Assembly (NCBI RefSeq): GCF_900520355.1
Contig: NZ_LS999521.1
Span: 2,790,001-2,854,000 of the forward strand
Direction: 5' to 3'
Length of the DNA stretch: 64,000 nucleotides
Origin: Acinetobacter calcoaceticus
Lineage (GTDB): Bacteria; Pseudomonadota; Gammaproteobacteria; Pseudomonadales; Moraxellaceae
Part shown: in pieces, positions 1 to 64,000 of the stretch
Layout: the number at the start of each line of letters is the position of its first letter
Numbering within the stretch: the first letter of the stretch is position 1
Made by a program: the position numbers and the translations under genes
The notes under the pieces: model-generated
Told to the model about the DNA's origin: nothing
The model's database searches: none
The model's input: the letters and a program-made list of their open reading frames with translations, nothing else

Positions 1-722
1 TTGTTTATTTCAATTTTTTCAAGGATCACACCCATCTTCTCGTCATGACTTCTTTTGTGAAAAATTTCAATCTTTTCTGCTTTCTTAAAATCTTCAAATG
101 CAGGGTAAACAGTATTGTTAAAAAAATAAGGCTTTAATTGTTTATTATCGACTTTATAAGCCACAACGGCATTCTTTAATTCATTAACTCGGTAATCATC
201 ACCGTAACTCTTAGCTTCCTTAAGAGCAAAATTCCTCTCAACTAACCATAAATTTTCTAAATTGATTTGATAACCACTACTGACATAATCCACCCTAATA
301 TTTGGATATTTATAGTTCCCAGCTGTGAATAACGGAATAGCTCCTCTATTCTCATAAACTTCCTTGAATGGCCCACTGTCAAACTTTGCATAGGCTTCAT
401 CTTTAAATAATTTATATATTCTATTTAGATCATCTGCCTTAATAAATAATTCATTGCCGTTATATGCGACTTCATAATCTGGGCATTTAAATTTATATTT
501 CTTTTGATTAGAGGTAATAAAATCACCCAAAACAACTTCACGTGAAGAATTTGGAAATTCTGCAATGGTTTTATATTTGGCAAAAATATAAACTTTGTCA
601 TTCACACCAGATATTTCAATTTTAACATTGTTGCAATTTACTCCCTCAATTATTGGTAAATCTTCCCCATAAACAAAACTGTTAAATAATCCCAATACAC
701 CTATTAATAACATCTTTTTCAT
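1..722 (-). CDS. Secreted hypothetical protein, partial (runs off left edge)
   Basis: The frame opens with an ATG at 722 and stays open to base 1, so about 240 residues are visible and the C-terminus is missing. The first about 19 residues (MKKMLLIGVLGLFNSFVYG) look like a cleavable signal peptide, so the product is probably exported. The rest is hydrophilic with many Tyr, Lys and Asn; I recognise no family. The gene is AT-rich and lies downstream of the tail chaperone genes, where lambda-like phages normally place the tape measure gene. It is therefore likely an accessory (moron-type) gene inserted in the tail module. Function unknown. Confidence 0.75.
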   Translation of the reverse strand, partial: MKKMLLIGVLGLFNSFVYGEDLPIIEGVNCNNVKIEISGVNDKVYIFAKYKTIAEFPNSSREVVLGDFITSNQKKYKFKCPDYEVAYNGNELFIKADDLNRIYKLFKDEAYAKFDSGPFKEVYENRGAIPLFTAGNYKYPNIRVDYVSSGYQINLENLWLVERNFALKEAKSYGDDYRVNELKNAVVAYKVDNKQLKPYFFNNTVYPAFEDFKKAEKIEIFHKRSHDEKMGVILEKIEIN

Positions 723-802
723 GATTTCACCGATTGTTATAAATTAAGAGTAATTTAACAAACCAATTACATTTTGTCATACCAAGTTAAATCAGGGCAG
801 CC

Positions 803-1039
803 TTAACCACCCTGTGGGAAACCTTCCAAAACTTCCAGCATATCGACTTCGTCATCATCTGAGATGGTGATTGCTGGGCTTGTCTCTTCAATTCCAGCGA
901 AAGCTTCTAAGATACGGCAAAGACGCTGTATTCCAATATGTGCGGGAGGGTTACTTTGCTGATATGCACTTAGTGCTCTCAATCTAGGCAGATCCATTTC
1001 ATCACGAACATAGTCATAATCTTTACCCATGGTTAGCAC
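803..1039 (-). CDS. Tail assembly chaperone, downstream (GpT-like) part
   Basis: A 78-residue frame lying in the -1 frame relative to the preceding 106-residue chaperone gene. The ATG at 1039 has no good ribosome binding site. The same frame is open further upstream, through INWEELYTHLVLTMGK, across the stop codon of the previous gene. In many siphoviruses the region before the tape measure gene makes a short chaperone and a frameshifted longer one (lambda gpG and gpGT). Position, size and frame here fit that pattern, so this is probably the C-terminal extension of a fusion of about 194 residues rather than an independent gene. Family assignment is by context. Confidence 0.6.
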   Translation of the reverse strand: MLTMGKDYDYVRDEMDLPRLRALSAYQQSNPPAHIGIQRLCRILEAFAGIEETSPAITISDDDEVDMLEVLEGFPQGG

Positions 1040-1065
1040 TAAATGCGTGTACAGCTCCTCCCAGT

Positions 1066-1386
1066 TTATTCCCCCGAAGATTCACCTGCTGGTTTACCTG
1101 AACCTGTATATTCCAAACCTGAGGTCTTTGTTACTATTGATAATACCTCTTCCATGTTACCCATATCTAAGAGCTCATCAGAAACATATTCACGGGTAAT
1201 ATCTGGATAATTCCGCTTTAAACAAACATGAGCCATATCCACAATTACAGATGTCGGAACATTGTTTGAGCTTAATTGTTCTTGGAAACGCTCAATCGTA
1301 CCCAATGGTGCCGGAGCAAAAATCCAAGTCTGGCCAGCAATTTCTTTACTATTACCACGCGGGTTTTCAACTTGCTTAAATTGCAT
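1066..1386 (-). CDS. Tail assembly chaperone, upstream (GpG-like) part
   Basis: A 106-residue acidic protein starting MQFKQVENPRGN, encoded directly downstream of the tail tube gene. This is the normal place for the tail assembly chaperone that coats the tape measure protein during tail assembly. The C-terminus is acidic and Gly/Ser-rich. The gene ends in a stop immediately after a G5 run, and the -1 frame continues into the next ORF. Sequence alone does not show the family to me; the call rests on gene order, size and frame arrangement. Confidence 0.6.
   Translation of the reverse strand: MQFKQVENPRGNSKEIAGQTWIFAPAPLGTIERFQEQLSSNNVPTSVIVDMAHVCLKRNYPDITREYVSDELLDMGNMEEVLSIVTKTSGLEYTGSGKPAGESSGE
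1069..1075 (-). promoter_or_regulatory. Candidate -1 programmed ribosomal frameshift site
   Basis: On the minus strand the heptamer GGGGGAA sits directly before the TAA stop (1066-1068) of the upstream chaperone frame. The -1 frame has a TGA at 1082-1084, so the shift can happen only within about 16 bases, and this run is the only slippery sequence there. The P-site codon GGG re-pairs perfectly after a -1 slip; the A-site GAA to GGA re-pairing has a mismatch, so it is not a canonical X XXY YYZ site. Confidence 0.5.
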
Positions 1387-1392
1387 TTGGTA

Positions 1393-2160
1393 TTACTCCG
1401 ATAAATCGATTTTGAAAACACGGTTAAGGTCATCAGCCATAGGCTGGAATTCAAACTCAGGAATGTCGTAATCGTCCTGTTTTGAACTAAACCCAAGCTT
1501 GTTACTGGTACAGCGGTAAAAATTCATCTGCATGAATTTACCCTTGTAATCCCGCTGAAGATCTAAGGCAAACTCAGGGGTATAGCCCATATCTAAGTTA
1601 GATACAGTGATTGACTTTCCACCTGCGACCGTTGCGGAATAACGGAAGCTAATAAAAACTATCTTCCCTACATCGGCAGTAGCAAATGTATACGCACCTG
1701 TTGCGTTATCCACGCTGTATTGCCCTGTCGTTGGTGCTGAAGCTACACGCTTAAGTGGAATTGCCTTCCCATCTGTAACACCCAAATCCTTTACAAAAGT
1801 GCCAGCATTAGGAACTACAGGTGTAACCAATCCACCCGCTAGAATAGTTTCACCATTAATTGTTTGGGATACTGTCTCGATTCCACCTTCAGCAACAACG
1901 CCACCGAAGAAAATAGAATTGAGTAATGTTCCGTTAATACGGCCGAACGATGCTTTACCTTTAATAGATCCTTTACCACGTGCAGCATCTACGGCGAACT
2001 GTCCACGACCAAAGAGTTCTTTTAAATCGAAACTAATGTCGACACCTACCGACTGCAATACCCCTACTTCTACAGGTGTGGGATTACTAATCGGCTGTCC
2101 ATAAACATCTTGAATCGGTGTAGCAAAGATTTTGCCGGCACCAAATAAATATTGAGCCAT
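1393..2160 (-). CDS. Phage major tail (tube) protein
   Basis: A 255-residue protein (starts MAQYLFGAGKIFATPI) in the tail slot: after the tail completion genes and before the chaperones. The N-terminal half has alternating short hydrophobic beta segments and a Gly-rich stretch typical of tail tube proteins. Residues about 130-175 (GQYSVDNATGAYTFATADVG) look like an added Ig-like or tube insertion domain. No sheath gene is seen, consistent with a non-contractile siphovirus-type tail. Family assignment is from context and general pattern. Confidence 0.7.
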   Translation of the reverse strand: MAQYLFGAGKIFATPIQDVYGQPISNPTPVEVGVLQSVGVDISFDLKELFGRGQFAVDAARGKGSIKGKASFGRINGTLLNSIFFGGVVAEGGIETVSQTINGETILAGGLVTPVVPNAGTFVKDLGVTDGKAIPLKRVASAPTTGQYSVDNATGAYTFATADVGKIVFISFRYSATVAGGKSITVSNLDMGYTPEFALDLQRDYKGKFMQMNFYRCTSNKLGFSSKQDDYDIPEFEFQPMADDLNRVFKIDLSE

Positions 2161-2222
2161 TTATTTTGACCTCTCTAAAATGACAAAACCGCCATCGAGG
2201 CGGTCATAAAATGAATGTTTTG

Positions 2223-2666
2223 TTAATTGGTTGTGAGGATCCGGATAGGAATAATGGCAATCGCCTGATCATCCAGCATGTTTTCTACTGCTTCATATAC
2301 TTCAACTGTGCCTTCGATCCAGCAATGTTCCACCAAACCACCCAAGGTTTGATATTCGCTAAATTCTGGATGGTCTGGCTGAATAGCTTCACGTACACGA
2401 TCGATGAAAATATTCATCTGTGATGATGGGGGTTTAGCGCTATCGGCCTCATGGATATAGAGATAGACCTCGGCAGCAAGTTCAACTTTTGAATCTAAAC
2501 CATGTACCGGCACTTCTTGCTGATTGCCTTGTGTAATAAACATGGCTGGGCGTTGTTCTGCTGTGACATGGTTAAAGTGACGTAAACGGCGACTAACCGT
2601 AATCAAACCTTCTACCCTTGTACTTAATCGATCAAACAATGCTTGATAGATTGCTTCACTATCCAC
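2223..2666 (-). CDS. Tail terminator/completion-like protein
   Basis: A 147-residue protein starting MDSEAIYQALFDRLSTRVEG. Size, N-terminal helix and position between the HK97 gp10-like gene and the tail tube gene match tail terminator (lambda gpU-like) proteins, which cap the tube and join it to the head. Its start overlaps the end of the upstream gene by 8 bp, implying coupled translation. The family is inferred from order; no catalytic residues are expected. Confidence 0.6.
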   Translation of the reverse strand: MDSEAIYQALFDRLSTRVEGLITVSRRLRHFNHVTAEQRPAMFITQGNQQEVPVHGLDSKVELAAEVYLYIHEADSAKPPSSQMNIFIDRVREAIQPDHPEFSEYQTLGGLVEHCWIEGTVEVYEAVENMLDDQAIAIIPIRILTTN

Positions 2667-3141
2667 CTGCTATACCTCGCTGAATTGCTGCATCAATATT
2701 TTTCGGCACAATCTTGGACACAATATCCAATGAATCACGCATGAATCGTAACTCTCTAAAACGAACATTCCTTGAATGAGCCTTAATATTGACTTGAACT
2801 GGAGATATAGGACGGCCAAAAGCTTGCTTAATTGTTCTTAGATGGGCTTTCACCCCCATAGAGCCATTTAAACCAAACTCATGAGCAAAAGCATAAGGCA
2901 CTAGAGCGCCACCAGCTCCCACCGTCCCCTCTATCGAATCTTTATCCTCATCCACTTTAGATGAAACGGAACCACGCAAGCGGCCAGACTGTACATTAAG
3001 CCGTTGACCACTCAACATATCTTCCTGAACAATCCGCTGTAAGCGCAAAGTAAGAGCGTTAATCGTGCGTCTTACTTCAAACCTAATGCGATCATTCATC
3101 TCATCAAAGTTGACTCGAGTCTCAACACGATTATCACTCAT
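2659..3141 (-). CDS. HK97 gp10-like neck/tail completion protein
   Basis: A 160-residue basic protein. The central segment (SGRLRGSVSSKVDED, then GAGGALVPYAFAHEFG) is typical of gp10-type proteins: a helix rich in Arg, a short Gly strand, then Y-A-x-x-H-E-F-G. These sit at the head-tail joint of siphoviruses. It lies between a small adaptor gene and the tail terminator candidate, with an 8-bp overlap to the latter. Confidence 0.7.
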   Translation of the reverse strand: MSDNRVETRVNFDEMNDRIRFEVRRTINALTLRLQRIVQEDMLSGQRLNVQSGRLRGSVSSKVDEDKDSIEGTVGAGGALVPYAFAHEFGLNGSMGVKAHLRTIKQAFGRPISPVQVNIKAHSRNVRFRELRFMRDSLDIVSKIVPKNIDAAIQRGIAGG

Positions 3142-3147
3142 GGCCTA

Positions 3148-3339
3148 TTACTCTTTAGCAGAGGCCGCCGATTTCTTTGGCTCAACCACATCAATGTAAC
3201 GCTCAAAACCTAGAGGCTTTAACATATTAATAATGTCGTCCTCAGATTCTAAAACACCATTTTTGATATCTAGGTTTTGACCTGCAATAACGATTTTTGA
3301 TGGCTTATAGCCTTCGGGTGCCTGATATTTAAAAGGCAT
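3148..3339 (-). CDS. Small phage structural-region protein, unknown
   Basis: A 63-residue protein (MPFKYQAPEGYKPSKIVIAG...) packed 6 bp before the gp10-like gene and 9 bp after the DUF4054-like gene. The body could form a small beta/alpha fold and the C-terminus is Lys/Ala/Ser-rich. Its tight packing supports a real gene in the head-tail joining module. I do not recognise the family. Confidence 0.6.
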   Translation of the reverse strand: MPFKYQAPEGYKPSKIVIAGQNLDIKNGVLESEDDIINMLKPLGFERYIDVVEPKKSAASAKE

Positions 3340-3348
3340 GGGAATCTC

Positions 3349-3732
3349 CTATACGACAAAAGAACCAACACCTAAGCGATTAGGGTTTGTGCCTTCATCA
3401 TCAATTGGAATTGAATTTTTTAAAGCAAGATAGCGCTGACCATACATACTTAGATCATAGAAAGCTTCTTTCGATGATCTGGAATAACTCACGCTTTGAC
3501 CCGCAATTGTCATACTCGAGGCGGTACCAAAAGCGGCACCATTGCCGCTTGCGGTACCTACTTTAAGAATATGTGCTGCATATAGACCTACAGCACGTTC
3601 CTTTAATGCCCCGAACTCAATTTGAGACACAACTAAATTCGCTTCTTCTAAGGCATCCTGAATTTTTGCATCAGATAAATTGACTAAGGCTGTATCAGTC
3701 GCGAACTTCTCGCGAAACGTTTGTACGTCCAT
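3349..3732 (-). CDS. DUF4054-type head-tail adaptor
   Basis: A 127-residue, mostly helical protein starting MDVQTFREKFATDTALVNLS. An N-terminal helix-loop-helix, the middle motif ERAVGLYAAHILKVG and the ending MYGQRYLALKNSIP fit DUF4054, a family of phage head-completion adaptors found next to DUF2184 capsid genes. It would bind below the portal as connector. Neighbouring genes on both sides are structural. Confidence 0.75.
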   Translation of the reverse strand: MDVQTFREKFATDTALVNLSDAKIQDALEEANLVVSQIEFGALKERAVGLYAAHILKVGTASGNGAAFGTASSMTIAGQSVSYSRSSKEAFYDLSMYGQRYLALKNSIPIDDEGTNPNRLGVGSFVV

Positions 3733-3741
3733 AGGCCCGCC

Positions 3742-4119
3742 TTATTCCTTAGCTTGAGCTAACTTAGCTTGTAACTGCTCAAGTGTTTCATCTTCACTGA
3801 AGGTTACTTCAAGCGCTGCAAGTTCAGCTTTCACTGTGGCCAAAGCTGCTTCATCTGCTGCCTTAGCGGCGTCATTGGCTGCATCTGTTTGCTTACCTCC
3901 TTTGCCACTAGTTTTACCCGCGGCTTTTGGCTCATCATCTGGAATTTCCTGAATATCAAGATCACCAGATTCAACAAGATGCTTGGCAAATTTATTCTTT
4001 TGCAGTTCCTTATGCTGAGCTGCTTCAAGCGCAACGGCGATTCCTGCTGGCAAAGTTGCTACACCTGCAAAAACAAAAGCGGCATTAGAGCCGCTGTATG
4101 TGTATGAATATTTAGCCAT
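3742..4119 (-). CDS. Phage protein with C-terminal HeH/LEM-like motif
   Basis: A 125-residue protein. The N-terminal about 50 residues contain a hydrophobic beta-type segment (AAFVFAGVATLPAGIAVAL). A low-complexity Lys/Ala/Asp linker follows, and the C-terminal about 30 residues (AALEVTFSEDETLEQLQAKL) match the helix-extension-helix pattern often found at the ends of phage structural proteins. It follows the major capsid gene, so a minor head role is possible. Function unknown. Confidence 0.55.
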   Translation of the reverse strand: MAKYSYTYSGSNAAFVFAGVATLPAGIAVALEAAQHKELQKNKFAKHLVESGDLDIQEIPDDEPKAAGKTSGKGGKQTDAANDAAKAADEAALATVKAELAALEVTFSEDETLEQLQAKLAQAKE

Positions 4120-4132
4120 GTGGTTTTAATCC

Positions 4133-5128
4133 TTATGCATGGTCAAAGTAACGAAGCGAATCAACACGCTTCAGCCAAACGCCTTGGTATTTGTAGTGAC
4201 CTGGCACAAGCACATCTAAGCCCTTTGGTTGCGCTGTCAAGAATTCAACGCTGTTACCTTTAAACTGGATGCATGACGGATCACGACGATAGATGATGGA
4301 GCGGTCAGCACCAGCTGTACCTTTGCCATTACCACGACCAGAACCACGGATGGTTAATGGTTTGCCTTGAGTAGCGAAAATATTCTTTTCTGTTACCCAG
4401 TCAAGGAAAGTCTTACCACCCGAGTCAGCGACAATACGGTTAGCAAGATTCGAATATTGATTCGATGCAAGGATGTAGGTATCAGGTTCAATCGATGCAT
4501 CACCATCAAACTGATTTGTTGCATCTGCAAGCGATTTATTGAAGTCCGAAAGGACCTGTTCGATTGTTGCAGTAGCCCAGTTGTATTGCGCCGTCACTAC
4601 CGTTACGCCAGTCTGGTTGAGGAAGCCGTTTACCTGAGTGAGCTGACCACTTGCATTGGCTGTGGTGTAGCCATACCAAGCCACATTCGACATGTGTTTT
4701 TCAGCAGCCAAGTTTGCAGCCTGAACTTTGTCAGCTTCAAGTGCAAGGTTCATTGCCTGAGCTGTCGCCAACTCTACAATGGAATATTGGTAACCAATCG
4801 TGCCGACTTTCACAGGTAACTGCACAGTGTCATATTCCACTTCTGCAAGAGGGATATCATCACCAGTGCCTGAATGGTCCTTACCAATACCAACACCTTT
4901 TTTACGTGACAGGATTTCACCACCCCCAAATGCAGCCTGCACATTGGTTACCGGAATGAATTTGGCATAGTCCAGAACTTGTTGAAGCTGTGGAGTGATT
5001 TCGTTTTGCTCTTCAATCTTAATGAAAAGCTGTGCCAATGCATCCATATTGAATGCATCACCTACCTGTGCCTGAATGGCGTATGAAATCGGCGTTAAGC
5101 GTGCTTTCATTTTTACTAATTTGCTCAT
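4133..5128 (-). CDS. Major capsid protein, DUF2184 family
   Basis: A 331-residue protein with the features of DUF2184 major capsid proteins: an N-terminal helix with IEEQNEITPQLQQVLDYAKFIP, a Gly-rich segment (AAFGGGEI), a central region with YGYTTANASGQLTQVNGFLN, and a C-terminal beta-rich domain ending GHYKYQGVWLKRVDSLRY. It likely adopts the HK97 fold and forms the shell. The gene follows the prohead protease/scaffold and a small decoration-like gene, as is standard. The start ATG at 5128 is 6 bp after the upstream stop. Confidence 0.85.
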   Translation of the reverse strand: MSKLVKMKARLTPISYAIQAQVGDAFNMDALAQLFIKIEEQNEITPQLQQVLDYAKFIPVTNVQAAFGGGEILSRKKGVGIGKDHSGTGDDIPLAEVEYDTVQLPVKVGTIGYQYSIVELATAQAMNLALEADKVQAANLAAEKHMSNVAWYGYTTANASGQLTQVNGFLNQTGVTVVTAQYNWATATIEQVLSDFNKSLADATNQFDGDASIEPDTYILASNQYSNLANRIVADSGGKTFLDWVTEKNIFATQGKPLTIRGSGRGNGKGTAGADRSIIYRRDPSCIQFKGNSVEFLTAQPKGLDVLVPGHYKYQGVWLKRVDSLRYFDHA

Positions 5129-5134
5129 GTTCTA

Positions 5135-5605
5135 TTACGCTCCACGAAGATTAAGAAGGGCCAAACCATCTGCACCAGTTACAGATTCCCATACTGCACC
5201 TGGTAGTAATGTTCCGTCAGTAGCGGCATTTGAAAGTGAACCCAACGGCGCTGCTGTGGTACCGTTTGCAGTTTTCACATAAACAGCAGCAGTAATGTCT
5301 GTGATTGGTGCAGTAGGTTTAACCCAAATCGCACCTTCAAACATTACTGGCAATATGTCAGCAGCCTTATAAGCTTCTTTCCCAGCCGATGTTTTGCCAG
5401 TCTTGCCCACGCCGTGTCGTACAACCACACCAAAACGGGTTGGTGTAGCACCAGTAACTGCCGTTACAGATTTGCCATCAGTCGTGCGTACCACCACATC
5501 GCCGTCATTGACTAAAGTTGTGCCTGAAAGCGGTAATGACAGTACAACTTCTTTGGCAGTTAAACGGCCACGCTGACCAACTACCGCATTTAATTGCTGA
5601 ACCAT
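5135..5605 (-). CDS. Capsid-associated structural (cement/decoration-like) protein
   Basis: A 156-residue, Gly/Val/Thr-rich, beta-strand-type protein (e.g. LPLSGTTLVNDGDVVVRTTD) between the scaffold/protease and the major capsid genes. Small beta-rich proteins at this location are usually capsid cement or decoration proteins. No enzyme motif is visible. The role is inferred from composition and position. Confidence 0.6.
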   Translation of the reverse strand: MVQQLNAVVGQRGRLTAKEVVLSLPLSGTTLVNDGDVVVRTTDGKSVTAVTGATPTRFGVVVRHGVGKTGKTSAGKEAYKAADILPVMFEGAIWVKPTAPITDITAAVYVKTANGTTAAPLGSLSNAATDGTLLPGAVWESVTGADGLALLNLRGA

Positions 5606-5619
5606 GGTTCAAGTCCCCC

Positions 5620-6804
5620 TTAGATTGTTTTATATGCAGCAGACTTGTCATAACCCTTATTTTCTTTAGGGTCCTGATTGTTGGTTTGCTGTTGTTGCTG
5701 GTGATTAAGCGCATCGCCAACCGGATTAGATGGGTGTGTTCCCTTCACAGCAGACAATGCGCGGAAAGTTGTGTCGATCTGATCAGGTTTAGCATCGCCT
5801 ACCGATACGCTGCCCAATAAAGCAGTTACCAACGCATCACCCGCTTTAGCCGCAATTACATCGCGCTTGATTTGCTCACATGTGCAGCCTTCGGTTTTAA
5901 CTGTTGGCACCAATGCTTTAGCATCGGCAATTACAGCGGTACGTTCAGCAGCAGCTTGTTCAAGCTTTTCAGGCGTCATCTGGTTCTTTTCCAGATCACC
6001 GACTTTCTGCTCAAGAGTTGTTTTATCGGTATGCAATTGATCTACGACTGCTTGAACGGCGTTAAGTTCATCACCGATCGAAAATTGCTTATCCCCGACT
6101 TTAAGCTTTGCAGCTTTTAAACTTTCGAGCTGCTCTTGTTGCTGCTTTAATGCATCCGCCAAGGGCTTGTTATCGCCAATGTCAAAACGAATACCGTTTA
6201 CACTTACTTCCATTGTTTTCCCCTTTGGAGTTTGCTTTTCGTCACCGATGCGGCAATCACCACCACAGCGCCCGTATTTAACAAGTGCTACGTGATTGCC
6301 AATAAAGTTAATAAATTTTGCTTGGTACACCGTGCCATCTGGCGCCGTGCCCTGTTCTAAAACTAATGTGGCTGCATAACCAAGCGACATTTCTAATCGC
6401 TCATTGTTTTGGATTAAATCAATGCTGTCTTTATCTTTAATGAGCAAGTCGCCCACTAGATATTCGCCTTCTTGGCGGACGTTCTCACAATAGCCAATGT
6501 GATAGTCCTTCCAGTTGGCTGCATTAATTTCATTCTTGGGTGGGTGATAATCTGTAGCATCAGCACCATCCCAACTTTTAATCGCAGCCGGCTTAAAAAG
6601 CTCTTCAGCAGGTGTGTAGACGTTAATCGTCTGATCTGCTGAAAAGCCTTCTAAGTTTGGGAACTCATACGCATAATACTGACGTACCTGAGGTGCTTTT
6701 CCCAAGCGAACATTTACACATTTCAAATAACCTTCTGGGGTAAATGAGCGTGTGGATTCACTCGGAGCAAAGTCACCTACCTTGAAGCGGTAAATGTTTT
6801 TCAT
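5620..6804 (-). CDS. DUF2213 prohead protease/scaffold fusion
   Basis: A 394-residue protein. The N-terminal about 190 residues fit DUF2213, a phage prohead protease family; the signature GNHVALVKYGRCG near residues 169-181 carries the candidate catalytic His and is followed by the family's usual Arg/Cys. The C-terminal half (about residues 200-330) is a Lys/Glu/Gln-rich coiled coil typical of scaffolds, followed by a Gln/Asn-rich tail with a run of five Gln. It would guide capsid assembly and then process it. It lies directly upstream of the capsid genes. Confidence 0.75.
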   Translation of the reverse strand: MKNIYRFKVGDFAPSESTRSFTPEGYLKCVNVRLGKAPQVRQYYAYEFPNLEGFSADQTINVYTPAEELFKPAAIKSWDGADATDYHPPKNEINAANWKDYHIGYCENVRQEGEYLVGDLLIKDKDSIDLIQNNERLEMSLGYAATLVLEQGTAPDGTVYQAKFINFIGNHVALVKYGRCGGDCRIGDEKQTPKGKTMEVSVNGIRFDIGDNKPLADALKQQQEQLESLKAAKLKVGDKQFSIGDELNAVQAVVDQLHTDKTTLEQKVGDLEKNQMTPEKLEQAAAERTAVIADAKALVPTVKTEGCTCEQIKRDVIAAKAGDALVTALLGSVSVGDAKPDQIDTTFRALSAVKGTHPSNPVGDALNHQQQQQTNNQDPKENKGYDKSAAYKTI

Positions 6805-6822
6805 AAATTGCGCTCAATAAAA

Positions 6823-6842
6823 AACCCACCAGATGGTGGGTT
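6823..6842 (-). terminator. Intrinsic terminator after the inserted moron gene
   Basis: The arms AACCCACC and GGTGGGTT form an 8-bp perfect stem with a 4-base loop; on the minus strand it is followed by TTTTTTATT. It ends the transcript of the 6884-7741 gene and lies inside the late structural operon, so the operon must read through it. Confidence 0.75.
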
Positions 6843-6883
6843 AAAAATTCATTTTTAAGTTTCAGAAGGTCCAATAAATTCTT

Positions 6884-7741
6884 TCATTCAAAATTTATTG
6901 TAAATCTATGACCCGTTTCCTTAATTAAATACACAAATCTTTGATTAGCAGCATCCATTTGTAAGCCGATAGTTGCTACTTCAGTAGTTCTTTTCTGAGG
7001 ATCAGCTTCTACTATTTGGTCTATATTTGAAACAATTCTATTAAAATCATTTTCGAAATTAATTAAGACTTGTTGAACATTAATAATTGCCTGAACTGGA
7101 GAACCACTAGAAACAACACCTAAACCAGGAGGATAATATTCAGTACCATCTTGAACTCTGACTGCGACGTTGTAACCTTTACTTCTCAAAATACGATATT
7201 GTTCTTCCGTTAATGGCTCACCATTCGAGTCACATTTAAATTTCATAAGAATATTGGGCCAATTCGTATGAATAGTTTCAATGATATCTAAATCACACCA
7301 ATCACCATGTGAAAAAAATCCAACAATATGTGCTTCAGAATTAGAAAAATGTATAAATAATAAATCCGAAGTTCTGGATACAAACCCATCACTCTCCAAT
7401 GTTTCTCCTAAATGAAAGTGCTGAATTCGCCAATGAGATAACATGTCATCATCATAATCTAGCCTTTTAAGATTTCGACTTTGATATTTGTTTAGCGGAT
7501 TACCAGCTTTTATATCTGAAACTATTTTTCTATATGCAGATAAATGCTCTGAAGGAATAACAAAATTTGGTGGTTCAATTACTTCTCTAGGATGTGCATC
7601 AATAATTCTGTATTTATAACGATGATATAAATGCATTGGATTATTATTAACTGCCCTATAATTTCCAAATTCACTAATTAACTTTTGATGACAATAGGCC
7701 TCATAGTCTTTTGGAATTTCGTTTTTAACTTCCACATTCAC
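6884..7741 (-). CDS. Unknown moron-type protein inserted between head genes
   Basis: A 285-residue protein with no family I can name. It interrupts the usual MuF to DUF2213 order, is more AT-rich than its neighbours, has a strong ribosome binding site (GGGGGTG before ATG) and its own terminator. A conserved-looking core spans residues 104-162: W-R-I-Q-H-F-H-L-G, then R-T-S-D-L-L-F, then H-G-D-W and N-W-P, rich in His and Trp and suggestive of an enzyme or metal site. The C-terminal about 70 residues are helical. A defence, toxin or superinfection role is possible but not shown. Confidence 0.7.
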   Translation of the reverse strand: MNVEVKNEIPKDYEAYCHQKLISEFGNYRAVNNNPMHLYHRYKYRIIDAHPREVIEPPNFVIPSEHLSAYRKIVSDIKAGNPLNKYQSRNLKRLDYDDDMLSHWRIQHFHLGETLESDGFVSRTSDLLFIHFSNSEAHIVGFFSHGDWCDLDIIETIHTNWPNILMKFKCDSNGEPLTEEQYRILRSKGYNVAVRVQDGTEYYPPGLGVVSSGSPVQAIINVQQVLINFENDFNRIVSNIDQIVEADPQKRTTEVATIGLQMDAANQRFVYLIKETGHRFTINFE

Positions 7742-7807
7742 CCCCTGAGTAAATTAAATCGATTAAGTCTATATTTCTATGGATTAAAATCTCATAAATT
7801 ACTTAAG

Positions 7808-8620
7808 TTAATCAATTAAAATATCCTCATAATTAGGCAATGCCGTGCACCGACATCGGATAGGCTGACCGGGATGTCCACCATCTGGCGGTGAATCCCA
7901 TCTGAAAGTCTTGCCCTGCTTATGTTGGTGATCTGGCCTCACACGCTCATCTTTCGCCGTTTGCCATGTATATGTCTCAACACCCATTGAAAGCTGTCTG
8001 GCTTGGTTAATTTGGCCGTTAATCTTACCCATCTGATCACTAGCAATAAGACGTGCACGATAATCAGTAGATAACCCTAACTGCTTAATTGCTTTGGCCA
8101 ACTCTTCATTCGTTTGTCCAGTCTGCAAGGCATTGGTGATTAGCACTTCGAGCTTATCGGCGTATTGCTGCGGAATAGACTTAATCAAACTGACATTAGC
8201 GGTAATATTTAGATCTACTTCATCCTGAATATCAGCAGCTCGATAAAACGGCGTAAGATCCACACCAATAATTGATTTGGTGTGCTCTGCAATTTGCTTG
8301 TCAACTTCCTTTTGGGTGTCAGTCACAACTTTTGTGGCCAAAGGTCGGGAAATCTCAACAACATATTTTGTGAGCTTTTCCCTAAACGCCGTCATCATGT
8401 CAGAGAACCAAGCATCACCTATGTTTTGGCCTACCGTCGGAATAACTAATTCCTTTGCTTGTTCCTGACAATATCTAGATATAGCCAGTAATTGCCGTGT
8501 GTAGTAAAGCTCTACACGACGATTTACATGTACTGCTCTAGGCTTAGACGCTTTTCGCCCTTTCTTCCGTTTCTTAGCTTGCTGGAGGTGGGGTTTTAGG
8601 ATCTGTATTATCGTCGTCAT
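7808..8620 (-). CDS. MuF-type minor head morphogenesis protein
   Basis: A 270-residue protein with a very basic N-terminus (QAKKRKKGRKASKPR) and a helical middle. The C-terminal Mu gpF signature reads TWQTAKDERVRPDHQHKQG, then PGQPIRCRCTALPNYED. MuF proteins are minor capsid components bound near the portal and often injected with DNA. The gene overlaps the 3-prime end of the portal gene by 47 bp, supporting coupled expression with the portal. Confidence 0.85.
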   Translation of the reverse strand: MTTIIQILKPHLQQAKKRKKGRKASKPRAVHVNRRVELYYTRQLLAISRYCQEQAKELVIPTVGQNIGDAWFSDMMTAFREKLTKYVVEISRPLATKVVTDTQKEVDKQIAEHTKSIIGVDLTPFYRAADIQDEVDLNITANVSLIKSIPQQYADKLEVLITNALQTGQTNEELAKAIKQLGLSTDYRARLIASDQMGKINGQINQARQLSMGVETYTWQTAKDERVRPDHQHKQGKTFRWDSPPDGGHPGQPIRCRCTALPNYEDILID

Positions 8621-9899
8621 TAGGCTTCACCATTGTCTCAAGCTCTTTGATGTGATCTTCATCAATCACTGAATAAACACCGTCAATGAGTAACTGACGC
8701 GCTATCTGAGGTTCCGTAATGACACCCATCTGAAGATATTTATCGTCACGTTCTGCGTTAGCTTTCTCAACCTCAGCACGAACCTTAGCGTCCAATTGCC
8801 ATAGCGGATTAAATACAACGTCTAAACTTGGAATCTGACGACCAAATGTAGCTTGGCAAATTACTCTTAAAAGCTTCAACATGAATGGCTTTAATGACCA
8901 AGTCTGCTTGGTTGATATAGTGTCGTAATAGTTCCGAGTGTCATGCTCACCTGTGGCATTCATACCCGCAGGTGATTGACCGAATAAAACCGTATATGGC
9001 ATTTCGGCCGCTCCAGAAGTTTGAATCGAATATTCACGCATAAGGTCAGGTAAACCACCAAAGCTATAAGATTTAGAGTCGTACTCCTCCTCTTTATCCA
9101 AAACGATCATGCCGTTTAGACCTTTAAGCAATCCAACACTAAGAAAGCGTTCTGCTACACCTTTTAGATCCTCTTTGATCTTATCAACCAAATGCGGTGT
9201 TCTAATTACATCAATTTTTGATTCATGGACTAAACTAGCAGTGGCTTTCTTAACTGCCGCATGATCAAGCAGATCCTCATAAACTTCCTGTAAAACACTT
9301 ACAGGCTCTTCATTGACCACATCTGCATGCCCAAATTTAATTAAGCGTGTGTGGTGGATCCGTTGGTTAGATTTGCCATCGAGTTTAAGCTTGTAAAATT
9401 CAGGTTGCTTTAGAAGCCCGCAAGCCTCATTTGGTGGCAAGTACTTTGAAGTATCGGCTTCAATCTGCTTTTTCTTGAGTACCGTGAAAAACTCTAAACG
9501 ACCAACACCCAGTTTATTTAGATCGAATGGTTGATCCAAGTTGCCACCGTCCACCGTACCTAGAAGCACATAGCAAACGCCATATAAGCGAGAAAGGATC
9601 AAGCTAGATAAGAGGACCCCATCTAAATTAAAAGCCTTACACGCCTCTTTAAGCTTCTCTAATTCATTATCCTGAATCCCTTCATAGAACCACCCAGCTC
9701 GGAGCATGTCGCTTGCTGGTCGATTCACAATGCGTTTGGCTAACCAGTGTTGATACACCGCCTCTAATTGCTCATCAGGAATAACTTTCTTAACGAATGT
9801 ACCGTGTGAAGCTTTGTCACGTTCGGTACCAAGATTTGAGACAAAGTTTGTATATGCCCCTGCATCGCCAATTGCATCGGACTTTTTATCTTCAGCCAT
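8574..9899 (-). CDS. Portal protein, DUF1073/Phage_portal_3-like
   Basis: A 441-residue protein between terminase and MuF. The N-terminal region (EAVYQHWLAKRIVNRPASDMLRAGW) and the central SLILSRLYGVCYVLLGTVDG and GAAEMPYTVLFGQSPAGMNA segments are typical of the DUF1073 portal family. Portals form the dodecameric DNA-packaging ring at one capsid vertex. The C-terminus is Pro/Asp-rich. The related database name mentioning anti-CBASS Acb1 reflects remote homology; the context here is clearly structural. Confidence 0.85.
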   Translation of the reverse strand: MAEDKKSDAIGDAGAYTNFVSNLGTERDKASHGTFVKKVIPDEQLEAVYQHWLAKRIVNRPASDMLRAGWFYEGIQDNELEKLKEACKAFNLDGVLLSSLILSRLYGVCYVLLGTVDGGNLDQPFDLNKLGVGRLEFFTVLKKKQIEADTSKYLPPNEACGLLKQPEFYKLKLDGKSNQRIHHTRLIKFGHADVVNEEPVSVLQEVYEDLLDHAAVKKATASLVHESKIDVIRTPHLVDKIKEDLKGVAERFLSVGLLKGLNGMIVLDKEEEYDSKSYSFGGLPDLMREYSIQTSGAAEMPYTVLFGQSPAGMNATGEHDTRNYYDTISTKQTWSLKPFMLKLLRVICQATFGRQIPSLDVVFNPLWQLDAKVRAEVEKANAERDDKYLQMGVITEPQIARQLLIDGVYSVIDEDHIKELETMVKPNDDDNTDPKTPPPAS

Positions 9900-9907
9900 A
9901 ATTTCCT

Positions 9908-11434
9908 CTAATCAAATACAGTTGGCTTGCTTGCTAATGAATCGTTAATTGCATCAATGGTCGGATCCCACTGGTCATCATGGTCATGTGACCAATCAGC
10001 AGTGAGCCCTTCAATCTCTTCAACGTAGTTCAATAGCCATGGTGCTTCTGCTGGTAATAAGACTCGGCCATCTTCAACATAAAGAATTACATCCATAGTC
10101 CTCGATAGCTTGTCATCGCCACGCTGAATAGCCCGAATAGGTAATGTTGTTTCTTTAGCAATGGTTTGAATTAATCCGGTACCACTCGCCTTATCCTCTA
10201 CAGCCATATACCGAAGCTTGCCGATTTGGGTATTGCCATCTTTGTGTTTTTTAATGAAGTCCTTAGCAACTTTTAATAGCGCTGGCGCTTCCCATTTGCC
10301 ACGCTTCACATCGATGATATAAAGATTATTGTCATAGCCAAGGCCAGCACATATGAATGCTGAATAGTCGTTATGCTTCTTGACCTTCTGTGCTGTATCA
10401 GCCCATATTCCGCGCCACTTAAGAACAGGTAATTCAAGATATCGCGGGAACCATTCAGATTTAACAAGATCACCACCGAGCTTTTTAGGTTCTTGCTGAT
10501 ATTGGCTTGCAAACGTGTAACGAGATACCGTAGCGCCATCTTTGTCTTGACCACCCTTTTCGAGCTGTAATAAAGATTGCAATGATTCTTTTAAGGGCCA
10601 ATAGCTTTGACGGCCTTTGGCATCTCGCTCAACATCACGTGGAATTTTGCTCTGTATTTTTTCGGGTAACTTACTGATGTACTCATCGTCAATAAGTGCT
10701 GGGATGCTAATTTGATCCCATGCACCAGGCACATTACCCGTTAGCACAAAGTTAGTCGGATCCTCAACGTGCAAACGCTGCATGATCAGAATAATGGGGG
10801 TATCAGATTTAGCTTTACGTGAGTTGACCGTGTTTAGAATCTTACGGTTAGCTTTACGTCTAGCGGTCTGGCTAAATGCATCCTCAGGCTTTAATGGGTC
10901 ATCCAGAATAATCGCACCGGTAAACCCTTCATTCGCTAATGTACCGGCACGGCGACCAGTGACCTGCCCACCCATGGATGCAGAATAAACATGACCAGCG
11001 TCATAACCATCGACCGTAGTTTTCCAACTCGATTTAGCATCGGTACTGGTAGAAATCTTTACTGGCCATAAATTCTGAAAGTCTTCGGACTTAACAATAT
11101 TTCTTGCTGTTGCTGATACATCCTCTACAAGGGATTGTGAGAAAGACAAATACAAAAAGCGTGAACGCGCATTACGCGCTATGCCACGAGCAATAAGGTT
11201 TGTTAATAATTCAGTTTTACCGCTACCCGGTGGAACGTTAATTACTAAGTTTTTAACCTTTCCAGCAATCACCTCGTCAATCTTGTCGGCAATATATTCA
11301 TGATGCCAATTGACCGAAAACTTAAAACCCATACGTGGTAAGAAAAAAGCACGTGTGAAAAATAAATGTTCTTTCTCACACTTAATCCGCTTAGCTTTGG
11401 TTTTAACAGGATCAATATTCGTTCTCGAGTTCAT
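9908..11434 (-). CDS. terL: Terminase large subunit
   Basis: A 508-residue ATPase-nuclease that packages phage DNA. The Walker A motif VPPGSGKTE is near residues 67-75, and the Walker B-like segment GAIILDDPLKPEDA is near residue 170. The C-terminal nuclease half contains the acidic residues in WADTAQ and VEDKASGTG. The gene overlaps the small subunit gene by 23 bp and is followed 8 bp later by the portal gene, the canonical packaging order. Confidence 0.92.
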   Translation of the reverse strand: MNSRTNIDPVKTKAKRIKCEKEHLFFTRAFFLPRMGFKFSVNWHHEYIADKIDEVIAGKVKNLVINVPPGSGKTELLTNLIARGIARNARSRFLYLSFSQSLVEDVSATARNIVKSEDFQNLWPVKISTSTDAKSSWKTTVDGYDAGHVYSASMGGQVTGRRAGTLANEGFTGAIILDDPLKPEDAFSQTARRKANRKILNTVNSRKAKSDTPIILIMQRLHVEDPTNFVLTGNVPGAWDQISIPALIDDEYISKLPEKIQSKIPRDVERDAKGRQSYWPLKESLQSLLQLEKGGQDKDGATVSRYTFASQYQQEPKKLGGDLVKSEWFPRYLELPVLKWRGIWADTAQKVKKHNDYSAFICAGLGYDNNLYIIDVKRGKWEAPALLKVAKDFIKKHKDGNTQIGKLRYMAVEDKASGTGLIQTIAKETTLPIRAIQRGDDKLSRTMDVILYVEDGRVLLPAEAPWLLNYVEEIEGLTADWSHDHDDQWDPTIDAINDSLASKPTVFD

Positions 11435-11894
11435 CTATCGCCTGCCTTACCTGCTCATCGGTAGCAGTCACATAGGTAATATTTTCGCTTTGTAATGGAC
11501 CACCGCCAGCGCCAGTTACTTCTTTTCGATTGGTATAAAGTCCACCAACCTCTTTTGCTGCCTGCTCTAATAAGCTCGGCACAATGACAGGGTTCTCTTT
11601 GAACTGTTCAAGGTCGATGAATCGTTGTAATCGCTTAAGGCGGTATGCAATGTTAGCTATAGGAATTGCACTCAGGTTATCGTTCATTTCCTTGCGAACT
11701 CTGTAGAACTCAGTTTTAAATTCTTCGCTTAGGTCTTGCCCTGTTTTCTTAGTCGGGTCGTATGCTTCACACTGCTGTTTAGTGACGGTAATACCAAATT
11801 CTTCTTGGACGCCCTTCGCTGTTTCAGAGGGTGTCTCATAGGTAGCAAGTGACCGTACTATATAGAGTTTTACCCGTTTATTTAGCCTTGCCAT
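11412..11894 (-). CDS. terS: Terminase small subunit, DUF2280-type
   Basis: A 160-residue DNA-recognition subunit. The N-terminus (KLYIVRSLATYETPSETAKGV then FGITVTKQQCEAYDP) has the helix-turn-helix pattern of DUF2280 small terminases. A central coiled coil (residues 60-115) would mediate oligomerisation, and a Gly-rich linker precedes the acidic C-terminus. It immediately precedes terL. A packaging site (cos or pac) is expected near here but I could not identify one. Confidence 0.82.
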   Translation of the reverse strand: MARLNKRVKLYIVRSLATYETPSETAKGVQEEFGITVTKQQCEAYDPTKKTGQDLSEEFKTEFYRVRKEMNDNLSAIPIANIAYRLKRLQRFIDLEQFKENPVIVPSLLEQAAKEVGGLYTNRKEVTGAGGGPLQSENITYVTATDEQVRQAIDELENEY

Positions 11895-11939
11895 TTTTCT
11901 CTATCGTCCAAGTACGTCCAAGTAGAGTGGCAAAAAAAT

Positions 11940-12587
11940 TTAAACCACCTTCAAGTTACAAGTGCCACAAGCGTAATGAACATCAGCACGTGACAGCTGC
12001 GGTCTTTTATTAGCTGCTTCAACCATCCGCATAACATCCTCACTGGCACCATAACGGCGAACAACGCCTGTAAATTCTTCAACATCGTGACCTTGTATTG
12101 CTAACTTTGGCATGCCTGTTTCTCTATTGAAGGCAGGTGTACCGTATTTATCTTTCATCTGTGCAATATGATAAAGCTCGTGTTCTACTAAGGCACAAAA
12201 ATTCACATCACCCGCTATACGTGAATATGAAGCATCAAAAGTAATCAGATATTCAGGGACATATTCGAACCATTGGATATATTGTTCTTCTTGTCGTTCT
12301 TTCTTCCAGCCACCAGCATTAATCATGACTTTTTCAGTAGTACCAATGACCTGACGACCTTGCTTTTTAAAGCCTGATCTAGCCCACATCACAGCAATAT
12401 CAGGATATCGAAATGAACGTAAGTGCATGTGGTCAACGTTAAATAATTTTGATTTTGGATCTAGAAATACTTTGCCTATCCATTCCCACATTTCAGGTGC
12501 TGGAGCAAAGTTAGGAGTACCTATTTCAAAAATCCATTCTGGAGGCATTGGCCGAATTGGTACATGAAAACTAACTTCGTTATTCAT
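11940..12587 (-). CDS. Phage putative zinc metallopeptidase (HExxH)
   Basis: A 215-residue protein matching phage putative metallopeptidases. The zinc motif H-E-L-Y-H lies at about residues 136-140 (ALVEHELYHIAQ), with a downstream His and Glu (GHDVEEFTGVVRRYG) that could complete the site. The C-terminus has a CGTC pair. It sits just upstream of the terminase genes, where related Acinetobacter prophages often carry it. The target protein is unknown. Confidence 0.75.
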   Translation of the reverse strand: MNNEVSFHVPIRPMPPEWIFEIGTPNFAPAPEMWEWIGKVFLDPKSKLFNVDHMHLRSFRYPDIAVMWARSGFKKQGRQVIGTTEKVMINAGGWKKERQEEQYIQWFEYVPEYLITFDASYSRIAGDVNFCALVEHELYHIAQMKDKYGTPAFNRETGMPKLAIQGHDVEEFTGVVRRYGASEDVMRMVEAANKRPQLSRADVHYACGTCNLKVV

Positions 12588-12603
12588 ATTTCACCCATTA
12601 AAA

Positions 12604-12621
12604 AACCCACCGAAGTGGGTT
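12604..12621 (-). terminator. Intrinsic terminator after the Cys-rich peptide gene
   Basis: A 7-bp stem (AACCCAC and GTGGGTT) with a 4-base loop; on the minus strand it is followed by a T run. It lies between the small secreted peptide gene and the metallopeptidase gene. Confidence 0.7.
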
Positions 12622-12655
12622 CATTTATCAGATTCTCAATAAAAAATTAAAACAG

Positions 12656-12838
12656 TTAACAACCAACATTACATTGTTTATATTTATCTAAAGCTCGCTC
12701 CCTACAAGTATCACCACCACCTCCATTAGAGCATTGCTTTATCTCTTCTTGATAGGTTTTATAACAATCACTACAACTTCCAGCTAAAGCTAAAGTGGAT
12801 AAAGTTGCTACAGCAAATGTTAAAAGTATTTTTTTCAT
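12656..12838 (-). CDS. Small secreted Cys-rich phage protein
   Basis: A 60-residue precursor. The first about 19 residues (MKKILLTFAVATLSTLALA) are a classical signal peptide ending in ALA. The mature chain of about 41 residues has six Cys (residues 22, 25, 36, 45, 56, 60), an even number that could form three disulfides in the periplasm. A Gly4 loop sits in the centre. No family recognised. Its own terminator follows, so it looks like a moron acting on the host envelope or medium. Confidence 0.7.
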   Translation of the reverse strand: MKKILLTFAVATLSTLALAGSCSDCYKTYQEEIKQCSNGGGGDTCRERALDKYKQCNVGC

Positions 12839-12952
12839 TTTTTCATACCTTTTTTGATTATTGTCTTATTAATATAAACCTTTAAAAGTACGATGGCATA
12901 ATTTTTTTCAAAAATAATATATATTTATCTTAATTAATTATAAAAAATAAAA

Positions 12953-12984
12953 AGCCCCGCCAATAATCGATATTTAGCGAGGCT
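12953..12984 (-). terminator. Intrinsic terminator after the 72-residue ORF
   Basis: An 8-bp stem (GCCCCGC/GCGAGGC-type arms including one G-U pair) with a 16-base loop; on the minus strand it is followed by TTTTTATTTTTT. Confidence 0.65.
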
Positions 12985-13007
12985 TCAAGTGCCGGAAAAC
13001 GATAAAA

Positions 13008-13226
13008 CTAACTTTTAGATGATCGAAGAATCTCTAATACTTTGTTTGTTAGATCATGAAGATCAACGCCGTGAGGATGCCAGAACTGATACATAACATT
13101 ATCGCGATTGTAAATTTGCAAGTAATATGTTGATGTGAAGCTTGGGTCAATTTCTGATGCTTTAAATATCTTCACATCCTTTTCAAGTTCTTGACCATCC
13201 AATTCACCGCCAACACAAAGCGTCAT
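13008..13226 (-). CDS. Small phage protein, unknown
   Basis: A 72-residue protein starting MTLCVGGELDGQELEKD. It looks like one compact alpha/beta domain with aromatic residues in the middle (TYYLQIYNRDNVMYQFWHP). It has no signal peptide or membrane segment. It is a single-gene unit closed by its own terminator in the region between the antiterminator-like gene and the packaging genes. Function unknown. Confidence 0.6.
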   Translation of the reverse strand: MTLCVGGELDGQELEKDVKIFKASEIDPSFTSTYYLQIYNRDNVMYQFWHPHGVDLHDLTNKVLEILRSSKS

Positions 13227-13298
13227 TTTATTTACCAGTTTTAATTCAGACTGGACTATAACACAAATGAAAGTCGTAAAAAGAAAGTTGTAGATACC

Positions 13299-13988
13299 TT
13301 AAAAGTTTTCAGTTTTTTCTTTTAAAAGGTTCATAACATTATTTTTAAATTTATTAATTGATTCCTGTAGATCGATATATTCTTTAGTATTTGGCAAAAT
13401 TGGTTGTCTTTTAGTATGATGATTTATCGACATCGTTCCTACCAGATCATTAATTTCTTTCATGTTTTTAAATATTTCAGTCGCAATTGGCTCCAAACCT
13501 ACAATCAAAGTTTCAAGTTTAAAAGTTACTGAGCCAAGATCAACAGTAGTATTTGATATTTTCTCTAGTGACTTTTTATAATTTTCATCAATCATAGTTG
13601 AATTATTAGTAGAGGGATTTGCAATTACAAATGTCTGTACTAAATTAATTTGTCCTCTTACGATTAATAAATATTCAATACTAGCTTCTCTAACATCATT
13701 TAGCCATTTTTTACGAATTTCGATTTTAAATCTGTAATCCTCTAAATTAGCATCAGTTTGCTTTTTTAATAAGGCTTTTATTTCTTCAAGTTCTTTATCA
13801 TTTTCTATTTTTAGATCACTTTTAAAACTTTCTAAAGACATATCATATTCATGCTTAATACTGTTTTTTAGGCGCTCTAAAAACCAATTTCTGACCATAA
13901 ACACTACTAACCCTAAAGTTAATGATGGAGCTAGCGTAAAACCTAGAAATTGTAAAATATTCATTTTTGTTCCAAGTATCAAAATCAT
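13299..13988 (-). CDS. Membrane-anchored coiled-coil protein, unknown
   Basis: A 229-residue protein. Residues about 10-32 (ILQFLGFTLAPSLTLGLVVF) form one membrane segment, and residues about 40-90 are a charged coiled coil. The rest is helical. The ATG at 13988 has AGGTAGAG just upstream; an internal ATG at 13964 would trim eight residues. Topology resembles phage spanin or exclusion-type membrane proteins, but no family is recognised. Confidence 0.6.
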   Translation of the reverse strand: MILILGTKMNILQFLGFTLAPSLTLGLVVFMVRNWFLERLKNSIKHEYDMSLESFKSDLKIENDKELEEIKALLKKQTDANLEDYRFKIEIRKKWLNDVREASIEYLLIVRGQINLVQTFVIANPSTNNSTMIDENYKKSLEKISNTTVDLGSVTFKLETLIVGLEPIATEIFKNMKEINDLVGTMSINHHTKRQPILPNTKEYIDLQESINKFKNNVMNLLKEKTENF

Positions 13989-14010
13989 CTCTACCTATTG
14001 GAAACAAAAA

Positions 14011-14030
14011 AGCCCACCAAATGATGAGCT
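14011..14030 (-). terminator. Intrinsic terminator after two tiny ORFs
   Basis: On the minus strand GCTCATCA pairs with TGGTGGGC (including G-U pairs) and is followed by TTTTTTG. It closes the short transcript carrying the 43- and 29-residue ORFs upstream. Confidence 0.55.
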
Positions 14031-14097
14031 ATTTAAAATTTGGCGCAGGGGTTTTGGGGGATACCTACAGCACATGGCTACACATAAAGTTCTCAAT

Positions 14098-14187
14098 TTA
14101 CTCAGTCATAAGCGTGGTTGATGTACCCTGCATCACACCCAAAACACCCAACGCATACATACAAATACTTTTCAATTTGTTATTCAT
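14098..14187 (-). CDS. 29-residue ORF, coupled to upstream tiny gene
   Basis: The ATG at 14187 overlaps the upstream TGA stop as ATGA and is preceded by GGGGGAT, so translation would be coupled. The peptide (MNNKLKSICMYALGVLGVMQ...) has a short hydrophobic stretch. It is too short to classify. It could be a lysis-module peptide or a non-functional ORF. Confidence 0.35.
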   Translation of the reverse strand: MNNKLKSICMYALGVLGVMQGTSTTLMTE

Positions 14188-14315
14188 TTTAAATCCCCCA
14201 TAATTTTAAAAATTTTACGAATAGACTTTAAACTTCCAATCCATCCTGCGAGGTACATCAAAACTTCAAGCACTGAGTAAATATCAAACCCCACATGAGT
14301 AGGAGCAGGTGTCAA
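14184..14315 (-). CDS. 43-residue hydrophobic ORF (TTG start)
   Basis: The frame is closed by TAA upstream and has no ATG near its start. The TTG at 14315 is preceded by GGAAG at good spacing and gives a 43-residue peptide with a hydrophobic/amphipathic centre (YSVLEVLMYLAGWIGSL) and a basic C-terminus. It could be a small membrane protein. The ATGA overlap with the next ORF supports both being real. Confidence 0.4.
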   Translation of the reverse strand: MTPAPTHVGFDIYSVLEVLMYLAGWIGSLKSIRKIFKIMGDLK

Positions 14316-14375
14316 AACCAGCTTCCCGACGTAGAGTTCTTAAAATACTATGTGAATTACTATAACTTCATCCAC

Positions 14376-14395
14376 TATGGCACAAATATGCCATA
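14376..14395. repeat. Short inverted repeat (7-bp arms)
   Basis: TATGGCA and TGCCATA are separated by six bases, upstream of the 43-residue ORF and downstream of the 73-residue gene on the minus strand. It could be a protein-binding site or a small hairpin; no T run follows. Confidence 0.4.
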
Positions 14396-14409
14396 TCATG
14401 TCTAGACAG

Positions 14410-14631
14410 TCAATCTTCTATCAAATAATCTCGAAATCCAATTATTTTCAATATTTGTTGAATTATTTTTAAATCCTCATTAGCTGAAGAAATATTATTT
14501 GGGTAATAATATAAAGTAGTTCGTTTTTCAGTTTCTCCAATACTTCTTACCTCACCAAAAACATCAAAATATTTTTCAATTTTCTTAATATCACTTTTAC
14601 TCAGTTTTCTGAAGCGCACAGGAATTTTCAT
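14410..14631 (-). CDS. Small phage protein, unknown
   Basis: A 73-residue basic protein starting MKIPVRFRKLSKSDIKKIEK. Predicted pattern beta-helix-beta-beta-helix, with KRTTLYYYPNN forming likely strands. No motif recognised. It follows the antiterminator-like gene by 8 bp, so it is the first gene likely to be controlled with the late operon. Confidence 0.55.
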   Translation of the reverse strand: MKIPVRFRKLSKSDIKKIEKYFDVFGEVRSIGETEKRTTLYYYPNNISSANEDLKIIQQILKIIGFRDYLIED

Positions 14632-14639
14632 AGTTAAAC

Positions 14640-15077
14640 TCAGTTTTTTAATCTTTTATCATGTCCTGCTAAATAAAATCTAGCGCAACTTACCATAATC
14701 GCAGCTTGTGCTTTAGACTGGTTTGTTTCTTGGGCAACTTTAACTAAACCTTTATTTTCAACCTTATTTTTAATTAAGCAGATTAGTGCAAATTTAGTGG
14801 TGAAATCTGTGTTCACTGAGTTCAATAAACTACGTAATAAAGACTGCACTTGATCGGCTTCAAAATCATTAATCTCACATCGAATATATGATTTTCCCTT
14901 AGAAAGTTCTTTATCCGCTTCACGCATCAACCAGTAAATTTGATTGATATGAAGTCCGTCCGGTAGATCACCGCCTTTCATTCTAACTGTTTCACACCAA
15001 GCGCCAAACTGCTCTAACCAACCATCAATAGTATATTTTGACCAGTCCATTTGTTGTGTTTTTAAAGCTGCACTCAT
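14640..15077 (-). CDS. Q-like late antiterminator candidate
   Basis: A 145-residue protein at the end of the minus-strand early operon, exactly where lambda-like phages encode Q. The N-terminal part (IDGWLEQFGAWCETVRM) has the Trp-rich start seen in Q-type proteins. The C-terminal helix-turn-helix-like segment reads KVAQETNQSKAQAAIMVSCARF. Four intrinsic terminators lie downstream within the late region, so an antitermination function makes sense. Its start overlaps the nuclease gene by 4 bp (ATGA). Assignment is context-weighted. Confidence 0.55.
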   Translation of the reverse strand: MSAALKTQQMDWSKYTIDGWLEQFGAWCETVRMKGGDLPDGLHINQIYWLMREADKELSKGKSYIRCEINDFEADQVQSLLRSLLNSVNTDFTTKFALICLIKNKVENKGLVKVAQETNQSKAQAAIMVSCARFYLAGHDKRLKN

Positions 15078-15478
15078 TTCTCACCCACCAATTGCTCAAT
15101 TTGTTTAATCGCCACGCCTGCTTTAACTTGCTCTGTACTGAACCGTAAAACTGTAAAACCCATGGTTGCTGTGGAGTTGTATTTCTCCATATCCCCGATG
15201 TAACCTTTGCCTCTTGTGTGACGTCCACCACCTGCCATCCAGATACCGCCCTCTACTTCCACCAGAATCTTTGTGCCGGTAATCAGAAAATCTGCTCTCC
15301 ATTTACGTTTTGGATGGAATTTATATTCCTGCTCAAAATCAATTTTGCAGGCTTTAAGATGTGTTGCTAACAAAATCTCCCCTACACTTGGTTCACGTGT
15401 TTGCTTTGCTGAACGGCGCTTTTTACTTTTCTGAATAGGAAATATTTCACGGTATTCAGCAAGGCTCATTGATGTCAT
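15074..15478 (-). CDS. PD-(D/E)XK nuclease, Vsr/DUF559-like
   Basis: A 134-residue protein with the restriction-endonuclease-like core: a Glu helix (VGEILLATHLKA), then EQEYKFHPKRKWRADFLI with the first acidic residue and ILVEVEGG with the second acidic pair. H-T-R-G-K and TVLRFSTEQV complete a Vsr/DUF559-like layout. It overlaps both neighbours by ATGA (4 bp) in the replication operon. It may nick or resolve phage recombination intermediates, taking the place RusA or NinG hold in lambda; that role is inferred. Confidence 0.65.
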   Translation of the reverse strand: MTSMSLAEYREIFPIQKSKKRRSAKQTREPSVGEILLATHLKACKIDFEQEYKFHPKRKWRADFLITGTKILVEVEGGIWMAGGGRHTRGKGYIGDMEKYNSTATMGFTVLRFSTEQVKAGVAIKQIEQLVGEK

Positions 15479-16428
15479 GCAGCCCCCTTTCCAGTGAAAC
15501 CAACTTGAATGAGGTATGGCATTAATTTTTGTTGTTGCTCAGGATCTGCAAGCTTTACAGCGATACGTGCGGCTAGTTGTTCATAGGACTCGTTTCCTTC
15601 CGCATATTTACTTGCGAATTCAGGAAGCACAGAAAGTTTTTGAGCGAAGGAGTAAATCTGTTTAGAACTAAGTGTGTTTGATTCCCCCTGCGGGACTCGA
15701 ACCTGTGTACCAACGTTATGATTCTTTGATTGTTCACGTGCTTGGTATTTGCCACATGCGTTGATTAACCAATCTGCAAAGTGATAATTCATGAGTTCAT
15801 CACAAAGATTCTTCTGAGCGTTGTAGAGTTCAAATGCTCGTAACTCACGATCGAACCAAGTTGCGTTTTTGATCTGCTCGTAAGTTTCCTGATCAGTTGC
15901 CAAAAGAATTTCTTCACCAAGTTTTTTTAAACTCAACCATGTTTTTTTATTTTTAGATTCTATTGATAGATTCTTTGAAAGATTCCGTGTCCCAACGTTG
16001 GGACTGTTTAACGGAATTGTTGGGACTCTTTCATGGAATTGTTGGAACTGTTCCGTTGTTGGAACTGTTCCATTGTTGGGACTGTTTATTTCGTCATTTT
16101 CAGTGTCAAAGTGTACCCTTGTTGGTACTGTTTCTCTGCCTTTAACTCCGATCAAAAGATAAACTTTTACCTGTTTAGTTCTACCTTCACGCTTACCTGT
16201 ATCGATAATAAATCCGTCCTCAATTAGCTCATCAATAATTTTTAAAACGGTCTTACGGTCCATCTCTGTGTCTTCCACTAAACGAGCAATACTTGGATAA
16301 CACTCATGTGTTTCACCAGCTCTATCAGCCAACGAAAGAAGGACTAATTTTTTAAGTGGCTTTAATGCGCCACCCGCCTTTTGTTTTTGACGGGTTTTCC
16401 AAGCCCAAACTGTTGCATCTAAGCTCAT
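15475..16428 (-). CDS. O-like phage replication initiator (winged helix)
   Basis: A 317-residue protein. Residues about 25-75 (LVLLSLADRAGETHECYPSIA, MDRKTVLKIIDELIEDGFI) form a winged-helix DNA-binding domain of the HTH_36 type found in phage replication proteins. A low-complexity linker (about 105-160) is encoded by DNA full of short repeats. The C-terminal part contains residues likely to contact host replication proteins. Like lambda O, the gene appears to contain its own origin. No DnaC- or DnaB-like partner gene is adjacent, so the host helicase loader question is open. Confidence 0.72.
   Translation of the reverse strand: MSLDATVWAWKTRQKQKAGGALKPLKKLVLLSLADRAGETHECYPSIARLVEDTEMDRKTVLKIIDELIEDGFIIDTGKREGRTKQVKVYLLIGVKGRETVPTRVHFDTENDEINSPNNGTVPTTEQFQQFHERVPTIPLNSPNVGTRNLSKNLSIESKNKKTWLSLKKLGEEILLATDQETYEQIKNATWFDRELRAFELYNAQKNLCDELMNYHFADWLINACGKYQAREQSKNHNVGTQVRVPQGESNTLSSKQIYSFAQKLSVLPEFASKYAEGNESYEQLAARIAVKLADPEQQQKLMPYLIQVGFTGKGAA
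15989..16133. repeat. Iteron-like repeats inside the O-like gene (candidate origin)
   Basis: Six direct copies of a 13-bp unit, GTTGGRACTSTTY with one T variant, start at 15997, 16019, 16041, 16058, 16075 and 16121. Spacings are 22, 22, 17, 17 and 46 bp. An inverted copy abuts the first, making the perfect palindrome GTCCCAACGTTGGGAC at 15989-16004; one more inverted core (GTACCAAC) is at 15707-15714. Spacings are not multiples of three, so the repeats are conserved as DNA and not as protein. They fit initiator binding sites. Confidence 0.72.
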
Positions 16429-17339
16429 AGGCCTTCCCCTAAATATTCATATGCGCTTGTAGCCACAATTGAAACTTGTCCATTTCCAATGGCTTTAAGT
16501 CGGTCCACCCGATTGGCCACCCCATCAGCCACTCGACCCAGTTCGGGTTCAATCGCCCACCATTCCCACCCTCTGGCGAAACTGCTGTATTGAGACGGAT
16601 CTGACGACCCTTCGCTTTGCGCTCGGCTAAGGACTCGTTGCTCCACTTGTTTGCATCGCTCGCAGTCGGGGTTGGAAAGTTTATGACCGCACCCGGTAAA
16701 CCGTTTCTCGGATGAGAACTTATATTTCCACGCTTGTTCCAATCGGATGCTTTTGGGGTTGGCCACATCTTTACAGTTGATTCCAGACAAGGGCTTTTCC
16801 TGCTCCGCTCGGATGGACAATCCATTCTCTTCGCATCCGATGCTTTGGGAGTAGGCAACAATCCAGATTCGGTCACGGATATGGGGCGCTCCAAAGTTAG
16901 ATGCTGAAAAACGTGCCCATTTCGCGTCATACCCCATTTTGGCAAGGTCACTGATGACTCTTGTAAGTCCTCTGGAAACAAGCATTGGTGAGTTTTCCAC
17001 GAACACGTATCGAGGTCGAACTTCACTGATAATTCGTGCCATTTCTGACCAAAGCCCAGAGCGTTCACCTTCGATTCCTGCACCTTTTCCTGCTGACGAA
17101 ATGTCTTGGCACGGAAAGCCGCCAGATATAACGTCAACAATTCCTCGCCATGGTTTTCCGTCAAAAGATGTAATGTCAGACCAAATTGGGAAAGCTTCGA
17201 GAATTCCATCATTCTGTCGTTGCGCCAAAACTTGTGCGGCGTAGGCATCACGTTCAACTGCGCAGACTGTGCGCCATCCCAAGAGGTAAGATGCGAGTAC
17301 TCCGCCACCAGCGCCTGCGAAAAGAGCCAACTCATTCAT
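16425..17339 (-). CDS. DNA cytosine-5 methyltransferase (phage Dcm type)
   Basis: A 304-residue C5 methyltransferase with motif I FAGAGGG (residues 7-13), motif IV GGFPCQ (73-78; catalytic Cys77), motif VI ENS (115-117), motif VIII RDRIW (155-159) and motif X GNGQV near residue 288. The target-recognition region between VIII and X is about 120 residues, short but normal for phage enzymes. It would methylate phage DNA, probably to evade host restriction. It overlaps both operon neighbours by 4 bp (ATGA). A second long frame occupies nearly the whole gene (see 16439-17335). Confidence 0.92.
   Translation of the reverse strand: MNELALFAGAGGGVLASYLLGWRTVCAVERDAYAAQVLAQRQNDGILEAFPIWSDITSFDGKPWRGIVDVISGGFPCQDISSAGKGAGIEGERSGLWSEMARIISEVRPRYVFVENSPMLVSRGLTRVISDLAKMGYDAKWARFSASNFGAPHIRDRIWIVAYSQSIGCEENGLSIRAEQEKPLSGINCKDVANPKSIRLEQAWKYKFSSEKRFTGCGHKLSNPDCERCKQVEQRVLSRAQSEGSSDPSQYSSFARGWEWWAIEPELGRVADGVANRVDRLKAIGNGQVSIVATSAYEYLGEGL
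16439..17335 (-). CDS. Overlapping ORF inside the methyltransferase gene (+1 frame), conserved-looking
   Basis: A 298-codon frame on the same strand, starting at an ATG four bases after the methyltransferase ATG and ending 14 bases before its stop. It is not a random shadow: it contains PTPKASD at residues 161-167 and 192-198 and PTPTASD at 221-227, plus SSVTLPKWGMTRNG and NPNWVEWLMGWPIGWTDL (about 264-281). From memory these are signatures of a phage protein family usually labelled methyltransferase-associated. The last block is encoded by the same bases as the methyltransferase motif X region. Either both frames are translated or one is a conserved by-product; sequence alone cannot decide. 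Confidence 0.5.
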   Translation of the reverse strand: MSWLFSQALVAEYSHLTSWDGAQSAQLNVMPTPHKFWRNDRMMEFSKLSQFGLTLHLLTENHGEELLTLYLAAFRAKTFRQQEKVQESKVNALGFGQKWHELSVKFDLDTCSWKTHQCLFPEDLQESSVTLPKWGMTRNGHVFQHLTLERPISVTESGLLPTPKASDAKRMDCPSERSRKSPCLESTVKMWPTPKASDWNKRGNISSHPRNGLPGAVINFPTPTASDANKWSNESLAERKAKGRQIRLNTAVSPEGGNGGRLNPNWVEWLMGWPIGWTDLKPLEMDKFQLWLQAHMNI

Positions 17340-17686
17340 CTATCCTCCTCTTCATTCATCTGAATGAAAGTGCTACCTAAGTAACGGATCCTTTTAGCCC
17401 GATATAAACTTGAGATAATTTGCCCAGCATGGAAAATTGGCATTCTGTGCTGCACAGAAAGTGCATGCATAAACTCATCACGTTTTACTGCTGCATTATT
17501 TTCATCACGTTTTTGGTCTCGCAAATTCTGCTTACGTACTTCAAGCAATCCTTCTAAAGTTCTAAGAGCTGGTTCATACCACGATTGAATAATTTGCTGA
17601 CGCTTCTGCTCTTGCAGATTGTCTTTATTCGTTTGATTTGGTAAATTAGTTTGCATATTCATTGACCTCAAAATTAATGAATCCAT
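17336..17686 (-). CDS. Phage early-operon protein, unknown
   Basis: A protein of 116 residues from the ATG at 17686, which has AGGAG five bases upstream; a longer frame starts at 17770 and shorter ones at 17662 or 17656. The middle (about 35-75) is a charged helix; the C-terminus (MPIFHAGQIISSLYRAKRIRYLG) resembles a small winged-helix or DNA-binding segment. It overlaps the methyltransferase gene by ATGA. It sits in the position of lambda P or ren-type genes, but I do not recognise the family. Confidence 0.55.
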   Translation of the reverse strand: MDSLILRSMNMQTNLPNQTNKDNLQEQKRQQIIQSWYEPALRTLEGLLEVRKQNLRDQKRDENNAAVKRDEFMHALSVQHRMPIFHAGQIISSLYRAKRIRYLGSTFIQMNEEEDR

Positions 17687-17717
17687 AACCACTCCTGTTC
17701 GCGCAGGTAGTGGTTTT

Positions 17718-18074
17718 TTAATATCCGAGCTTTTCTTTTTGCCCACTGATTTCGTCATGAAATAAGTCATCTACCGTTTCAATACGATTCATCCAACTTT
17801 TGGACATTACTAAAAGTGCAGCAACTCTTTCTTTATCAATACTTTGATAATCCTTAGGTACAACCTTCAATCCAAGTAAACTCAATAGCTCGCAAAACAT
17901 TTCAATTTCATTCAAGCCATTGTTTTTCTTGTCAGTTTTAAGCCGAGTTATAGTGCTTGGATCTACACCTAGTTGCTCAGCAATCTCTTTTTGATTGCCC
18001 ATATCAAGACCATGCAATATGCGAGAAACGTCATTTCTGGCACTTGCAGATAGTTCGACTGATAATTTGCTCAT
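17718..18074 (-). CDS. CII-like transcriptional activator
   Basis: A 118-residue regulator. Residues 20-50 (GLDMGNQKEIAEQLGVDPST then ITRLK) form the helix-turn-helix seen in phage CII proteins, and the following helices (MFCELLSLLGLKVVP) match the CII tetramerisation region. It is the second gene after the Cro-like gene on the rightward-type operon, as in lambda. It would promote repressor and integrase expression at infection. The 9-bp gap to the cro-like gene indicates co-transcription. Confidence 0.72.
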   Translation of the reverse strand: MSKLSVELSASARNDVSRILHGLDMGNQKEIAEQLGVDPSTITRLKTDKKNNGLNEIEMFCELLSLLGLKVVPKDYQSIDKERVAALLVMSKSWMNRIETVDDLFHDEISGQKEKLGY

Positions 18075-18082
18075 GGTTATTC

Positions 18083-18334
18083 CTAAGCGGTTAATGTTCC
18101 AAGGTTTTTGTTTAAACCCATTTGAGGGCGTAGTTCTATCCAGATATCTTGATAACTATCTGGGAAAAGTTCTTTTCTGGTGGTCAACCCAAGATCTTCG
18201 GCAATTACTGCAAGTCTAATTTTTCTATCTAGGGGTATAGCTTTCCATCCACTTACAGATGAAGGAGCAATACCCAGAAGTCTTGCTACCGCTGTGACAC
18301 CACCCAATACATCAATAAGTTGTGCGTCATTCAT
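18083..18334 (-). CDS. Cro/YdaS-like repressor
   Basis: An 83-residue DNA-binding protein. The helix-turn-helix LGGVTAVARLLGIAPSSVSG, then WKAIPLDRKIRLAVI, is the Cro/YdaS type pattern. It is transcribed divergently from the CI-like gene across the operator region, so it is the lytic-side competitor for the same operators. The ribosome binding site TAGGAG lies before ATG 18334. Confidence 0.78.
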   Translation of the reverse strand: MNDAQLIDVLGGVTAVARLLGIAPSSVSGWKAIPLDRKIRLAVIAEDLGLTTRKELFPDSYQDIWIELRPQMGLNKNLGTLTA

Positions 18335-18358
18335 AACGTGCTCCTAATTTTCCACCAA

Positions 18359-18386
18359 TTATTAGGTATTCCTTATATTAAATCAA
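18359..18386 (-). promoter_or_regulatory. Candidate rightward-type lytic promoter for the cro operon
   Basis: On the minus strand, TTGATT (18381-18386) and TAATAA (18359-18364) are spaced 16 bp. The operator at 18361-18376 overlaps the -10 box and the operator at 18385-18400 touches the -35 box, so repressor binding would block it. Confidence 0.6.
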
Positions 18387-18425
18387 TAGGAATACCTAAT
18401 TTAATTTATGTTAGGATTTCCTAAT
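18361..18425. promoter_or_regulatory. Repressor operators between cI and cro (three sites)
   Basis: Three 16-bp dyads of the form ATTAGGnnnnCCTAAT: 18361-18376 (half-site imperfect), 18385-18400 and 18410-18425. The third lies 18 bp before the repressor start. The same motif occurs three times at 20075-20134, giving a lambda-like OR/OL arrangement. Confidence 0.78.
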
Positions 18426-18442
18426 ATTGTAAGGATGGTTTT

Positions 18443-19252
18443 ATGAATACTCTTGCTGAACGCCTTAGATACGCTATGGAAGTTTTACCGCCTAAGAAAA
18501 TCAAAGGTGTTGATCTTGCTCGCGCTGTTGGAGTTAAACCCCCATCAGTAAGTGACTGGCTATCGGGTAAATCTAAGAGCATGGAGGGAGAAAACCTTCT
18601 GCGCACAGCAAAGTATTTGAATGTAAGTGCTACCTGGTTGGCTACAGGTGTAGGAGAGCCAATTGAGGAACAGGATAAAAATAAAAAAAATCCTGTAAAT
18701 AGTGATAGTGGAGATCAATTCAAAGTTATTGATATCGAAGCTTTCAAAAAGAAGTACAACATTTCCGAGTCAGATGAAGCAGTACTATTCTCAAATATTA
18801 TTGAAAAGCCATTCACCCCAACTTTAAAGCGATGGGTTCCAGTAAAAGCTTATTCAAAGATGGGGATGGATGGATACTTCGTTGACATGGGTTTTGAAGG
18901 AAATGGCGGTGATGGTTATATTCCCACTCATACAGCTGGTACAAAAGCATATGCAGTAAAAGGAACTGGTGATTCAATGTTTCCTGCTATTCGTAATGGC
19001 TGGTATGTAGTATGTGATCCTGATGCAGAACTGGTGCCTATGGAGTTTGTTCAGGTTTGCCTTAAAGATGGGCGATGCACAATTAAAGAGTTTATTGGTA
19101 TTCAAAACGATGTATTAAGCTTAATAGCAGTGAATGGTGGTGAACGTCTCACATTTAATATGAATGAGGTTGAAAGCATTACAGCTATCACAGACATTGT
19201 GCCACCTAGTCAACATAAAAATGAACACCCCAATGGCTACTATAATGATTGA
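18443..19252 (+). CDS. CI-like prophage repressor (HTH + S24 peptidase)
   Basis: A 269-residue repressor. The N-terminal helix-turn-helix (GVDLARAVGVKPPSVSDWLS, residues about 25-45) binds operators. A linker rich in Lys/Asn follows, then a LexA/S24 dimerisation and self-cleavage domain: GTGDSMFPAIRNG carries the catalytic Ser (near residue 178), and the Lys is in CLKDGRCTIKEF (about 214). It should maintain lysogeny and be inactivated after DNA damage through RecA. AAGGATGG precedes the ATG. Confidence 0.9.
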   Translation: MNTLAERLRYAMEVLPPKKIKGVDLARAVGVKPPSVSDWLSGKSKSMEGENLLRTAKYLNVSATWLATGVGEPIEEQDKNKKNPVNSDSGDQFKVIDIEAFKKKYNISESDEAVLFSNIIEKPFTPTLKRWVPVKAYSKMGMDGYFVDMGFEGNGGDGYIPTHTAGTKAYAVKGTGDSMFPAIRNGWYVVCDPDAELVPMEFVQVCLKDGRCTIKEFIGIQNDVLSLIAVNGGERLTFNMNEVESITAITDIVPPSQHKNEHPNGYYND

Positions 19253-19354
19253 TGGATTTTTCCACTCTAAATTCCAACAAAATCAACATGTCAATAATTG
19301 TGGTTGTGGTAGCTCATAATTGATTATTTAAGTATTAAATTCCAAGGAAAACTA

Positions 19355-19657
19355 ATGATCGCAACACTTAATAAATCCAAAACTACACTAACGATTAATC
19401 GTCAAGAGTTTAAATTGGCCTTAGGTAAAATTGGTGCAGGAATTGATAAACAAATTGCCTCTCTTAAGAAAGCCAAGCAAAACTATGACGCTTCTGAAAT
19501 AGCACGCGAGGTTATTAACGAAGCCAATATTTTTGAAGCTATTATTGAAGGTTTTAACGAAGCTGAAGAAACTAATCTAAAGCTAGCCGATATAACCAAT
19601 CTTGAAGTAGCTCAAGAATGGATTGATGAGTTTTTGGAAAAGTATTCTGGGTTATGA
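19355..19657 (+). CDS. Small acidic phage protein, unknown
   Basis: A 100-residue helical protein (MIATLNKSKTTLTINRQEF...) with AAGGA before its ATG. The body alternates Ala/Glu/Lys helices (REVINEANIFEAIIEGFNEA). It follows the repressor in the lysogenic orientation and precedes a terminator, so it could be expressed in the lysogen. Family not recognised. Confidence 0.65.
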   Translation: MIATLNKSKTTLTINRQEFKLALGKIGAGIDKQIASLKKAKQNYDASEIAREVINEANIFEAIIEGFNEAEETNLKLADITNLEVAQEWIDEFLEKYSGL

Positions 19658-19782
19658 TGCGATTGAGATAGTGAAGCAATGAAAGAAATGATCTTCAAAA
19701 ACACATACAAAAATCCTTTTACTATTATTTGTATTTATTAGATTTAATCACCACCCTAATTAACATAATTATTGATCAAAAT

Positions 19783-19998
19783 ATGAAAAAAATTGAAGTT
19801 AATTCCCGCAATATCAGCCATGTTCTTTACCAACACTTCTTATTGACAGTAGTGCTTAGAACTGGTGAAAGGTTTATTTATAGACTTCTTGAAGCAAGCA
19901 CATTTAAAGAATTTATTGATTCAGAAGACAAAGATAAATTTTATAGAAGCCATATTGAAGCTAATAAGAAATTTAAGCGGATTCAGCTTTTTGTGTAA
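19783..19998 (+). CDS. KTSC-domain protein
   Basis: About 71 residues from ATG 19783 (an upstream in-frame ATG at 19729 is less likely). The pattern VNSRNISHVLYQHFLLTVVL, then TGERFIYRLLEASTFKEFI and YRSHIEANKKFKR, fits the KTSC domain, a small beta-rich domain common in phages, with possible RNA/protein-binding roles. It is the last gene before the terminator at 20029-20049. No ribosome binding site stands out. Confidence 0.6.
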   Translation: MKKIEVNSRNISHVLYQHFLLTVVLRTGERFIYRLLEASTFKEFIDSEDKDKFYRSHIEANKKFKRIQLFV

Positions 19999-20028
19999 TT
20001 GAAACCACGAACAGACACAGTCTTTTTC

Positions 20029-20049
20029 AACCCACCCTCATGGTGGGTT
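20029..20049 (+). terminator. Intrinsic terminator after the repressor module
   Basis: AACCCACC and GGTGGGTT form an 8-bp perfect stem with a 5-base loop, followed by TTCTTTTG. It separates the repressor transcript from the operator-controlled early operon at 20108. Confidence 0.78.
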
Positions 20050-20074
20050 TTCTTTTGTCTATAAAATCCTAAAA

Positions 20075-20134
20075 ATTAGGTTTATCTAATTTTATTAGGA
20101 ATACCTATTGACATATTAATTAGGTTTACCTAAT
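20075..20134. promoter_or_regulatory. Second repressor operator cluster (three sites, OL-like)
   Basis: Three 16-bp dyads: ATTAGGTTTATCTAAT (20075-20090), ATTAGGAATACCTATT (20094-20109) and ATTAGGTTTACCTAAT (20119-20134). They match the operators at 18361-18425 and flank or cover the promoter at 20108-20136. Confidence 0.82.
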
Positions 20135-20136
20135 AT
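20108..20136 (+). promoter_or_regulatory. PL-like early promoter
   Basis: A near-consensus sigma-70 promoter: TTGACA (20108-20113), 17 bp, TAATAT (20131-20136). One operator lies within the spacer and -10, another touches the -35. It would drive the plus-strand early operon on induction. Confidence 0.85.
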
Positions 20137-20211
20137 TTATCTCACAGACAACAAAAAAGCACACCGACTCTCTGACCTTTCGATGTGCTTTGCAAACTTT
20201 GCGAGATAAGT

Positions 20212-20400
20212 ATGAAACAAAACACTATCCCTAGTCAAACGACTGCACGCTTATATCAACACCCAACTGTTGAAGAACAGCGCCCTTCTCGTTTTGCCAC
20301 TTTCAAAGCTAATTCAATCGACTTTCTAAAGTTTATTGCCCTTTCATTCGTTCTTTGGGTGATTGCTGTAGCTGCAGCAACTTGGATGATGGGAGGCTAA
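20212..20400 (+). CDS. Small C-tail membrane protein of the early operon
   Basis: A 62-residue protein from ATG 20212 (GAGATAAGT upstream; an in-frame ATG at 20185 is less likely). A polar N-terminal part is followed by one membrane helix at the C-terminus (FIALSFVLWVIAVAAATWMM), so it is a tail-anchored inner membrane protein. It is the first gene after the PL-like promoter, a common position for host-takeover or exclusion proteins. Function unknown. Confidence 0.65.
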   Translation: MKQNTIPSQTTARLYQHPTVEEQRPSRFATFKANSIDFLKFIALSFVLWVIAVAAATWMMGG

Positions 20401-20402
20401 TC

Positions 20403-20729
20403 ATGTCTAACTTCAAAAAGCATCCTGACGGCTATAAGTCTTATTTAGGTCTTGACCGCTTAACGAGCCTCTACTCCGTTCGCATCGGCTGGCTGGTATA
20501 TGCATCAAATGCTAATGGCTCAGTGCTTTACAAAGTTAAGGACTCAATTAAAACGCCTTTAGACGTTGAAAAGTTCAAATCCGACTATCCAAAAGTGTGG
20601 GAAGTACTCACTCAAGAAATTGATTTTCAGCGTAGAAAGCAGCTCGCTATAAAGCTACTTGAAACAAATATCTCTTCACATGACCGCAAAACGTATAAGC
20701 AAAAACGCGGCTTTACTGGTTCAAGATAA
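20403..20729 (+). CDS. Early phage protein, unknown
   Basis: A 108-residue basic protein from ATG 20403, with GGAGG seven bases upstream and only 2 bp after the previous stop. The N-terminal part is rich in Tyr/Gly (GYKSYLGLDRLTSLYSVRIG), the C-terminus is basic. No family recognised. Position beside a recombination ATPase suggests a DNA-metabolism role. Confidence 0.6.
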   Translation: MSNFKKHPDGYKSYLGLDRLTSLYSVRIGWLVYASNANGSVLYKVKDSIKTPLDVEKFKSDYPKVWEVLTQEIDFQRRKQLAIKLLETNISSHDRKTYKQKRGFTGSR

Positions 20730-20740
20730 GGATAAGAAAA

Positions 20741-21811
20741 ATGACAGTTTTCTTTAAAAAAGCAGAACGTAAAAATGCGAAATTGCGTTTAGCAATTGCA
20801 GGGCCTACTGGCTCAGGTAAAACCTTTACTGCGCTATTACTAGCTAAAGGTATAGGTGGTCGTATTGCTGTCGCTGACACTGAAAATAGTAGCGCCGAAC
20901 TTTATGAAGATTTGGTGGAATTTGAACATGCCAATATTCAACCTCCATACACACCTGAAAAATTCATTCAGGTAATTAAAGCTGCTGAGCAAGCAAATTT
21001 TGACACCCTTATTTTAGACAGTATTACTCATGAATGGTCTGGTGTTGGCGGTTGTCTTGAGATTGTTGACCAATTAGCTTCTAACTCATTTAAAGGTAAC
21101 TCTTGGGGTGCATGGAGCCAAGTAACTCCCCGCCACCGAAAGTTCATTGATGCAATGTTGCAGTCAAGCATCAACATCATCGTGACCATGCGCTCAAAAA
21201 TGGAAACCATACAGACCAACGATAACGGCAAAAAGAAAGTTGAAAAAGTTGGTATGAAGGCTGAACAGCGCGATGGTATTGAATATGAATTTACTACTGT
21301 TTTAGACCTAACACATGACAATGTTGCGATGGCAACTAAGGACCGTTCCCGCCTGTTCCTAGATCCTCGTCAATTGGGTGAACATGACGGCATTTTATTA
21401 AAACAATGGCTACTCTCAGGATCTGCTAATGCATGTATCAATGGAAATCAGTATTTAGAACTTGAGCATTTAATGCATCAAGCGGGAATTGATATTGAAA
21501 ATTATTGTGCAAAGCGTGGTCTAAATAGTCTTCACGATGTGAAACAGCAAATATTTGAAGAGACGTGTGAAAGTATTAAAAAAATTATTCAACGTACTGA
21601 ACAAGCTCAACAAGCAAATGAGCAGCAGCTCAAGGATCAGCAAGAAAAGACTTTAGAAACTGAGTACCAACTAGCTCTCAATCACATTGAAGTAGCTAAA
21701 TCTATTAATGACTTAGATTACCCAGCTAAGTATTTCAAGGGTACTAAGTACGAACAAAACATTCTAAATGCATGCACAGCAAAAAAGGACATGGAGGGTT
21801 GGAGCGCTTAA
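20741..21811 (+). CDS. RecA-like phage ATPase (Sak4-type recombination protein)
   Basis: A 356-residue P-loop protein: Walker A GPTGSGKT (residues about 21-28), Walker B-like FDTLILDSITHEW (about 87-99), and a central helicase-like core. The C-terminal about 100 residues are Gln/Glu-rich coiled coil. Phage Sak4-type single-strand annealing ATPases share this layout. It is the main enzyme of the early operon and would act in recombination-dependent replication. AAA label is safe; the Sak4 label is by similarity from memory. Confidence 0.75.
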   Translation: MTVFFKKAERKNAKLRLAIAGPTGSGKTFTALLLAKGIGGRIAVADTENSSAELYEDLVEFEHANIQPPYTPEKFIQVIKAAEQANFDTLILDSITHEWSGVGGCLEIVDQLASNSFKGNSWGAWSQVTPRHRKFIDAMLQSSINIIVTMRSKMETIQTNDNGKKKVEKVGMKAEQRDGIEYEFTTVLDLTHDNVAMATKDRSRLFLDPRQLGEHDGILLKQWLLSGSANACINGNQYLELEHLMHQAGIDIENYCAKRGLNSLHDVKQQIFEETCESIKKIIQRTEQAQQANEQQLKDQQEKTLETEYQLALNHIEVAKSINDLDYPAKYFKGTKYEQNILNACTAKKDMEGWSA

Positions 21812-22005
21812 GTACCTACATCTTTAGGTATGTTGCCAAACTACATGGCAACGGCACTCTAAGGGGTCGTATTGAAGCGACCTCTGCCCTCCACGCCAAA
21901 CAACGTGTTATGCAGAGTAATGAGCTTATTAAAGATGCTCATATCTCTTTACTCAAGAATCAGGCTTCAGCACGTAAAAATGATTTTGAGGGAATAAAAC
22001 AATGA
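21772..22005 (+). CDS. Small basic early protein overlapping the ATPase gene
   Basis: Up to 77 residues (ATG 21772) or 67 from TTG 21802, overlapping the ATPase 3-prime end in another frame. The body RYVAKLHGNGTLRGRIEATS, then ALHAKQRVMQSNELIKDAHI, is basic and helical. It ends as ATGA with the 19-residue ORF. No family recognised. Confidence 0.5.
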   Translation: MHSKKGHGGLERLSTYIFRYVAKLHGNGTLRGRIEATSALHAKQRVMQSNELIKDAHISLLKNQASARKNDFEGIKQ

Positions 22006-22061
22006 AAGAAGCACTCTACGGAACAAATATTTTATGGTTTTTAATTTATGTGTATTGGTGA
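22002..22061 (+). CDS. 19-residue hydrophobic micro-ORF
   Basis: ATGA overlap with the previous gene; TGA at 22059-22061 lies 10 bp before the next ATG (22072), whose GAGGT ribosome binding site overlaps the micro-ORF stop. The peptide MKEALYGTNILWFLIYVYW would be one short membrane helix. Tight coupling on both sides argues for translation, but the size prevents a family call. Confidence 0.4.
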   Translation: MKEALYGTNILWFLIYVYW

Positions 22062-22071
22062 GGTAATCTAA

Positions 22072-22320
22072 ATGAAATGTATTGATAAAAAAGCTGAGAT
22101 TGAAAAGTTCAACGCTGCTAATGATGATGCAGAGTTTTCACCAGAATCTCTTGCGGCCATACTTGATGTGTCGACCTCTTGGCTGCAAAAAAAGCGTTGT
22201 GAAGGTGGTGGTATTCCATTTTCTAAAGTTCACTACAGAAAAATATTCTATAAAAAATCCGATGTGTTAGCCTATATAGAACGACATCGCATCCAATCAA
22301 CATCACAAATGGCGGTTTAA
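22072..22320 (+). CDS. xis: Excisionase-like HTH protein
   Basis: An 82-residue protein with a MerR/excisionase-type winged helix: SPESLAAILDVSTSWLQKKR, then GGGIPFSKVHYRKIFYKKSD and VLAYIERHR. It is the last gene before the right attachment site, the place for Xis, and is followed by repeated short motifs that could be its binding sites. No integrase gene is adjacent. Xis symbol is by context. Confidence 0.65.
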   Translation: MKCIDKKAEIEKFNAANDDAEFSPESLAAILDVSTSWLQKKRCEGGGIPFSKVHYRKIFYKKSDVLAYIERHRIQSTSQMAV

Positions 22321-22331
22321 CCGCCTTTTTT
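22311..22331 (+). terminator. Terminator of the early operon
   Basis: GGCGG and CCGCC flank TTTAA, with the xis-like gene's stop codon inside the loop, followed by six T. It ends the early operon before the attachment region. Confidence 0.75.
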
Positions 22332-22346
22332 ATTGTAAAAATTTAG

Positions 22347-22415
22347 TAGGCAAACAATAGGCTAAAAACTCATAAAAATAGGCAAATTAAGAGAAATAGG
22401 CAGATAGTAGGCAAA
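22347..22415. repeat. Five TAGGCAAA-type direct repeats next to the attachment site
   Basis: TAGGCAAA or close variants begin at 22347, 22358, 22379, 22397 and 22408 (spacings 11, 21, 18 and 11 bp, close to one or two helical turns). They lie between the excisionase-like gene and the attachment site, as arm-type integrase or Xis sites do. Function is inferred. Confidence 0.6.
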
Positions 22416-22553
22416 TAAAGTATATTATCGTATCATGACATAAGCTTTAATATTGTTTCAGGTATTTTCATTAAAATACAAAAACTTAAAAATGCTTTTC
22501 ATGTACTTAAATATGATCTAATATCGTTTCGTGGTGCTATAAAATCATTTTTA

Positions 22554-22612
22554 CCCGAGAACTCATCGGGTTCAGGGTAACGACACATGCAGCGGCATCT
22601 TCGGAGCATTTA
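22554..22612 (+). ncRNA. ssrS: 6S RNA (ssrS) 3-prime fragment at the right prophage attachment site
   Basis: The segment reads through a hairpin (CCCGA...TCGGG), GGGTTCAGGGTAACGACACA and GCAGCGGCATCTTCGGAGCAT. This aligns with the 3-prime end of E. coli 6S RNA (ACC-hairpin-GGGTTCAAGGGTTACAG, GCGGCGGCATCTCGGAGAT). The complementary 5-prime half is absent from the 200 bases upstream, which are phage. So only the 3-prime end is here, as expected for attR; the reconstituted gene should be at the left prophage end. The exact crossover base is not visible. Confidence 0.72.
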
Positions 22613-22727
22613 GTTTTAACTTTAAGAAAAATTCAAAATATTTATTTTAATTTAGCTTTTCATACAGACCTTTCAGTCTAAAATTTTCTTTTTAAACATT
22701 AAATTGCAGCTTATATATTTAATTTAT

Positions 22728-23057
22728 TCAACTCTCTCTAATTTTATTTTTATTAAGGCACTCTTCATACCAACCTGTTTGAAAATCTTCTATTGCTTTT
22801 CTTTTAAAGAAACCTGTTCTAAATACTTTGACAGAGTAAGCTGAATTAATTAAATCTTGATAAAGTTGTTTTGCTTTTGGATCTTCGAGACCATTCGCTA
22901 TCTGTTGTAAGTCTTGAGATGGAACTTTTTGTTGACGTGCCTCCATGACAGTATAAGCAACTTTTTTCACCACATTACAAATCTCGGGATCACTTACGTT
23001 TTCGTCGGCATGACAACTTAAAGACAAAAAACCAAGAAGAAACAATTTAAACTTCAT
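22728..23057 (-). CDS. Secreted hypothetical protein
   Basis: A 109-residue protein with an N-terminal signal (MKFKLFLLGFLSLSCHA) and a helical mature part containing three Cys (one near residue 27, one in the C-terminal WYEECLNK, one in the signal). It lies between the 6S fragment and fau. It could be a periplasmic protein; family not recognised. Confidence 0.65.
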   Translation of the reverse strand: MKFKLFLLGFLSLSCHADENVSDPEICNVVKKVAYTVMEARQQKVPSQDLQQIANGLEDPKAKQLYQDLINSAYSVKVFRTGFFKRKAIEDFQTGWYEECLNKNKIRES

Positions 23058-23149
23058 GACCCTACCTTATCTTTATAGTTTAAAACGAATGACAGAATTT
23101 AATTATTAAAAAAGAAATAGAAAATTTCTCACTATTTCTTTTTAAAAGA

Positions 23150-23263
23150 TCACGCTGGATTAATTACGTAAAAATAAATAATAAGCCCACCCAATACGGT
23201 TGAAGCAATGGTTAAGTATGTACCGACTGTATTAAAACTCTGTAAGAATTTCAAGATTTCCAT
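23150..23263 (-). CDS. 37-residue small membrane protein
   Basis: ATG at 23263 with AGGGG seven bases upstream; the ORF ends with TGA at 23150-23152. The peptide has a polar N-terminus (MEILKFLQSFNTVGTY) and one membrane helix (LTIASTVLGGLIIYFYV). The good ribosome binding site and clean hydrophobic profile support a real gene. Function unknown. Confidence 0.55.
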   Translation of the reverse strand: MEILKFLQSFNTVGTYLTIASTVLGGLIIYFYVINPA

Positions 23264-23376
23264 ATCTAGAACCCCTAAATTAGCGACTATAAAAACAAAA
23301 TGAAATTTATCATAACTCAATAATGCCAATCAATTCACATTTGTCGGATTTTTTGAGATTTAAAACATCAATTAGC

Positions 23377-23721
23377 TTATTGGTTACAACTAACCGCAAA
23401 GGCTTCTTTGTAGTAGTCAGTTGCACTCTTCAAATCTAACAATAATTTTTCTTCGCTATAAGGTTTGGGTGAAATTTTTATTAATGCGGGCATATATTGG
23501 GTTTTATAAACTTCTGGATAATCATGGCACAAGATTTTGACTTTAACCTCTTGTGGTGTTTTCGGATTATCCAATTGATCTAGAAATTCTCCGATTTTAC
23601 GGTCAGACTCTTCAAATTGAGCTTTATAGTCAACTTCAGCAGCTTCAGGCTCCGCTTGTTTTGCACACCCACCAAGTAGCAATACGGCGCTTATTGTAAT
23701 GGTTAAAATTTTTAACTTCAT
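23377..23721 (-). CDS. Small lipoprotein, unknown
   Basis: A 114-residue precursor with lipobox LLGGC (Cys19), so it is lipidated. The mature part is acidic/helical with two further Cys (KILCHDYPE and the C-terminal VSCNQ) that could form a disulfide. No family recognised. It is one of three short minus-strand genes for exported or membrane proteins before fau. Confidence 0.7.
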   Translation of the reverse strand: MKLKILTITISAVLLLGGCAKQAEPEAAEVDYKAQFEESDRKIGEFLDQLDNPKTPQEVKVKILCHDYPEVYKTQYMPALIKISPKPYSEEKLLLDLKSATDYYKEAFAVSCNQ

Positions 23722-23918
23722 AGGCTTAACAATTTCATATTCATCTTTTTAAATATTCTTAACTCATTAAATGTAAATAAATACTGGTAATACGTAAAGA
23801 AATAGAAGGTTTTATCGTTAAAAGAAGATCTATCACATCTGTTAAGGCAATTAATCAAATAAATTTAATGTTATCTTCCAATTACTCTTCTAATTCCATA
23901 AAGCTATAAAAAAATAGG

Positions 23919-23924
23919 TATAAT
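23919..23924 (+). promoter_or_regulatory. -10 box of a likely fau promoter
   Basis: TATAAT 39 bp before the fau ATG; the -35 (TTCCAT at 23894) is weak. It suggests fau has its own promoter here now that ssrS is separated from it. Confidence 0.4.
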
Positions 23925-23962
23925 TTTGCACGACTGTTCTCAAATCTTTGTTAGATTTACAT

Positions 23963-24547
23963 ATGAATGAACTTGGTTTTATTAGAAAAAATTTAAGATC
24001 TAAAAGGCGCTCTTTAACTCTCTTTGAGCAAAAACAAGCTCAGCTTAATGTTCTCCATCATTTAAATACGCTTGCTATTTTTCATTCATCAAAAAAAATT
24101 GGTTTATATTTACATGCCTTTGGAGAGGTTCATACAGAACTTCTCATAAAGCTGTGTTTTCAAAAAAATAAAAAAGTTTATTTACCGATGATTTGTTCTA
24201 TGAATCAACGTCTAGTTTGGGTAAAAATATCTAGAAACCAATATTTAAATCGACGTTTTTCTCATCATCCATTGGGCATGAAAGAACCCATGGCAACTCG
24301 AGGAGAACATGTATCAAAAATTGATTTACTGTTGATGCCACTTTTAGCTTGTGATCAATACGGTACGCGTATTGGTATGGGAGGCGGCTATTATGACCGT
24401 ACATTGGAAAATGCAAAACATAAGCCATATCGTTTGGGTCTAGCCCATCAATTTCAATTTATTGAGCATACTTTAAAACGTCAAAGTTGGGATCAACCAT
24501 TAGATGCTTTACTCACCCCTCAACATATTTATTATTTTAAAAGATAA
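23963..24547 (+). CDS. fau: 5-formyltetrahydrofolate cyclo-ligase
   Basis: A 194-residue enzyme (also ygfA) that converts 5-formyl-THF to 5,10-methenyl-THF with ATP. Signatures: the N-terminal RKNLRSKRRSLTLFEQ (basic substrate/ATP-binding start), IGLYLHAFGEVHTELLI, and the family C-terminal motif DQYGTRIGMGGGYYDRTL. I chose ATG 23963 over an upstream TTG. In E. coli fau follows ssrS; here a 6S fragment lies 1.35 kb upstream, supporting the disrupted order. Confidence 0.9.
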   Translation: MNELGFIRKNLRSKRRSLTLFEQKQAQLNVLHHLNTLAIFHSSKKIGLYLHAFGEVHTELLIKLCFQKNKKVYLPMICSMNQRLVWVKISRNQYLNRRFSHHPLGMKEPMATRGEHVSKIDLLLMPLLACDQYGTRIGMGGGYYDRTLENAKHKPYRLGLAHQFQFIEHTLKRQSWDQPLDALLTPQHIYYFKR

Positions 24548-24602
24548 TATCGATATGAAAATTAAAAATCAGTCTTGATTTTTCATGCCCCTAAAAGCAT
24601 AA

Positions 24603-24771
24603 AAGTAACCACCCTAAGGATGGTTACTTCTACGTGACAGACCGCTTTACCAACTTATATTAACATGTCTATTTAATGCTCAACATTAAATAAGTTTTGC
24701 ATTATTGTTAACTATACACTGCTTATAAATGGCATAAGAAAATGATTATTTTCTATCCGAATGCCTTTTTT
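24603..24771 (+). other. Intergenic region with two hairpins and a terminator (possible 3-prime-UTR RNA)
   Basis: Between fau and lon (24,548-24,990, no ORF). Three structures: AAGTAACCA/TGGTTACTT at 24603-24629, TATTTAATG/CATTAAATA at 24670-24692, and a terminator with inner stem AGAAAAT/ATTTTCT, outer GGCAT/ATGCC and six T (24731-24771). It may be the fau 3-prime UTR or a small RNA. Confidence 0.45.
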
Positions 24772-24990
24772 GTTATATGAATATTTTATAATTGTTAAGC
24801 TACATTACTTATCCTTTCTACAAAATTTTATTCTTCTTAAGAATTAATTCATTGATTCATAATATTTTTAAAAAAAGTTGACTAAATTAGTCATTTTTTC
24901 CACATTTTCTATTGAAAGGCCCTTGTAATTTTCAAAATACACATCACTATAAAAACATGGCAACCTCGTTGTCACTCATTAGGAGTGCCC

Positions 24991-27420
24991 ATGTCTGAAC
25001 TTATTATGAATGAAAAAACTGACTTAGAGCCTCAGGTTCCAAGTGTATTACCACTTTTAGCGTTACGCGATGTAGTGGTCTATCCACACATGCAAATTGC
25101 GTTATTCGTGGGTCGTGAAAAATCGATCAATGCAGTTGATGTGGCTCGTAACAGTGACAATTTAGTATTTGTAGTTGCGCAAAAAGATTCGCTTACAGAA
25201 GATATTGATCACGATAACCTTTATCAGTACGGAACTGTCGCTAAGATTGTTCAGGTCGTAAATCATGAAAATGATGAAAACTGTATCAAAGTACTGATTG
25301 AAGGGTTACAGCGCTCTAAGCTTGAAAAAATTATCGATGAAGATAGCCATTTGACTGCTGAACATAGCTTAAGTCCAATGACAATTGACGTAGATAAAGC
25401 TACCCAAGAAACTCGTTTACAAGAGTTACGTACTTTATTTGCTCAATATGCTGAAGCAAAATTACGTAATGCACGTGAACTGGTTGCAGCTGCTAATAAA
25501 ATTGAAGACTTACTACAACTTATGTTCTTCGTGGCAACACGTGTGCCTCTAAATATTGAAATTAAACAGAAGTTTTTAGAGTACGATGAGTTTGAAGCAC
25601 ATTTACAAGAGCTTATGAGCTACTTGGTGAATCAATCTGCTGAACAGCAAATTGAACAAACTTTGCATGACAGCGTAAAACGCCAAATGGAAAAAAACCA
25701 ACGTGAATACTTTCTAAATGAAAAAATGAAAGTTATTCAACGTGAACTTTCTGACATGAATGGCGGCGCAGAAGATGACGTTGCTGAAATAGAAAAACGT
25801 CTTGCTGAAGCTGATTTACCTGAACACGTACGTAAAAAAGCTGAAGCTGAGTTCCGTAAGCTTAAAGCAATGCAACCTGCATCTAGTGAAGCGGCTGTTG
25901 TACGTAACTATCTAGAAGTAATTTTAGATACGCCGTGGAATAAAGCGAGCAAAGTCAGCATTAACCTTGCGAAAGCTCAGGAAATTCTTGATACAGATCA
26001 TTACGGCTTAGATGACGTTAAAGATCGTATTGTTGAATACTTAGCTGTTCAGTCACGTGTTAAAAAACTCAAAGGCCCGATTCTATGTTTAGTAGGTCCT
26101 CCTGGTGTAGGTAAAACTTCACTTGGTGAATCAGTTGCAAAAGCAACAGGTCGTGAGTTTGTTCGTATGGCACTCGGTGGCGTACGTGACGAAGCTGAAA
26201 TTCGTGGTCACCGTCGTACTTATATTGGTGCGATGCCAGGTAAAATCGTACAGTCTTTAACAAAAGTTGGTGTGAAGAACCCTCTGTTCTTACTCGACGA
26301 AATTGACAAGATGGCACAAGACTACCGTGGTGATCCAGCTTCTGCATTGCTTGAAGTACTTGATCCATCACAAAACAGTAAATTCAACGATCACTATTTA
26401 GATCTTGATCTTGACCTGTCTGAAGTGATGTTCATTTGTACTGCAAACAGTATGAATATTCCTGAAGCATTGCTTGACCGTATGGAAGTTATTCGTCTAC
26501 CGGGTTATACCGAAGATGAAAAAGTGAACATTGCTGAACGTTACCTTGTTCCAAAAGCGATTAAGAACAACGGTCTACGTCCAAAAGAGTTAACAATTCA
26601 TGAAGAAGCAATTCGTGATATTGTTCAGCGCTATACACGTGAAGCTGGTGTACGTAGTTTAGAACGTGAAGTGTCTAAAATTGCGCGTAAAGTGGTAAAA
26701 GAAGCCGTAAGTAAAAAGTCTAAAAACTTACAACTTGATGTTACCTCTACCAATCTTCCAGAATACTTAGGTCCACATAAGTTTGACTTTGGTATTGCAG
26801 AAGATGAAGCGCAAGTAGGACGCGTAAATGGTCTAGCTTGGACATCTGTAGGTGGTGAGTTACTTACCATTGAAGTTGCAGCTGTAAAAGGTAAAGGTAA
26901 ATTCATTACTACCGGTTCACTCGGTGATGTCATGAAAGAGTCTATTACTACAGCAATGACTTTAGTACGTACACGTGCCGATGAGCTAGGTATTGAAGCT
27001 TCTCGTTTTGAAGAAACTGATGTACACGTTCACTTACCAGAAGGTGCAACACCAAAAGATGGTCCATCTGCTGGTTTAGCGTTAACCACTGCCCTTGTAT
27101 CAGCATTTACAGGTATTGCGATTCGTCCAGATATTGCAATGACTGGTGAAACAAGTTTAGGTGGTCGTGCAATGCGTATTGGTGGCTTAAAAGAAAAACT
27201 TCTTGCAGCACACCGCGGTGGAATCAAACTTGTATTTATTCCACAAGACAATGTTCGTGATTTGGCAGAAATTCCAGCCAATGTTAAAGAAGGTTTAGAA
27301 ATCAAAGCTGTAAAAAGTATTGATGACATCTTGCCTTTAGCATTAGTGTCAATGCCAAAACCTTTACCAAAAACACCGATTGTAAAACCGGTGGAAGGTT
27401 CAAAAGCAGCACGTCACTAA
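24991..27420 (+). CDS. lon: ATP-dependent protease Lon
   Basis: An 809-residue AAA+ serine protease that degrades misfolded and regulatory proteins in the cytoplasm. The N-terminal substrate domain spans about residues 20-300; Walker A GPPGVGKT is at 369-376 with Walker B FLLDEIDKM near 434. The C-terminal protease domain has KDGPSAG (catalytic Ser693) and GGLKEK (Lys736). ATG 24991 has AGGAG just upstream; an in-frame GTG at 24985 overlaps that site and is unlikely. A strong terminator follows. Full length compared with E. coli Lon (784). Confidence 0.97.
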   Translation: MSELIMNEKTDLEPQVPSVLPLLALRDVVVYPHMQIALFVGREKSINAVDVARNSDNLVFVVAQKDSLTEDIDHDNLYQYGTVAKIVQVVNHENDENCIKVLIEGLQRSKLEKIIDEDSHLTAEHSLSPMTIDVDKATQETRLQELRTLFAQYAEAKLRNARELVAAANKIEDLLQLMFFVATRVPLNIEIKQKFLEYDEFEAHLQELMSYLVNQSAEQQIEQTLHDSVKRQMEKNQREYFLNEKMKVIQRELSDMNGGAEDDVAEIEKRLAEADLPEHVRKKAEAEFRKLKAMQPASSEAAVVRNYLEVILDTPWNKASKVSINLAKAQEILDTDHYGLDDVKDRIVEYLAVQSRVKKLKGPILCLVGPPGVGKTSLGESVAKATGREFVRMALGGVRDEAEIRGHRRTYIGAMPGKIVQSLTKVGVKNPLFLLDEIDKMAQDYRGDPASALLEVLDPSQNSKFNDHYLDLDLDLSEVMFICTANSMNIPEALLDRMEVIRLPGYTEDEKVNIAERYLVPKAIKNNGLRPKELTIHEEAIRDIVQRYTREAGVRSLEREVSKIARKVVKEAVSKKSKNLQLDVTSTNLPEYLGPHKFDFGIAEDEAQVGRVNGLAWTSVGGELLTIEVAAVKGKGKFITTGSLGDVMKESITTAMTLVRTRADELGIEASRFEETDVHVHLPEGATPKDGPSAGLALTTALVSAFTGIAIRPDIAMTGETSLGGRAMRIGGLKEKLLAAHRGGIKLVFIPQDNVRDLAEIPANVKEGLEIKAVKSIDDILPLALVSMPKPLPKTPIVKPVEGSKAARH

Positions 27421-27436
27421 TTAAAATGTGAAAAAA

Positions 27437-27460
27437 AGAGAGCTTCGGCTCTCTTTTTTT
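27437..27460 (+). terminator. lon terminator
   Basis: AGAGAGC and GCTCTCT around a TTCG loop, followed by eight T: a textbook intrinsic terminator 17 bp after lon. Confidence 0.92.
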
Positions 27461-27511
27461 TGTTACACAATTTGATTGAAAAATATCCAACCATCCTCAT
27501 AATAGGTATTA

Positions 27512-27651
27512 AGAGTATTTAATTAAATTAAGTGCTCTTCGTTATCTATTCTTTTATAGATAGCCTTGTTTTTATTCTCTATGATCATCTGAACTCCAGA
27601 CAGATGATCATTTGATCGCAGTCCAACACTGTTTTTTGGACTGCGTTTTTT
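27512..27651 (+). ncRNA. Candidate small RNA between lon and rlmH
   Basis: A promoter-like pair TTGAAA (27476-27481), 18 bp, TAATAG (27500-27505) precedes three hairpins: TATCTAT/ATAGATA (27543-27562), ATGATCATCTG/CAGATGATCAT (27581-27611) and a terminator GCAGTCCAA/TTGGACTGC (27618-27644) with a T run. lon is already terminated upstream, so this second plus-strand terminator implies a separate transcript of about 140 nt. Confidence 0.5.
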
Positions 27652-27725
27652 ATGTCTATTTTACTACCACGAACTGATCTATTCCTCAGGTATAATGCCC
27701 AAGCTGTTTTGAATGAATAGATAAT

Positions 27726-28205
27726 ATGAAAATTCGTATTCTGACCATTGGTCAAAAAATGCCTGCTTGGGTTCTCACTGGTTTTGAAGATTATTTCAAA
27801 CGCATCCAACCTTTTGTGCAAACTCAAGTCATTGAACTTCCTATGGCCAAACGTGGTAAGAATGATTCAGAAGCAGATATTTTAAAATATTGCCAAATTG
27901 AAGGCGAAAGTATTCTAAATGCGTTAAAACCGAATGAAACTTTAATTGCCCTAGAAGTCGGTGGTCGAGAACTTAGTACAGAAAAGCTGGCTGACACCAT
28001 GAAACAGTGGATGCTTGAAGGTAATGATGTAGTACTCGCGATTGGTGGCCCAGATGGCTTGTCGGATCAAGTACGCAAAGCTGCTGCATGGCATTGGTCA
28101 CTCTCAAAACTAACCATGCCTCACCCTTTGGTACGTGTATTATTAATTGAGCAACTCTATCGAGCGATGACTATTAATCATAATCACCCCTATCACCGTG
28201 CATAA
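27726..28205 (+). CDS. rlmH: 23S rRNA (pseudouridine-1915-N3) methyltransferase RlmH
   Basis: A 159-residue SPOUT methyltransferase that methylates pseudouridine 1915 in helix 69 of 23S rRNA using SAM. The knot region has IALEVGGRELST and VVLAIGGPDGLS, and the C-terminal signature MPHPLVRVLLIEQLYRAMTI, then HNHPYHRA, is diagnostic. Length equals the usual 155-159. It is preceded by its own leader region with hairpins. Confidence 0.96.
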   Translation: MKIRILTIGQKMPAWVLTGFEDYFKRIQPFVQTQVIELPMAKRGKNDSEADILKYCQIEGESILNALKPNETLIALEVGGRELSTEKLADTMKQWMLEGNDVVLAIGGPDGLSDQVRKAAAWHWSLSKLTMPHPLVRVLLIEQLYRAMTINHNHPYHRA

Positions 28206-28317
28206 AAACAACAACCGTTTCATTTTAGGAACAATCCGTTGAGATCAGGATACTTTTAACATGTCCTGATTTTGGCATAATGACTATTATTCTGCTTTTC
28301 AACTCAGGTGTAATGCA

Positions 28318-29094
28318 ATGGAACTACAAACCCTTCCCGGACTGTTTATTTCACATGGTTCCCCCATGCTTGCACTTGACCCAGAACAAGTAGGGCCTGC
28401 TCTACATCGTTTAGGTACAAATCTTCCCACACCAAAAGCAATCATTGTGATGTCTGCACATTGGGAGAGTAAAGCACTTGAAGTGTGTATTTCGACTCGT
28501 CCCGAAACATGGCATGACTTCCGCGGCTTTCCTAAAGAACTATATGAAATTCGCTACAGCGCACCTGGGCAACCAGAACTTGCCGAAGAAATCTTAAAAT
28601 TACTGGCAGATGCTCATTTTGTTGCACATGCGAATAGCACCCGTCCTCGTGACCATGGCGTATGGATGCCTCTATTACATATGTATCCTGACGCAGATAT
28701 TCCTGTGGTCGAAATTTCTTTGCCAACAAATTTAAGCGCACAAGAAATTTATCGTATAGGACAGACTCTCGCGCCTTTACGCGACAAACAAATTTTACTC
28801 ATTGGTTCAGGGAGTATTACCCATAATCTTGCAGAGTTATCTTGGCAAGGAGACAACTCTAAAGTTCCTGAATGGGCTTCAACTTTTAGAAATACTATTG
28901 TTAATAAACTTACACATCAAGATTATGATGGCGTACTCGAATGGCAGTCATTGCCTTATATAAAACGTAATCACCCAACCCTTGAACATTTTGCACCTTT
29001 GTTTTTTGCTATGGGTACAGGTAATCGCTTTACGATTGTTCACAGCAGCTTCACAATGGGCTCACTAGGCATGGATATCTATCGTTTTGATTAA
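28318..29094 (+). CDS. ygiD: 4,5-DOPA-type extradiol dioxygenase (YgiD family)
   Basis: A 258-residue class III extradiol ring-opening dioxygenase. Candidate iron ligands are in LFISHGSPM (His13) and MSAHWES, with further His residues in RPRDHGVWMPL and GSGSITHNL. Members open catechol-type rings; the physiological substrate in Acinetobacter is unknown. Monocistronic, with a terminator after it. Confidence 0.85.
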   Translation: MELQTLPGLFISHGSPMLALDPEQVGPALHRLGTNLPTPKAIIVMSAHWESKALEVCISTRPETWHDFRGFPKELYEIRYSAPGQPELAEEILKLLADAHFVAHANSTRPRDHGVWMPLLHMYPDADIPVVEISLPTNLSAQEIYRIGQTLAPLRDKQILLIGSGSITHNLAELSWQGDNSKVPEWASTFRNTIVNKLTHQDYDGVLEWQSLPYIKRNHPTLEHFAPLFFAMGTGNRFTIVHSSFTMGSLGMDIYRFD

Positions 29095-29104
29095 TTATTA
29101 GCAA

Positions 29105-29125
29105 ATACCCCGTTTTTCGGGGTAT
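29105..29125 (+). terminator. Terminator after ygiD-like gene
   Basis: ATACCCCG and CGGGGTAT around TTTTT, 10 bp after the stop; the following T run is broken (ACCATTATTTTT), so it may be modest. Confidence 0.65.
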
Positions 29126-29263
29126 ACCATTATTTTTGTTGAAAATTAGAATAACTTACAAACTTATACATTTTAAAAACCGAAACAATCAAATGTTTAC
29201 ATTTTCTTTTTTTAAGAATGTTTTAAGCTTACTGCTGTTGTTTTTTTACTTGAAGTTTTTTAA

Positions 29264-30373
29264 ATGAAAATTAAATATTTAATTCTTGCGTTACTACCTT
29301 TTTCTTTAATGGCGTGTCAAACAGTTACTAATACTCCTGCTCCAATTGTATCTGAGCAACAACAAAACCTTGCAACCACTTTAGGTGAATATGCTTGGAC
29401 CTATCAAAATGTAAAAGCTTCTAAACCACTTATTCTTAACTTTAATGCAAACAGTCAACTAAATATTAATACAGGTTGTAACGGTCAGGGTGGTACTTGG
29501 AAGGTTGAAGGTAACCAACTTGTTACCTCTAGTCTTGTTTCAACTATGATGGCTTGTCAAGATGACTTGATGAAGCAAGAGCAACTCTCTACTAGCCTCT
29601 TTAGTGAAGCAAAATTACCAATCGAAATTAGCAACAATAATGGTCAGGTAATTTTAAGCGTGACAGATAAAACTGGTCAAAAGCACATTTTCCAAGGTCA
29701 AAAAGCAGTTAATACTCAAGCTTTAACAGATTATTCTTGGTCGTATCAGCCAGAAAATACAAAAAAACCAATCGTTCTTAACTTTACTAATGACCGTTTG
29801 TCTATCGCAACAGGTTGTAACCGTCAAGGAACAACTTGGAAAGTTGAAAATAATACGATTGTAACGGCTGACGTAATGTCAACTATGATGGCTTGTGAAC
29901 CTGCTTTAATGAAACAGGAACAATTCTCTAGTAGCCTCTTCCAAAAACGTGCGATTCCATTTGAACTCAATACAACAAATGTTGATCAACCAACATTAAC
30001 TGTTGTTGATGCGCAAGGTCAAAAATATACTTTCACAGGTAAAATGACACCTGAAGCAAAATATCAATCTGAAGGGAAAACTGTCTTCCTAGAAGTTGCT
30101 CCACAAACTAAATCATGTACTGGTGTAGCACCACAAACATGTATGCAAGTTCGTGAAATTAAATATGATGACAAAGGCGTTAAAACTTACGCTGACAAAA
30201 ACTGGTCATTATATTATGGTCAAATTGAAGGTTTTGAACACAATCCAGACCAACGCGTAATTTTGCGTGTAAAACGTTTTGAAGTGAAAAACCCAGCAGC
30301 AGACCAATCTAGCCTAGCAGATGTGTTAGATATGGTTGTAGAGCAAGAGTTAGTTAAAAAACCTAAAAAATAA
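29264..30373 (+). CDS. Lipoprotein with two META domains and DUF4377
   Basis: A 369-residue outer-envelope lipoprotein (lipobox SLMAC, Cys18). It has two tandem META (HslJ-like) domains, about residues 44-145 and 152-262. Each contains a GCN-Q-G-TWKVE motif and a VSTMMAC or MSTMMAC motif, so the duplication is clear. A C-terminal DUF4377 domain (about 270-355) follows, with KTVFLEVAPQTKSCTGVAPQ and WSLYYGQIEGF. META proteins are linked to stress and antibiotic tolerance in other bacteria; the role here is unknown. Confidence 0.85.
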   Translation: MKIKYLILALLPFSLMACQTVTNTPAPIVSEQQQNLATTLGEYAWTYQNVKASKPLILNFNANSQLNINTGCNGQGGTWKVEGNQLVTSSLVSTMMACQDDLMKQEQLSTSLFSEAKLPIEISNNNGQVILSVTDKTGQKHIFQGQKAVNTQALTDYSWSYQPENTKKPIVLNFTNDRLSIATGCNRQGTTWKVENNTIVTADVMSTMMACEPALMKQEQFSSSLFQKRAIPFELNTTNVDQPTLTVVDAQGQKYTFTGKMTPEAKYQSEGKTVFLEVAPQTKSCTGVAPQTCMQVREIKYDDKGVKTYADKNWSLYYGQIEGFEHNPDQRVILRVKRFEVKNPAADQSSLADVLDMVVEQELVKKPKK

Positions 30374-30388
30374 GTTTTTAGACTAAAA

Positions 30389-30414
30389 AAATCCGATGCT
30401 CATGCATCGGATTT
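30389..30414. terminator. Bidirectional terminator between META lipoprotein and gdhA
   Basis: AAATCCGATGC and GCATCGGATTT form an 11-bp perfect stem with a 4-base loop, flanked by A and T runs; it serves both convergent genes. Confidence 0.88.
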
Positions 30415-30427
30415 TTTATTTCTATTC

Positions 30428-31771
30428 TTAGAAAATACCTTGAGCAAGCATTGCATCAGCCACTTTTACGAAACCTGCAATATTGGCACCATCCACATAG
30501 TTAACTGTACCGTCTTCTTTGGTACCGTATCTTACGCAATTGGCATGAATGTCTTTCATAATTGCATGTAGACGCTCATCGACCTCAGCATGTGTCCAGC
30601 TTAAACGAATTGCATTTTGAGACATTTCTAAACCAGACGTTGCTACACCGCCCGCATTTGAGGCTTTTCCTGGTGCATACAAAATTTTAGCTTCGATAAA
30701 GTGTTCAACTGCTTCAAGTGTAGATGGCATATTAGCGCCTTCAGCGACGCAAATTACGCCATTTGCAATAAGCGTTTTAGCATCTTCACCAGTTAATTCA
30801 TTTTGCGTAGCACATGGTAAAGCAATATCAACAGGAATATGCCAAGGGGTTTTACCTTCAAAATATTCAAACCCATGTTTAGAAGCAAATTCAGAAATAC
30901 GGCCACGTTTAATATTTTTAAGATTCATGACTTCAGTAAGCAATTCATCTGTAAAACCATTTTTTACATAAACTGTTCCGTTAGAGTCAGACAAAGTAAC
31001 AACTTTTGCCCCTAAGAACATAGCCTTCTCTGCCGCATATTGCGCAACATTACCTGAACCAGAAACAGACACTGTTTTACCAACGAAAGACTGCCCACGC
31101 GCTTTGAGCATTTCTTCTGCAAAATAAACGGTACCATAGCCAGTTGCTTCAGGACGCATTAAGCTACCACCAAATGAAATTCCCTTACCGGTAAAGACAC
31201 AAGTGGTGTCATTACTCAGCTTTTTCATCATGCCTGCCATATAACCGACTTCACGTGCCCCTACTCCAATATCTCCCGCAGGAATATCAGTATTTGGACC
31301 CAAATGACGGTACAGCTCAATCATTAATGCCTGACAGAATCGCATAATTTCAGCATCAGATTTTCCTTTAGGATCGAAATCTGAACCACCTTTCCCCCCA
31401 CCCATTGGTAAGGTTGTTAGTGAGTTTTTAAAAGTCTGCTCAAAACCTAAAAATTTTAAAATTGATAGATTGACCGATGGATGGAAACGCATTCCACCCT
31501 TGAATGGACCAATTGCTGAATTGTATTGAACACGGAAAGCTCGGTTAACTTGAGTCTGACCTTGATCATTCATCCATGAAACACGAAATTGAATAACTCG
31601 CTCTGGTTCAACAAGGCGTTCTAACAATCCCTGCTCTGCATACTCTGGATTTTTTTCAATAAAAGGCCACAAACTCGTCATGACCTCTTCGACAGCTTGC
31701 AAAAATTCAGGTTGATGCGGATCACGCGCTTGCACGTAATTCAGGAATTCATTCAGATTGTTGTATTTCAA
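30428..31771 (-). CDS. gdhA: NADP-type glutamate dehydrogenase
   Basis: A 447-residue enzyme that makes glutamate from 2-oxoglutarate and ammonia. Signatures: GGGKGGSDFDPKGKS (catalytic Lys region), NAD(P)-binding VSGSGNVAQYA, and EGANMPSTLEA. I chose TTG 31771: it has GAGG eight bases upstream and gives a start (MKYNNLNEFLNYVQARDP) that aligns with E. coli GdhA and the same 447-residue length. The ATG at 31831 would add 20 residues with no ribosome binding site. Confidence 0.93.
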   Translation of the reverse strand: MKYNNLNEFLNYVQARDPHQPEFLQAVEEVMTSLWPFIEKNPEYAEQGLLERLVEPERVIQFRVSWMNDQGQTQVNRAFRVQYNSAIGPFKGGMRFHPSVNLSILKFLGFEQTFKNSLTTLPMGGGKGGSDFDPKGKSDAEIMRFCQALMIELYRHLGPNTDIPAGDIGVGAREVGYMAGMMKKLSNDTTCVFTGKGISFGGSLMRPEATGYGTVYFAEEMLKARGQSFVGKTVSVSGSGNVAQYAAEKAMFLGAKVVTLSDSNGTVYVKNGFTDELLTEVMNLKNIKRGRISEFASKHGFEYFEGKTPWHIPVDIALPCATQNELTGEDAKTLIANGVICVAEGANMPSTLEAVEHFIEAKILYAPGKASNAGGVATSGLEMSQNAIRLSWTHAEVDERLHAIMKDIHANCVRYGTKEDGTVNYVDGANIAGFVKVADAMLAQGIF

Positions 31772-32103
31772 TGCACGGTCCTCAGCATAGTCATGAATTA
31801 AATTGGTGCAATACATTATTAAATGCATCATTTAGCAGCAAAATATTAAATCTCTTTCCATCAATTTTAACAATAGTTATTTTAAATTATTTTATTTATC
31901 TTAATTATCAAAAGCTTATTTTTAGAAAAACTACTTAAAGATAAGAAATAGTAATTTAACTTTTCACTTTTATTGATCTATTATTGTGCAATATAAGCTA
32001 CATTTTAGGTCAATTAAAAACCCGATAAATTCGTTAAAATCCATTGACCTTACTTAGGTTTTTCTTCATTATCGCATCGTTTTAACCGAGCTATTTGCCC
32101 ACT
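31772..32103. other. Divergent intergenic region gdhA/rnfB
   Basis: Very AT-rich, no ORF. It must hold the promoters of both divergent genes; I could not pick a clear -35/-10 pair and see no terminator. Confidence 0.5.
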
Positions 32104-32895
32104 ATGAATTCATCTATTTCTCTCATACGCGAGATTGATGCGTTATTACCACAAACACAATGTGGTCTATGTGGACATCGTGATGGATGTCTACCCTACG
32201 CAAAGTCGATTGCTGAAGGTGAAGAAGCAAATAAATGTGTTCCAGGTGGACAACCTGTTGCTGATGCACTCGCAAATCTATTAAATCGTCCTCTATTAAC
32301 CGCTGAAACTAGCGTATGGCCTGTACAAACGGATGGTCGTCCACAGCGAATGAAAGCGATTATTCGTGAGGATGAATGTATTGGCTGCACCAAATGTATT
32401 AGTGCTTGCCCTGTAGATGCTATTATTGGCAGTGGTAAGCTCATGCATACCATTTTGACCGACTTATGCACGGGTTGTGAGTTATGCATTCCACCTTGTC
32501 CAGTAGACTGCATTGATCTGGTTGAAGACACACAAGCCTTACCCAATGAACAACAGCGTGCCGCAGAACAAAATGATTTAAGGCAACGCTACTACTCACA
32601 TATTCAACGTGAAGAAAAGCGTCGCAGTCACCGTAAAGGGCCTGTGGTACGTGCTGAAATTGATACTCAACTGTTTGCGCAGTTTTCTCAGGCACTTGAT
32701 GAACTACCTTCTATTGAACTCATCGAAAAACCCAAAGAAGCTGTGTTAACTGATGCGAAAACTACAATTGAGTTAGCCAAAATCCGCACCCAAATTAAGA
32801 AACTGGAAAAACAGCTCGATGTGCGTGAAGACGCAAAAAAACGTCTTCAACTCGAAGAACTACAACAGCAACTCATGCAATTACAGGAGGTCTGA
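32104..32895 (+). CDS. rnfB: RnfB-like iron-sulfur protein, stand-alone
   Basis: A 263-residue protein. The N-terminal four-Cys cluster motif ([19 protein letters not shown] with a later Cys in NKCVPGG) is the RnfB type. Then come two ferredoxin motifs, [12 protein letters not shown] and [12 protein letters not shown]. The C-terminal about 90 residues are a charged coiled coil. The usual N-terminal membrane helix of RnfB is missing and no other rnf genes are adjacent. It is coupled to nth (TGA immediately followed by ATG), the partner at the end of E. coli rsx operon. The electron partner is unknown. Confidence 0.82.
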
Positions 32896-33585
32896 ATGGC
32901 TGTCAAAAATATGACGAAAAAGCAGATTCAAATTTTCTTTGAACGCCTTCGCGAACAACGGCCGTCTCCTCAAACCGAGTTAAAATACTCATCCTCTTTT
33001 GAGTTACTCATTGCAGTTATGTTGTCAGCTCAAGCCACCGACGTAAGTGTGAATAAGGCAACTGATAAACTTTACCCAGTGGCGAACACGGCTGAGAAAA
33101 TCTATAACTTGGGCGTAGATGGCTTAAAGGAATATATTAAAACAATTGGTCTTTATAACGCTAAAGCCGAAAATGTCATTAAGACCTGTAAGATTTTAAT
33201 GGAGCAATTTAACGGTGAAGTTCCAAGCAACAGAAAAGACTTAGAGGCCTTGCCAGGTGTGGGGCGTAAAACCGCAAATGTTGTTTTAAATACAGCTTTC
33301 GGACAACCTACCATGGCCGTCGATACGCATATTTTTCGAGTTGGAAATCGAACTGGCTTAGCCTTAGGTAAAAATGTACTTGAAGTTGAGCACCGTTTAA
33401 TTAAGGTCATTCCTAAAGAATTTATTTTAGATTCACATCACTGGCTCATATTACATGGCCGTTATTGTTGTATAGCTCGTAAACCTAAATGTTCTGAATG
33501 TGTGGTTGCTGATGTTTGTAACTGGCCTGACCGTTTTGAATTTGGCGCGCAAAAACAAATTGCTATTAAAAATATTGAAACTTAA
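32896..33585 (+). CDS. nth: Endonuclease III
   Basis: A 229-residue DNA glycosylase/AP lyase that removes oxidised pyrimidines. The HhH-GPD core reads LPGVGRKTANVVLNTAFG with the catalytic Lys, followed by VDTHIFRV with the catalytic Asp. The C-terminal iron-sulfur loop is C-X6-C-X2-C-X5-C in CIARKPKCSECVVADVC. Slightly longer than E. coli Nth (211) because of a C-terminal extension. Translation starts right after rnfB stops. Confidence 0.95.
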   Translation: MAVKNMTKKQIQIFFERLREQRPSPQTELKYSSSFELLIAVMLSAQATDVSVNKATDKLYPVANTAEKIYNLGVDGLKEYIKTIGLYNAKAENVIKTCKILMEQFNGEVPSNRKDLEALPGVGRKTANVVLNTAFGQPTMAVDTHIFRVGNRTGLALGKNVLEVEHRLIKVIPKEFILDSHHWLILHGRYCCIARKPKCSECVVADVCNWPDRFEFGAQKQIAIKNIET

Positions 33586-33622
33586 AAATATGGTTGGGTA
33601 TGTTACCTATACCCAATCAATC

Positions 33623-33760
33623 TTACTTTAGACGCTTTTTCTGATTACGCTCTTCTTTTGCTTGTTTTTGTACCTGCCTAAGCATTTTATAGCTCTGATA
33701 ACCCAAAAATATGACGAGTGCCAGACTTAGCAATACCACCAAAATCAATATGATTTTCAT
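33623..33760 (-). CDS. 45-residue membrane protein with basic tail
   Basis: ATG 33760 with AGGAG seven bases upstream, ending TAA at 33623-33625. The N-terminal helix (IILILVVLLSLALVIFLGYQ) spans the membrane; the rest (MLRQVQKQAKEERNQKKRL) is a basic coiled coil in the cytoplasm. Ideal ribosome binding site and composition support a real small gene between nth and adk. Function unknown. Confidence 0.65.
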   Translation of the reverse strand: MKIILILVVLLSLALVIFLGYQSYKMLRQVQKQAKEERNQKKRLK

Positions 33761-33789
33761 ATTGTTCTCCTGCACTGAGTGAAAGAAAA

Positions 33790-33810
33790 GAGCCCTCATG
33801 ATGAGAGCTC
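33790..33810 (-). terminator. adk terminator
   Basis: On the minus strand GAGCTCTC pairs with GAGGGCTC, then TTTTC follows. It lies 23 bp after adk. Confidence 0.7.
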
Positions 33811-33832
33811 CTTGTCACAAATAATATTTTAA

Positions 33833-34501
<669 letters not shown>

Positions 34502-34572
34502 TTAAAACAATGAATGTGAAGCCTGGCAGAAAAAGTCTCGTTAATCTTCAATAGATTCTGCCCGACGTCGAA

Positions 34573-35886
34573 TTATAAGAAAGCCACAAACAAATGTATT
34601 GTACCAGCAATAAATCCGGTTACCCCACCTAATACAATAAGAATCCACTCATCCTCCTGAAATGCAGGACGCAATAAATTCTGAAACTCTTTTGGTGTCA
34701 GTTCGCGAATACGCTCTTTAAACATTTGAAAAATCTTCTGTGCCCGGCTTGCGTTTAGTGCAGGGTCACATACGGGTCCCATCGTAATTTCAATTGAACG
34801 ATCAATCAAGTCCGTCTTTAATCTTGCGTACTCTCTAGGTCCTAAAGAAAGCTGTAAAGATGTACGAACTAACGGTGTTTCCATAATTTCATTAATATGA
34901 CGTTTTACAATGCGGCGGGTTTTATCTTTACGCGGCCCGTACATCATTTCGGTCATAATCGATTTTAACGTAATCAGATCTTCTGTTACTACGCTTGAAA
35001 ACACATCAGAGACTTCCTCTTGACGCTTCATAAAAGCACCTTGGACATTATAAGTCCCAATTCGAAGTACTGGTACAATCCAAGGGAACTTACGATCTTT
35101 TGTTAACCTAAAAATCTGTGGGTAACGAATATAATGTGGTTCAAGAGGGTTAAACACCATCCAGATTGCAATCCAGTTCGTTAAAAAACCCCAAATCGCA
35201 GCCCAAAACGGGACTGTCCAGTGCCAAGGTACGACAAACCAAACAATCATTTGGAAAATACCAAAGAACATCCCAATTAAAGCGCTAATATGCCAAATAA
35301 AGTTGATTTCTTTTTGTCCAACTTTTAAGAACATGCGTACCATCAAACGGCGGTCACCTTCCATCTGAGTCACGACCATTTCACGCATATTAACCAGTGA
35401 CTCGACGTTCATGGTCAGCTCAGTCACTAATTCTCTTAATACACCTGGTAATTGTTTATGTGCCTGAGCATAAATACGGCGTTTAATTGAATAAGGTAAG
35501 TTTTCCCAAAGCACAGCATTACGATCAATCATGACTTCATCAATCAGATGCTCAAGTTCAAACCCAACCTGCTCACCAATAATGCGTGCCATATCTTCAG
35601 GATCCATTGCTTCTAAAAATTCACGCAATGAACCTAATTTAGATAAAGTATTGTCGGTAATAATGCCCGAGATACGCCCGGCTTTACGTGGCACAATGCC
35701 TTGCCAACCGACTGGTAATGGACCTAAGTGGAAACCCCAAAATTTGATTGGGTAGAACACCATTTTTAAAGCCATCCATACGTGTGCCCATGTGACAAAG
35801 GCAGTAACTGGAATAATACTTAAAACGGCCCAAAAATCAGGTCTGTGTAAAAAGGTCTGCCACAATCCACTGACGTACTCTAACAT
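34573..35886 (-). CDS. DUF445 family membrane protein
   Basis: A 437-residue protein with predicted membrane helices at the N-terminus (VLSIIPVTAFVTWAHVWMAL), in the middle (FIWHISALIGMFFGIFQMIV and WAAIWGFLTNWIAIWMVF), and at the C-terminus (ILIVLGGVTGFIAGTIHLFV). The GFLTNWIAIWMVFNPLEP motif is the DUF445 (YheB/YjiN) core. The function of this family is unknown. It lies 86 bp upstream of adk in the same direction. Confidence 0.85.
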   Translation of the reverse strand: MLEYVSGLWQTFLHRPDFWAVLSIIPVTAFVTWAHVWMALKMVFYPIKFWGFHLGPLPVGWQGIVPRKAGRISGIITDNTLSKLGSLREFLEAMDPEDMARIIGEQVGFELEHLIDEVMIDRNAVLWENLPYSIKRRIYAQAHKQLPGVLRELVTELTMNVESLVNMREMVVTQMEGDRRLMVRMFLKVGQKEINFIWHISALIGMFFGIFQMIVWFVVPWHWTVPFWAAIWGFLTNWIAIWMVFNPLEPHYIRYPQIFRLTKDRKFPWIVPVLRIGTYNVQGAFMKRQEEVSDVFSSVVTEDLITLKSIMTEMMYGPRKDKTRRIVKRHINEIMETPLVRTSLQLSLGPREYARLKTDLIDRSIEITMGPVCDPALNASRAQKIFQMFKERIRELTPKEFQNLLRPAFQEDEWILIVLGGVTGFIAGTIHLFVAFL

Positions 35887-35947
35887 GTAAGACTCTCGTA
35901 TTTATTTGTGCTCTGCTTATGGCGAGTTAACGATAAACTGCTTTGTT

Positions 35948-36466
35948 TTATAAACCAAAACTTAGAGAATAAGAAAATTGAATTTGTGGTTTAGTATCTG
36001 CGGCAACATTTCCATTTTGGTCAGTCAACTTTTCCGCTGCACCAATACCCACACTAAAAGTGCTAATTCTTTCTGAATTCAACAATACATAGGCTAAATC
36101 GACACCAGCGCCTAAACGCGATTTATAATCTCCATCGACCTCTTTACTATCGAGATGCCCAGCATAAAAACCGATATAGTAACCATTTTTATCTGTGCCG
36201 GTAAGATAATAAGGATATCGAAACCCGACTTGGCCACCAGCAGTTTTGTCACCATTCAAAAAAGCGCCAACTTTTGCATAGGCAATACCATAAGGGTTTA
36301 CCCATTCACCGTTTAGATGTAATAGTTTTTGTGTAAAACCTGCGCCCACATTCCACGTAGATGCTGTATGTCCTGCTAATTTTGCTTCTGGAAGAAACGA
36401 ATAGTCTTGAGCATGAGCCCAACTACTTACCGTCAAAACTGCAAGTAAGGGATAAATTTTTCTCAT
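35948..36466 (-). CDS. YfaZ-like outer membrane beta-barrel protein
   Basis: A 172-residue precursor from ATG 36466 (another ATG is at 36478). Signal peptide MRKIYPLLAVLTVSSWAHA, then about 150 residues of alternating Gly/aromatic strands (GYYIGFYAGH, GVDLAYVLL, PQIQFSYSLSFGL ending in Leu after an aromatic-rich strand). This resembles YfaZ-type small outer membrane barrels. Function unknown; surface-exposed protein likely. Confidence 0.65.
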   Translation of the reverse strand: MRKIYPLLAVLTVSSWAHAQDYSFLPEAKLAGHTASTWNVGAGFTQKLLHLNGEWVNPYGIAYAKVGAFLNGDKTAGGQVGFRYPYYLTGTDKNGYYIGFYAGHLDSKEVDGDYKSRLGAGVDLAYVLLNSERISTFSVGIGAAEKLTDQNGNVAADTKPQIQFSYSLSFGL

Positions 36467-36701
36467 TATTTTCTCCATTTTCCCTAATCGTATTGTGAGA
36501 ACAACCCTATTCTATTGAATGAGAGACTTTAACAGAATTATTTTGCTTCTTATATACAAGTATCTACAATTTTATTGTCTGCAAAGTCAAAACGTATCTT
36601 ATTAAAAGGCAATGAAACTTTGAAAATTATGCAATATTTTAAGCTCTCTTGCGTTAGAATAAGCAGCTATTTTTCTACCCTATGTCATTAAGTCGATCCT
36701 T

Positions 36702-38702
36702 ATGAAGCAGCACTTTCCTTTAAAAGATATCCAGCAAGAAAAGCGCATTTATCGAGGACGAATCTTTTTTGCCGTAGGTCTGGTTATCATTTGCTTATTA
36801 GTGTTGATTAGCCGATACGCTTATTTGCAAATTTTTCACTACGACGAATTCTCTACCGCATCTGACAAAAACCGAATTCGTTTGCAGCCACTTCCACCTG
36901 CTCGTGGTTATATCTATGACCGAAATGGTGTATTACTTGCAGATAATTATCCTGTTTTTACAGCAACTTTAAGTAAAACAGATGTAGAAGATGCCGACCA
37001 TGTTGTTGAGCAGCTACAGCCTATTTTAGATCTAACACAAGAAGATATTGATCGTTTTAAAAGTCGTATAAAAACTGCTCGAAAAACTGAACGTGTCGCA
37101 ATTAAACTTAATCTAACCGAAGCCAATATTGCCAAGTTCAGTGAAGCTAAATATAAATTTCCCGGCGTAAGAATCGAAACACAAATGACCCGTTATTATC
37201 CGCATGGTGAGTTATTTGCTCACGTGATTGGTTATGTAGGGCGTATTAACGATAAAGAATTAAAAAGTATTGATAAAGATTTATATGCTGGAACCAACCT
37301 GATTGGAAAGATTGGTGTTGAAAAAAGCTATGAAGATTTGCTACACGGAACACCGGGTTATGAGTCTGTAGAAGCAGATGCCCACAGTAATATATTGCGC
37401 CATTTAGGCCGTAAAGACCCCACTCGCGGGAATGACCTGTATTTATCTTTAGATTATGGTTTACAGGCGGTTGCGTCTCAACAGCTCGCAGGCCGTCGTG
37501 GTGCTATTGTCGCCATTGACCCTCGTACTGGCGAAATTCTGGCTTTAGTATCTAGTCCAAGTTTCAACCCTAATTTATTTGTGACTGGTATTAACCATAA
37601 AGATTATAGTTCTTTACGTGATAGTTTAGATCAACCACTTTATAACCGTGCTGTACAAGGTGCATATCCACCCGGTTCTACCATTAAACCAATGGAAGCC
37701 ATGGGCGGTTTACACTACGGTATTGTAAACTGGTCAACAGCAATTTCTGACCCGGGTTACTTCCATTTACCCGGTGATTCTCATAAATTCCGCGACTGGA
37801 AAAAATCTGGTCATGGCATCGTGAACATGCATAAAGCCATTATTATGTCATGTGATACCTATTTTTATATTCTTGCCCATCAAATGGGTATTGATCAAAT
37901 GAACCAATGGATGCGTCAATTTGGGTTCGGTCAAAAAACAGGTGTTGATTTACCAAGTGAAAGTGAAGGTCTTTATCCAAATCCTGAATGGAAAATGCGT
38001 ACTCGCAAAGCCAAATGGATGAAGGGTGAAACTATTTCTGTAAGTATTGGTCAAGGTGCGTTTACAGCTACCCCTTTACAACTTGCTATGGCGACTGCAA
38101 TTACAGCCAATCATGGTTCTCATGTCACACCTCACGTTTTACGTTCAACTCATGGTGCAAAACCATTTACCGTTCGTAATGCGCCTGATGGCAAAATCAA
38201 TTTCAACGGAACGGATGAAGACTGGATTCAAATGCGCGATGCCATGGTTGATGTAATTCAATCAGGTACTGGCCGAGGCATTCGTACACCTCTCTATCAA
38301 ATTGCAGGAAAGACAGGAACTGCGCAGGTTAAAAGTATTGCACAGGGTAAACGTTACAATGAATCAGCCCTAAGCGAACGCCAACTTGACCATGGTTTAT
38401 TCGTTGGCTTTGCACCAGCCGACAAACCAGAAATTGCGATTGCGGTGATTTGGGAAAATGGTCGTCATGGGGGTTCTGCTGCCCAACTAGCAAAACCTAT
38501 TTTTGATTATTGGTTATTAACTCGTAAGAAAAACCCGATTCGACCAGCAAATCATCAAGTTAATGGTGGATTGATGACCGCAGGAATTAAGCCAGGTGAA
38601 CTCTCAAACGGCGGTGAAAGCTCTAGTCCAGCACCAGCCACCTCAGCATCAACACCACAAGCTACACCAGCTCGCTCTGCAACGAATGAGGTTGAGGATT
38701 AA
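36702..38702 (+). CDS. mrdA: Penicillin-binding protein 2
   Basis: A 666-residue peptidoglycan transpeptidase of the elongasome that keeps rod shape. One N-terminal membrane helix (about 21-42) is followed by a pedestal domain with ARGYIYDRNGVLLADN. The catalytic SxxK motif is PPGSTIKP (Ser326, Lys329), the second motif is SCD in IIMSCDTYF, and KTG is at 537-539 (GKTGTAQV). The C-terminal about 50 residues are a Ser/Thr/Pro/Ala-rich tail. It shares one base with rsmD (TAATG). Confidence 0.96.
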   Translation: MKQHFPLKDIQQEKRIYRGRIFFAVGLVIICLLVLISRYAYLQIFHYDEFSTASDKNRIRLQPLPPARGYIYDRNGVLLADNYPVFTATLSKTDVEDADHVVEQLQPILDLTQEDIDRFKSRIKTARKTERVAIKLNLTEANIAKFSEAKYKFPGVRIETQMTRYYPHGELFAHVIGYVGRINDKELKSIDKDLYAGTNLIGKIGVEKSYEDLLHGTPGYESVEADAHSNILRHLGRKDPTRGNDLYLSLDYGLQAVASQQLAGRRGAIVAIDPRTGEILALVSSPSFNPNLFVTGINHKDYSSLRDSLDQPLYNRAVQGAYPPGSTIKPMEAMGGLHYGIVNWSTAISDPGYFHLPGDSHKFRDWKKSGHGIVNMHKAIIMSCDTYFYILAHQMGIDQMNQWMRQFGFGQKTGVDLPSESEGLYPNPEWKMRTRKAKWMKGETISVSIGQGAFTATPLQLAMATAITANHGSHVTPHVLRSTHGAKPFTVRNAPDGKINFNGTDEDWIQMRDAMVDVIQSGTGRGIRTPLYQIAGKTGTAQVKSIAQGKRYNESALSERQLDHGLFVGFAPADKPEIAIAVIWENGRHGGSAAQLAKPIFDYWLLTRKKNPIRPANHQVNGGLMTAGIKPGELSNGGESSSPAPATSASTPQATPARSATNEVED

Positions 38703-39253
38703 TGAAAAATCAATTACGCATTATTGGTGGCGAATGGAAAAGAAGAGTACTTCCATTTGCCAGCATTGATGGTTTACGCCCAACGCCGGACCGTGTACGC
38801 GAGACTCTATTTAACTGGCTCATGTGGGATATTCAAAATACCCAAGTTCTTGATGTCTGCACAGGTTCAGGTGCTTTAGCTTTTGAAGCTCTGTCACGTG
38901 GTGCCGCTTCTGTTTATATGATTGAACCTGATAAAACTCAAGCACGTTTTTTAAAAGATAATATTCAATTATTAAAAGCTCAGAACTGTCATTTAATCAA
39001 TGCAACTGCACAACAAGCTTTACCCCGCTTAAAAGAGCAATTTGATGTTGTCTTTTTAGATCCACCTTATAGTCTTAATTTATGGCAAGAGCTTGCCGAA
39101 TTAGCAGACCCTCTCATTAAAACCAATGGTTATATTTATGTTGAAGCTGACCGTGATTTGTCCCAACTTCAACTTCCTACTACTTGGCAACAAGTCAAAA
39201 CAACCAAAGCCGGTATAGTTCACTCAGGTCTTTATCAGAAAGTAGCTAAATAA
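38702..39253 (+). CDS. rsmD: 16S rRNA (guanine-966-N2) methyltransferase RsmD
   Basis: A 183-residue SAM-dependent methyltransferase. RIIGGEWKRRVLPF and GLRPTPDRVRETLFNWL are the family N-terminus; SAM-binding VLDVCTGSGALAFEALSRGA; catalytic DPPY in FDVVFLDPPYSLN. It acts on the assembling small subunit. It is translationally coupled to mrdA. A bidirectional terminator follows. Confidence 0.95.
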   Translation: MKNQLRIIGGEWKRRVLPFASIDGLRPTPDRVRETLFNWLMWDIQNTQVLDVCTGSGALAFEALSRGAASVYMIEPDKTQARFLKDNIQLLKAQNCHLINATAQQALPRLKEQFDVVFLDPPYSLNLWQELAELADPLIKTNGYIYVEADRDLSQLQLPTTWQQVKTTKAGIVHSGLYQKVAK

Positions 39254-39277
39254 AAAGGTAGCCTAAAGCTACCTTTT
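39253..39277. terminator. Bidirectional terminator between rsmD and the urease operon
   Basis: AAAAGGTAGC and GCTACCTTTT form a 10-bp perfect stem around CTAAA; it serves both convergent transcripts. Confidence 0.85.
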
Positions 39278-39293
39278 ACCTATGAAGTTATAA

Positions 39294-39863
39294 CTAACTC
39301 AATCCAATAACAGCAACAATTGCCGCACAAGCACCTACAATTTTTTTGCCATAGGGCACATATCGTGTAAGCACAGCACCCAATGCTAGTCCACCACAGT
39401 AAATTAAAGCCATAGCTGTGACCATACCTGCAACCAAAGCAATAATATGCCCTGCATGCGATAGTTCTACGCCATGAGCCATACCATGAAAACTTGCAAG
39501 CAAAGCAGCGGCGATAGGTAAAACCTGATTTGATTTTGTCCATAGTGCAATTGCTGTCACAACTAAAGAAGCAACAATTCCATATTCAGCAATATTTGCA
39601 GGTACTAAACCTTGAGCACCGATTAAAAAGCCTACAATTAGGGTAACACTCAAAGTAATGATACCCGCAATTTTCCATTGTTTAGCTGCTGACCAGAGTA
39701 AAACACCAAAAGCTAAGGCCATGACTAAATGATCTAAACCAGTAAATGGATGAATAAAGCCTGCCATAAAACCCGAATGTGCATGGTCATGCCCTGGGTG
39801 TGCCATTGCAAGTGTAGGTAACAATGCAAGGAGCCCTATGCCCCATTTTTTAATGAAGTCCAT
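39294..39863 (-). CDS. ureJ: HupE/UreJ nickel transporter-like membrane protein
   Basis: A 189-residue membrane protein. A signal-like N-terminus is followed by HPGHDHAHSGFMAGFIHPFT, a His-rich motif typical of HupE/UreJ that likely binds nickel, then HLVMALAFGVL and five more hydrophobic helices, one with HGMAHG. It would bring nickel for urease. It is the last gene of the urease operon, 9 bp after ureG. Confidence 0.88.
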   Translation of the reverse strand: MDFIKKWGIGLLALLPTLAMAHPGHDHAHSGFMAGFIHPFTGLDHLVMALAFGVLLWSAAKQWKIAGIITLSVTLIVGFLIGAQGLVPANIAEYGIVASLVVTAIALWTKSNQVLPIAAALLASFHGMAHGVELSHAGHIIALVAGMVTAMALIYCGGLALGAVLTRYVPYGKKIVGACAAIVAVIGLS

Positions 39864-39872
39864 AATCTCTCC

Positions 39873-40487
39873 TTAAGCTTTAAACAGCCCTTGTTTCTCA
39901 ATAAATTGAATGATTTCTTCAAGACCATCTTGTGTTTTCATATTTGAAAATAAGAATGGCTTTTCCCCACGCATGCGTTTCGCATCTTGATCCATAACAT
40001 CAAGGTTTGCACCGACCATTGGTGCAAGGTCAGTTTTATTAATAATCAGTAAATCTGACTTGGTAATGCCTGGCCCACCTTTACGAGGGATTTTTTCTCC
40101 ACCCGCTACATCAATTACATATAGCGTTAAATCAGAAAGTTCCGGACTAAATGTAGCAGCCAAATTATCACCACCACTTTCAATAATAATGAGCTCTAAA
40201 CCTTCAAACTTTTCACATAAATCATCAATTGCAGCCAAATTAATTGAAGCATCTTCACGAATTGCAGTATGTGGGCAACCACCTGTTTCGACACCAACGA
40301 TACGATCTGGTGACATGGCTTCATGACGAGTTAAAAAATTGGAATCTTCTTTGGTATAAATATCATTCGTCACTACAGCCATATTGTATTTATTACGCAA
40401 AGCAAGGCATAAATTGAGCGTAAGTGCAGTTTTACCCGAACCTACCGGACCACCAATTCCGACCCTTAATGGACTACGTTCTGTCAT
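39873..40487 (-). CDS. ureG: Urease accessory GTPase UreG
   Basis: A 204-residue SIMIBI GTPase that powers nickel delivery to urease. P-loop [12 protein letters not shown]; a switch region with [13 protein letters not shown]; the nickel-binding CPH in [15 protein letters not shown]; and NKTD for guanine specificity. Standard length (205). It works in a complex with UreD, UreF and UreE encoded upstream. Confidence 0.97.
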
Positions 40488-40513
40488 GATTTTTATCCTT
40501 TTATTTCCTAAAA

Positions 40514-41179
40514 TTAAGATCTGAATAACCGTGAATATTGTGTTTCATGTTGCATACTCAACATGGCGTAACGAGGTAAAGCACTACTCAATTGCTCATC
40601 ATTAAGTTTTAAGGCTTTCTCTATCGCCTGTGGTACCAAACCATGTAAATGCCATAAAATTCTTTGTCCAGCCATTTGCCCTAAAGGTACGGTTTTTACC
40701 GCAGCCAGAACCTGATTTTCTAGAACAGTAAAAGTGTAGGCTGTAAGCACATCAGCGTCTTTAAGCTCAAGTCGACCACAGAGCTGTGCATAGACAGGCA
40801 CGAAACCAAACTGCTTTTTAACCTCAACCGTTTTTTTTAAAACATCTCTAATCCACGCATTTAAAGAAAATGCCAACTGCTGAGACTCTGCCAAAAGCTC
40901 TTTACTTTCTCGGCTTGCTCTATATAAATTTGCCCAAACCAAAAACTGATCTTGATCATCATGATGCTGCATGAGACGTTTCAGTACTGGCAGTTCAAAC
41001 CGCACTAGCAGCATTTCAAGCACTTCTTCGAAATAAGCAATTGCCGACGTTTCATCGTGTATTAAGCCAATATCAATGGCTGTTTCTACACCTTGTGAAT
41101 AACAATATGCTCCAACTGGCAATGCCGTAGAAGACAGTGTCAGCAATTGAAGTAATTGCGCTGCGTTATGAATGGACAT
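40514..41179 (-). CDS. ureF: Urease accessory protein UreF
   Basis: A 221-residue all-helical activator that controls UreG GTP hydrolysis in the urease activation complex. [21 protein letters not shown] is the family N-terminal signature, and [20 protein letters not shown] and [17 protein letters not shown] follow in the usual order. It overlaps ureE by 14 bp. Confidence 0.93.
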
Positions 41180-41648
41180 GGTGCAAAGCTTTAATCGGAC
41201 TTAAGCGGTGGTCATGGCTATGTTGCGCATAAGCACCACTTTCAGGTTCAAATGGATGATCAGTTTCTGAAACTGTAAGCCCTAGCCCTTCTACCATTTC
41301 TGCAAGAACATGATCAGGTTCAAAATATAAAGCAGTAGGCGTCAGCATTAATGGCACATGTCTGTTACCGAGGTGATAGGCTGCTTTAAGCAAATCAAAA
41401 TCGTTTGCAGCAATCACTTGTACTAAACGTTCAGGTTTAGCATCAACACGTAATATGTCGCCATCATTCGTCGCAATATATGAGCCACTCCGCAAAATGC
41501 CTGTACGCGGTAAATCAGCGCCCACATCTATGCCATTGGCTAAAGTCGCTCGAAACCGTGATTTTTGACGTGTATCAAAAGTGAGTTCAACCGTTTCAAA
41601 TGTCTGATCAGGAGAAATGTGTTCAAGGCGTTGTGTATAGATTTTCAT
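41166..41648 (-). CDS. ureE: Urease nickel metallochaperone UreE
   Basis: A 160-residue nickel carrier. The central [20 protein letters not shown] contains the conserved nickel-binding His in the dimer interface. The C-terminus is His-rich ([20 protein letters not shown]), with six His in the last 20 residues, giving extra metal storage. It overlaps ureF. Confidence 0.95.
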
Positions 41649-41718
41649 TTAGCTCTTCTCTCCTTATTTATTTCTTTCATATATAAAGTAATGAGGTAAA
41701 TCACCTCTGTAAAACTCA

Positions 41719-43419
41719 TTAAAACAAGAAATAACGCTGAGCCATTGGCAATACTTCAGCAGGTTCACATGTTAATAATTCACCATCAGCTCTCACCTCA
41801 TAAGTCTCGGGGTGTACATGCATGACAGGACAATATGTGTTGTGTTTCATGTCGGTTTTGCTAATCGCACGCGTGTTTTTGCATGGACTAATTAACTTTT
41901 TAAGGTTTAATTTTTCAGCAACTTTTTCATCAATCGCTGCTTGAGATAAAAAGGTAATGCAGGTGTTATGTACACCACGTGGATAGGCACCAAACATTGG
42001 ACGGTAATGCACGGGTTGAGGTGTCGGAATTGAAGCATTAATATCACCCATCGGTGCCGCTGCAATCATACCGCCTTTAATAATCATGGATGGTTTCACG
42101 CCAAAAAAGGCTGGCTTCCACAACACTAAATCAGCTAGTTTTCCAACTTCAATCGAGCCAATTTCATGACTTAAGCCATGCGTAATTGCTGGGTTAATTG
42201 TATATTTGGCAATGTAGCGTTTAACGCGATTGTTATCATGAAACTCATTGTCCCCCTCAAGAGGGCCACGTTGAATTTTCATTTTATGAGCAGTTTGCCA
42301 AGTACGTAAAATCACTTCCCCCACGCGACCCATCGCCTGAGAATCAGAGGACATCATCGCAATTGCGCCTAAATCTTGCAGAATATCTTCAGCTGCAATC
42401 GTTTCACGGCGAATACGACTTTCTGCAAAAGCGATATCTTCAGCAATTGCTGGGTCTAAATGGTGGCATACCATGAGCATATCTAAATGTTCATCAATGG
42501 TATTAATCGTATAAGGTCGTGTTGGATTGGTCGAAGACGGTAAAACATTACTCTGTCCAATCGCTTTTAAAATGTCTGGCGCATGTCCACCACCCGCACC
42601 TTCAGTATGGTAGGTATGAATCGTGCGATTTTTAAATGCAGCTAAAGTCTCTTCCAAAAAACCGCTTTCATTTAAAGTATCTGTATGAATCGCCACCTGC
42701 ACATCAAACTCATCCGCCACGCTCAAGCAGTTATCAATCGCTGCTGGTGTTGAACCCCAGTCCTCATGTAACTTGAGCCCAATCACGCCAGCTTTAATTT
42801 GCTCTCGAATTGGATCTGGCAAGCTCAAATTACCTTTACCTAACAAACCAATATTCATAGGCAAATCGTCAATGGCCTGCAACATGGTAGCAATGTGCCA
42901 AGGTCCCGGAGTCACAGTAGTTGCAGACGTTCCTGCTGCTGGTCCTGTACCACCTCCAACCATTGTTGTTGTACCAGACATAAGCGCAGTTTCAACTTGT
43001 TGAGGACAAATCCAGTGAATGTGAGTATCAATACCACCTGCTGTTAAAATCTGCCCCTCACCCGCAATAACTTCTGTTGCTGCGCCTAAAGGAATCGTAA
43101 TGTCGGGTTGAATATCAGGGTTTCCAGCTTTTCCTATTTTCCAAATGCGACCATTCTTTAAGCCCACATCAGCTTTAACAATTCCCCACCAATCCACAAT
43201 TAAAGCATTGGTAATGACAGTGTCAGCAACTTGATCGGCCAAAAGTTGTGACTGCCCCATCCCATCACGAATGACTTTTCCGCCACCAAATTTAACTTCT
43301 TCACCATAAGTAGTTAAGTCTTGTTCAACTTCAATAAAGAGCTCTGTATCAGCCAAGCGAATACGATCACCCACTGTTGGACCAAACATCTCAGCATATG
43401 CACGACGTGACATTTTCAT
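41719..43419 (-). CDS. ureC: Urease alpha subunit (catalytic)
   Basis: A 566-residue subunit holding the dinickel site. HIHWICPQQ has two nickel ligands; the carbamylated Lys is in [10 protein letters not shown]; further ligands are in [10 protein letters not shown] and [15 protein letters not shown]; the flap His is in [16 protein letters not shown]. It hydrolyses urea to ammonia and carbamate. Length matches other bacterial UreC (567). 37 bp after ureB. Confidence 0.98.
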
Positions 43420-43456
43420 AACTTAATACTCATCTCTTCCATTATCGTTGTTATGT

Positions 43457-43765
43457 CTAATCCAACTTACCCATGACGCGGCCTGCGAAACCATACACTT
43501 CTCGCTTACCCGCTAAACTGACAAGCTCTACTTCCCGAGTTTGTCCCGGTTCAAAACGTATCGCTGTACCGGCCGCGATATTTAACCGAAAGCCTTTAGC
43601 TAGCTCACGATCAAACTGTAGTGCATCATTCGCTTCATAAAAATGAAAATGTGACCCCACCTGAATAGGCCTGTCACCAATATTCGCGACCACCACTTTT
43701 AAGGTTTCTCGTCCAACATTGAGTTCAATATCTGTATCTGGAGTAATGATTTCACCGGGGATCAT
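43457..43765 (-). CDS. ureB: Urease beta subunit
   Basis: A 102-residue subunit. [16 protein letters not shown], then [19 protein letters not shown] and [12 protein letters not shown], are the invariant motifs. It packs with UreA and UreC in the (ABC)3 enzyme. It follows ureA by 11 bp. Confidence 0.97.
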
Positions 43766-43776
43766 AAGCGTTCCTT

Positions 43777-44079
43777 TTATACGATTGGCTGATGAACCGT
43801 GACTAACTTAGAACCATCAGGAAAGGTTGCTTCGACCTGAACTTCTGCAATCATTTCAGACACTCCGTCCATGACATCTTCGCGCTTTAATAAAGTTGTA
43901 CCGTAATGCATTAAATCACTGACCGTCATACCGTCTCGCGCACCTTCAAGTAAAGCTGCTGAAATAAAAGCAATAGCTTCAGGATAATTCAGTTTCAAGC
44001 CACGCGCTTTACGGCGCTCAGCAACGAGTCCTGCTGTAAAAATGAGTAACTTATCTTTTTCTGTTGGATTGAGTTCCAT
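43777..44079 (-). CDS. ureA: Urease gamma subunit
   Basis: A 100-residue subunit. [37 protein letters not shown] and [17 protein letters not shown] are the family signatures. It is the first structural gene after the accessory ureD, with a 100-bp gap. Confidence 0.97.
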
Positions 44080-44179
44080 ATCTCTTTCCTAAATAGCATT
44101 TATATTCTTTAAGCAAAATACGTGCTCAAAAACAGCTTACTTGTTTTAAATGCTTTTTAAATACGCAATTTAACGTAAC

Positions 44180-45055
44180 TTAGGTTTTCCAAATTCTTGG
44201 AAATTCTTCTTCCAAATCAAACCAGTAACGTCTTAATCTTGCTCGTATAGCTGCAAATGCATCATGACAATTTCGGACATCATTTCCCAAAAAACGAGCA
44301 GAAACCACATCATCCAATAAAGTTAATGTGACAGGTGCTTGCATGCGCATCATCAATTCTCGAATGAGTTCTAACTGTTGTTCTAAATAAAATGATGAAC
44401 GATATTTTTCGGGAGCGACTGCCCAAAAGCTTCCCATTACTGCTTGATTGTTCATACCTAAACATGAACTAAGCCAACGGTCTTCTCCTTCAAAACACAA
44501 TGTATCTGCAACCAACAATTTGTGTTCTCGCCACAATTTAAACTGGTTGTGATAACTGCCCTGAACAAAGCGCTCAGCACGTGCCTGCCGCCCAAGTACC
44601 AACATATCCCACCCAATAAAACTTGCAGCATGATCAAGATGAATATGAGTTTCTGAATGCGCTAAAGCCCCATCAAACAGCATCGTCTCTTGTGGAACCC
44701 ACTCTAAAATCGACTGATCTTTCACATGCAAATGGATATGCTGAAAAGCTTGCTTTCCATTGGTTTTGTACCATTTGCCCGCTCCAGGAGTAGTTACTAC
44801 CGCATGAGCTTGTTCTTTGGTTTCAATTTCAAAAGTAAGATGATCTCCTCCTGCAATTCCTGCTGGTGGATGAACAATAATGGCATGACACACACCTGTT
44901 CTTTCAGGCCAGAGCATTTTTTGCACCCTAACAGGGCCATGATGTTTTCGATGACTCATTATGGTGCGTGAATTTTCAAAACAAAAACCGAGCTCAAGTT
45001 GTGCATACCAAAATGGTGCTGAAGAATTTTTTGGAAATGGTTGTGCCTGATTCAT
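44180..45055 (-). CDS. ureD: Urease accessory protein UreD (UreH)
   Basis: A 291-residue scaffold that binds apo-urease and guides nickel through its internal tunnel with UreF/UreG. Signatures: [28 protein letters not shown], and [12 protein letters not shown]. It is the first gene of the operon; the order ureD-A-B-C-E-F-G-J is the common gammaproteobacterial one. The region upstream (45,056-45,256) holds the divergent promoters; no clear box chosen. Confidence 0.94.
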
Positions 45056-45256
45056 TCTGGTTCATATGTTCAAAATAAGTGCTTAAACTTATAAGCAAAA
45101 TACGCACCAAATATAAAAATAAGCCGACTGATAAAATTAGATACAATTTTTCGATTTTAATGAGCTAAAAAATCATCAATGTCTAACATAAAAGCACAGT
45201 AACTTATGGAATTGTTTATACAATAGCGCCCATCGTTGCTTCCATACTTGCTCTCC

Positions 45257-45580
45257 ATGAAACTTTTTTTCGTGTTAACCCCACTTGTCTTTTTAACTGG
45301 GTGTATTTTTGGCCAATCTAGTGAAGTCAAACGTGCAGAAAAGCTCCTGCACAATTTCGAATGTAAAAATGTTGAGACGAGTCAACTTGCAACAAGCTCG
45401 ATTAATTCTTATTACCAGCAATCTCTAGCAGTAAGCAAAGAAAAAGCAACTTCATACGTAGAGAGCTACAAAAATGGTGAAGAATTATTCGATATGCCAC
45501 TGGATGAAGTTCTAAAACAACAATACCAACTTTATAAAGCAGCGTGCGATTCCTTAGGTGGAGTTTCTTCGCAACCGTAA
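45257..45580 (+). CDS. Small lipoprotein, unknown
   Basis: A 107-residue precursor from ATG 45257 (an upstream TTG is unlikely). Lipobox FLTGC (Cys16). The mature part contains two further Cys (FECKNVETS and YKAACDSLGG) that may pair and is otherwise helical (LLHNFECKN, SYVESYKNGEELFD). No family recognised. It is divergent from the urease operon. Confidence 0.72.
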   Translation: MKLFFVLTPLVFLTGCIFGQSSEVKRAEKLLHNFECKNVETSQLATSSINSYYQQSLAVSKEKATSYVESYKNGEELFDMPLDEVLKQQYQLYKAACDSLGGVSSQP

Positions 45581-45766
45581 TTCATAAGGTATTCATTAAA
45601 TCATTTTAGTGAATACCTCCTTCTTATTTTCGTTTTAATAATTATTCAAAATTTACTCACTTTACCTTTTGTTAAAATTAAATTACATACTTAAACTTTT
45701 ATTAAGCTCTCATATTTCATAGCCTATTTATTGATTTTTTATTTATTTTCCGAGGTTTAGATCATC

Positions 45767-46237
45767 ATGAAAAAAACATTATTATCAGTTGCACTTGTAA
45801 GTACCCTTCTTGTTGCTTGTAGCAAAAATGAAAATAAAGCCGACACGACAACACAAGCCTCTGCTCCGGCACAAACTACTGACGCCAACAACAATGCAGT
45901 AGATACCGCACATACAGCTGAAAATTCACTAGATTGGGATGGTACATATAAAGGTACTCTTCCATGCGCAGACTGTGAAGGCATCAAAACTGAATTAGAA
46001 CTGAAAGATGATAAAACCTACGAGCTAACCGAAACCTACATTGGTAAAGGTGACACAAACCCGTTTGAAACCCATGGTACATTTACTTTTGACAAAGATA
46101 ATACTTCTGTCATTACCTTAGATGATAAATCACAAAACCGTAAATTCTTTATTGGCGAAAATACCGCAACTGCTTTAGATATGGAAGGTAAAAAAGTTGA
46201 AGGTTCTTTAGCTGAACACTATGTATTGAAAAAATAA
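45767..46237 (+). CDS. NlpE-like copper-resistance/envelope-stress lipoprotein
   Basis: A 156-residue lipoprotein (lipobox LLVAC, Cys18). After a Thr/Ala/Asn-rich linker, residues about 50-155 form the NlpE N-terminal type beta-barrel: WDGTYKGTLPCADCEGIKTE with the C-A-D-C pair, then LELKDDKTYELTETYIGKG. In E. coli NlpE senses surface/lipoprotein stress through Cpx; this shorter form lacks the C-terminal OB domain, so it may have a different partner. Confidence 0.85.
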   Translation: MKKTLLSVALVSTLLVACSKNENKADTTTQASAPAQTTDANNNAVDTAHTAENSLDWDGTYKGTLPCADCEGIKTELELKDDKTYELTETYIGKGDTNPFETHGTFTFDKDNTSVITLDDKSQNRKFFIGENTATALDMEGKKVEGSLAEHYVLKK

Positions 46238-46254
46238 TTTTTTTAATGATACAA

Positions 46255-46278
46255 AAACCCGCTCATCTGAGCGGGTTT
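46255..46278. terminator. Bidirectional terminator between nlpE-like gene and aceA
   Basis: AAACCCGCTC and GAGCGGGTTT, 10-bp perfect stem with a 4-base loop, flanked by A and T runs. Confidence 0.88.
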
Positions 46279-46295
46279 TCTTTTGAAATCAATTC

Positions 46296-47900
46296 TTAGT
46301 GTGCTGCGAATTGGTTCATTGTATTTTTAGCATCATCATGTGCTTTAAGTGCATTGTCACCAGAGAAGATTTCTTTGTGATCATCACCGATATCAGAACC
46401 CGCCATTGCTTGGTGTTTCACACAAGCGATACCACCGCGGATTTCTTTACGTTGTACGCCAGCAACATAAGCCAACATACCTTCAGAACCGAAGTAACCT
46501 TGTGCAAGCTCATGTGTAGAAAGAGCAGCAGTGTGGTAAGTCGGAAGTGTAATCAAGTGATGGAACACACCCGCTTCACGAGAAGCATCTGCTTGGAATG
46601 TACGGATCTTGTCATCAGCATCAGCAGCTAATTCAGTAGCATCATACTCAGCGCTCATTAATTTAGCACGATCGTAATTCGATACATCTTTACCTTCAGC
46701 AACCCAACGGTCATAAGCTTGTTGACGGAAGTTTAAAGTCCAGTTAAATGATGGGCTGTTGTTGTAAACAAGCTTCGCATTTGGAACAACTTCTTTAACA
46801 CGGTTAACCATGTGAGCGATTTCTTCTACGTTTGGAGTCGCAGTTTCGATCCAAAGAAGGTCAGCACCATTTTGAAGGCTAGATACACAGTCAAGTACAA
46901 CACGGTCAATTTGAGTGTCAGCACGGAACTGATATAAACCAGAAGGTAAACGCTTAGGACGGTGTAATTTACCATCACGTTTGATCAAGATTTCGTCTTC
47001 TTGAGCATCAGCAATGTCAATTTCAACAGTGTCTAAGAAACCGATGTATTGAGAAGCAATGTCACCTGGCTCTTTAACCACTGGGATTTTTTGAGTCAAG
47101 TCAGCGCCTTCAGAGTCAGTACGCGCAACGATAACACCGTCATCAAGACCCATTTCTAAGAATGCATAACGTAATGCATGGATTTTAGAGATGAAATCTT
47201 CATGTGGAACAGTTACTTTACCAGCTTGGTGACCACATTGTTTAGCATCAGATACTTGGTTTTCGATTTGAAGCGCACATGCACCAGCTTCAATCATTTT
47301 ACGAGCAAGTAAGTAAGTCGCTTCTTCGTTACCGAAACCAGCATCGATGTCAGCAATAATTGGCACAATGTGAGTTTGGAAACCGTCGATTTGAGCAGTG
47401 ATTTCAGCAGCTTTAGCAGTATCACCAGCTTCGTTTGCTTTTTTAAGCGCACGGAATAAATCGTTTAATTCTTTTGCGTCAGCTTGACGTAAGAAAGTAT
47501 AGATTTCTTCGATTAATGCAGGTACTGAAGTTTTTTCGTGCATAGATTGGTCAGGAAGTGGACCAAACTCTGAACGAAGAGCAGCAACCATCCAACCAGA
47601 AAGGTAGATATAGCGACGTTCAGTAGTACCGAAGTATTTTTTGTTCGCAATCATTTTTTGTTGTGCGATAAAACCGTGCCAGCAACCTAATGATTGAGTG
47701 TATTTGCTAGAGTCAGCATCATAAGCAGCCATATCACGACGCATAATCGCAGCTGTATATTTAGCAATGTCTAAACCAGTTTTGAATTGGTTTTGCATTT
47801 GCATACGTGCAGCATCTTCTGGGCTAATATCGCGCCAAGTGCTACCGAATTTTGCTTTTAGTTCGCGGATTGCATCAATCGCTGTTTGATATGTAGTCAT
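46296..47900 (-). CDS. aceA: Isocitrate lyase, long form
   Basis: A 534-residue enzyme that splits isocitrate into glyoxylate and succinate, needed for growth on acetate or fatty acids. The active-site motif QCGHQAGK (K-C-G-H variant with Gln at first position), metal-binding IIADIDAGFGNEEAT, and NNSPSFNWTLN are present. At 534 residues it is about 100 longer than the E. coli enzyme and belongs to the long Pseudomonas/Acinetobacter type. AGGACAATATC precedes the ATG. Confidence 0.95.
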   Translation of the reverse strand: MTTYQTAIDAIRELKAKFGSTWRDISPEDAARMQMQNQFKTGLDIAKYTAAIMRRDMAAYDADSSKYTQSLGCWHGFIAQQKMIANKKYFGTTERRYIYLSGWMVAALRSEFGPLPDQSMHEKTSVPALIEEIYTFLRQADAKELNDLFRALKKANEAGDTAKAAEITAQIDGFQTHIVPIIADIDAGFGNEEATYLLARKMIEAGACALQIENQVSDAKQCGHQAGKVTVPHEDFISKIHALRYAFLEMGLDDGVIVARTDSEGADLTQKIPVVKEPGDIASQYIGFLDTVEIDIADAQEDEILIKRDGKLHRPKRLPSGLYQFRADTQIDRVVLDCVSSLQNGADLLWIETATPNVEEIAHMVNRVKEVVPNAKLVYNNSPSFNWTLNFRQQAYDRWVAEGKDVSNYDRAKLMSAEYDATELAADADDKIRTFQADASREAGVFHHLITLPTYHTAALSTHELAQGYFGSEGMLAYVAGVQRKEIRGGIACVKHQAMAGSDIGDDHKEIFSGDNALKAHDDAKNTMNQFAAH

Positions 47901-48487
47901 GATATTGTCCTGTATTCATTTTAGGATTTCATCGATTAAAGCCTAGAGTCATGTACTTAAATTTCTTATGACACCAGCTGCTTCTTCATGAACACAGCTT
48001 AGACTTAGCCAATCAATTAATCCAATATCCTTTATTAATCTTCAGTATTTATTTAAAAAATGTATCGATAAATCGATATTATAGATAAAACCAAAAACTC
48101 TAACACTTTGTTTATAAAAATAAAATTATTCTAAAGGAGTATAGAATTTTATTCTAAAAACTTAGTAAGACTTATTTTTATACAATTTATGAAATTTTTT
48201 CCACCCATTTTTAACTTTAAAAGTCAATTGTAAATTAGGCTATTTTGCCAATGTTAAAAGTCAATTTTCATGCTAGAAAGTAATAAGTTATATATAAATA
48301 TATTCTATTTGTCACCTTCATACTTAAAAACGTAGCAAAGACAATAAAATCGAGCCTTTGAAGTACTTTTTACACCTACTTAATTCCTACAAAAAATGTC
48401 GTTTTTCTCATCATTTTTTCACACAATAGTTATTAGATATGGCATAATTTGAAACAATTTCAGGGTTTTATTTTCGGTATTTTTTTT
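47901..48487. other. 587-bp AT-rich region between aceA and a LysR gene
   Basis: No ORF with support. The region must hold the aceA promoter and that of the divergent regulator gene. It contains a partially repeated segment (ATTATTCTAAAGGAGTATAG and ATTTTATTCTAAAAACTT near 48125-48165) that could be a regulator site. No terminator seen. Confidence 0.4.
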
Positions 48488-49477
48488 ATGAATCTGGAGC
48501 GAGTAGATCTTAATCTATTAATATATCTTGATGTACTTCTTCGTGAAAAAAATGTTACACGCGCAGCCGAACAACTTGGGGTAACTCAGCCTGCCATGAG
48601 TAATATTTTACGTCGCTTACGTAATTTATTTAATGACCCTCTTCTTATCCGTTCTTCTGAAGGGATGACTCCAACAGAACGTGCTCTTGAATTACAACCT
48701 CGTATTCGCGATGCGCTTGCTGATCTCTCCATGATTTTGGAACCCCGTACCGAATTCCGCCCTTATACAAGTAATCGCGTTTTCCGCATTATGACATCGG
48801 ACTATGCCGAAGCAACTTTAGTTCCTCGTCTTGTCAAAGCGCTCCGCTCTGAAGCTCCAAACGTTGTTCTTGATTTTCTTACACCAAGTGATGTGTCTTA
48901 TAGAGACATGGAACAAGGTAAAGTTGATCTCGCAATTAATAGATTTAATGAAATACCGCAAAGTTTCCATCAGGTTTTAGTTTGGCGTGATAGTTTCAGT
49001 TGTATTCTTAACGACAAACACCCTGCTGTAACTCATTTAAATTTAAAAAGCTATTTAGATGCACAACATATCTGGGTTTCTAAAACAGGTATGGGTGTCG
49101 GTTTTGGCGTAAACCCTGATAAACAAGGTGGTTTAGGCTGGATTGATCAGGCATTAGAACGTATTGGTCAACGTCGTAAAATTTCTGTATTTACTCGTCA
49201 CTACCAAATGCCAGCGTTACTTGCTCAAAACGTAGACCTTATTGCCACATTACCAACACGAATGGCACGCCTACAAACACAGAATCCCAAACTACTTATA
49301 AAGGATCCTCCTTTTTATATTCCAGAGTTCGAACTTAAAATGGCTTGGTGTCCGTTGTTACATCATCATCCTGCTCATCGCTGGCTGCGCCAACTTATCT
49401 TATTTGTTGCTCGTCAAATGATTGAAGAGGAAAACCGTGAATTTCTAACCAATAATTCACAATTTTCTCACTATTAA
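48488..49477 (+). CDS. LysR-family transcriptional regulator
   Basis: A 329-residue regulator from ATG 48488 (a TTG frame extends 13 residues further up). The N-terminal winged helix reads VDLNLLIYLDVLLREKNVTR, then AAEQLGVTQPAMSNILRRLR; the remainder is the two-lobed effector domain. It resembles the NodD/LeuO-like branch by its start. It is divergent from aceA and monocistronic, so it could control aceA or be unrelated; the effector is unknown. Confidence 0.88.
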   Translation: MNLERVDLNLLIYLDVLLREKNVTRAAEQLGVTQPAMSNILRRLRNLFNDPLLIRSSEGMTPTERALELQPRIRDALADLSMILEPRTEFRPYTSNRVFRIMTSDYAEATLVPRLVKALRSEAPNVVLDFLTPSDVSYRDMEQGKVDLAINRFNEIPQSFHQVLVWRDSFSCILNDKHPAVTHLNLKSYLDAQHIWVSKTGMGVGFGVNPDKQGGLGWIDQALERIGQRRKISVFTRHYQMPALLAQNVDLIATLPTRMARLQTQNPKLLIKDPPFYIPEFELKMAWCPLLHHHPAHRWLRQLILFVARQMIEEENREFLTNNSQFSHY

Positions 49478-49506
49478 ATAAATTTTAATTTAATTGTCGA
49501 TTTCAG

Positions 49507-49544
49507 GCGCTGAGCAATCAATCTGGTTACCTCAGCGCTTTTTT
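49507..49544 (+). terminator. Terminator after the LysR gene
   Basis: GCGCTGAG and CTCAGCGC, 8-bp perfect stem with a 16-base loop, followed by six T. Confidence 0.85.
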
Positions 49545-49587
49545 ATGTTAAAACATAGTCATAATAATGATGAATCTCAGGTGATTT

Positions 49588-50913
49588 GTGAGTCTCTTTC
49601 AAAATATCATTATCATCGTACTGCTTATCATCGGAGCAGGCTTTTTATCTTTAACTGAAATTGCACTCGCTGGTGCCAGAAAAGTTAAGCTAAAAATTCT
49701 AGCCGAAGCTGGTGAAGAACGCGCTCAACAAGTACTAGATTTACAAGAACAATCTGCTGACTTTTTTGCAGCCTCTCAAATTGGCCTAAATGCAGTTGCG
49801 ATTTTAGGCGGTATTTTGGGTGAAGCTGCTTTTCGTCCTTATTTCGTGACTTTAGTTGACCGTTTCTACGCAGGTCCCTGGACACAAACGATTGGTTTTG
49901 CCCTATCCTTTACTTTAGTGACATCACTCTTTATTTTATTTGCCGATCTTATGCCAAAACGTTTGGCTATGATTGCACCCGAAAAAATTGCAATTAGTGT
50001 TATTAACCCAATTCAGGTTTTTATTAAGGTTTGTAAACCTTTAGCTTGGGGAATTAACGCAATTGCCAATCTGTTATTCCGTTTATTTAAAGTGAATACA
50101 ACGCGAGAAGACAATATTACTTTTGATGATATTTCAGCAGTAATGGATGCAGGCGCTCAAGCAGGTGTACTTCAAAAACAAGAACATCACTTTATCGAGA
50201 ATGTTTTTGAATTAGAAGAACGCAACGTACCTTCCAGCATGACAACACGTGAAAATGTTGTTTATTTCACTTTAAATGAACATGAAGATAGCATTCGCCA
50301 AAAATTAGCAGAGTATCCTTATTCAAAATTTTTGGTATGTAATGAAAATATCGATCAGGTCATTGGTTACGTCGACGCCAAAGACTTCCTTGTTCGTATT
50401 TTAAATAATCAATCTCCAACGCAATTGAATGAAACAACCATTCGTACGGTCTTGATGATTCCTGACACCTTAACCCTCTCGGAATTACTTGATCGTTTCC
50501 GCTCCACAAAAGAAAAATTTGCGGTTGTTATAAATGAATATGCGCTTGTCGTGGGGGTTATTACCTTAAGCGATATTATGATTACGGTTATGGGTGACTG
50601 GGTAACCCCAATTGAAGAAGATCAACAAATCATTAAACGCGATAATAACTCGTGGTTAATTGATGGCAGCACACCAATTGATGACCTAAGACACGCACTT
50701 GAAATTGATGAAATGCCTGATGAAGAAAATTATGAAACATTAGCAGGCTTCATGATGTACCGCCTACGCAAAATTCCACGCCCAGCAGATTTTGTGGAAT
50801 TCGGTGGATACAAGTTTGAAGTAGTCGATGTCGATAATTTCAAAATTGACCAACTCCTTGTAACTCGAATTTTAGAACAAAGTGAAGTACATTCATCAAT
50901 TGATGAAAACTGA
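49588..50913 (+). CDS. paeA: PaeA (YtfL)-type CorC/HlyC membrane protein
   Basis: A 441-residue protein starting at GTG 49588 with CAGGTG upstream. An N-terminal DUF21 region with four hydrophobic helices (about 1-150) is followed by two CBS domains (about 210-335) and a C-terminal CorC_HlyC domain (about 350-430). It matches E. coli YtfL closely along its length (for example VPSSMTTRENVVYF and FLVCNENIDQVIGYVDAKDF). E. coli YtfL, renamed PaeA, is implicated in putrescine/cadaverine export; same function is inferred. Confidence 0.88.
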   Translation: MSLFQNIIIIVLLIIGAGFLSLTEIALAGARKVKLKILAEAGEERAQQVLDLQEQSADFFAASQIGLNAVAILGGILGEAAFRPYFVTLVDRFYAGPWTQTIGFALSFTLVTSLFILFADLMPKRLAMIAPEKIAISVINPIQVFIKVCKPLAWGINAIANLLFRLFKVNTTREDNITFDDISAVMDAGAQAGVLQKQEHHFIENVFELEERNVPSSMTTRENVVYFTLNEHEDSIRQKLAEYPYSKFLVCNENIDQVIGYVDAKDFLVRILNNQSPTQLNETTIRTVLMIPDTLTLSELLDRFRSTKEKFAVVINEYALVVGVITLSDIMITVMGDWVTPIEEDQQIIKRDNNSWLIDGSTPIDDLRHALEIDEMPDEENYETLAGFMMYRLRKIPRPADFVEFGGYKFEVVDVDNFKIDQLLVTRILEQSEVHSSIDEN

Positions 50914-50927
50914 TTTATATTAATTTA

Positions 50928-50957
50928 AATACCTCACAAGCAAGTGGGGTATTTTTT
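50928..50957 (+). terminator. Terminator after paeA
   Basis: AATACCTCAC pairs with GTGGGGTATT (one G-U pair), loop AAGCAA, followed by TTTTT. Confidence 0.82.
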
Positions 50958-51480
50958 CAATCTAAATAAATTTTTCAAATATCTATAATAATTATTTTAG
51001 ATTCATAAATTCAATTTGCTCTTTTAATCTAAAAATAATATTATTTAAATTATCAATTATATTAAATCTTAAATACTGAAAAATAATAGAATAGTCTATA
51101 TATCTCAATTAACATAAAGCGAATAGATCCCCATTTACATTACCATCAAACTTTTGTAACCTAACCCAAAGTCAGTCTTTAAATGGTTCTTCTTCTCATT
51201 TCACCCATCAAAACATGTATAATTAAAAAAAATATCATATAATTTTTATTTTTATAAAGCCTTTATAATCTATTATTATGAATTACATTTATTATATGCT
51301 TACTATAATCCAAATATATATGTTCAGTATTTCTTCAAAATATACCTTTCCAACTGAATATATATTAACCAAATAAACTAAATATATTATTTGTCTTTTT
51401 GATAAAAATTAATAAGAATAACCCAGGTCAGAGTTTTGAATAAACTTGTTCAGTAAAACTATAGGCAAAGGATTGATTGT
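50958..51480. other. 523-bp AT-rich region before the citrate transporter
   Basis: No ORF supported, very AT-rich with many TATA-like strings, so a promoter for the transporter is expected but no single pair stands out. No terminator or repeat seen beyond the paeA terminator. Confidence 0.4.
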
Positions 51481-52821
51481 ATGCTGACATTACTTGGTGT
51501 TGGCATGATTTTGTGCTTCATGTATTTAATCATGTCCAAACGTTTAAGCCCTATTATTGCTTTAATTCTCATCCCATTTATTTTTTCTCTTATTGCTTGG
51601 GGCCTAGGTCACTACTTTGAAAGTTTGAGTCATATTGAACTCAAAGGTCTCAGTGAGATGATGCTAGAAGGCATCAAAAAATTAGCGCCAACTGGCGTAA
51701 TGCTTTTATTCGCAATTTTATATTTTGCCTTAATGATCGATGCAGGTCTTTTCGATCCACCAGTTAAATGGATTTTGAAAAAGGTTAAAGGTGATCCTTT
51801 AAAAATTACCATGGGAACCGTGTTTTTAACCACAATGGTTTCTTTAGATGGTGATGGTTCAACGACTTATATGATTTGTGTGGCTGCAATGTTGCCACTT
51901 TATCAACGCTTAGGAATGAATACACTCATCATGACAGCACTAATGCTGCTCTGTAGCGGTGTAATGAACCTAACACCATGGGGTGGCCCTACAGCTCGTG
52001 CTGCAAGCGCCCTGCAAATTGATCCAAGCCACATTTTCGTACCAATGATTATCCCTATGGTCATTAGTATTGGTTGGTTATTTTTCTTGGCGTACCTATA
52101 CGGTCGTTACGAGCAAAAACGTTTAGGCGTTATTGAGCTTGAAACTCACCATGGCGACAATATTACCGTATCGAAAGATCCTGAAGCGACCCGCCCACAT
52201 TTACGCAAAGTAAATATGGTGCTCACAATCCTTCTTATGATTGCTTTGATTAAAGGCATTTTGCCTATGTCTGTGTTGTTCATGATAGCGTTCTGTATCG
52301 CAATGCTCATTAACTACCCTGACGTTGATATGCAGAAAAAGCGCATTGCAATGCATGCAGATAGTGTCTTAGCTGTTGTGGGCTTAATTTTCGCGGCAGG
52401 TATTTTCACAGGTATTTTATCTGGTACAGGTATGGTTGAGGCGATGTCTAAAGAGTTCGTCGCAATGATTCCTCCAAGCATGGGTCCATATCTTGCACCA
52501 ATCACAGCTTTAGTCAGTATGCCTTTGACTTTCTTTATGTCTAATGATGCATTCTTCTATGGGGTTTTACCTGTTCTTGCCGAAGCTGCTTCACATTATG
52601 GTATTAGTGCAGAAGAAATTGCCCGTGCCTCAATTATTGGTCAACCAGTCCATTTACTATCACCTCTTGTACCATCAACCTATTTGTTATGTGGTCTTGC
52701 TAAAGTCGATTTTGCAGACCACCAAAAGTTCACTTTAAAGTGGGCATTTATTACTTGTATGGTTCTTATGGGTACAGCGCTAGTTATTGGTGTTTTCCCT
52801 TTGTTCCATTCACTTACATAA
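51481..52821 (+). CDS. CitMHS-type citrate/metal-citrate transporter
   Basis: A 446-residue protein with about 12 hydrophobic helices. Signature segments: LFAILYFALMIDAGLFDPPV, then MVSLDGDGSTTYMICVAAML (the conserved charged Asp/Gly/Ser loop), and TFFMSNDAFFYGVLPVL (SNDA motif). This layout is that of the CitMHS family, proton symporters for citrate complexed with Mg2+ or Ca2+. AAAGGATTG precedes the ATG. Monocistronic with a terminator. Confidence 0.9.
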   Translation: MLTLLGVGMILCFMYLIMSKRLSPIIALILIPFIFSLIAWGLGHYFESLSHIELKGLSEMMLEGIKKLAPTGVMLLFAILYFALMIDAGLFDPPVKWILKKVKGDPLKITMGTVFLTTMVSLDGDGSTTYMICVAAMLPLYQRLGMNTLIMTALMLLCSGVMNLTPWGGPTARAASALQIDPSHIFVPMIIPMVISIGWLFFLAYLYGRYEQKRLGVIELETHHGDNITVSKDPEATRPHLRKVNMVLTILLMIALIKGILPMSVLFMIAFCIAMLINYPDVDMQKKRIAMHADSVLAVVGLIFAAGIFTGILSGTGMVEAMSKEFVAMIPPSMGPYLAPITALVSMPLTFFMSNDAFFYGVLPVLAEAASHYGISAEEIARASIIGQPVHLLSPLVPSTYLLCGLAKVDFADHQKFTLKWAFITCMVLMGTALVIGVFPLFHSLT

Positions 52822-52833
52822 ATTATTAGCAAT

Positions 52834-52862
52834 AAAAAAAAGCCCCAATGGGGCTTTTTTTT
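52834..52862. terminator. Bidirectional terminator
   Basis: AAAAAAAAGCCCC and GGGGCTTTTTTTT around AAT; serves the transporter gene and the convergent gene at 52861. Confidence 0.9.
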
Positions 52863-53373
52863 ATTGCTCTACATATTCAATTAAGTGATCTAACACAATG
52901 TGAAAATGCAATGTAATGTCTTCTTCTAAAATTTTATAGGCATTATCAAACTGAACCATTGGCCAACCTTCTTTCCAAAATGGAAAAATATTGTGTAAAC
53001 CTTCAGTCACGATCGCATCTTCACGACTAATCGCTTGAGCAACTTGAGCTAAAACCTGAGCGGTTTCTGCACCATCCATAGCTAAATAATCAAGACCACG
53101 TGCTTTAAAAATACGGATACGGTCTTTTTTATAACGAATCTTTTTCGCCTGACCTGAATTCAAGCCTAATGCCAGCGTAGCCGCTTCTACAAACTTTTCT
53201 TCAAAGTTTGCACTCAATGCAACTAAAGCCTGTTTATGTGCTTCTTGACGCCCAGCTTTCCCCCCATTACGGATAATCTCATTTGCTTCCGTATCTAGCT
53301 TATCTTTTTTCATAGACTGTAAAATGTCTAAAATTTCGATATCGCTTAGAGATTCAGGAGATTGCTCAAACAT
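52861..53373 (-). CDS. Hypothetical protein, conserved-looking
   Basis: A 170-residue cytoplasmic protein from ATG 53373 (MFEQSPESLSDIEILDILQS). Helical and charged, with a basic RKT-like stretch (QAKKIRYKKDRIRIFKARG) in the middle and an acidic N-terminus. No signal or membrane segment. I do not recognise the family. Confidence 0.7.
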   Translation of the reverse strand: MFEQSPESLSDIEILDILQSMKKDKLDTEANEIIRNGGKAGRQEAHKQALVALSANFEEKFVEAATLALGLNSGQAKKIRYKKDRIRIFKARGLDYLAMDGAETAQVLAQVAQAISREDAIVTEGLHNIFPFWKEGWPMVQFDNAYKILEEDITLHFHIVLDHLIEYVEQ

Positions 53374-53595
53374 AGGAGTCCTTATACATACAACTAAAGG
53401 CATATTCTCTCATAAAAGCACTACTAAAGCAGAGTAAAATTTTAAATAGCCTATTATCTTGACTATTTTTATAGTCCTAACTTCATAGACTACACTCATA
53501 AAATCAAATAATTCTTTGGTTATAATTTTAATTATTTGCCAAATTAATTTTACCCTGGTAATATTATTTTACCCAGATAAAAATATACGTCTAAA

Positions 53596-54144
53596 ATGAA
53601 TACTAAAATCACCTATACTGCTTTCACTGGAAGCACGCTTATTGCGAGTGACTCCCTAGTTGAACTTGCAAAAAAACTTAAAGATCTTCCGAAACCAACG
53701 GAAAATATTCTGATTTTTAATGATCAAACAGGTCAACAAATTGATCTTGATCTTTCTGGTTCGGAACAAGAATTTCAACAACGTTATGCTGAACCGGAAG
53801 AAATTAAAAAAGTTGGACGACCTAAACTCGGAGTAATTTCTCGTGAAATCACTTTACAGAAAAAACATTGGGATTGGTTAGATCAACAAAGTGTGAGTGC
53901 ATCAGCAATAATTCGTAAGTTAATTGATAAAGAGTTAAATAACCCAAATTCTGAAGGTAATATTATGCTCGCTAAACAAGCCATCGACCGTTTTATGTCT
54001 TCCATGTTGGGTAATATGCCAAATTACGAAGAAGCAACACGCGCCTTATATCAAGGCGATCGAGATATATTTTTAAAGATGATTCAGAGCTATCCTAAAG
54101 ATTTAAGAGAATATTTAACTTTAAAAACTCAAAGTATTTTCTAA
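53596..54144 (+). CDS. DUF2239 family protein
   Basis: A 182-residue protein. The core KKVGRPKLGVISREITLQKK, then HWDWLDQQSVSASAIIRKLI, is the DUF2239 signature and looks like a ribbon-helix-helix-type DNA-binding segment. The N-terminus YTAFTGSTLIASDSLVELAK is the second conserved part. Members are uncharacterised; a regulator role is possible. Terminator follows. Confidence 0.8.
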   Translation: MNTKITYTAFTGSTLIASDSLVELAKKLKDLPKPTENILIFNDQTGQQIDLDLSGSEQEFQQRYAEPEEIKKVGRPKLGVISREITLQKKHWDWLDQQSVSASAIIRKLIDKELNNPNSEGNIMLAKQAIDRFMSSMLGNMPNYEEATRALYQGDRDIFLKMIQSYPKDLREYLTLKTQSIF

Positions 54145-54152
54145 ACCCAATA

Positions 54153-54178
54153 AAAAAACCCGCTTACGCGGGTTTTTT
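54153..54178. terminator. Bidirectional terminator between DUF2239 gene and cysN
   Basis: AAAAAACCCGC and GCGGGTTTTTT, 11-bp stem with a TTAC loop. Confidence 0.9.
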
Positions 54179-54196
54179 CAAAATCAATCCAGCCTA

Positions 54197-55810
54197 TTAA
54201 AGACGGACTAATTCCACAACTTTTTCAGCTGCCTCTTCAACGGTTTCAGCAGTAACTTCTGTATCTGTGCCTTCCACAGCCGTAGTGATAACCACAACAC
54301 CTGTCTCACGCAATAAAGTAATTTGCTCAGCAGTTAAGTTGGCTTTTGCAATCGCAACTACACCTTGTTGGATCAATAAACTTTCTAAAACTTGAGCTTT
54401 CTCGATTAACTGTGCAGAAATCCCAATCACCGCAGGCTTTTGACCCAAACGTGCAGCACGATCTTCAGCAGTTACAGGGTTGCTATGTGCAGCCCACTCT
54501 ACCGCAGACTCAACCATACCCGCACCAACCGTTACATTGCTTAAACGATCAATGAAAATAAATGAACCTGTGTATCGTGAATCTTGATATTGATCAAACA
54601 CGACTGGCGCATCAAACTCAACAACAACGTCTGCAATTGCATTTAATTCAAGCTCTTCCACCTGAGTATGCTCAAGCGTATTCACATTCACACGATAGTG
54701 AATGTTAGTCACTTTTGCAGGAACAGTCTGTGTACCAATCTTAACGTTGTACAACTTGCCCTTGACTAGTGGGTGTTCATTCATCCACACCACTGAAGCA
54801 CGAACACTGCGTGAAATTAATGGCTGTTCACCTGCACGTACTAATACATTGCCGCGGCTAATATCAATTTCATCATTCAACGTTAATGTAACCGCCTGAC
54901 CCGCAACAGCTTGATCTAGATTTCCATCAAATGTTACGATTTCTTTAACTGTTGAGCGCTTACCTGATGGTAATGCAACAATTTCATCACCAACATTGAT
55001 TTTACCTAAAGCAACAGTACCAGCGAAACCACGGAAATCTAGATTTGGACGGTTCACATATTGAACAGGAAAACGAAATTCGCGTTTGTTTGATTCACGA
55101 CTAATTTCAACTGACTCAAGAATGCTCATCAAGGTTTGACCCTTGTACCAAGCTGTATGCTCAGAAGTATTTACCACGTTATCGCCATTTAAAGCAGAAA
55201 TCGGTACAAATTGAATATTAGCTGGACGACGATCACCTAACTGGTTCACGAAAGTATCATATTCAACCTGAATTTCGTTAAAACGTCCTTCAGAGAACTC
55301 AACTAAATCCATTTTATTAATGGCAACAACAATATTTTTAATACCAAGTAAACTTGCAATAAAAGTATGACGACGTGTTTGCGTCTGCACACCATAACGC
55401 GCATCAATCAAGATAATTGCAAGATCAGCGGTTGATGCACCTGTTGCCATATTACGGGTATATTGTTCATGCCCAGGCGTGTCAGCAATAATAAACTTAC
55501 GCTTTTCCGTTGAAAAATAGCGGTAAGCCACATCAATGGTAATACCCTGCTCACGCTCAGCTTGTAAACCATCTACAAGTAATGCTAAGTCTGGTGCATC
55601 GCCCGTGGTTCCAACTTTTTTACTATCACGCGTTACAGCTTGCAATTGATCTTCATAAATCAATTTTGAGTCGTAGAGTAAACGTCCAATTAAAGTACTT
55701 TTACCATCATCTACGTTACCGCAAGTCAAAAAGCGCAATAGGTCTTTTTGTTCATGTTGCTTCAAATAGGCCAAGATATCTTGACTGATTAATTCTGATT
55801 GATGAGACAT
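54197..55810 (-). CDS. cysN: Sulfate adenylyltransferase subunit 1 (GTPase)
   Basis: A 537-residue GTPase that drives adenylylation of sulfate by CysD, the first step of sulfate assimilation. G1 GNVDDGKST (about 31-39), G3 DTPGHEQY, G4 NKMD, and EF-Tu-like domains 2 and 3 follow. The C-terminal about 100 residues are an extra domain that is not the CysC kinase (no P-loop seen), so it is a CysN with an unusual tail. 30 bp after cysD. Confidence 0.94.
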
Positions 55811-55840
55811 TGCTCAAACTCCACAAATTTAGAAATTGTC

Positions 55841-56749
55841 TTAGAAATAGCCTTCTTGCTTTTTCTTTTCCATTGAGCCCGCTTCATCATGGTCAATCAT
55901 ACGACCTTGACGCTCAGAACTCGTGGCTAAAAGCATTTCTTGGATAATTTCAGGTAACGTATCCGCTTCAGACTCAACTGCACCAGTTAATGGATAACAG
56001 CCAAGCGTACGGAAACGTACAGACTTCATCTGTGGAACTTCACCCTCTTTTAAACGCATACGTTCATCATCAACCATGATTAACGTACCGCTACGCTCCA
56101 CTACCGGACGAACAGCAGAGAAATAAAGAGGAACAATTTGAATATTTTCTAAATAGATATATTGCCAGATATCCAACTCAGTCCAGTTAGATAATGGGAA
56201 TACACGAATACTTTCACCTTTATTCACTTTACCGTTGTAAAGATTCCAAAGTTCAGGACGCTGGTTTTTCGGATCCCAACGATGCTTACTATCACGGAAT
56301 GAATAAACACGTTCTTTCGCGCGTGATTTTTCTTCATCACGGCGTGCGCCACCAAAAGCAGCATCAAATTGATATTTATCCAAAGCCTGTTTCAAAGCTT
56401 GGGTTTTCATAATATCTGTATATTTTGAGCTACCATGATCGAATGGATTGATTCCAGCTTCGCGACCTTCTTTGTTCTGATGAACGATTAAATCAAAGCC
56501 ATGCGTTTTTGCCATGTTATCGCGAAATGAAATCATCTCTTTAAATTTCCACCCAGTATCTACATGTAATAATGGGAATGGAAGTTTAGCTGGGTAAAAC
56601 GCTTTTAACGCAAGATGAAGCATTACCGCCGAGTCTTTACCAATTGAGTAAAGCATTACCGGATTTTCAAATTCAGCAGCAACTTCACGAATAATATGAA
56701 TGCTTTCAGCTTCAAGTTGCTTGAGATGTGTGAGTCTTGATTCAGTCAT
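55841..56749 (-). CDS. cysD: Sulfate adenylyltransferase subunit 2
   Basis: A 302-residue ATP-pyrophosphatase-fold enzyme that forms APS from ATP and sulfate with CysN. PP-motif [30 protein letters not shown], and [15 protein letters not shown] are present. ATG 56749 has AGGA seven bases upstream, giving 302 residues, the same as E. coli; the GTG at 56755 is unlikely. A short ORF overlaps its start. Confidence 0.96.
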
Positions 56750-56840
56750 GAACACGTCCTTCTCTATCCATTTTGCCCATAAAATCTAGAAGTGGTATTA
56801 AACCGCCACCTAGAAGACCATGTGGAGGAACGAGTGCCAT
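56742..56840 (-). CDS. 32-residue leader ORF upstream of and overlapping cysD
   Basis: ATG 56840 has TTGGAG five bases upstream, a strong ribosome binding site, and the ORF ends in TGA 8 bp inside cysD. The peptide starts [20 protein letters not shown]; the PPHG part recalls the N-terminal P-P/K-P-H-G of unrelated Sat-type ATP sulfurylases. It may be translationally coupled to cysDN as a leader peptide. Not a known gene to me. Confidence 0.5.
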
Positions 56841-57081
56841 AACAACTCCAATTTTTTCGTAAGAGATAATCCAACCACAAGCCTTTATATGGCTTATAGC
56901 ATTAGTTATGCATTATAGTGATTTAAAACCGATTTCTTTTGCTTGTTTTTTCATATTGATATTCGATTTCATCATATACATGTAATATGCTGATTCACTT
57001 GCATAACTTGGCAATCGTAGCTTGTATAGCCAACTTAAGCAAATCATGATCTACTCTTTAGATTCCTCTAAAAACCATAAA

Positions 57082-57110
57082 AAAAGAGAAGCCTTAATAG
57101 CTTCTCTTTT
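57082..57110 (-). terminator. Terminator after wzi
   Basis: AAAAGAGAAGC and GCTTCTCTTTT around 7 bases, 19 bp after the wzi stop; T runs on both sides so it may also work for the opposite strand. Confidence 0.85.
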
Positions 57111-57128
57111 GTAAAACATAATCTAATC

Positions 57129-58574
57129 TTAGAAACCGAACATTTTACGTTCTAATGGAATTTCAATCCCAATAGATGCGCCTGCATCATTACCTTCTAG
57201 ATCTGAATCACTTACCCAGCCATTAATTTTTAATGGAAGATCAGGCTTGATGAAATGTGTCCAAGTTAAATCAAGGGCTTTAATTTCATCGTCTTTAGGG
57301 AATGCTTTATTAATTGCCCGGTCAGATTGGTTAACCTTAACCACCATAGCACGACCACTTAAACGGTTCATGACATCAAAGCGGATATCACCACCCACTG
57401 AATACATTTGCCCATCACCACCCATCGCGTGGCCTAATGGGTAACCATGCTGGTAATAGCCATCTTTATAAGTTGAATGTGCATAAGAGATACCTCTTAC
57501 ATCGCCATTCGTACGTGTATCTGCCCATTCTGCATAAAGTTGATAAGGCAAGTTATTGTAGCTAGATGAATAGTCCACACCTGCTAAGTACATTTTCTTA
57601 GAAGGTAAACCACCTGCTTCATCTTCACCTACATATTGTCCATATATACTGACTGGAACTTGGAATAGCGGTTGTAGTAATAAGCGACCATCAAAGCCTG
57701 CAATTTGGTTTGAAGGATCTGCTTCACCAGTTCCACCATTATCTTTATTGCCGACAAATGCATCCCATAAAGAACTAAAGCTTTCAGGACGTCCATCCCC
57801 CCCCCATTGAATAGCACGCGATGCGCCTAACTCAATATATGGCAACGGTTGTGCAGTTACACGCAAGCCAATTAATTTAGCATCAGGGACTGCTTTATAG
57901 TCATCTAATTGACCAGCAAAAGCTTGATATTGCCAAGGCCCAATCCAAGATAACCATTTTGAATCAAAAGCATTTTGCACAGCACGTTGTGCCGTTACAC
58001 CATAAACCGGACGGCTAGCATCACCACGAATTAAGCTACCATCATGGCCAGGACCCCACCATGTTGGAATTTGACCTGCAACTACCCACTGATTCCAAAG
58101 TTTACCAGCAACATATGAACCTTCAACATTCACATCTTGTCCATTATCAATTTGTGGATCTTTTTCTGCATTTACTCGAATTCTTGCATCCCAGTTTTCA
58201 CCACCTGCATTAAACTCTAAAGAACCTTGATATTGAGCCTTTTGGTTATCACCGAATGCTTGCGGAATATTTTTGCTATCGGTTGCAGCAAAAGCACCCA
58301 CTTTAACCGTATTATTATCTGCTTTTAATGCATTAAGAACGGAATTAATAACTTTTTGTTGAGCTGGATGAGACACTTCTGCCCGAGAGAGTGCTCGATG
58401 AATTTCATCACCACTTAACGGCCAAGTTGAAGTGCTAATATTGATAACACCTTGTTGATTCAACCAATTTAAGTCTGTACGTAAGTCCTCATTATTTAGC
58501 ACTAAACCTTGTGCAAAAATAGTGGATGAAGCAGTTGCCAATATTGCAATCGAAAGTGTTTTTCTTAGAAACAT
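57129..58574 (-). CDS. wzi: Capsule assembly Wzi-family outer membrane protein
   Basis: A 481-residue precursor from ATG 58574 (an in-frame TTG is 9 bases earlier). Signal peptide (residues about 1-22, ending IFAQG), then a periplasmic helical start (LRTDLNWLNQQGVINISTST) and an 18-strand-type barrel with GQIPTWWGPGHDGSLIRGDA, the Wzi signature, and ending in an aromatic Phe (MFGF). It anchors capsular polysaccharide to the outer membrane. A G9 tract lies in the reading frame (see 57797). Capsule genes are not nearby. Confidence 0.9.
   Translation of the reverse strand: MFLRKTLSIAILATASSTIFAQGLVLNNEDLRTDLNWLNQQGVINISTSTWPLSGDEIHRALSRAEVSHPAQQKVINSVLNALKADNNTVKVGAFAATDSKNIPQAFGDNQKAQYQGSLEFNAGGENWDARIRVNAEKDPQIDNGQDVNVEGSYVAGKLWNQWVVAGQIPTWWGPGHDGSLIRGDASRPVYGVTAQRAVQNAFDSKWLSWIGPWQYQAFAGQLDDYKAVPDAKLIGLRVTAQPLPYIELGASRAIQWGGDGRPESFSSLWDAFVGNKDNGGTGEADPSNQIAGFDGRLLLQPLFQVPVSIYGQYVGEDEAGGLPSKKMYLAGVDYSSSYNNLPYQLYAEWADTRTNGDVRGISYAHSTYKDGYYQHGYPLGHAMGGDGQMYSVGGDIRFDVMNRLSGRAMVVKVNQSDRAINKAFPKDDEIKALDLTWTHFIKPDLPLKINGWVSDSDLEGNDAGASIGIEIPLERKMFGF
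57797..57805 (-). repeat. G9 homopolymer within wzi
   Basis: Nine consecutive C on the plus strand (G on the coding strand), at codons for Trp-Gly-Gly-Asp-Gly. It keeps the frame here. Such tracts are prone to slippage, and one in a surface gene of an AT-rich genome is a phase-variation candidate. Confidence 0.7.
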
Positions 58575-58720
58575 GCCAGCCAATTCTCAAAGTTATTTAT
58601 GAGCAACACCTTAAATTTTTTATCTCAACTTTGCAATTGTTAAACTGTGCAATTACATTTTTTAACGCTATCTTAAGATTAGTGTAGATAGGTAAGTTTT
58701 TGAGATATAAAGGTAATAAA

Positions 58721-58744
58721 AAAGGCAGTATTTATACTGCCTTT
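58721..58744. terminator. Terminator after lysS
   Basis: AAAGGCAGTA and TACTGCCTTT form a 10-bp stem with a 4-base loop, flanked by A and T runs, 16 bp after the lysS stop. Confidence 0.88.
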
Positions 58745-58760
58745 TTGCCTTTAGAGAAGA

Positions 58761-60290
58761 TTAACCTTCTTTACGGCGCATGTGTGGGAATAAAATTACA
58801 TCGCGAATACTTGGTGCATCGGCAAATAACATGACCAAACGATCAATACCGATACCTTCACCTGCTGTAGGTGGTAAGCCATACTCAAGCGCTTCAACGA
58901 ACTCTGCATCGTAATGCATTGCTTCATCATCACCAGCATCTTTCTCTGCAACTTGAGCTTGGAAACGTTCAGCCTGATCAATCGGATCATTTAACTCGCT
59001 AAAACCATTTGCCAATTCACGTCCACCGATGAAAAACTCAAAACGGTCGGTAACATGTGGATTGTCATCATTACGGCGAGCCAGCGGAGATGTTTCAGCT
59101 GGGTATTCAGTAATAAATGTTGGCTGACGAAGTTTAGTTTCAACAGTTTCTTCAAATACGATAGTTTGAAGCTTACCTAAACCAAAACCAGGTTTAACTT
59201 GTTCTTTTAATTCTTCACGAATAAATTGAGCAAGGAACTCACGATCGCCAACATTTTCCGGTGTAAACTGTGGGTTATTCTCTAAAATCGCATCAAACAT
59301 AGAGATTTTCTTGTAGGGCCCTTTGAAGCTAAACACTTCACCTTGGTAAGGCACATCAGTTGTACCCAAAATATCCAAGGCCAACTTTTCAATCATATTT
59401 TCAGTTAATGCCATCAAGTCTTTATAATCAGCGTAGGCTTGATAAAACTCGATCATCGTAAATTCAGGGTTATGACGTGTTGAAACACCTTCGTTACGGA
59501 AGTTACGGTTAATTTCAAACACACGCTCAAAACCACCAACAACCAAACGCTTTAAGTACAGCTCAGGTGCAATACGCAAGAATAATGGCATATCCAAAGC
59601 ATTGTGATGTGTTTCAAACGGACGTGCAGATGCGCCACCTGGAATCACATGCATCATTGGCGTTTCAACTTCCATGAAACGTTCATTGTTTAAAAACGCT
59701 CGAATTCCAGCCACGACTTTAGCGCGGATTTCAAAAGTCTTACGTGTTTCTTCATTCACAATTAAGTCAAGGTAACGTTTACGGTACTTAACTTCTGTGT
59801 CATTTAAACCATGAAATTTATCTGGTAACGGGCGAAGCGATTTCGTTAAAAGCTCAAAGCCTTCAAGATGAACATATAAATCACCTTTTCCTGAACGTCC
59901 GATATAACCTTCAGCAGCAATAATGTCACCAAGATCTAGACCTTTAATGGTCTCAAGAATATCTTTTGGTAAACCTTTACGGTCAACATATAGCTGAATA
60001 CGACCTGTCATATCTTGAATAACCATGAAAGAACCACGGTTTAACATGACACGACCAGCAATTTTTACATAGACATGCTCAGCGCTTTCAATTTGTTCTT
60101 TCGACTGATCTTTAAATTGTTCTTGTAGATCAGCAGCGTAATGTTCACGCTTAAACGTATTCGGCCAAGGACTCTTTCCAGTTTCCTTCGCAACATCTTG
60201 GATTTGCTTTAATTTGGCATGACGCTGTGCAATTAAATCGTTTTCGGAAATAGTTGGTTCAGAAGTCGATTGAGCGTTTTGTTGCGTCAT
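58761..60290 (-). CDS. lysS: Lysyl-tRNA synthetase (class II)
   Basis: A 509-residue enzyme that charges tRNA-Lys. The N-terminal OB-fold anticodon domain (about 60-170, [20 protein letters not shown]) is followed by class II motif 1 (near [17 protein letters not shown]), motif 2 ([21 protein letters not shown]) and motif 3 ([15 protein letters not shown]). Full length compared with E. coli LysS (505). Monocistronic. Confidence 0.98.
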
Positions 60291-60548
60291 CTCTGCCTCG
60301 ATTAAGTAAAAATTAAGTGCTATATCTTAACAGATTGCGGGAGTTTTTCGAATGATTTCAATCAAACAAAAATTAAAAAAGACAATTTTATAGAACCGAA
60401 CACTACTTTTTAAAGGCAAAATGACTTAGACCAATCGCTAAGATCATTTTTTAAAGCATTTAGTAAAATATAAAAAAATCCAAATAACCTCGATATTCAA
60501 AAGGCCCTATTTGCCTTTTATTTTATCAATGAGATTGTGTAGTAAATA

Positions 60549-61037
60549 ATGAAAATTCTATTTTTACATGGCTTGGATTCTTCTCGTGAGTCGACAAAGT
60601 TCCATGCCATTTTACATCCTGAAAAATTTTGTATTGACGTCGATTATCGTAACTTAAGTTATGCATCTGTTGAGTACTTCTACCATCAGGTTATTCAGAC
60701 GATCAAACCAGATTTGTTGGTGGGCCATAGCATTGGAGGCTATTGGGCGCTAAAAACTGCTGCTCAACATAAATTAGCTGTTATTGTGGCGAATCCAAGT
60801 CTTACACCTAATTTTCGGGAGGACTACCCTCAACTTTCTGAAGAAGAACTCATTCTCTCTAATCCTAAAATGGCCTATTTAGAATTAGGAGATGAGCAAC
60901 TTGATATGTATCAGGTTCAAGAAAAACTTGCTCCTTATATGAACATTGAAACTTTTGAAGGTGGACATCATCGCTTGGCCTATCCTTCGCGAATTAATGA
61001 TCTGATTATAAAAATTTATAAAAAATATTTGGCTTAG
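60549..61037 (+). CDS. YqiA/YcfP-type alpha/beta hydrolase
   Basis: A 162-residue small esterase-like protein. MKILFLHGLDSSRESTKF is the oxyanion-loop start; GHSIGGYWA carries the nucleophile Ser (about 61); Asp in ELGDEQLD and His in EGGHHRLAY complete the catalytic triad. Substrate unknown; E. coli YqiA hydrolyses short acyl-CoA/p-nitrophenyl esters in vitro. Region upstream 60,291-60,548 has no other gene. Confidence 0.82.
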   Translation: MKILFLHGLDSSRESTKFHAILHPEKFCIDVDYRNLSYASVEYFYHQVIQTIKPDLLVGHSIGGYWALKTAAQHKLAVIVANPSLTPNFREDYPQLSEEELILSNPKMAYLELGDEQLDMYQVQEKLAPYMNIETFEGGHHRLAYPSRINDLIIKIYKKYLA

Positions 61038-61090
61038 ACTTACTATAGTTTGATTATATAAAACTGGTGTATATGTGAGTAAAAGAAGCT

Positions 61091-61531
61091 CTATTTTGCT
61101 TCTGCCATTTTTTTAACCACATCAAAACCTTGAACAAAGCCACTTTTCAACATGCCCATATATTCAGGTAAGGTGGCCACTTCAACTTTTAGAGCGGTTA
61201 TATTATCTTTTTGGGTTAGAAAATATTTTTCTAAGGAACCACTCCACCCTTTAACCTCTTCACTTTCTAAATCCTCCTTACCCTCCTTAATCATTCCTAA
61301 ATGTTTAAAAATCAATATTTCCGGTTTTTGCATTTGTTCAATCGTAGAAACCATTCCATTGCCTTCACCGTCAAGAAAATAAGTTTTACCACCGATTTCC
61401 CAGTCGGTACGCATGGTGGAATCCGGTGCAAAGAATTTCGTCCAAGCGTTATATGTCTCGCTATTCCAAAGTATGTCCCATACTTTTTCTATAGGCGCCT
61501 CAATTTCCACTTCATATACTAAATTTTCCAT
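61091..61531 (-). CDS. SRPBCC/AHSA1-like protein
   Basis: A 146-residue START-like domain protein: EIEAPIEKVWDILWNSETYN, then GGKTYFLDGEGNGM and the C-terminal helix GFVQGFDVVKKMAEA fit the SRPBCC fold. Such proteins bind hydrophobic ligands or, in the AHSA1 branch, Hsp90. Ligand unknown. Convergent with the YqiA-type gene. Confidence 0.78.
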   Translation of the reverse strand: MENLVYEVEIEAPIEKVWDILWNSETYNAWTKFFAPDSTMRTDWEIGGKTYFLDGEGNGMVSTIEQMQKPEILIFKHLGMIKEGKEDLESEEVKGWSGSLEKYFLTQKDNITALKVEVATLPEYMGMLKSGFVQGFDVVKKMAEAK

Positions 61532-61965
61532 ATTTCACTTCCCTGATTTATACCGTCTTAATGACAGCAAATTTTAATTTTCGGTTTTAATAATGACATT
61601 CTGTCACATCATAGTTTGTTGTTATTTAGCTTTCGTATGAAATGAATCTTTAAATTATGAGGTGCTCTTTATTTCAAGATACTTTCACAAATAAAATTAA
61701 TTATAAGAATGCATTAGTTATTATTCGTTTATGGCGAAGTTTTGCCTAAATAACCAGTTATTTGTCCTAACCTGCCATTCATCTTTACTTACGAATGATT
61801 AAACTCCGTTATTTACTTTACTTTGAATGTAGAACTGCGTAAAAATTTGATATCCGATCAAAGGCACATTGGTTATTATTGACCGGATCGTAGTTACATT
61901 ATTAATAGATGGAATAGTTTTACTGAAAGGCAGCTTTGAGCAAACTTATCAGTGCGGAGAGTCTC
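61532..61965. other. 434-bp intergenic region before rubA
   Basis: AT-rich; must include the divergent promoters for the SRPBCC gene and rubA. No ORF, repeat or hairpin that I trust. Confidence 0.4.
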
Positions 61966-62130
61966 ATGAAAAAATATCAATGTATCGTTTGTGGATGGAT
62001 TTATGACGAAGCGGAAGGTTGGCCACAAGACGGCATTGCAGCTGGAACAAAATGGGAAGATATTCCAGATGACTGGACTTGCCCTGATTGCGGCGTTTCA
62101 AAAGCTGACTTCGAAATGATCGAAATCTAA
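61966..62130 (+). CDS. rubA: Rubredoxin
   Basis: A 54-residue electron carrier with one Fe bound by two CxxC motifs: CIVCGWIYD and [12 protein letters not shown]. It passes electrons from RubB to alkane hydroxylase. ATG 61966 has GCGGAGAG upstream. rubA-rubB is required for alkane use in ADP1. Confidence 0.96.
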
Positions 62131-62142
62131 GAACGTAAAGTA

Positions 62143-62167
62143 AAAGGCCATGATCGACATGGTCTTT
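62143..62167 (+). terminator. Terminator-like hairpin between rubA and rubB
   Basis: AAAGGCCATG and CATGGTCTTT (10-bp stem, one G-T pair), loop ATCGA, followed by a T run. It lies within the operon and may reduce rubB expression relative to rubA. Confidence 0.6.
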
Positions 62168-62224
62168 TTTACGAATATTACCCATCACCGTATTAAATAA
62201 ATAATTCTAACTCTGGAGAAAAAA

Positions 62225-63406
62225 ATGCATCCTATCGTCATTATCGGATCAGGCATGGCGGGTTATACCTTAGCACGTGAGTTTCGTAAGCTTAGCCCAG
62301 AGCAAGAACTTGTGATGATTTGTGCGGATGATGCAGTGAACTATGCAAAGCCAACATTATCAAATGCATTTGCAGGTAAAAAAGCACCAGAACAGATTCC
62401 ATTAGGTGATGCTGCTAAAATGGGTACTCAACTCAATATGCGTATTGAGCCTTTTACTTTTGTAAAAGAGATTTTAGCTGAACACCATGAGCTTGTTTTA
62501 GAGAAGGATGGTGTAACGTCGAAGCAACCCTACTCAAAACTAATTTTAGCCGTGGGTGCTAATCCAATTCGCCTTGCAATTGCAGGTGATGGTAGCGATG
62601 ACATTCATGTCGTGAACTCACTGATTGATTACCGCACTTTCCGTGAAAATCTAGCTCAGCGTAAAGACAAACGTGTTGTTATTTTGGGCGCCGGTTTAAT
62701 TGGTTGTGAATTTGCCAATGACTTACTTCATAGTGAATATGACATCACTGTAATTGATTTGGCTCCTCAGCCATTGGGTCGTTTACTTCCATCACATATT
62801 GCTTCTGCATTCCAGCAGAACCTTGAAGAAGCTGGAGTAAAATTCGCTTTAGGAACCACGGTTGAGAAAGTCAGCAAAGTTAATAATGGCGAAGATTATG
62901 CGATAACCCTCGCAAACGGACAAACATTGGTTGCTGACCTTGTTCTTTCTGCAATTGGCTTACAACCAAATATTTCACTTGCTAAAAGTGCAGATATTCA
63001 AACCAGCCGTGGCATTATTACCAATGGTTTACTGGAAACAAATCAAGCAGACATCTATGCAATTGGGGATTGCGCAGAAGTAAACGGTACCTTACTTCCA
63101 TATGTTATGCCGATTATGCAACAGGCTCGTGCCCTCGCAAAAACACTCAGTGGACAACAAACTACCGTTCATTACCCTGCTATGCCCGTTGCAGTAAAAA
63201 CTCCAGCGGCTCCGCTTACAGTATTGCCTGCTCCAGTTGATGTAGAAGTGAACTGGGAAACAGAAGAGTTCGACGATGGTATGCTTGCCAAAGCAATTGA
63301 CAATGAAGGAACATTGCGTGGTTTTGTATTGCTAGGTGCAACCGCAGGTAAACAACGCTTAGCTTTAACAAAGCTTGTTCCAGATCTTATTCCAGCCCAA
63401 GCATAA
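62225..63406 (+). CDS. rubB: Rubredoxin-NAD(+) reductase
   Basis: A 393-residue FAD enzyme: N-terminal FAD-binding VIIGSGMAGYTLAREF; NAD-binding VVILGAGLIGCEFANDL; C-terminal FAD motif IYAIGDCAEV. It reduces rubredoxin with NADH for alkane hydroxylation. Spaced 94 bp after rubA with CTGGAG before the ATG. Confidence 0.95.
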   Translation: MHPIVIIGSGMAGYTLAREFRKLSPEQELVMICADDAVNYAKPTLSNAFAGKKAPEQIPLGDAAKMGTQLNMRIEPFTFVKEILAEHHELVLEKDGVTSKQPYSKLILAVGANPIRLAIAGDGSDDIHVVNSLIDYRTFRENLAQRKDKRVVILGAGLIGCEFANDLLHSEYDITVIDLAPQPLGRLLPSHIASAFQQNLEEAGVKFALGTTVEKVSKVNNGEDYAITLANGQTLVADLVLSAIGLQPNISLAKSADIQTSRGIITNGLLETNQADIYAIGDCAEVNGTLLPYVMPIMQQARALAKTLSGQQTTVHYPAMPVAVKTPAAPLTVLPAPVDVEVNWETEEFDDGMLAKAIDNEGTLRGFVLLGATAGKQRLALTKLVPDLIPAQA

Positions 63407-63416
63407 GGTTTGTATC

Positions 63417-63443
63417 AGGAATACTCACTTAGAGAGTATTCCT
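63417..63443 (+). repeat. Hairpin between rubB and estB
   Basis: AGGAATACTC and GAGTATTCCT form a 10-bp perfect stem around ACTTAGA, ending directly before the AAGGA ribosome binding site of estB. It could modulate estB translation or act as a weak terminator. Confidence 0.5.
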
Positions 63444-63459
63444 TTAAGGAATGAATAAC

Positions 63460-64000
63460 ATGAATAGCGCCTTACAGTTTAACATTTCACCGTACACATC
63501 TTTCATGCAAGAAACCAAAGTCAACTTAGGCAATGGAATTGAATTACATGTAGAAGTGGGCGGAAAACCAGAACATCCAACCATTTTGCTGATTATGGGT
63601 CTTGGCGCCCAAATGCTTTTTTGGCCAGATTTCTTCTGTAAATCGCTGATTGATCAAGGATTTCGTGTTATTCGTTTTGATAACCGTGATATTGGCCTTT
63701 CTTCAAAAGTACGTCATGAAGGTAAACGGTTAAATACTGTTAAATTGATGGGCCGCTTTGCACTGGGGCTAACTAATCAGGGTGCGCCTTATACTCTGCA
63801 TGATATGGCAGACGATGTATCTATGCTCATTGATCGTTTAGGCGTGAACAAAGCGCATGTGATTGGTGCATCAATGGGTGGGATGATTGCTCAAATTCTT
63901 GCAGCAAAATATCCCGAAAAGGTTGAAAAATTAGGGCTTATGTTTACAAGTAATAATCAGCCTTTTTTACCCCCCCCTTTTCCTAAGCAACTTTTGAGTT
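63460..64000 (+). CDS. estB: EstB-like alpha/beta hydrolase, partial
   Basis: Frame open from ATG 63460 (AAGGA at 63446-63450; an ATG at 63451 is too close) to the window end, about 180 residues. Signatures: the oxyanion segment LLIMGLGAQMLFWPDFFC, RFDNRDIGLSS, and nucleophile elbow GASMGGMIAQ. In ADP1 the rubA-rubB operon continues with the esterase gene estB, so this is inferred to be estB. A C8 tract near the right end is in frame here. C-terminus missing. Confidence 0.8.
   Translation, partial: MNSALQFNISPYTSFMQETKVNLGNGIELHVEVGGKPEHPTILLIMGLGAQMLFWPDFFCKSLIDQGFRVIRFDNRDIGLSSKVRHEGKRLNTVKLMGRFALGLTNQGAPYTLHDMADDVSMLIDRLGVNKAHVIGASMGGMIAQILAAKYPEKVEKLGLMFTSNNQPFLPPPFPKQLLS

Follow-up and report, generated by a model that had tools for sequence, protein, structure and literature searches.

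The window, the whole 64,000-nucleotide stretch of Acinetobacter calcoaceticus DNA analysed here, belongs to a genome of 3.93 Mb and contains two long open reading frames on its minus strand that have nearly all of their bases in common. F0 (alpha; 16425..17339, minus strand) is a C5-cytosine DNA methyltransferase frame of 304 aa containing motifs I-VIII and X. F1 (beta; 16439..17335, minus strand) lies in the +1 frame and comprises 298 aa, with target-recognition repeats and a motif-IX-like block. These are the frames that an earlier note on this DNA had described: 304 and 298 codons on the same strand, with the second ATG 4 nt after the first. Both starts fall within the heptamer ATGAATG (17333..17339, minus strand), that of F0 at 17337-17339 and that of F1 at 17333-17335. 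On reading the sequence, a single Shine-Dalgarno-like site, AGGAGG (17344..17349, minus strand), precedes them, with the F0 ATG 4 nt on and the F1 ATG 8 nt on.

The F0 ATGA contains the end of the upstream gene, and the downstream gene starts at the F0 stop; these junctions look as they do in a translationally coupled operon. Among ten window proteins scanned around the pair, matches were found to a transcriptional repressor, a CII-like regulator, a replication initiation protein, a Q-like antiterminator, a terminase large subunit and a portal, and the element therefore reads as a lambdoid-style prophage. None of the ten matched a family labelled restriction enzyme. The second gene downstream (15074-15478, minus strand) matches DUF559 (PF04480, 24.4 bits, cut-off 20.6), a family similar to Vsr-type nucleases. 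It is possible that this gene places a nuclease close to the methyltransferase pair.

Sequence features of the two frames

Analysis of F0 identifies the parts of a cytosine methyltransferase. It matches PF00145 at 127.5 bits (cut-off 22; E 9.9e-37) over residues 4-208, which covers motifs I-VIII including PCQ, and residues 4-168 align with M.HhaI 15-176. The match to phrog_363, labelled DNA methyltransferase, has an E-value of 1.1e-70. The catalytic PCQ of motif IV (17106..17114, minus strand) is placed by translation and by the HhaI alignment; motif X, RLKAIGNGQV, occupies 16473..16502 (minus strand), and its G-N-G-Q residues are kept in 71, 71, 72 and 71 of 72 aligned rows. By inspection, a canonical motif IX is absent from F0, where GRVADGVANRVDRL precedes motif X. 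Judged by profile and motif content, F0 is a C5-cytosine methyltransferase without motif IX in the chain that carries motifs I-VIII.

The +1 frame carries a different set of blocks. SSVTLPKWGMTRNG (16916..16957, minus strand), recognized through counts of a GMTRxG-like pattern, lies opposite the F0 stretch running up to motif VIII. Three repeats follow, each read from the translation and supported by the F1 conservation test: PTPKASD (16835..16855), PTPKASD (16742..16762) and PTPTASD (16655..16675), all on the minus strand. The motif-IX-like block LNPNWVEWLMGWPIGWTDL (16496..16552, minus strand) is conserved at an identity of 0.84 as compared to a null of 0.33 and has counterparts in natural fusions; on the same bases, F0 reads around GRVADGVANRVDRL. 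All of the blocks that had been reported from the sequence are present in F1: PTPxASD in three copies, SSVTLPKWGM and WVEWLMGWPIGWTDL. The same bases do encode both WVEWLMGWPIGWTDL and GRVADGVANRVDRL.

F1 residues 64-280 match phrog_1008 ('DNA methyltransferase') with an E-value of 1.6e-35. No Pfam or NCBIfam family matches F1 at E <= 1, and comparison of its profile with PDB chains returned no related one, the sole match (E 0.39) being an uncharacterized protein. For the first ~125 residues, resemblance to any part of a methyltransferase was not found, and F1 therefore exceeds a small domain. A protein search recovered at least 7733 F1 homologues among 8000 candidates scored. Few of the 120 homologues listed bear a name, in most cases 'hypothetical protein' and in one 'putative cytosine-specific methyltransferase'. 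Four database proteins (P0048, P0032, P0002, P0014) alternate F0 and F1 sequence or have long extra N-terminal sequence; we read these as indel variants, sequencing errors or fusions.

Both frames are conserved and under selection

Two sets of viral loci, which have contigs in common, were examined for the presence of both frames. When loci were chosen by F1 (the best 80 of 599 confirmed stretches), all 80 also match F0, one frame before F1. Here, F1 is stop-free over the matched part in 80/80 and the third frame contains 10-27 stops; one locus (L057) has a single stop inside its F0 match. This check left out the window's own genome (L001), in which the match is on the other strand. When loci were chosen by F0 (the best 80 of 564 confirmed stretches), all 80 match F1, three of them (L099, L137, L147) by partial matches only. 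F1 is stop-free over the span counted in 79/80, with a single stop in L135, and the third frame contains 8-30 stops.

The chance of so long an open frame had been estimated in the earlier note with uniform codons, but this null is not the appropriate one. It is fairer to hold the F0 protein and its codon set constant and to permute the synonymous codons, as was done for 72 loci whose F0 identity is below 75%. All 72 representatives are free of F1 stops, as compared to a mean of 5.44 expected from the shuffling, and only 108 of 21600 shuffles leave F1 stop-free. For the locus identical to the window in both frames (L002, 100%), F1 acquired 4.6 stops on average over 300 shuffles and never fewer than 1, so that 0/300 were stop-free. 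The mean pairwise identity of F1 is 0.429, against a null of 0.249 +- 0.001, and the excess holds for each successive 20-residue block over positions 1-300. The reverse shuffle gave an F0 identity of 0.555 against 0.247, with 0/7200 stop-free; in the recognition region, F0 is barely above this reverse null (0.11-0.17 as compared to 0.09-0.14). As a control, 18 other C5-methyltransferase genes from the same genus have longest +1 open stretches of 31-146 codons, and neither F1 block occurs in the +1 frame of any of these 18 canonical genes. On this comparative evidence from sequences, F1 is a real gene.

The start region supports the same conclusion. There were 154 loci with a complete F1, from which 17 were dropped because they showed no start codon where that of F0 aligns, had an open end, or followed another frame relation. 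The remaining 137 represent 113 distinct F0 genes, and the F1 start is offset by 4 nt in 137/137, a count conditional on those 17 exclusions. The F1 start codon is ATG in 136 and GTG in one. F0 codon 2 is AAT in 134/137, as compared to an AAT:AAC ratio of 595:820 in the rest of F0; the F1 ATG is therefore kept.

Substitution patterns separate the constraint on the two proteins. Across 37 independent close pairs, the F1 nonsynonymous/synonymous (N/S) rate ratio at F0-synonymous sites is 0.31, with values of 0.32, 0.29 and 0.28 for the N-terminal, recognition and C-terminal parts. The corresponding F0 ratio, taken at F1-synonymous sites, is 0.28 for the whole frame and 0.10, 0.68 and 0.30 for the same parts. 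Catalytic motifs I-VIII of F0 are under strong selection (0.10) and its target-recognition region, residues 161-255, is under weak selection; here F0 stands at 0.68 and F1 at 0.29. Substitutions were classed singly, and codons hit more than once give rise to apparent stop classes, 78 in F1 and 104 in F0 of 4751. Each frame is under its own purifying selection: the catalytic part in F0 and the recognition part in F1.

These measurements bear on whether F1 might be untranslated, with a pattern that simply follows from codon usage, nucleic-acid structure or the conservation of F0. F0 conservation does by itself yield an F1 identity of 0.25. Against such a by-product stand the synonymous-shuffle nulls, the F1 ratio of 0.31, and the F1-type genes of the mycobacteriophages Achebe and Lilbooboo, which extend past the overlap with the catalytic gene; we regard it as highly improbable. 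Overprinting with both frames under selection, as the earlier note had proposed, is borne out by the presence of both frames in 80/80 and 80/80 loci, the shuffle nulls and the N/S ratios. The sequence data were also run against the outcomes the note had set against its own proposal, stops in F1 homologues or no selection on F1, and gave no F1 stop in 72/72 and a ratio of 0.31.

Fused and split relatives suggest the role of F1

Natural single-chain and two-chain relatives indicate where the F1 blocks belong. In mycobacteriophage Ramsey, gp69 is one 447-residue chain containing motifs I-VIII, PTP repeats, EWMMGWPAGWVT and IGNGV (motif X), and it matches both PHROG 363 and PHROG 1008. It has the same parts as F0 plus F1 in one polypeptide; it differs in using a single frame, with motif X after the MGWP block in that frame. 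In Achebe, the catalytic gp75 (177 aa) partly overlaps gp74 (244 aa), which contains GMTRSG, PTP repeats, EWMMGWEEGWVT and IGNGV. Lilbooboo 32/33 has Achebe-like parts in two frames, with an overlap that is short as annotated. A block resembling RLxPxFxEWMMGxPxGW...IGNGVxPQQA is found in 33 of 35 loci of the Ramsey, Achebe and Lilbooboo kinds examined, and it occupies the position of the canonical RxLTPREaARLQgFP...GNAV. The F1 block LNPxWVEWLMGxPxGW corresponds to the motif IX position of the single-chain mycobacteriophage relatives.

Profile comparison connects these segments in two steps. The F1 C-terminus matches the fused and split relatives at 88.8% (E 2.9e-7), and these in turn match canonical C-termini with a P-value of 1.3e-4 and a probability of 27%, motif IX falling on IX and X on X. 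Direct comparison of the F1 C-terminus with the canonical set, eight motif IX-X segments of which two are identical, gave no match, and three column-shuffled controls gave nothing. Pfam searches with Achebe gp74 and Lilbooboo gp33, in which motifs IX-X were sought, and with F1 also returned no match. The assignment of motif IX to F1 thus comes from position and from the two-step comparison.

An alternative is that F1 acts on its own as a regulator, an inhibitor or an anti-restriction factor, sharing only the gene with the methyltransferase and forming no part of the enzyme. The N-terminal ~125 residues, conserved above the null while resembling no methyltransferase part found, would fit such a protein, as would the missing Pfam match. 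It is harder to reconcile with the single-chain and split versions, where F1-type repeats and the MGxPxGW block lie between motifs VIII and X, or with an F0 that is nearly unconstrained opposite the F1 repeats, and it appears unlikely. Taken together, the position of the block in fused and split relatives and the division of selection, catalytic in F0 and recognition in F1, most likely make F1 the subunit by which a split methyltransferase recognizes its target. The earlier note had suggested a companion protein acting in target recognition, regulation or anti-restriction. Its tie to the methyltransferase holds, target recognition is favoured with motif IX now added, and regulation or anti-restriction is disfavoured by the fusions, the selection and the profiles.

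Distribution and annotation

Of 18 annotated records examined, 14 have the two frames nested, two are split, one is fused and one, from a Nodularia phage, has no convincing F1. Nested pairs occur in phages of Acinetobacter, Vibrio (two), Salmonella (SI7, epsilon15), Escherichia, Paenibacillus, Lacticaseibacillus, Pseudomonas, Stenotrophomonas, Mycobacterium (SG4) and Bacteroides (with a degenerate block), in one environmental phage, and on a Leptospira plasmid. One frame is annotated in 13 of the 14 nested records, the gene table of the plasmid being incomplete; the frame annotated is F1 for SOVA965 and for Vibrio phage 1.236.O. In Paenibacillus phage Arcticfreeze, both frames are annotated, each as DNA cytosine methyltransferase, and the overlap has therefore already been called at least once. 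To the question raised in the note of whether F1 ever occurs without the methyltransferase, every locus closely examined gives the same answer: the catalytic frame overlaps F1 at least partly.

A loose motif pattern was also sought in three further sets of viral contigs, where the +1 frame carries it in 16/23, 60/69 and 12/23 distinct loci, as compared to 9/2300, 42/6900 and 22/2300 shuffled +1 frames. Elsewhere it appears in the second set, in 4/69 F0 frames and 1/69 +2 frames, and in neither of the other two. The 27 loci missed by the loose pattern are mostly variants (WLMA, TMMG etc.) or truncated or split-looking genes. A stricter pattern, found in +1 in 5/23, 47/69 and 12/23 loci, was dropped as it missed real variants.

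Among bacterial genomes, close F0 relatives (E <= 1e-60) are present in 7/149 of the same genus and F1 profile matches in 7/369 of the class, each count including the window's own genome; one of these seven F1 matches (G225) has six stops inside. In a genome of the class (L249), the N-terminal part of F1 (profile 1-178) lies within a 633-residue open frame, possibly a larger fusion.

Relationships and evolution of the nested class

A phylogeny of motifs I-VIII was built from 54 rows and 159 columns; for 14 of these rows, the trimming relied on a set length or start. In this tree, the nested, partial and fused forms together with the Nodularia sequence form one clade (100/99), outside which lie 14 canonical enzymes. 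The Nodularia phage gene (L204, 1099-1935) is a methyltransferase of this clade with several stops in +1, and this phage possibly lost the second subunit. The tree left out the SI7 kind. In SI7 and epsilon15 (L207 982-1905, L208 1027-2196), a motif II-like segment, YYNEIDPYAAQWL, precedes motif I (FFAGIGVW), as if this kind of enzyme were circularly permuted.

The GMTRxG-like pattern occurs in the +1 frame of 55/72 nested loci (shuffles 205/3600) and in none of 62 SI7-like loci. In Ramsey-like loci, it is found out of frame, in +1, in 24/31 (shuffles 58/1550), which fits a fused form arising from an overlapping one. It often sits there in an out-of-frame open stretch in the catalytic half, of median length 132 codons (L162, L164-L195). 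The tree does not decide the order, nested first or fused first.

These Ramsey-like loci are also the ground for supposing that ribosomes shift from F0 into F1 inside the repeats and so make mainly a single chain, of which the two open reading frames are the zero-frame parts: the permanent fusion has its junction in the PTP-repeat region, and GMTRxG remains out of frame. Three observations count against this: F1 retains its own start 4 nt past that of F0 (136 ATG and one GTG of 137); F1 is constrained from its first residues; and motif X is kept in F0 downstream of the repeats. We consider frameshifting quite unlikely as compared to two separately started proteins.

A tentative history, of which we are slightly more doubtful than confident, is reciprocal overprinting. 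A single-chain ancestor would have been cut by a frame change in the recognition repeats, and each frame would then have been extended over the other half, making each protein half ancestral and half new and locking the pair together. The outcome would be a large, mostly unannotated nested class in phages of proteobacteria, firmicutes and actinobacteria.

Comparison with known split methyltransferases

The small subunit of M.EcoHK31I is encoded inside the gene of the large one, in another frame. As described in passages of PMC3404938, the large polypeptide of this enzyme (YGGCCR) carries motifs I-VIII and X plus a predicted target-recognition domain (TRD), and the small one carries only motif IX; M.AquI (CYCGRG) is described there as a naturally split C5-methyltransferase of two polypeptides. 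Compared by these descriptions, M.EcoHK31I appears to be the nearest known case. F0 resembles its large polypeptide in holding motifs I-VIII and X. The two systems differ in that M.EcoHK31I has its predicted TRD on the large polypeptide, whereas here selection places it in F1, and in that F1 is co-extensive with F0 (298 as compared to 304 aa), starting 4 nt later. With recognition in a different subunit, the F0/F1 pair is therefore not filed as a member of the M.EcoHK31I type. Searches of plasmids and bacterial genomes surfaced no M.EcoHK31I-like restriction system. In M.AquI, motif X lies beside motif IX in the small subunit, whereas F0 is the frame that carries it in the window; Achebe gp75/74 and Lilbooboo 32/33 resemble the M.AquI type.

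The labels of PHROG 1008 and PHROG 363 are silent on their members being one locus read in two frames. The nested phage arrangement was not found in the titles and abstract openings of the literature searched, which covered few subscription papers, and it is absent from the available passages of PMC3404938, PMC6456624, PMC3439449, PMC8227390 and PMC3711429.

A probable two-subunit methyltransferase from one stretch of DNA

Taken in aggregate, the data suggest that F0 and F1 probably form a two-subunit methyltransferase, in which F0 provides catalysis and motif X, and F1 provides target recognition and motif IX. The proposed scheme would involve: translation of two proteins off the same bases of a single mRNA, from one Shine-Dalgarno site and starts 4 nt apart; alpha as the catalytic half, with AdoMet binding, the PCQ nucleophile and motifs I-VIII and X, and beta as the source of the small domain, with motif IX and a variable target-recognition region of PTPxASD repeats; and assembly of a heterodimer that may methylate cytosine at a sequence picked by beta. 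The purpose of this methylation would most likely be to shield phage DNA from host restriction. Translation of both frames, assembly, methylation and its purpose are inferred from sequence, as is the identity of motif IX, by way of the natural fusions.

Long same-strand overlaps in which both products are conserved are hard to prove, and the data here are deep enough to measure selection frame by frame. If the two-subunit assignment is true, annotation shows a single protein for many cytosine methyltransferases of phages that need two, and single-gene cloning and specificity assignments may therefore have failed. The nested pair would also offer a natural test bed for the co-evolution of two proteins when most mutations hit both.
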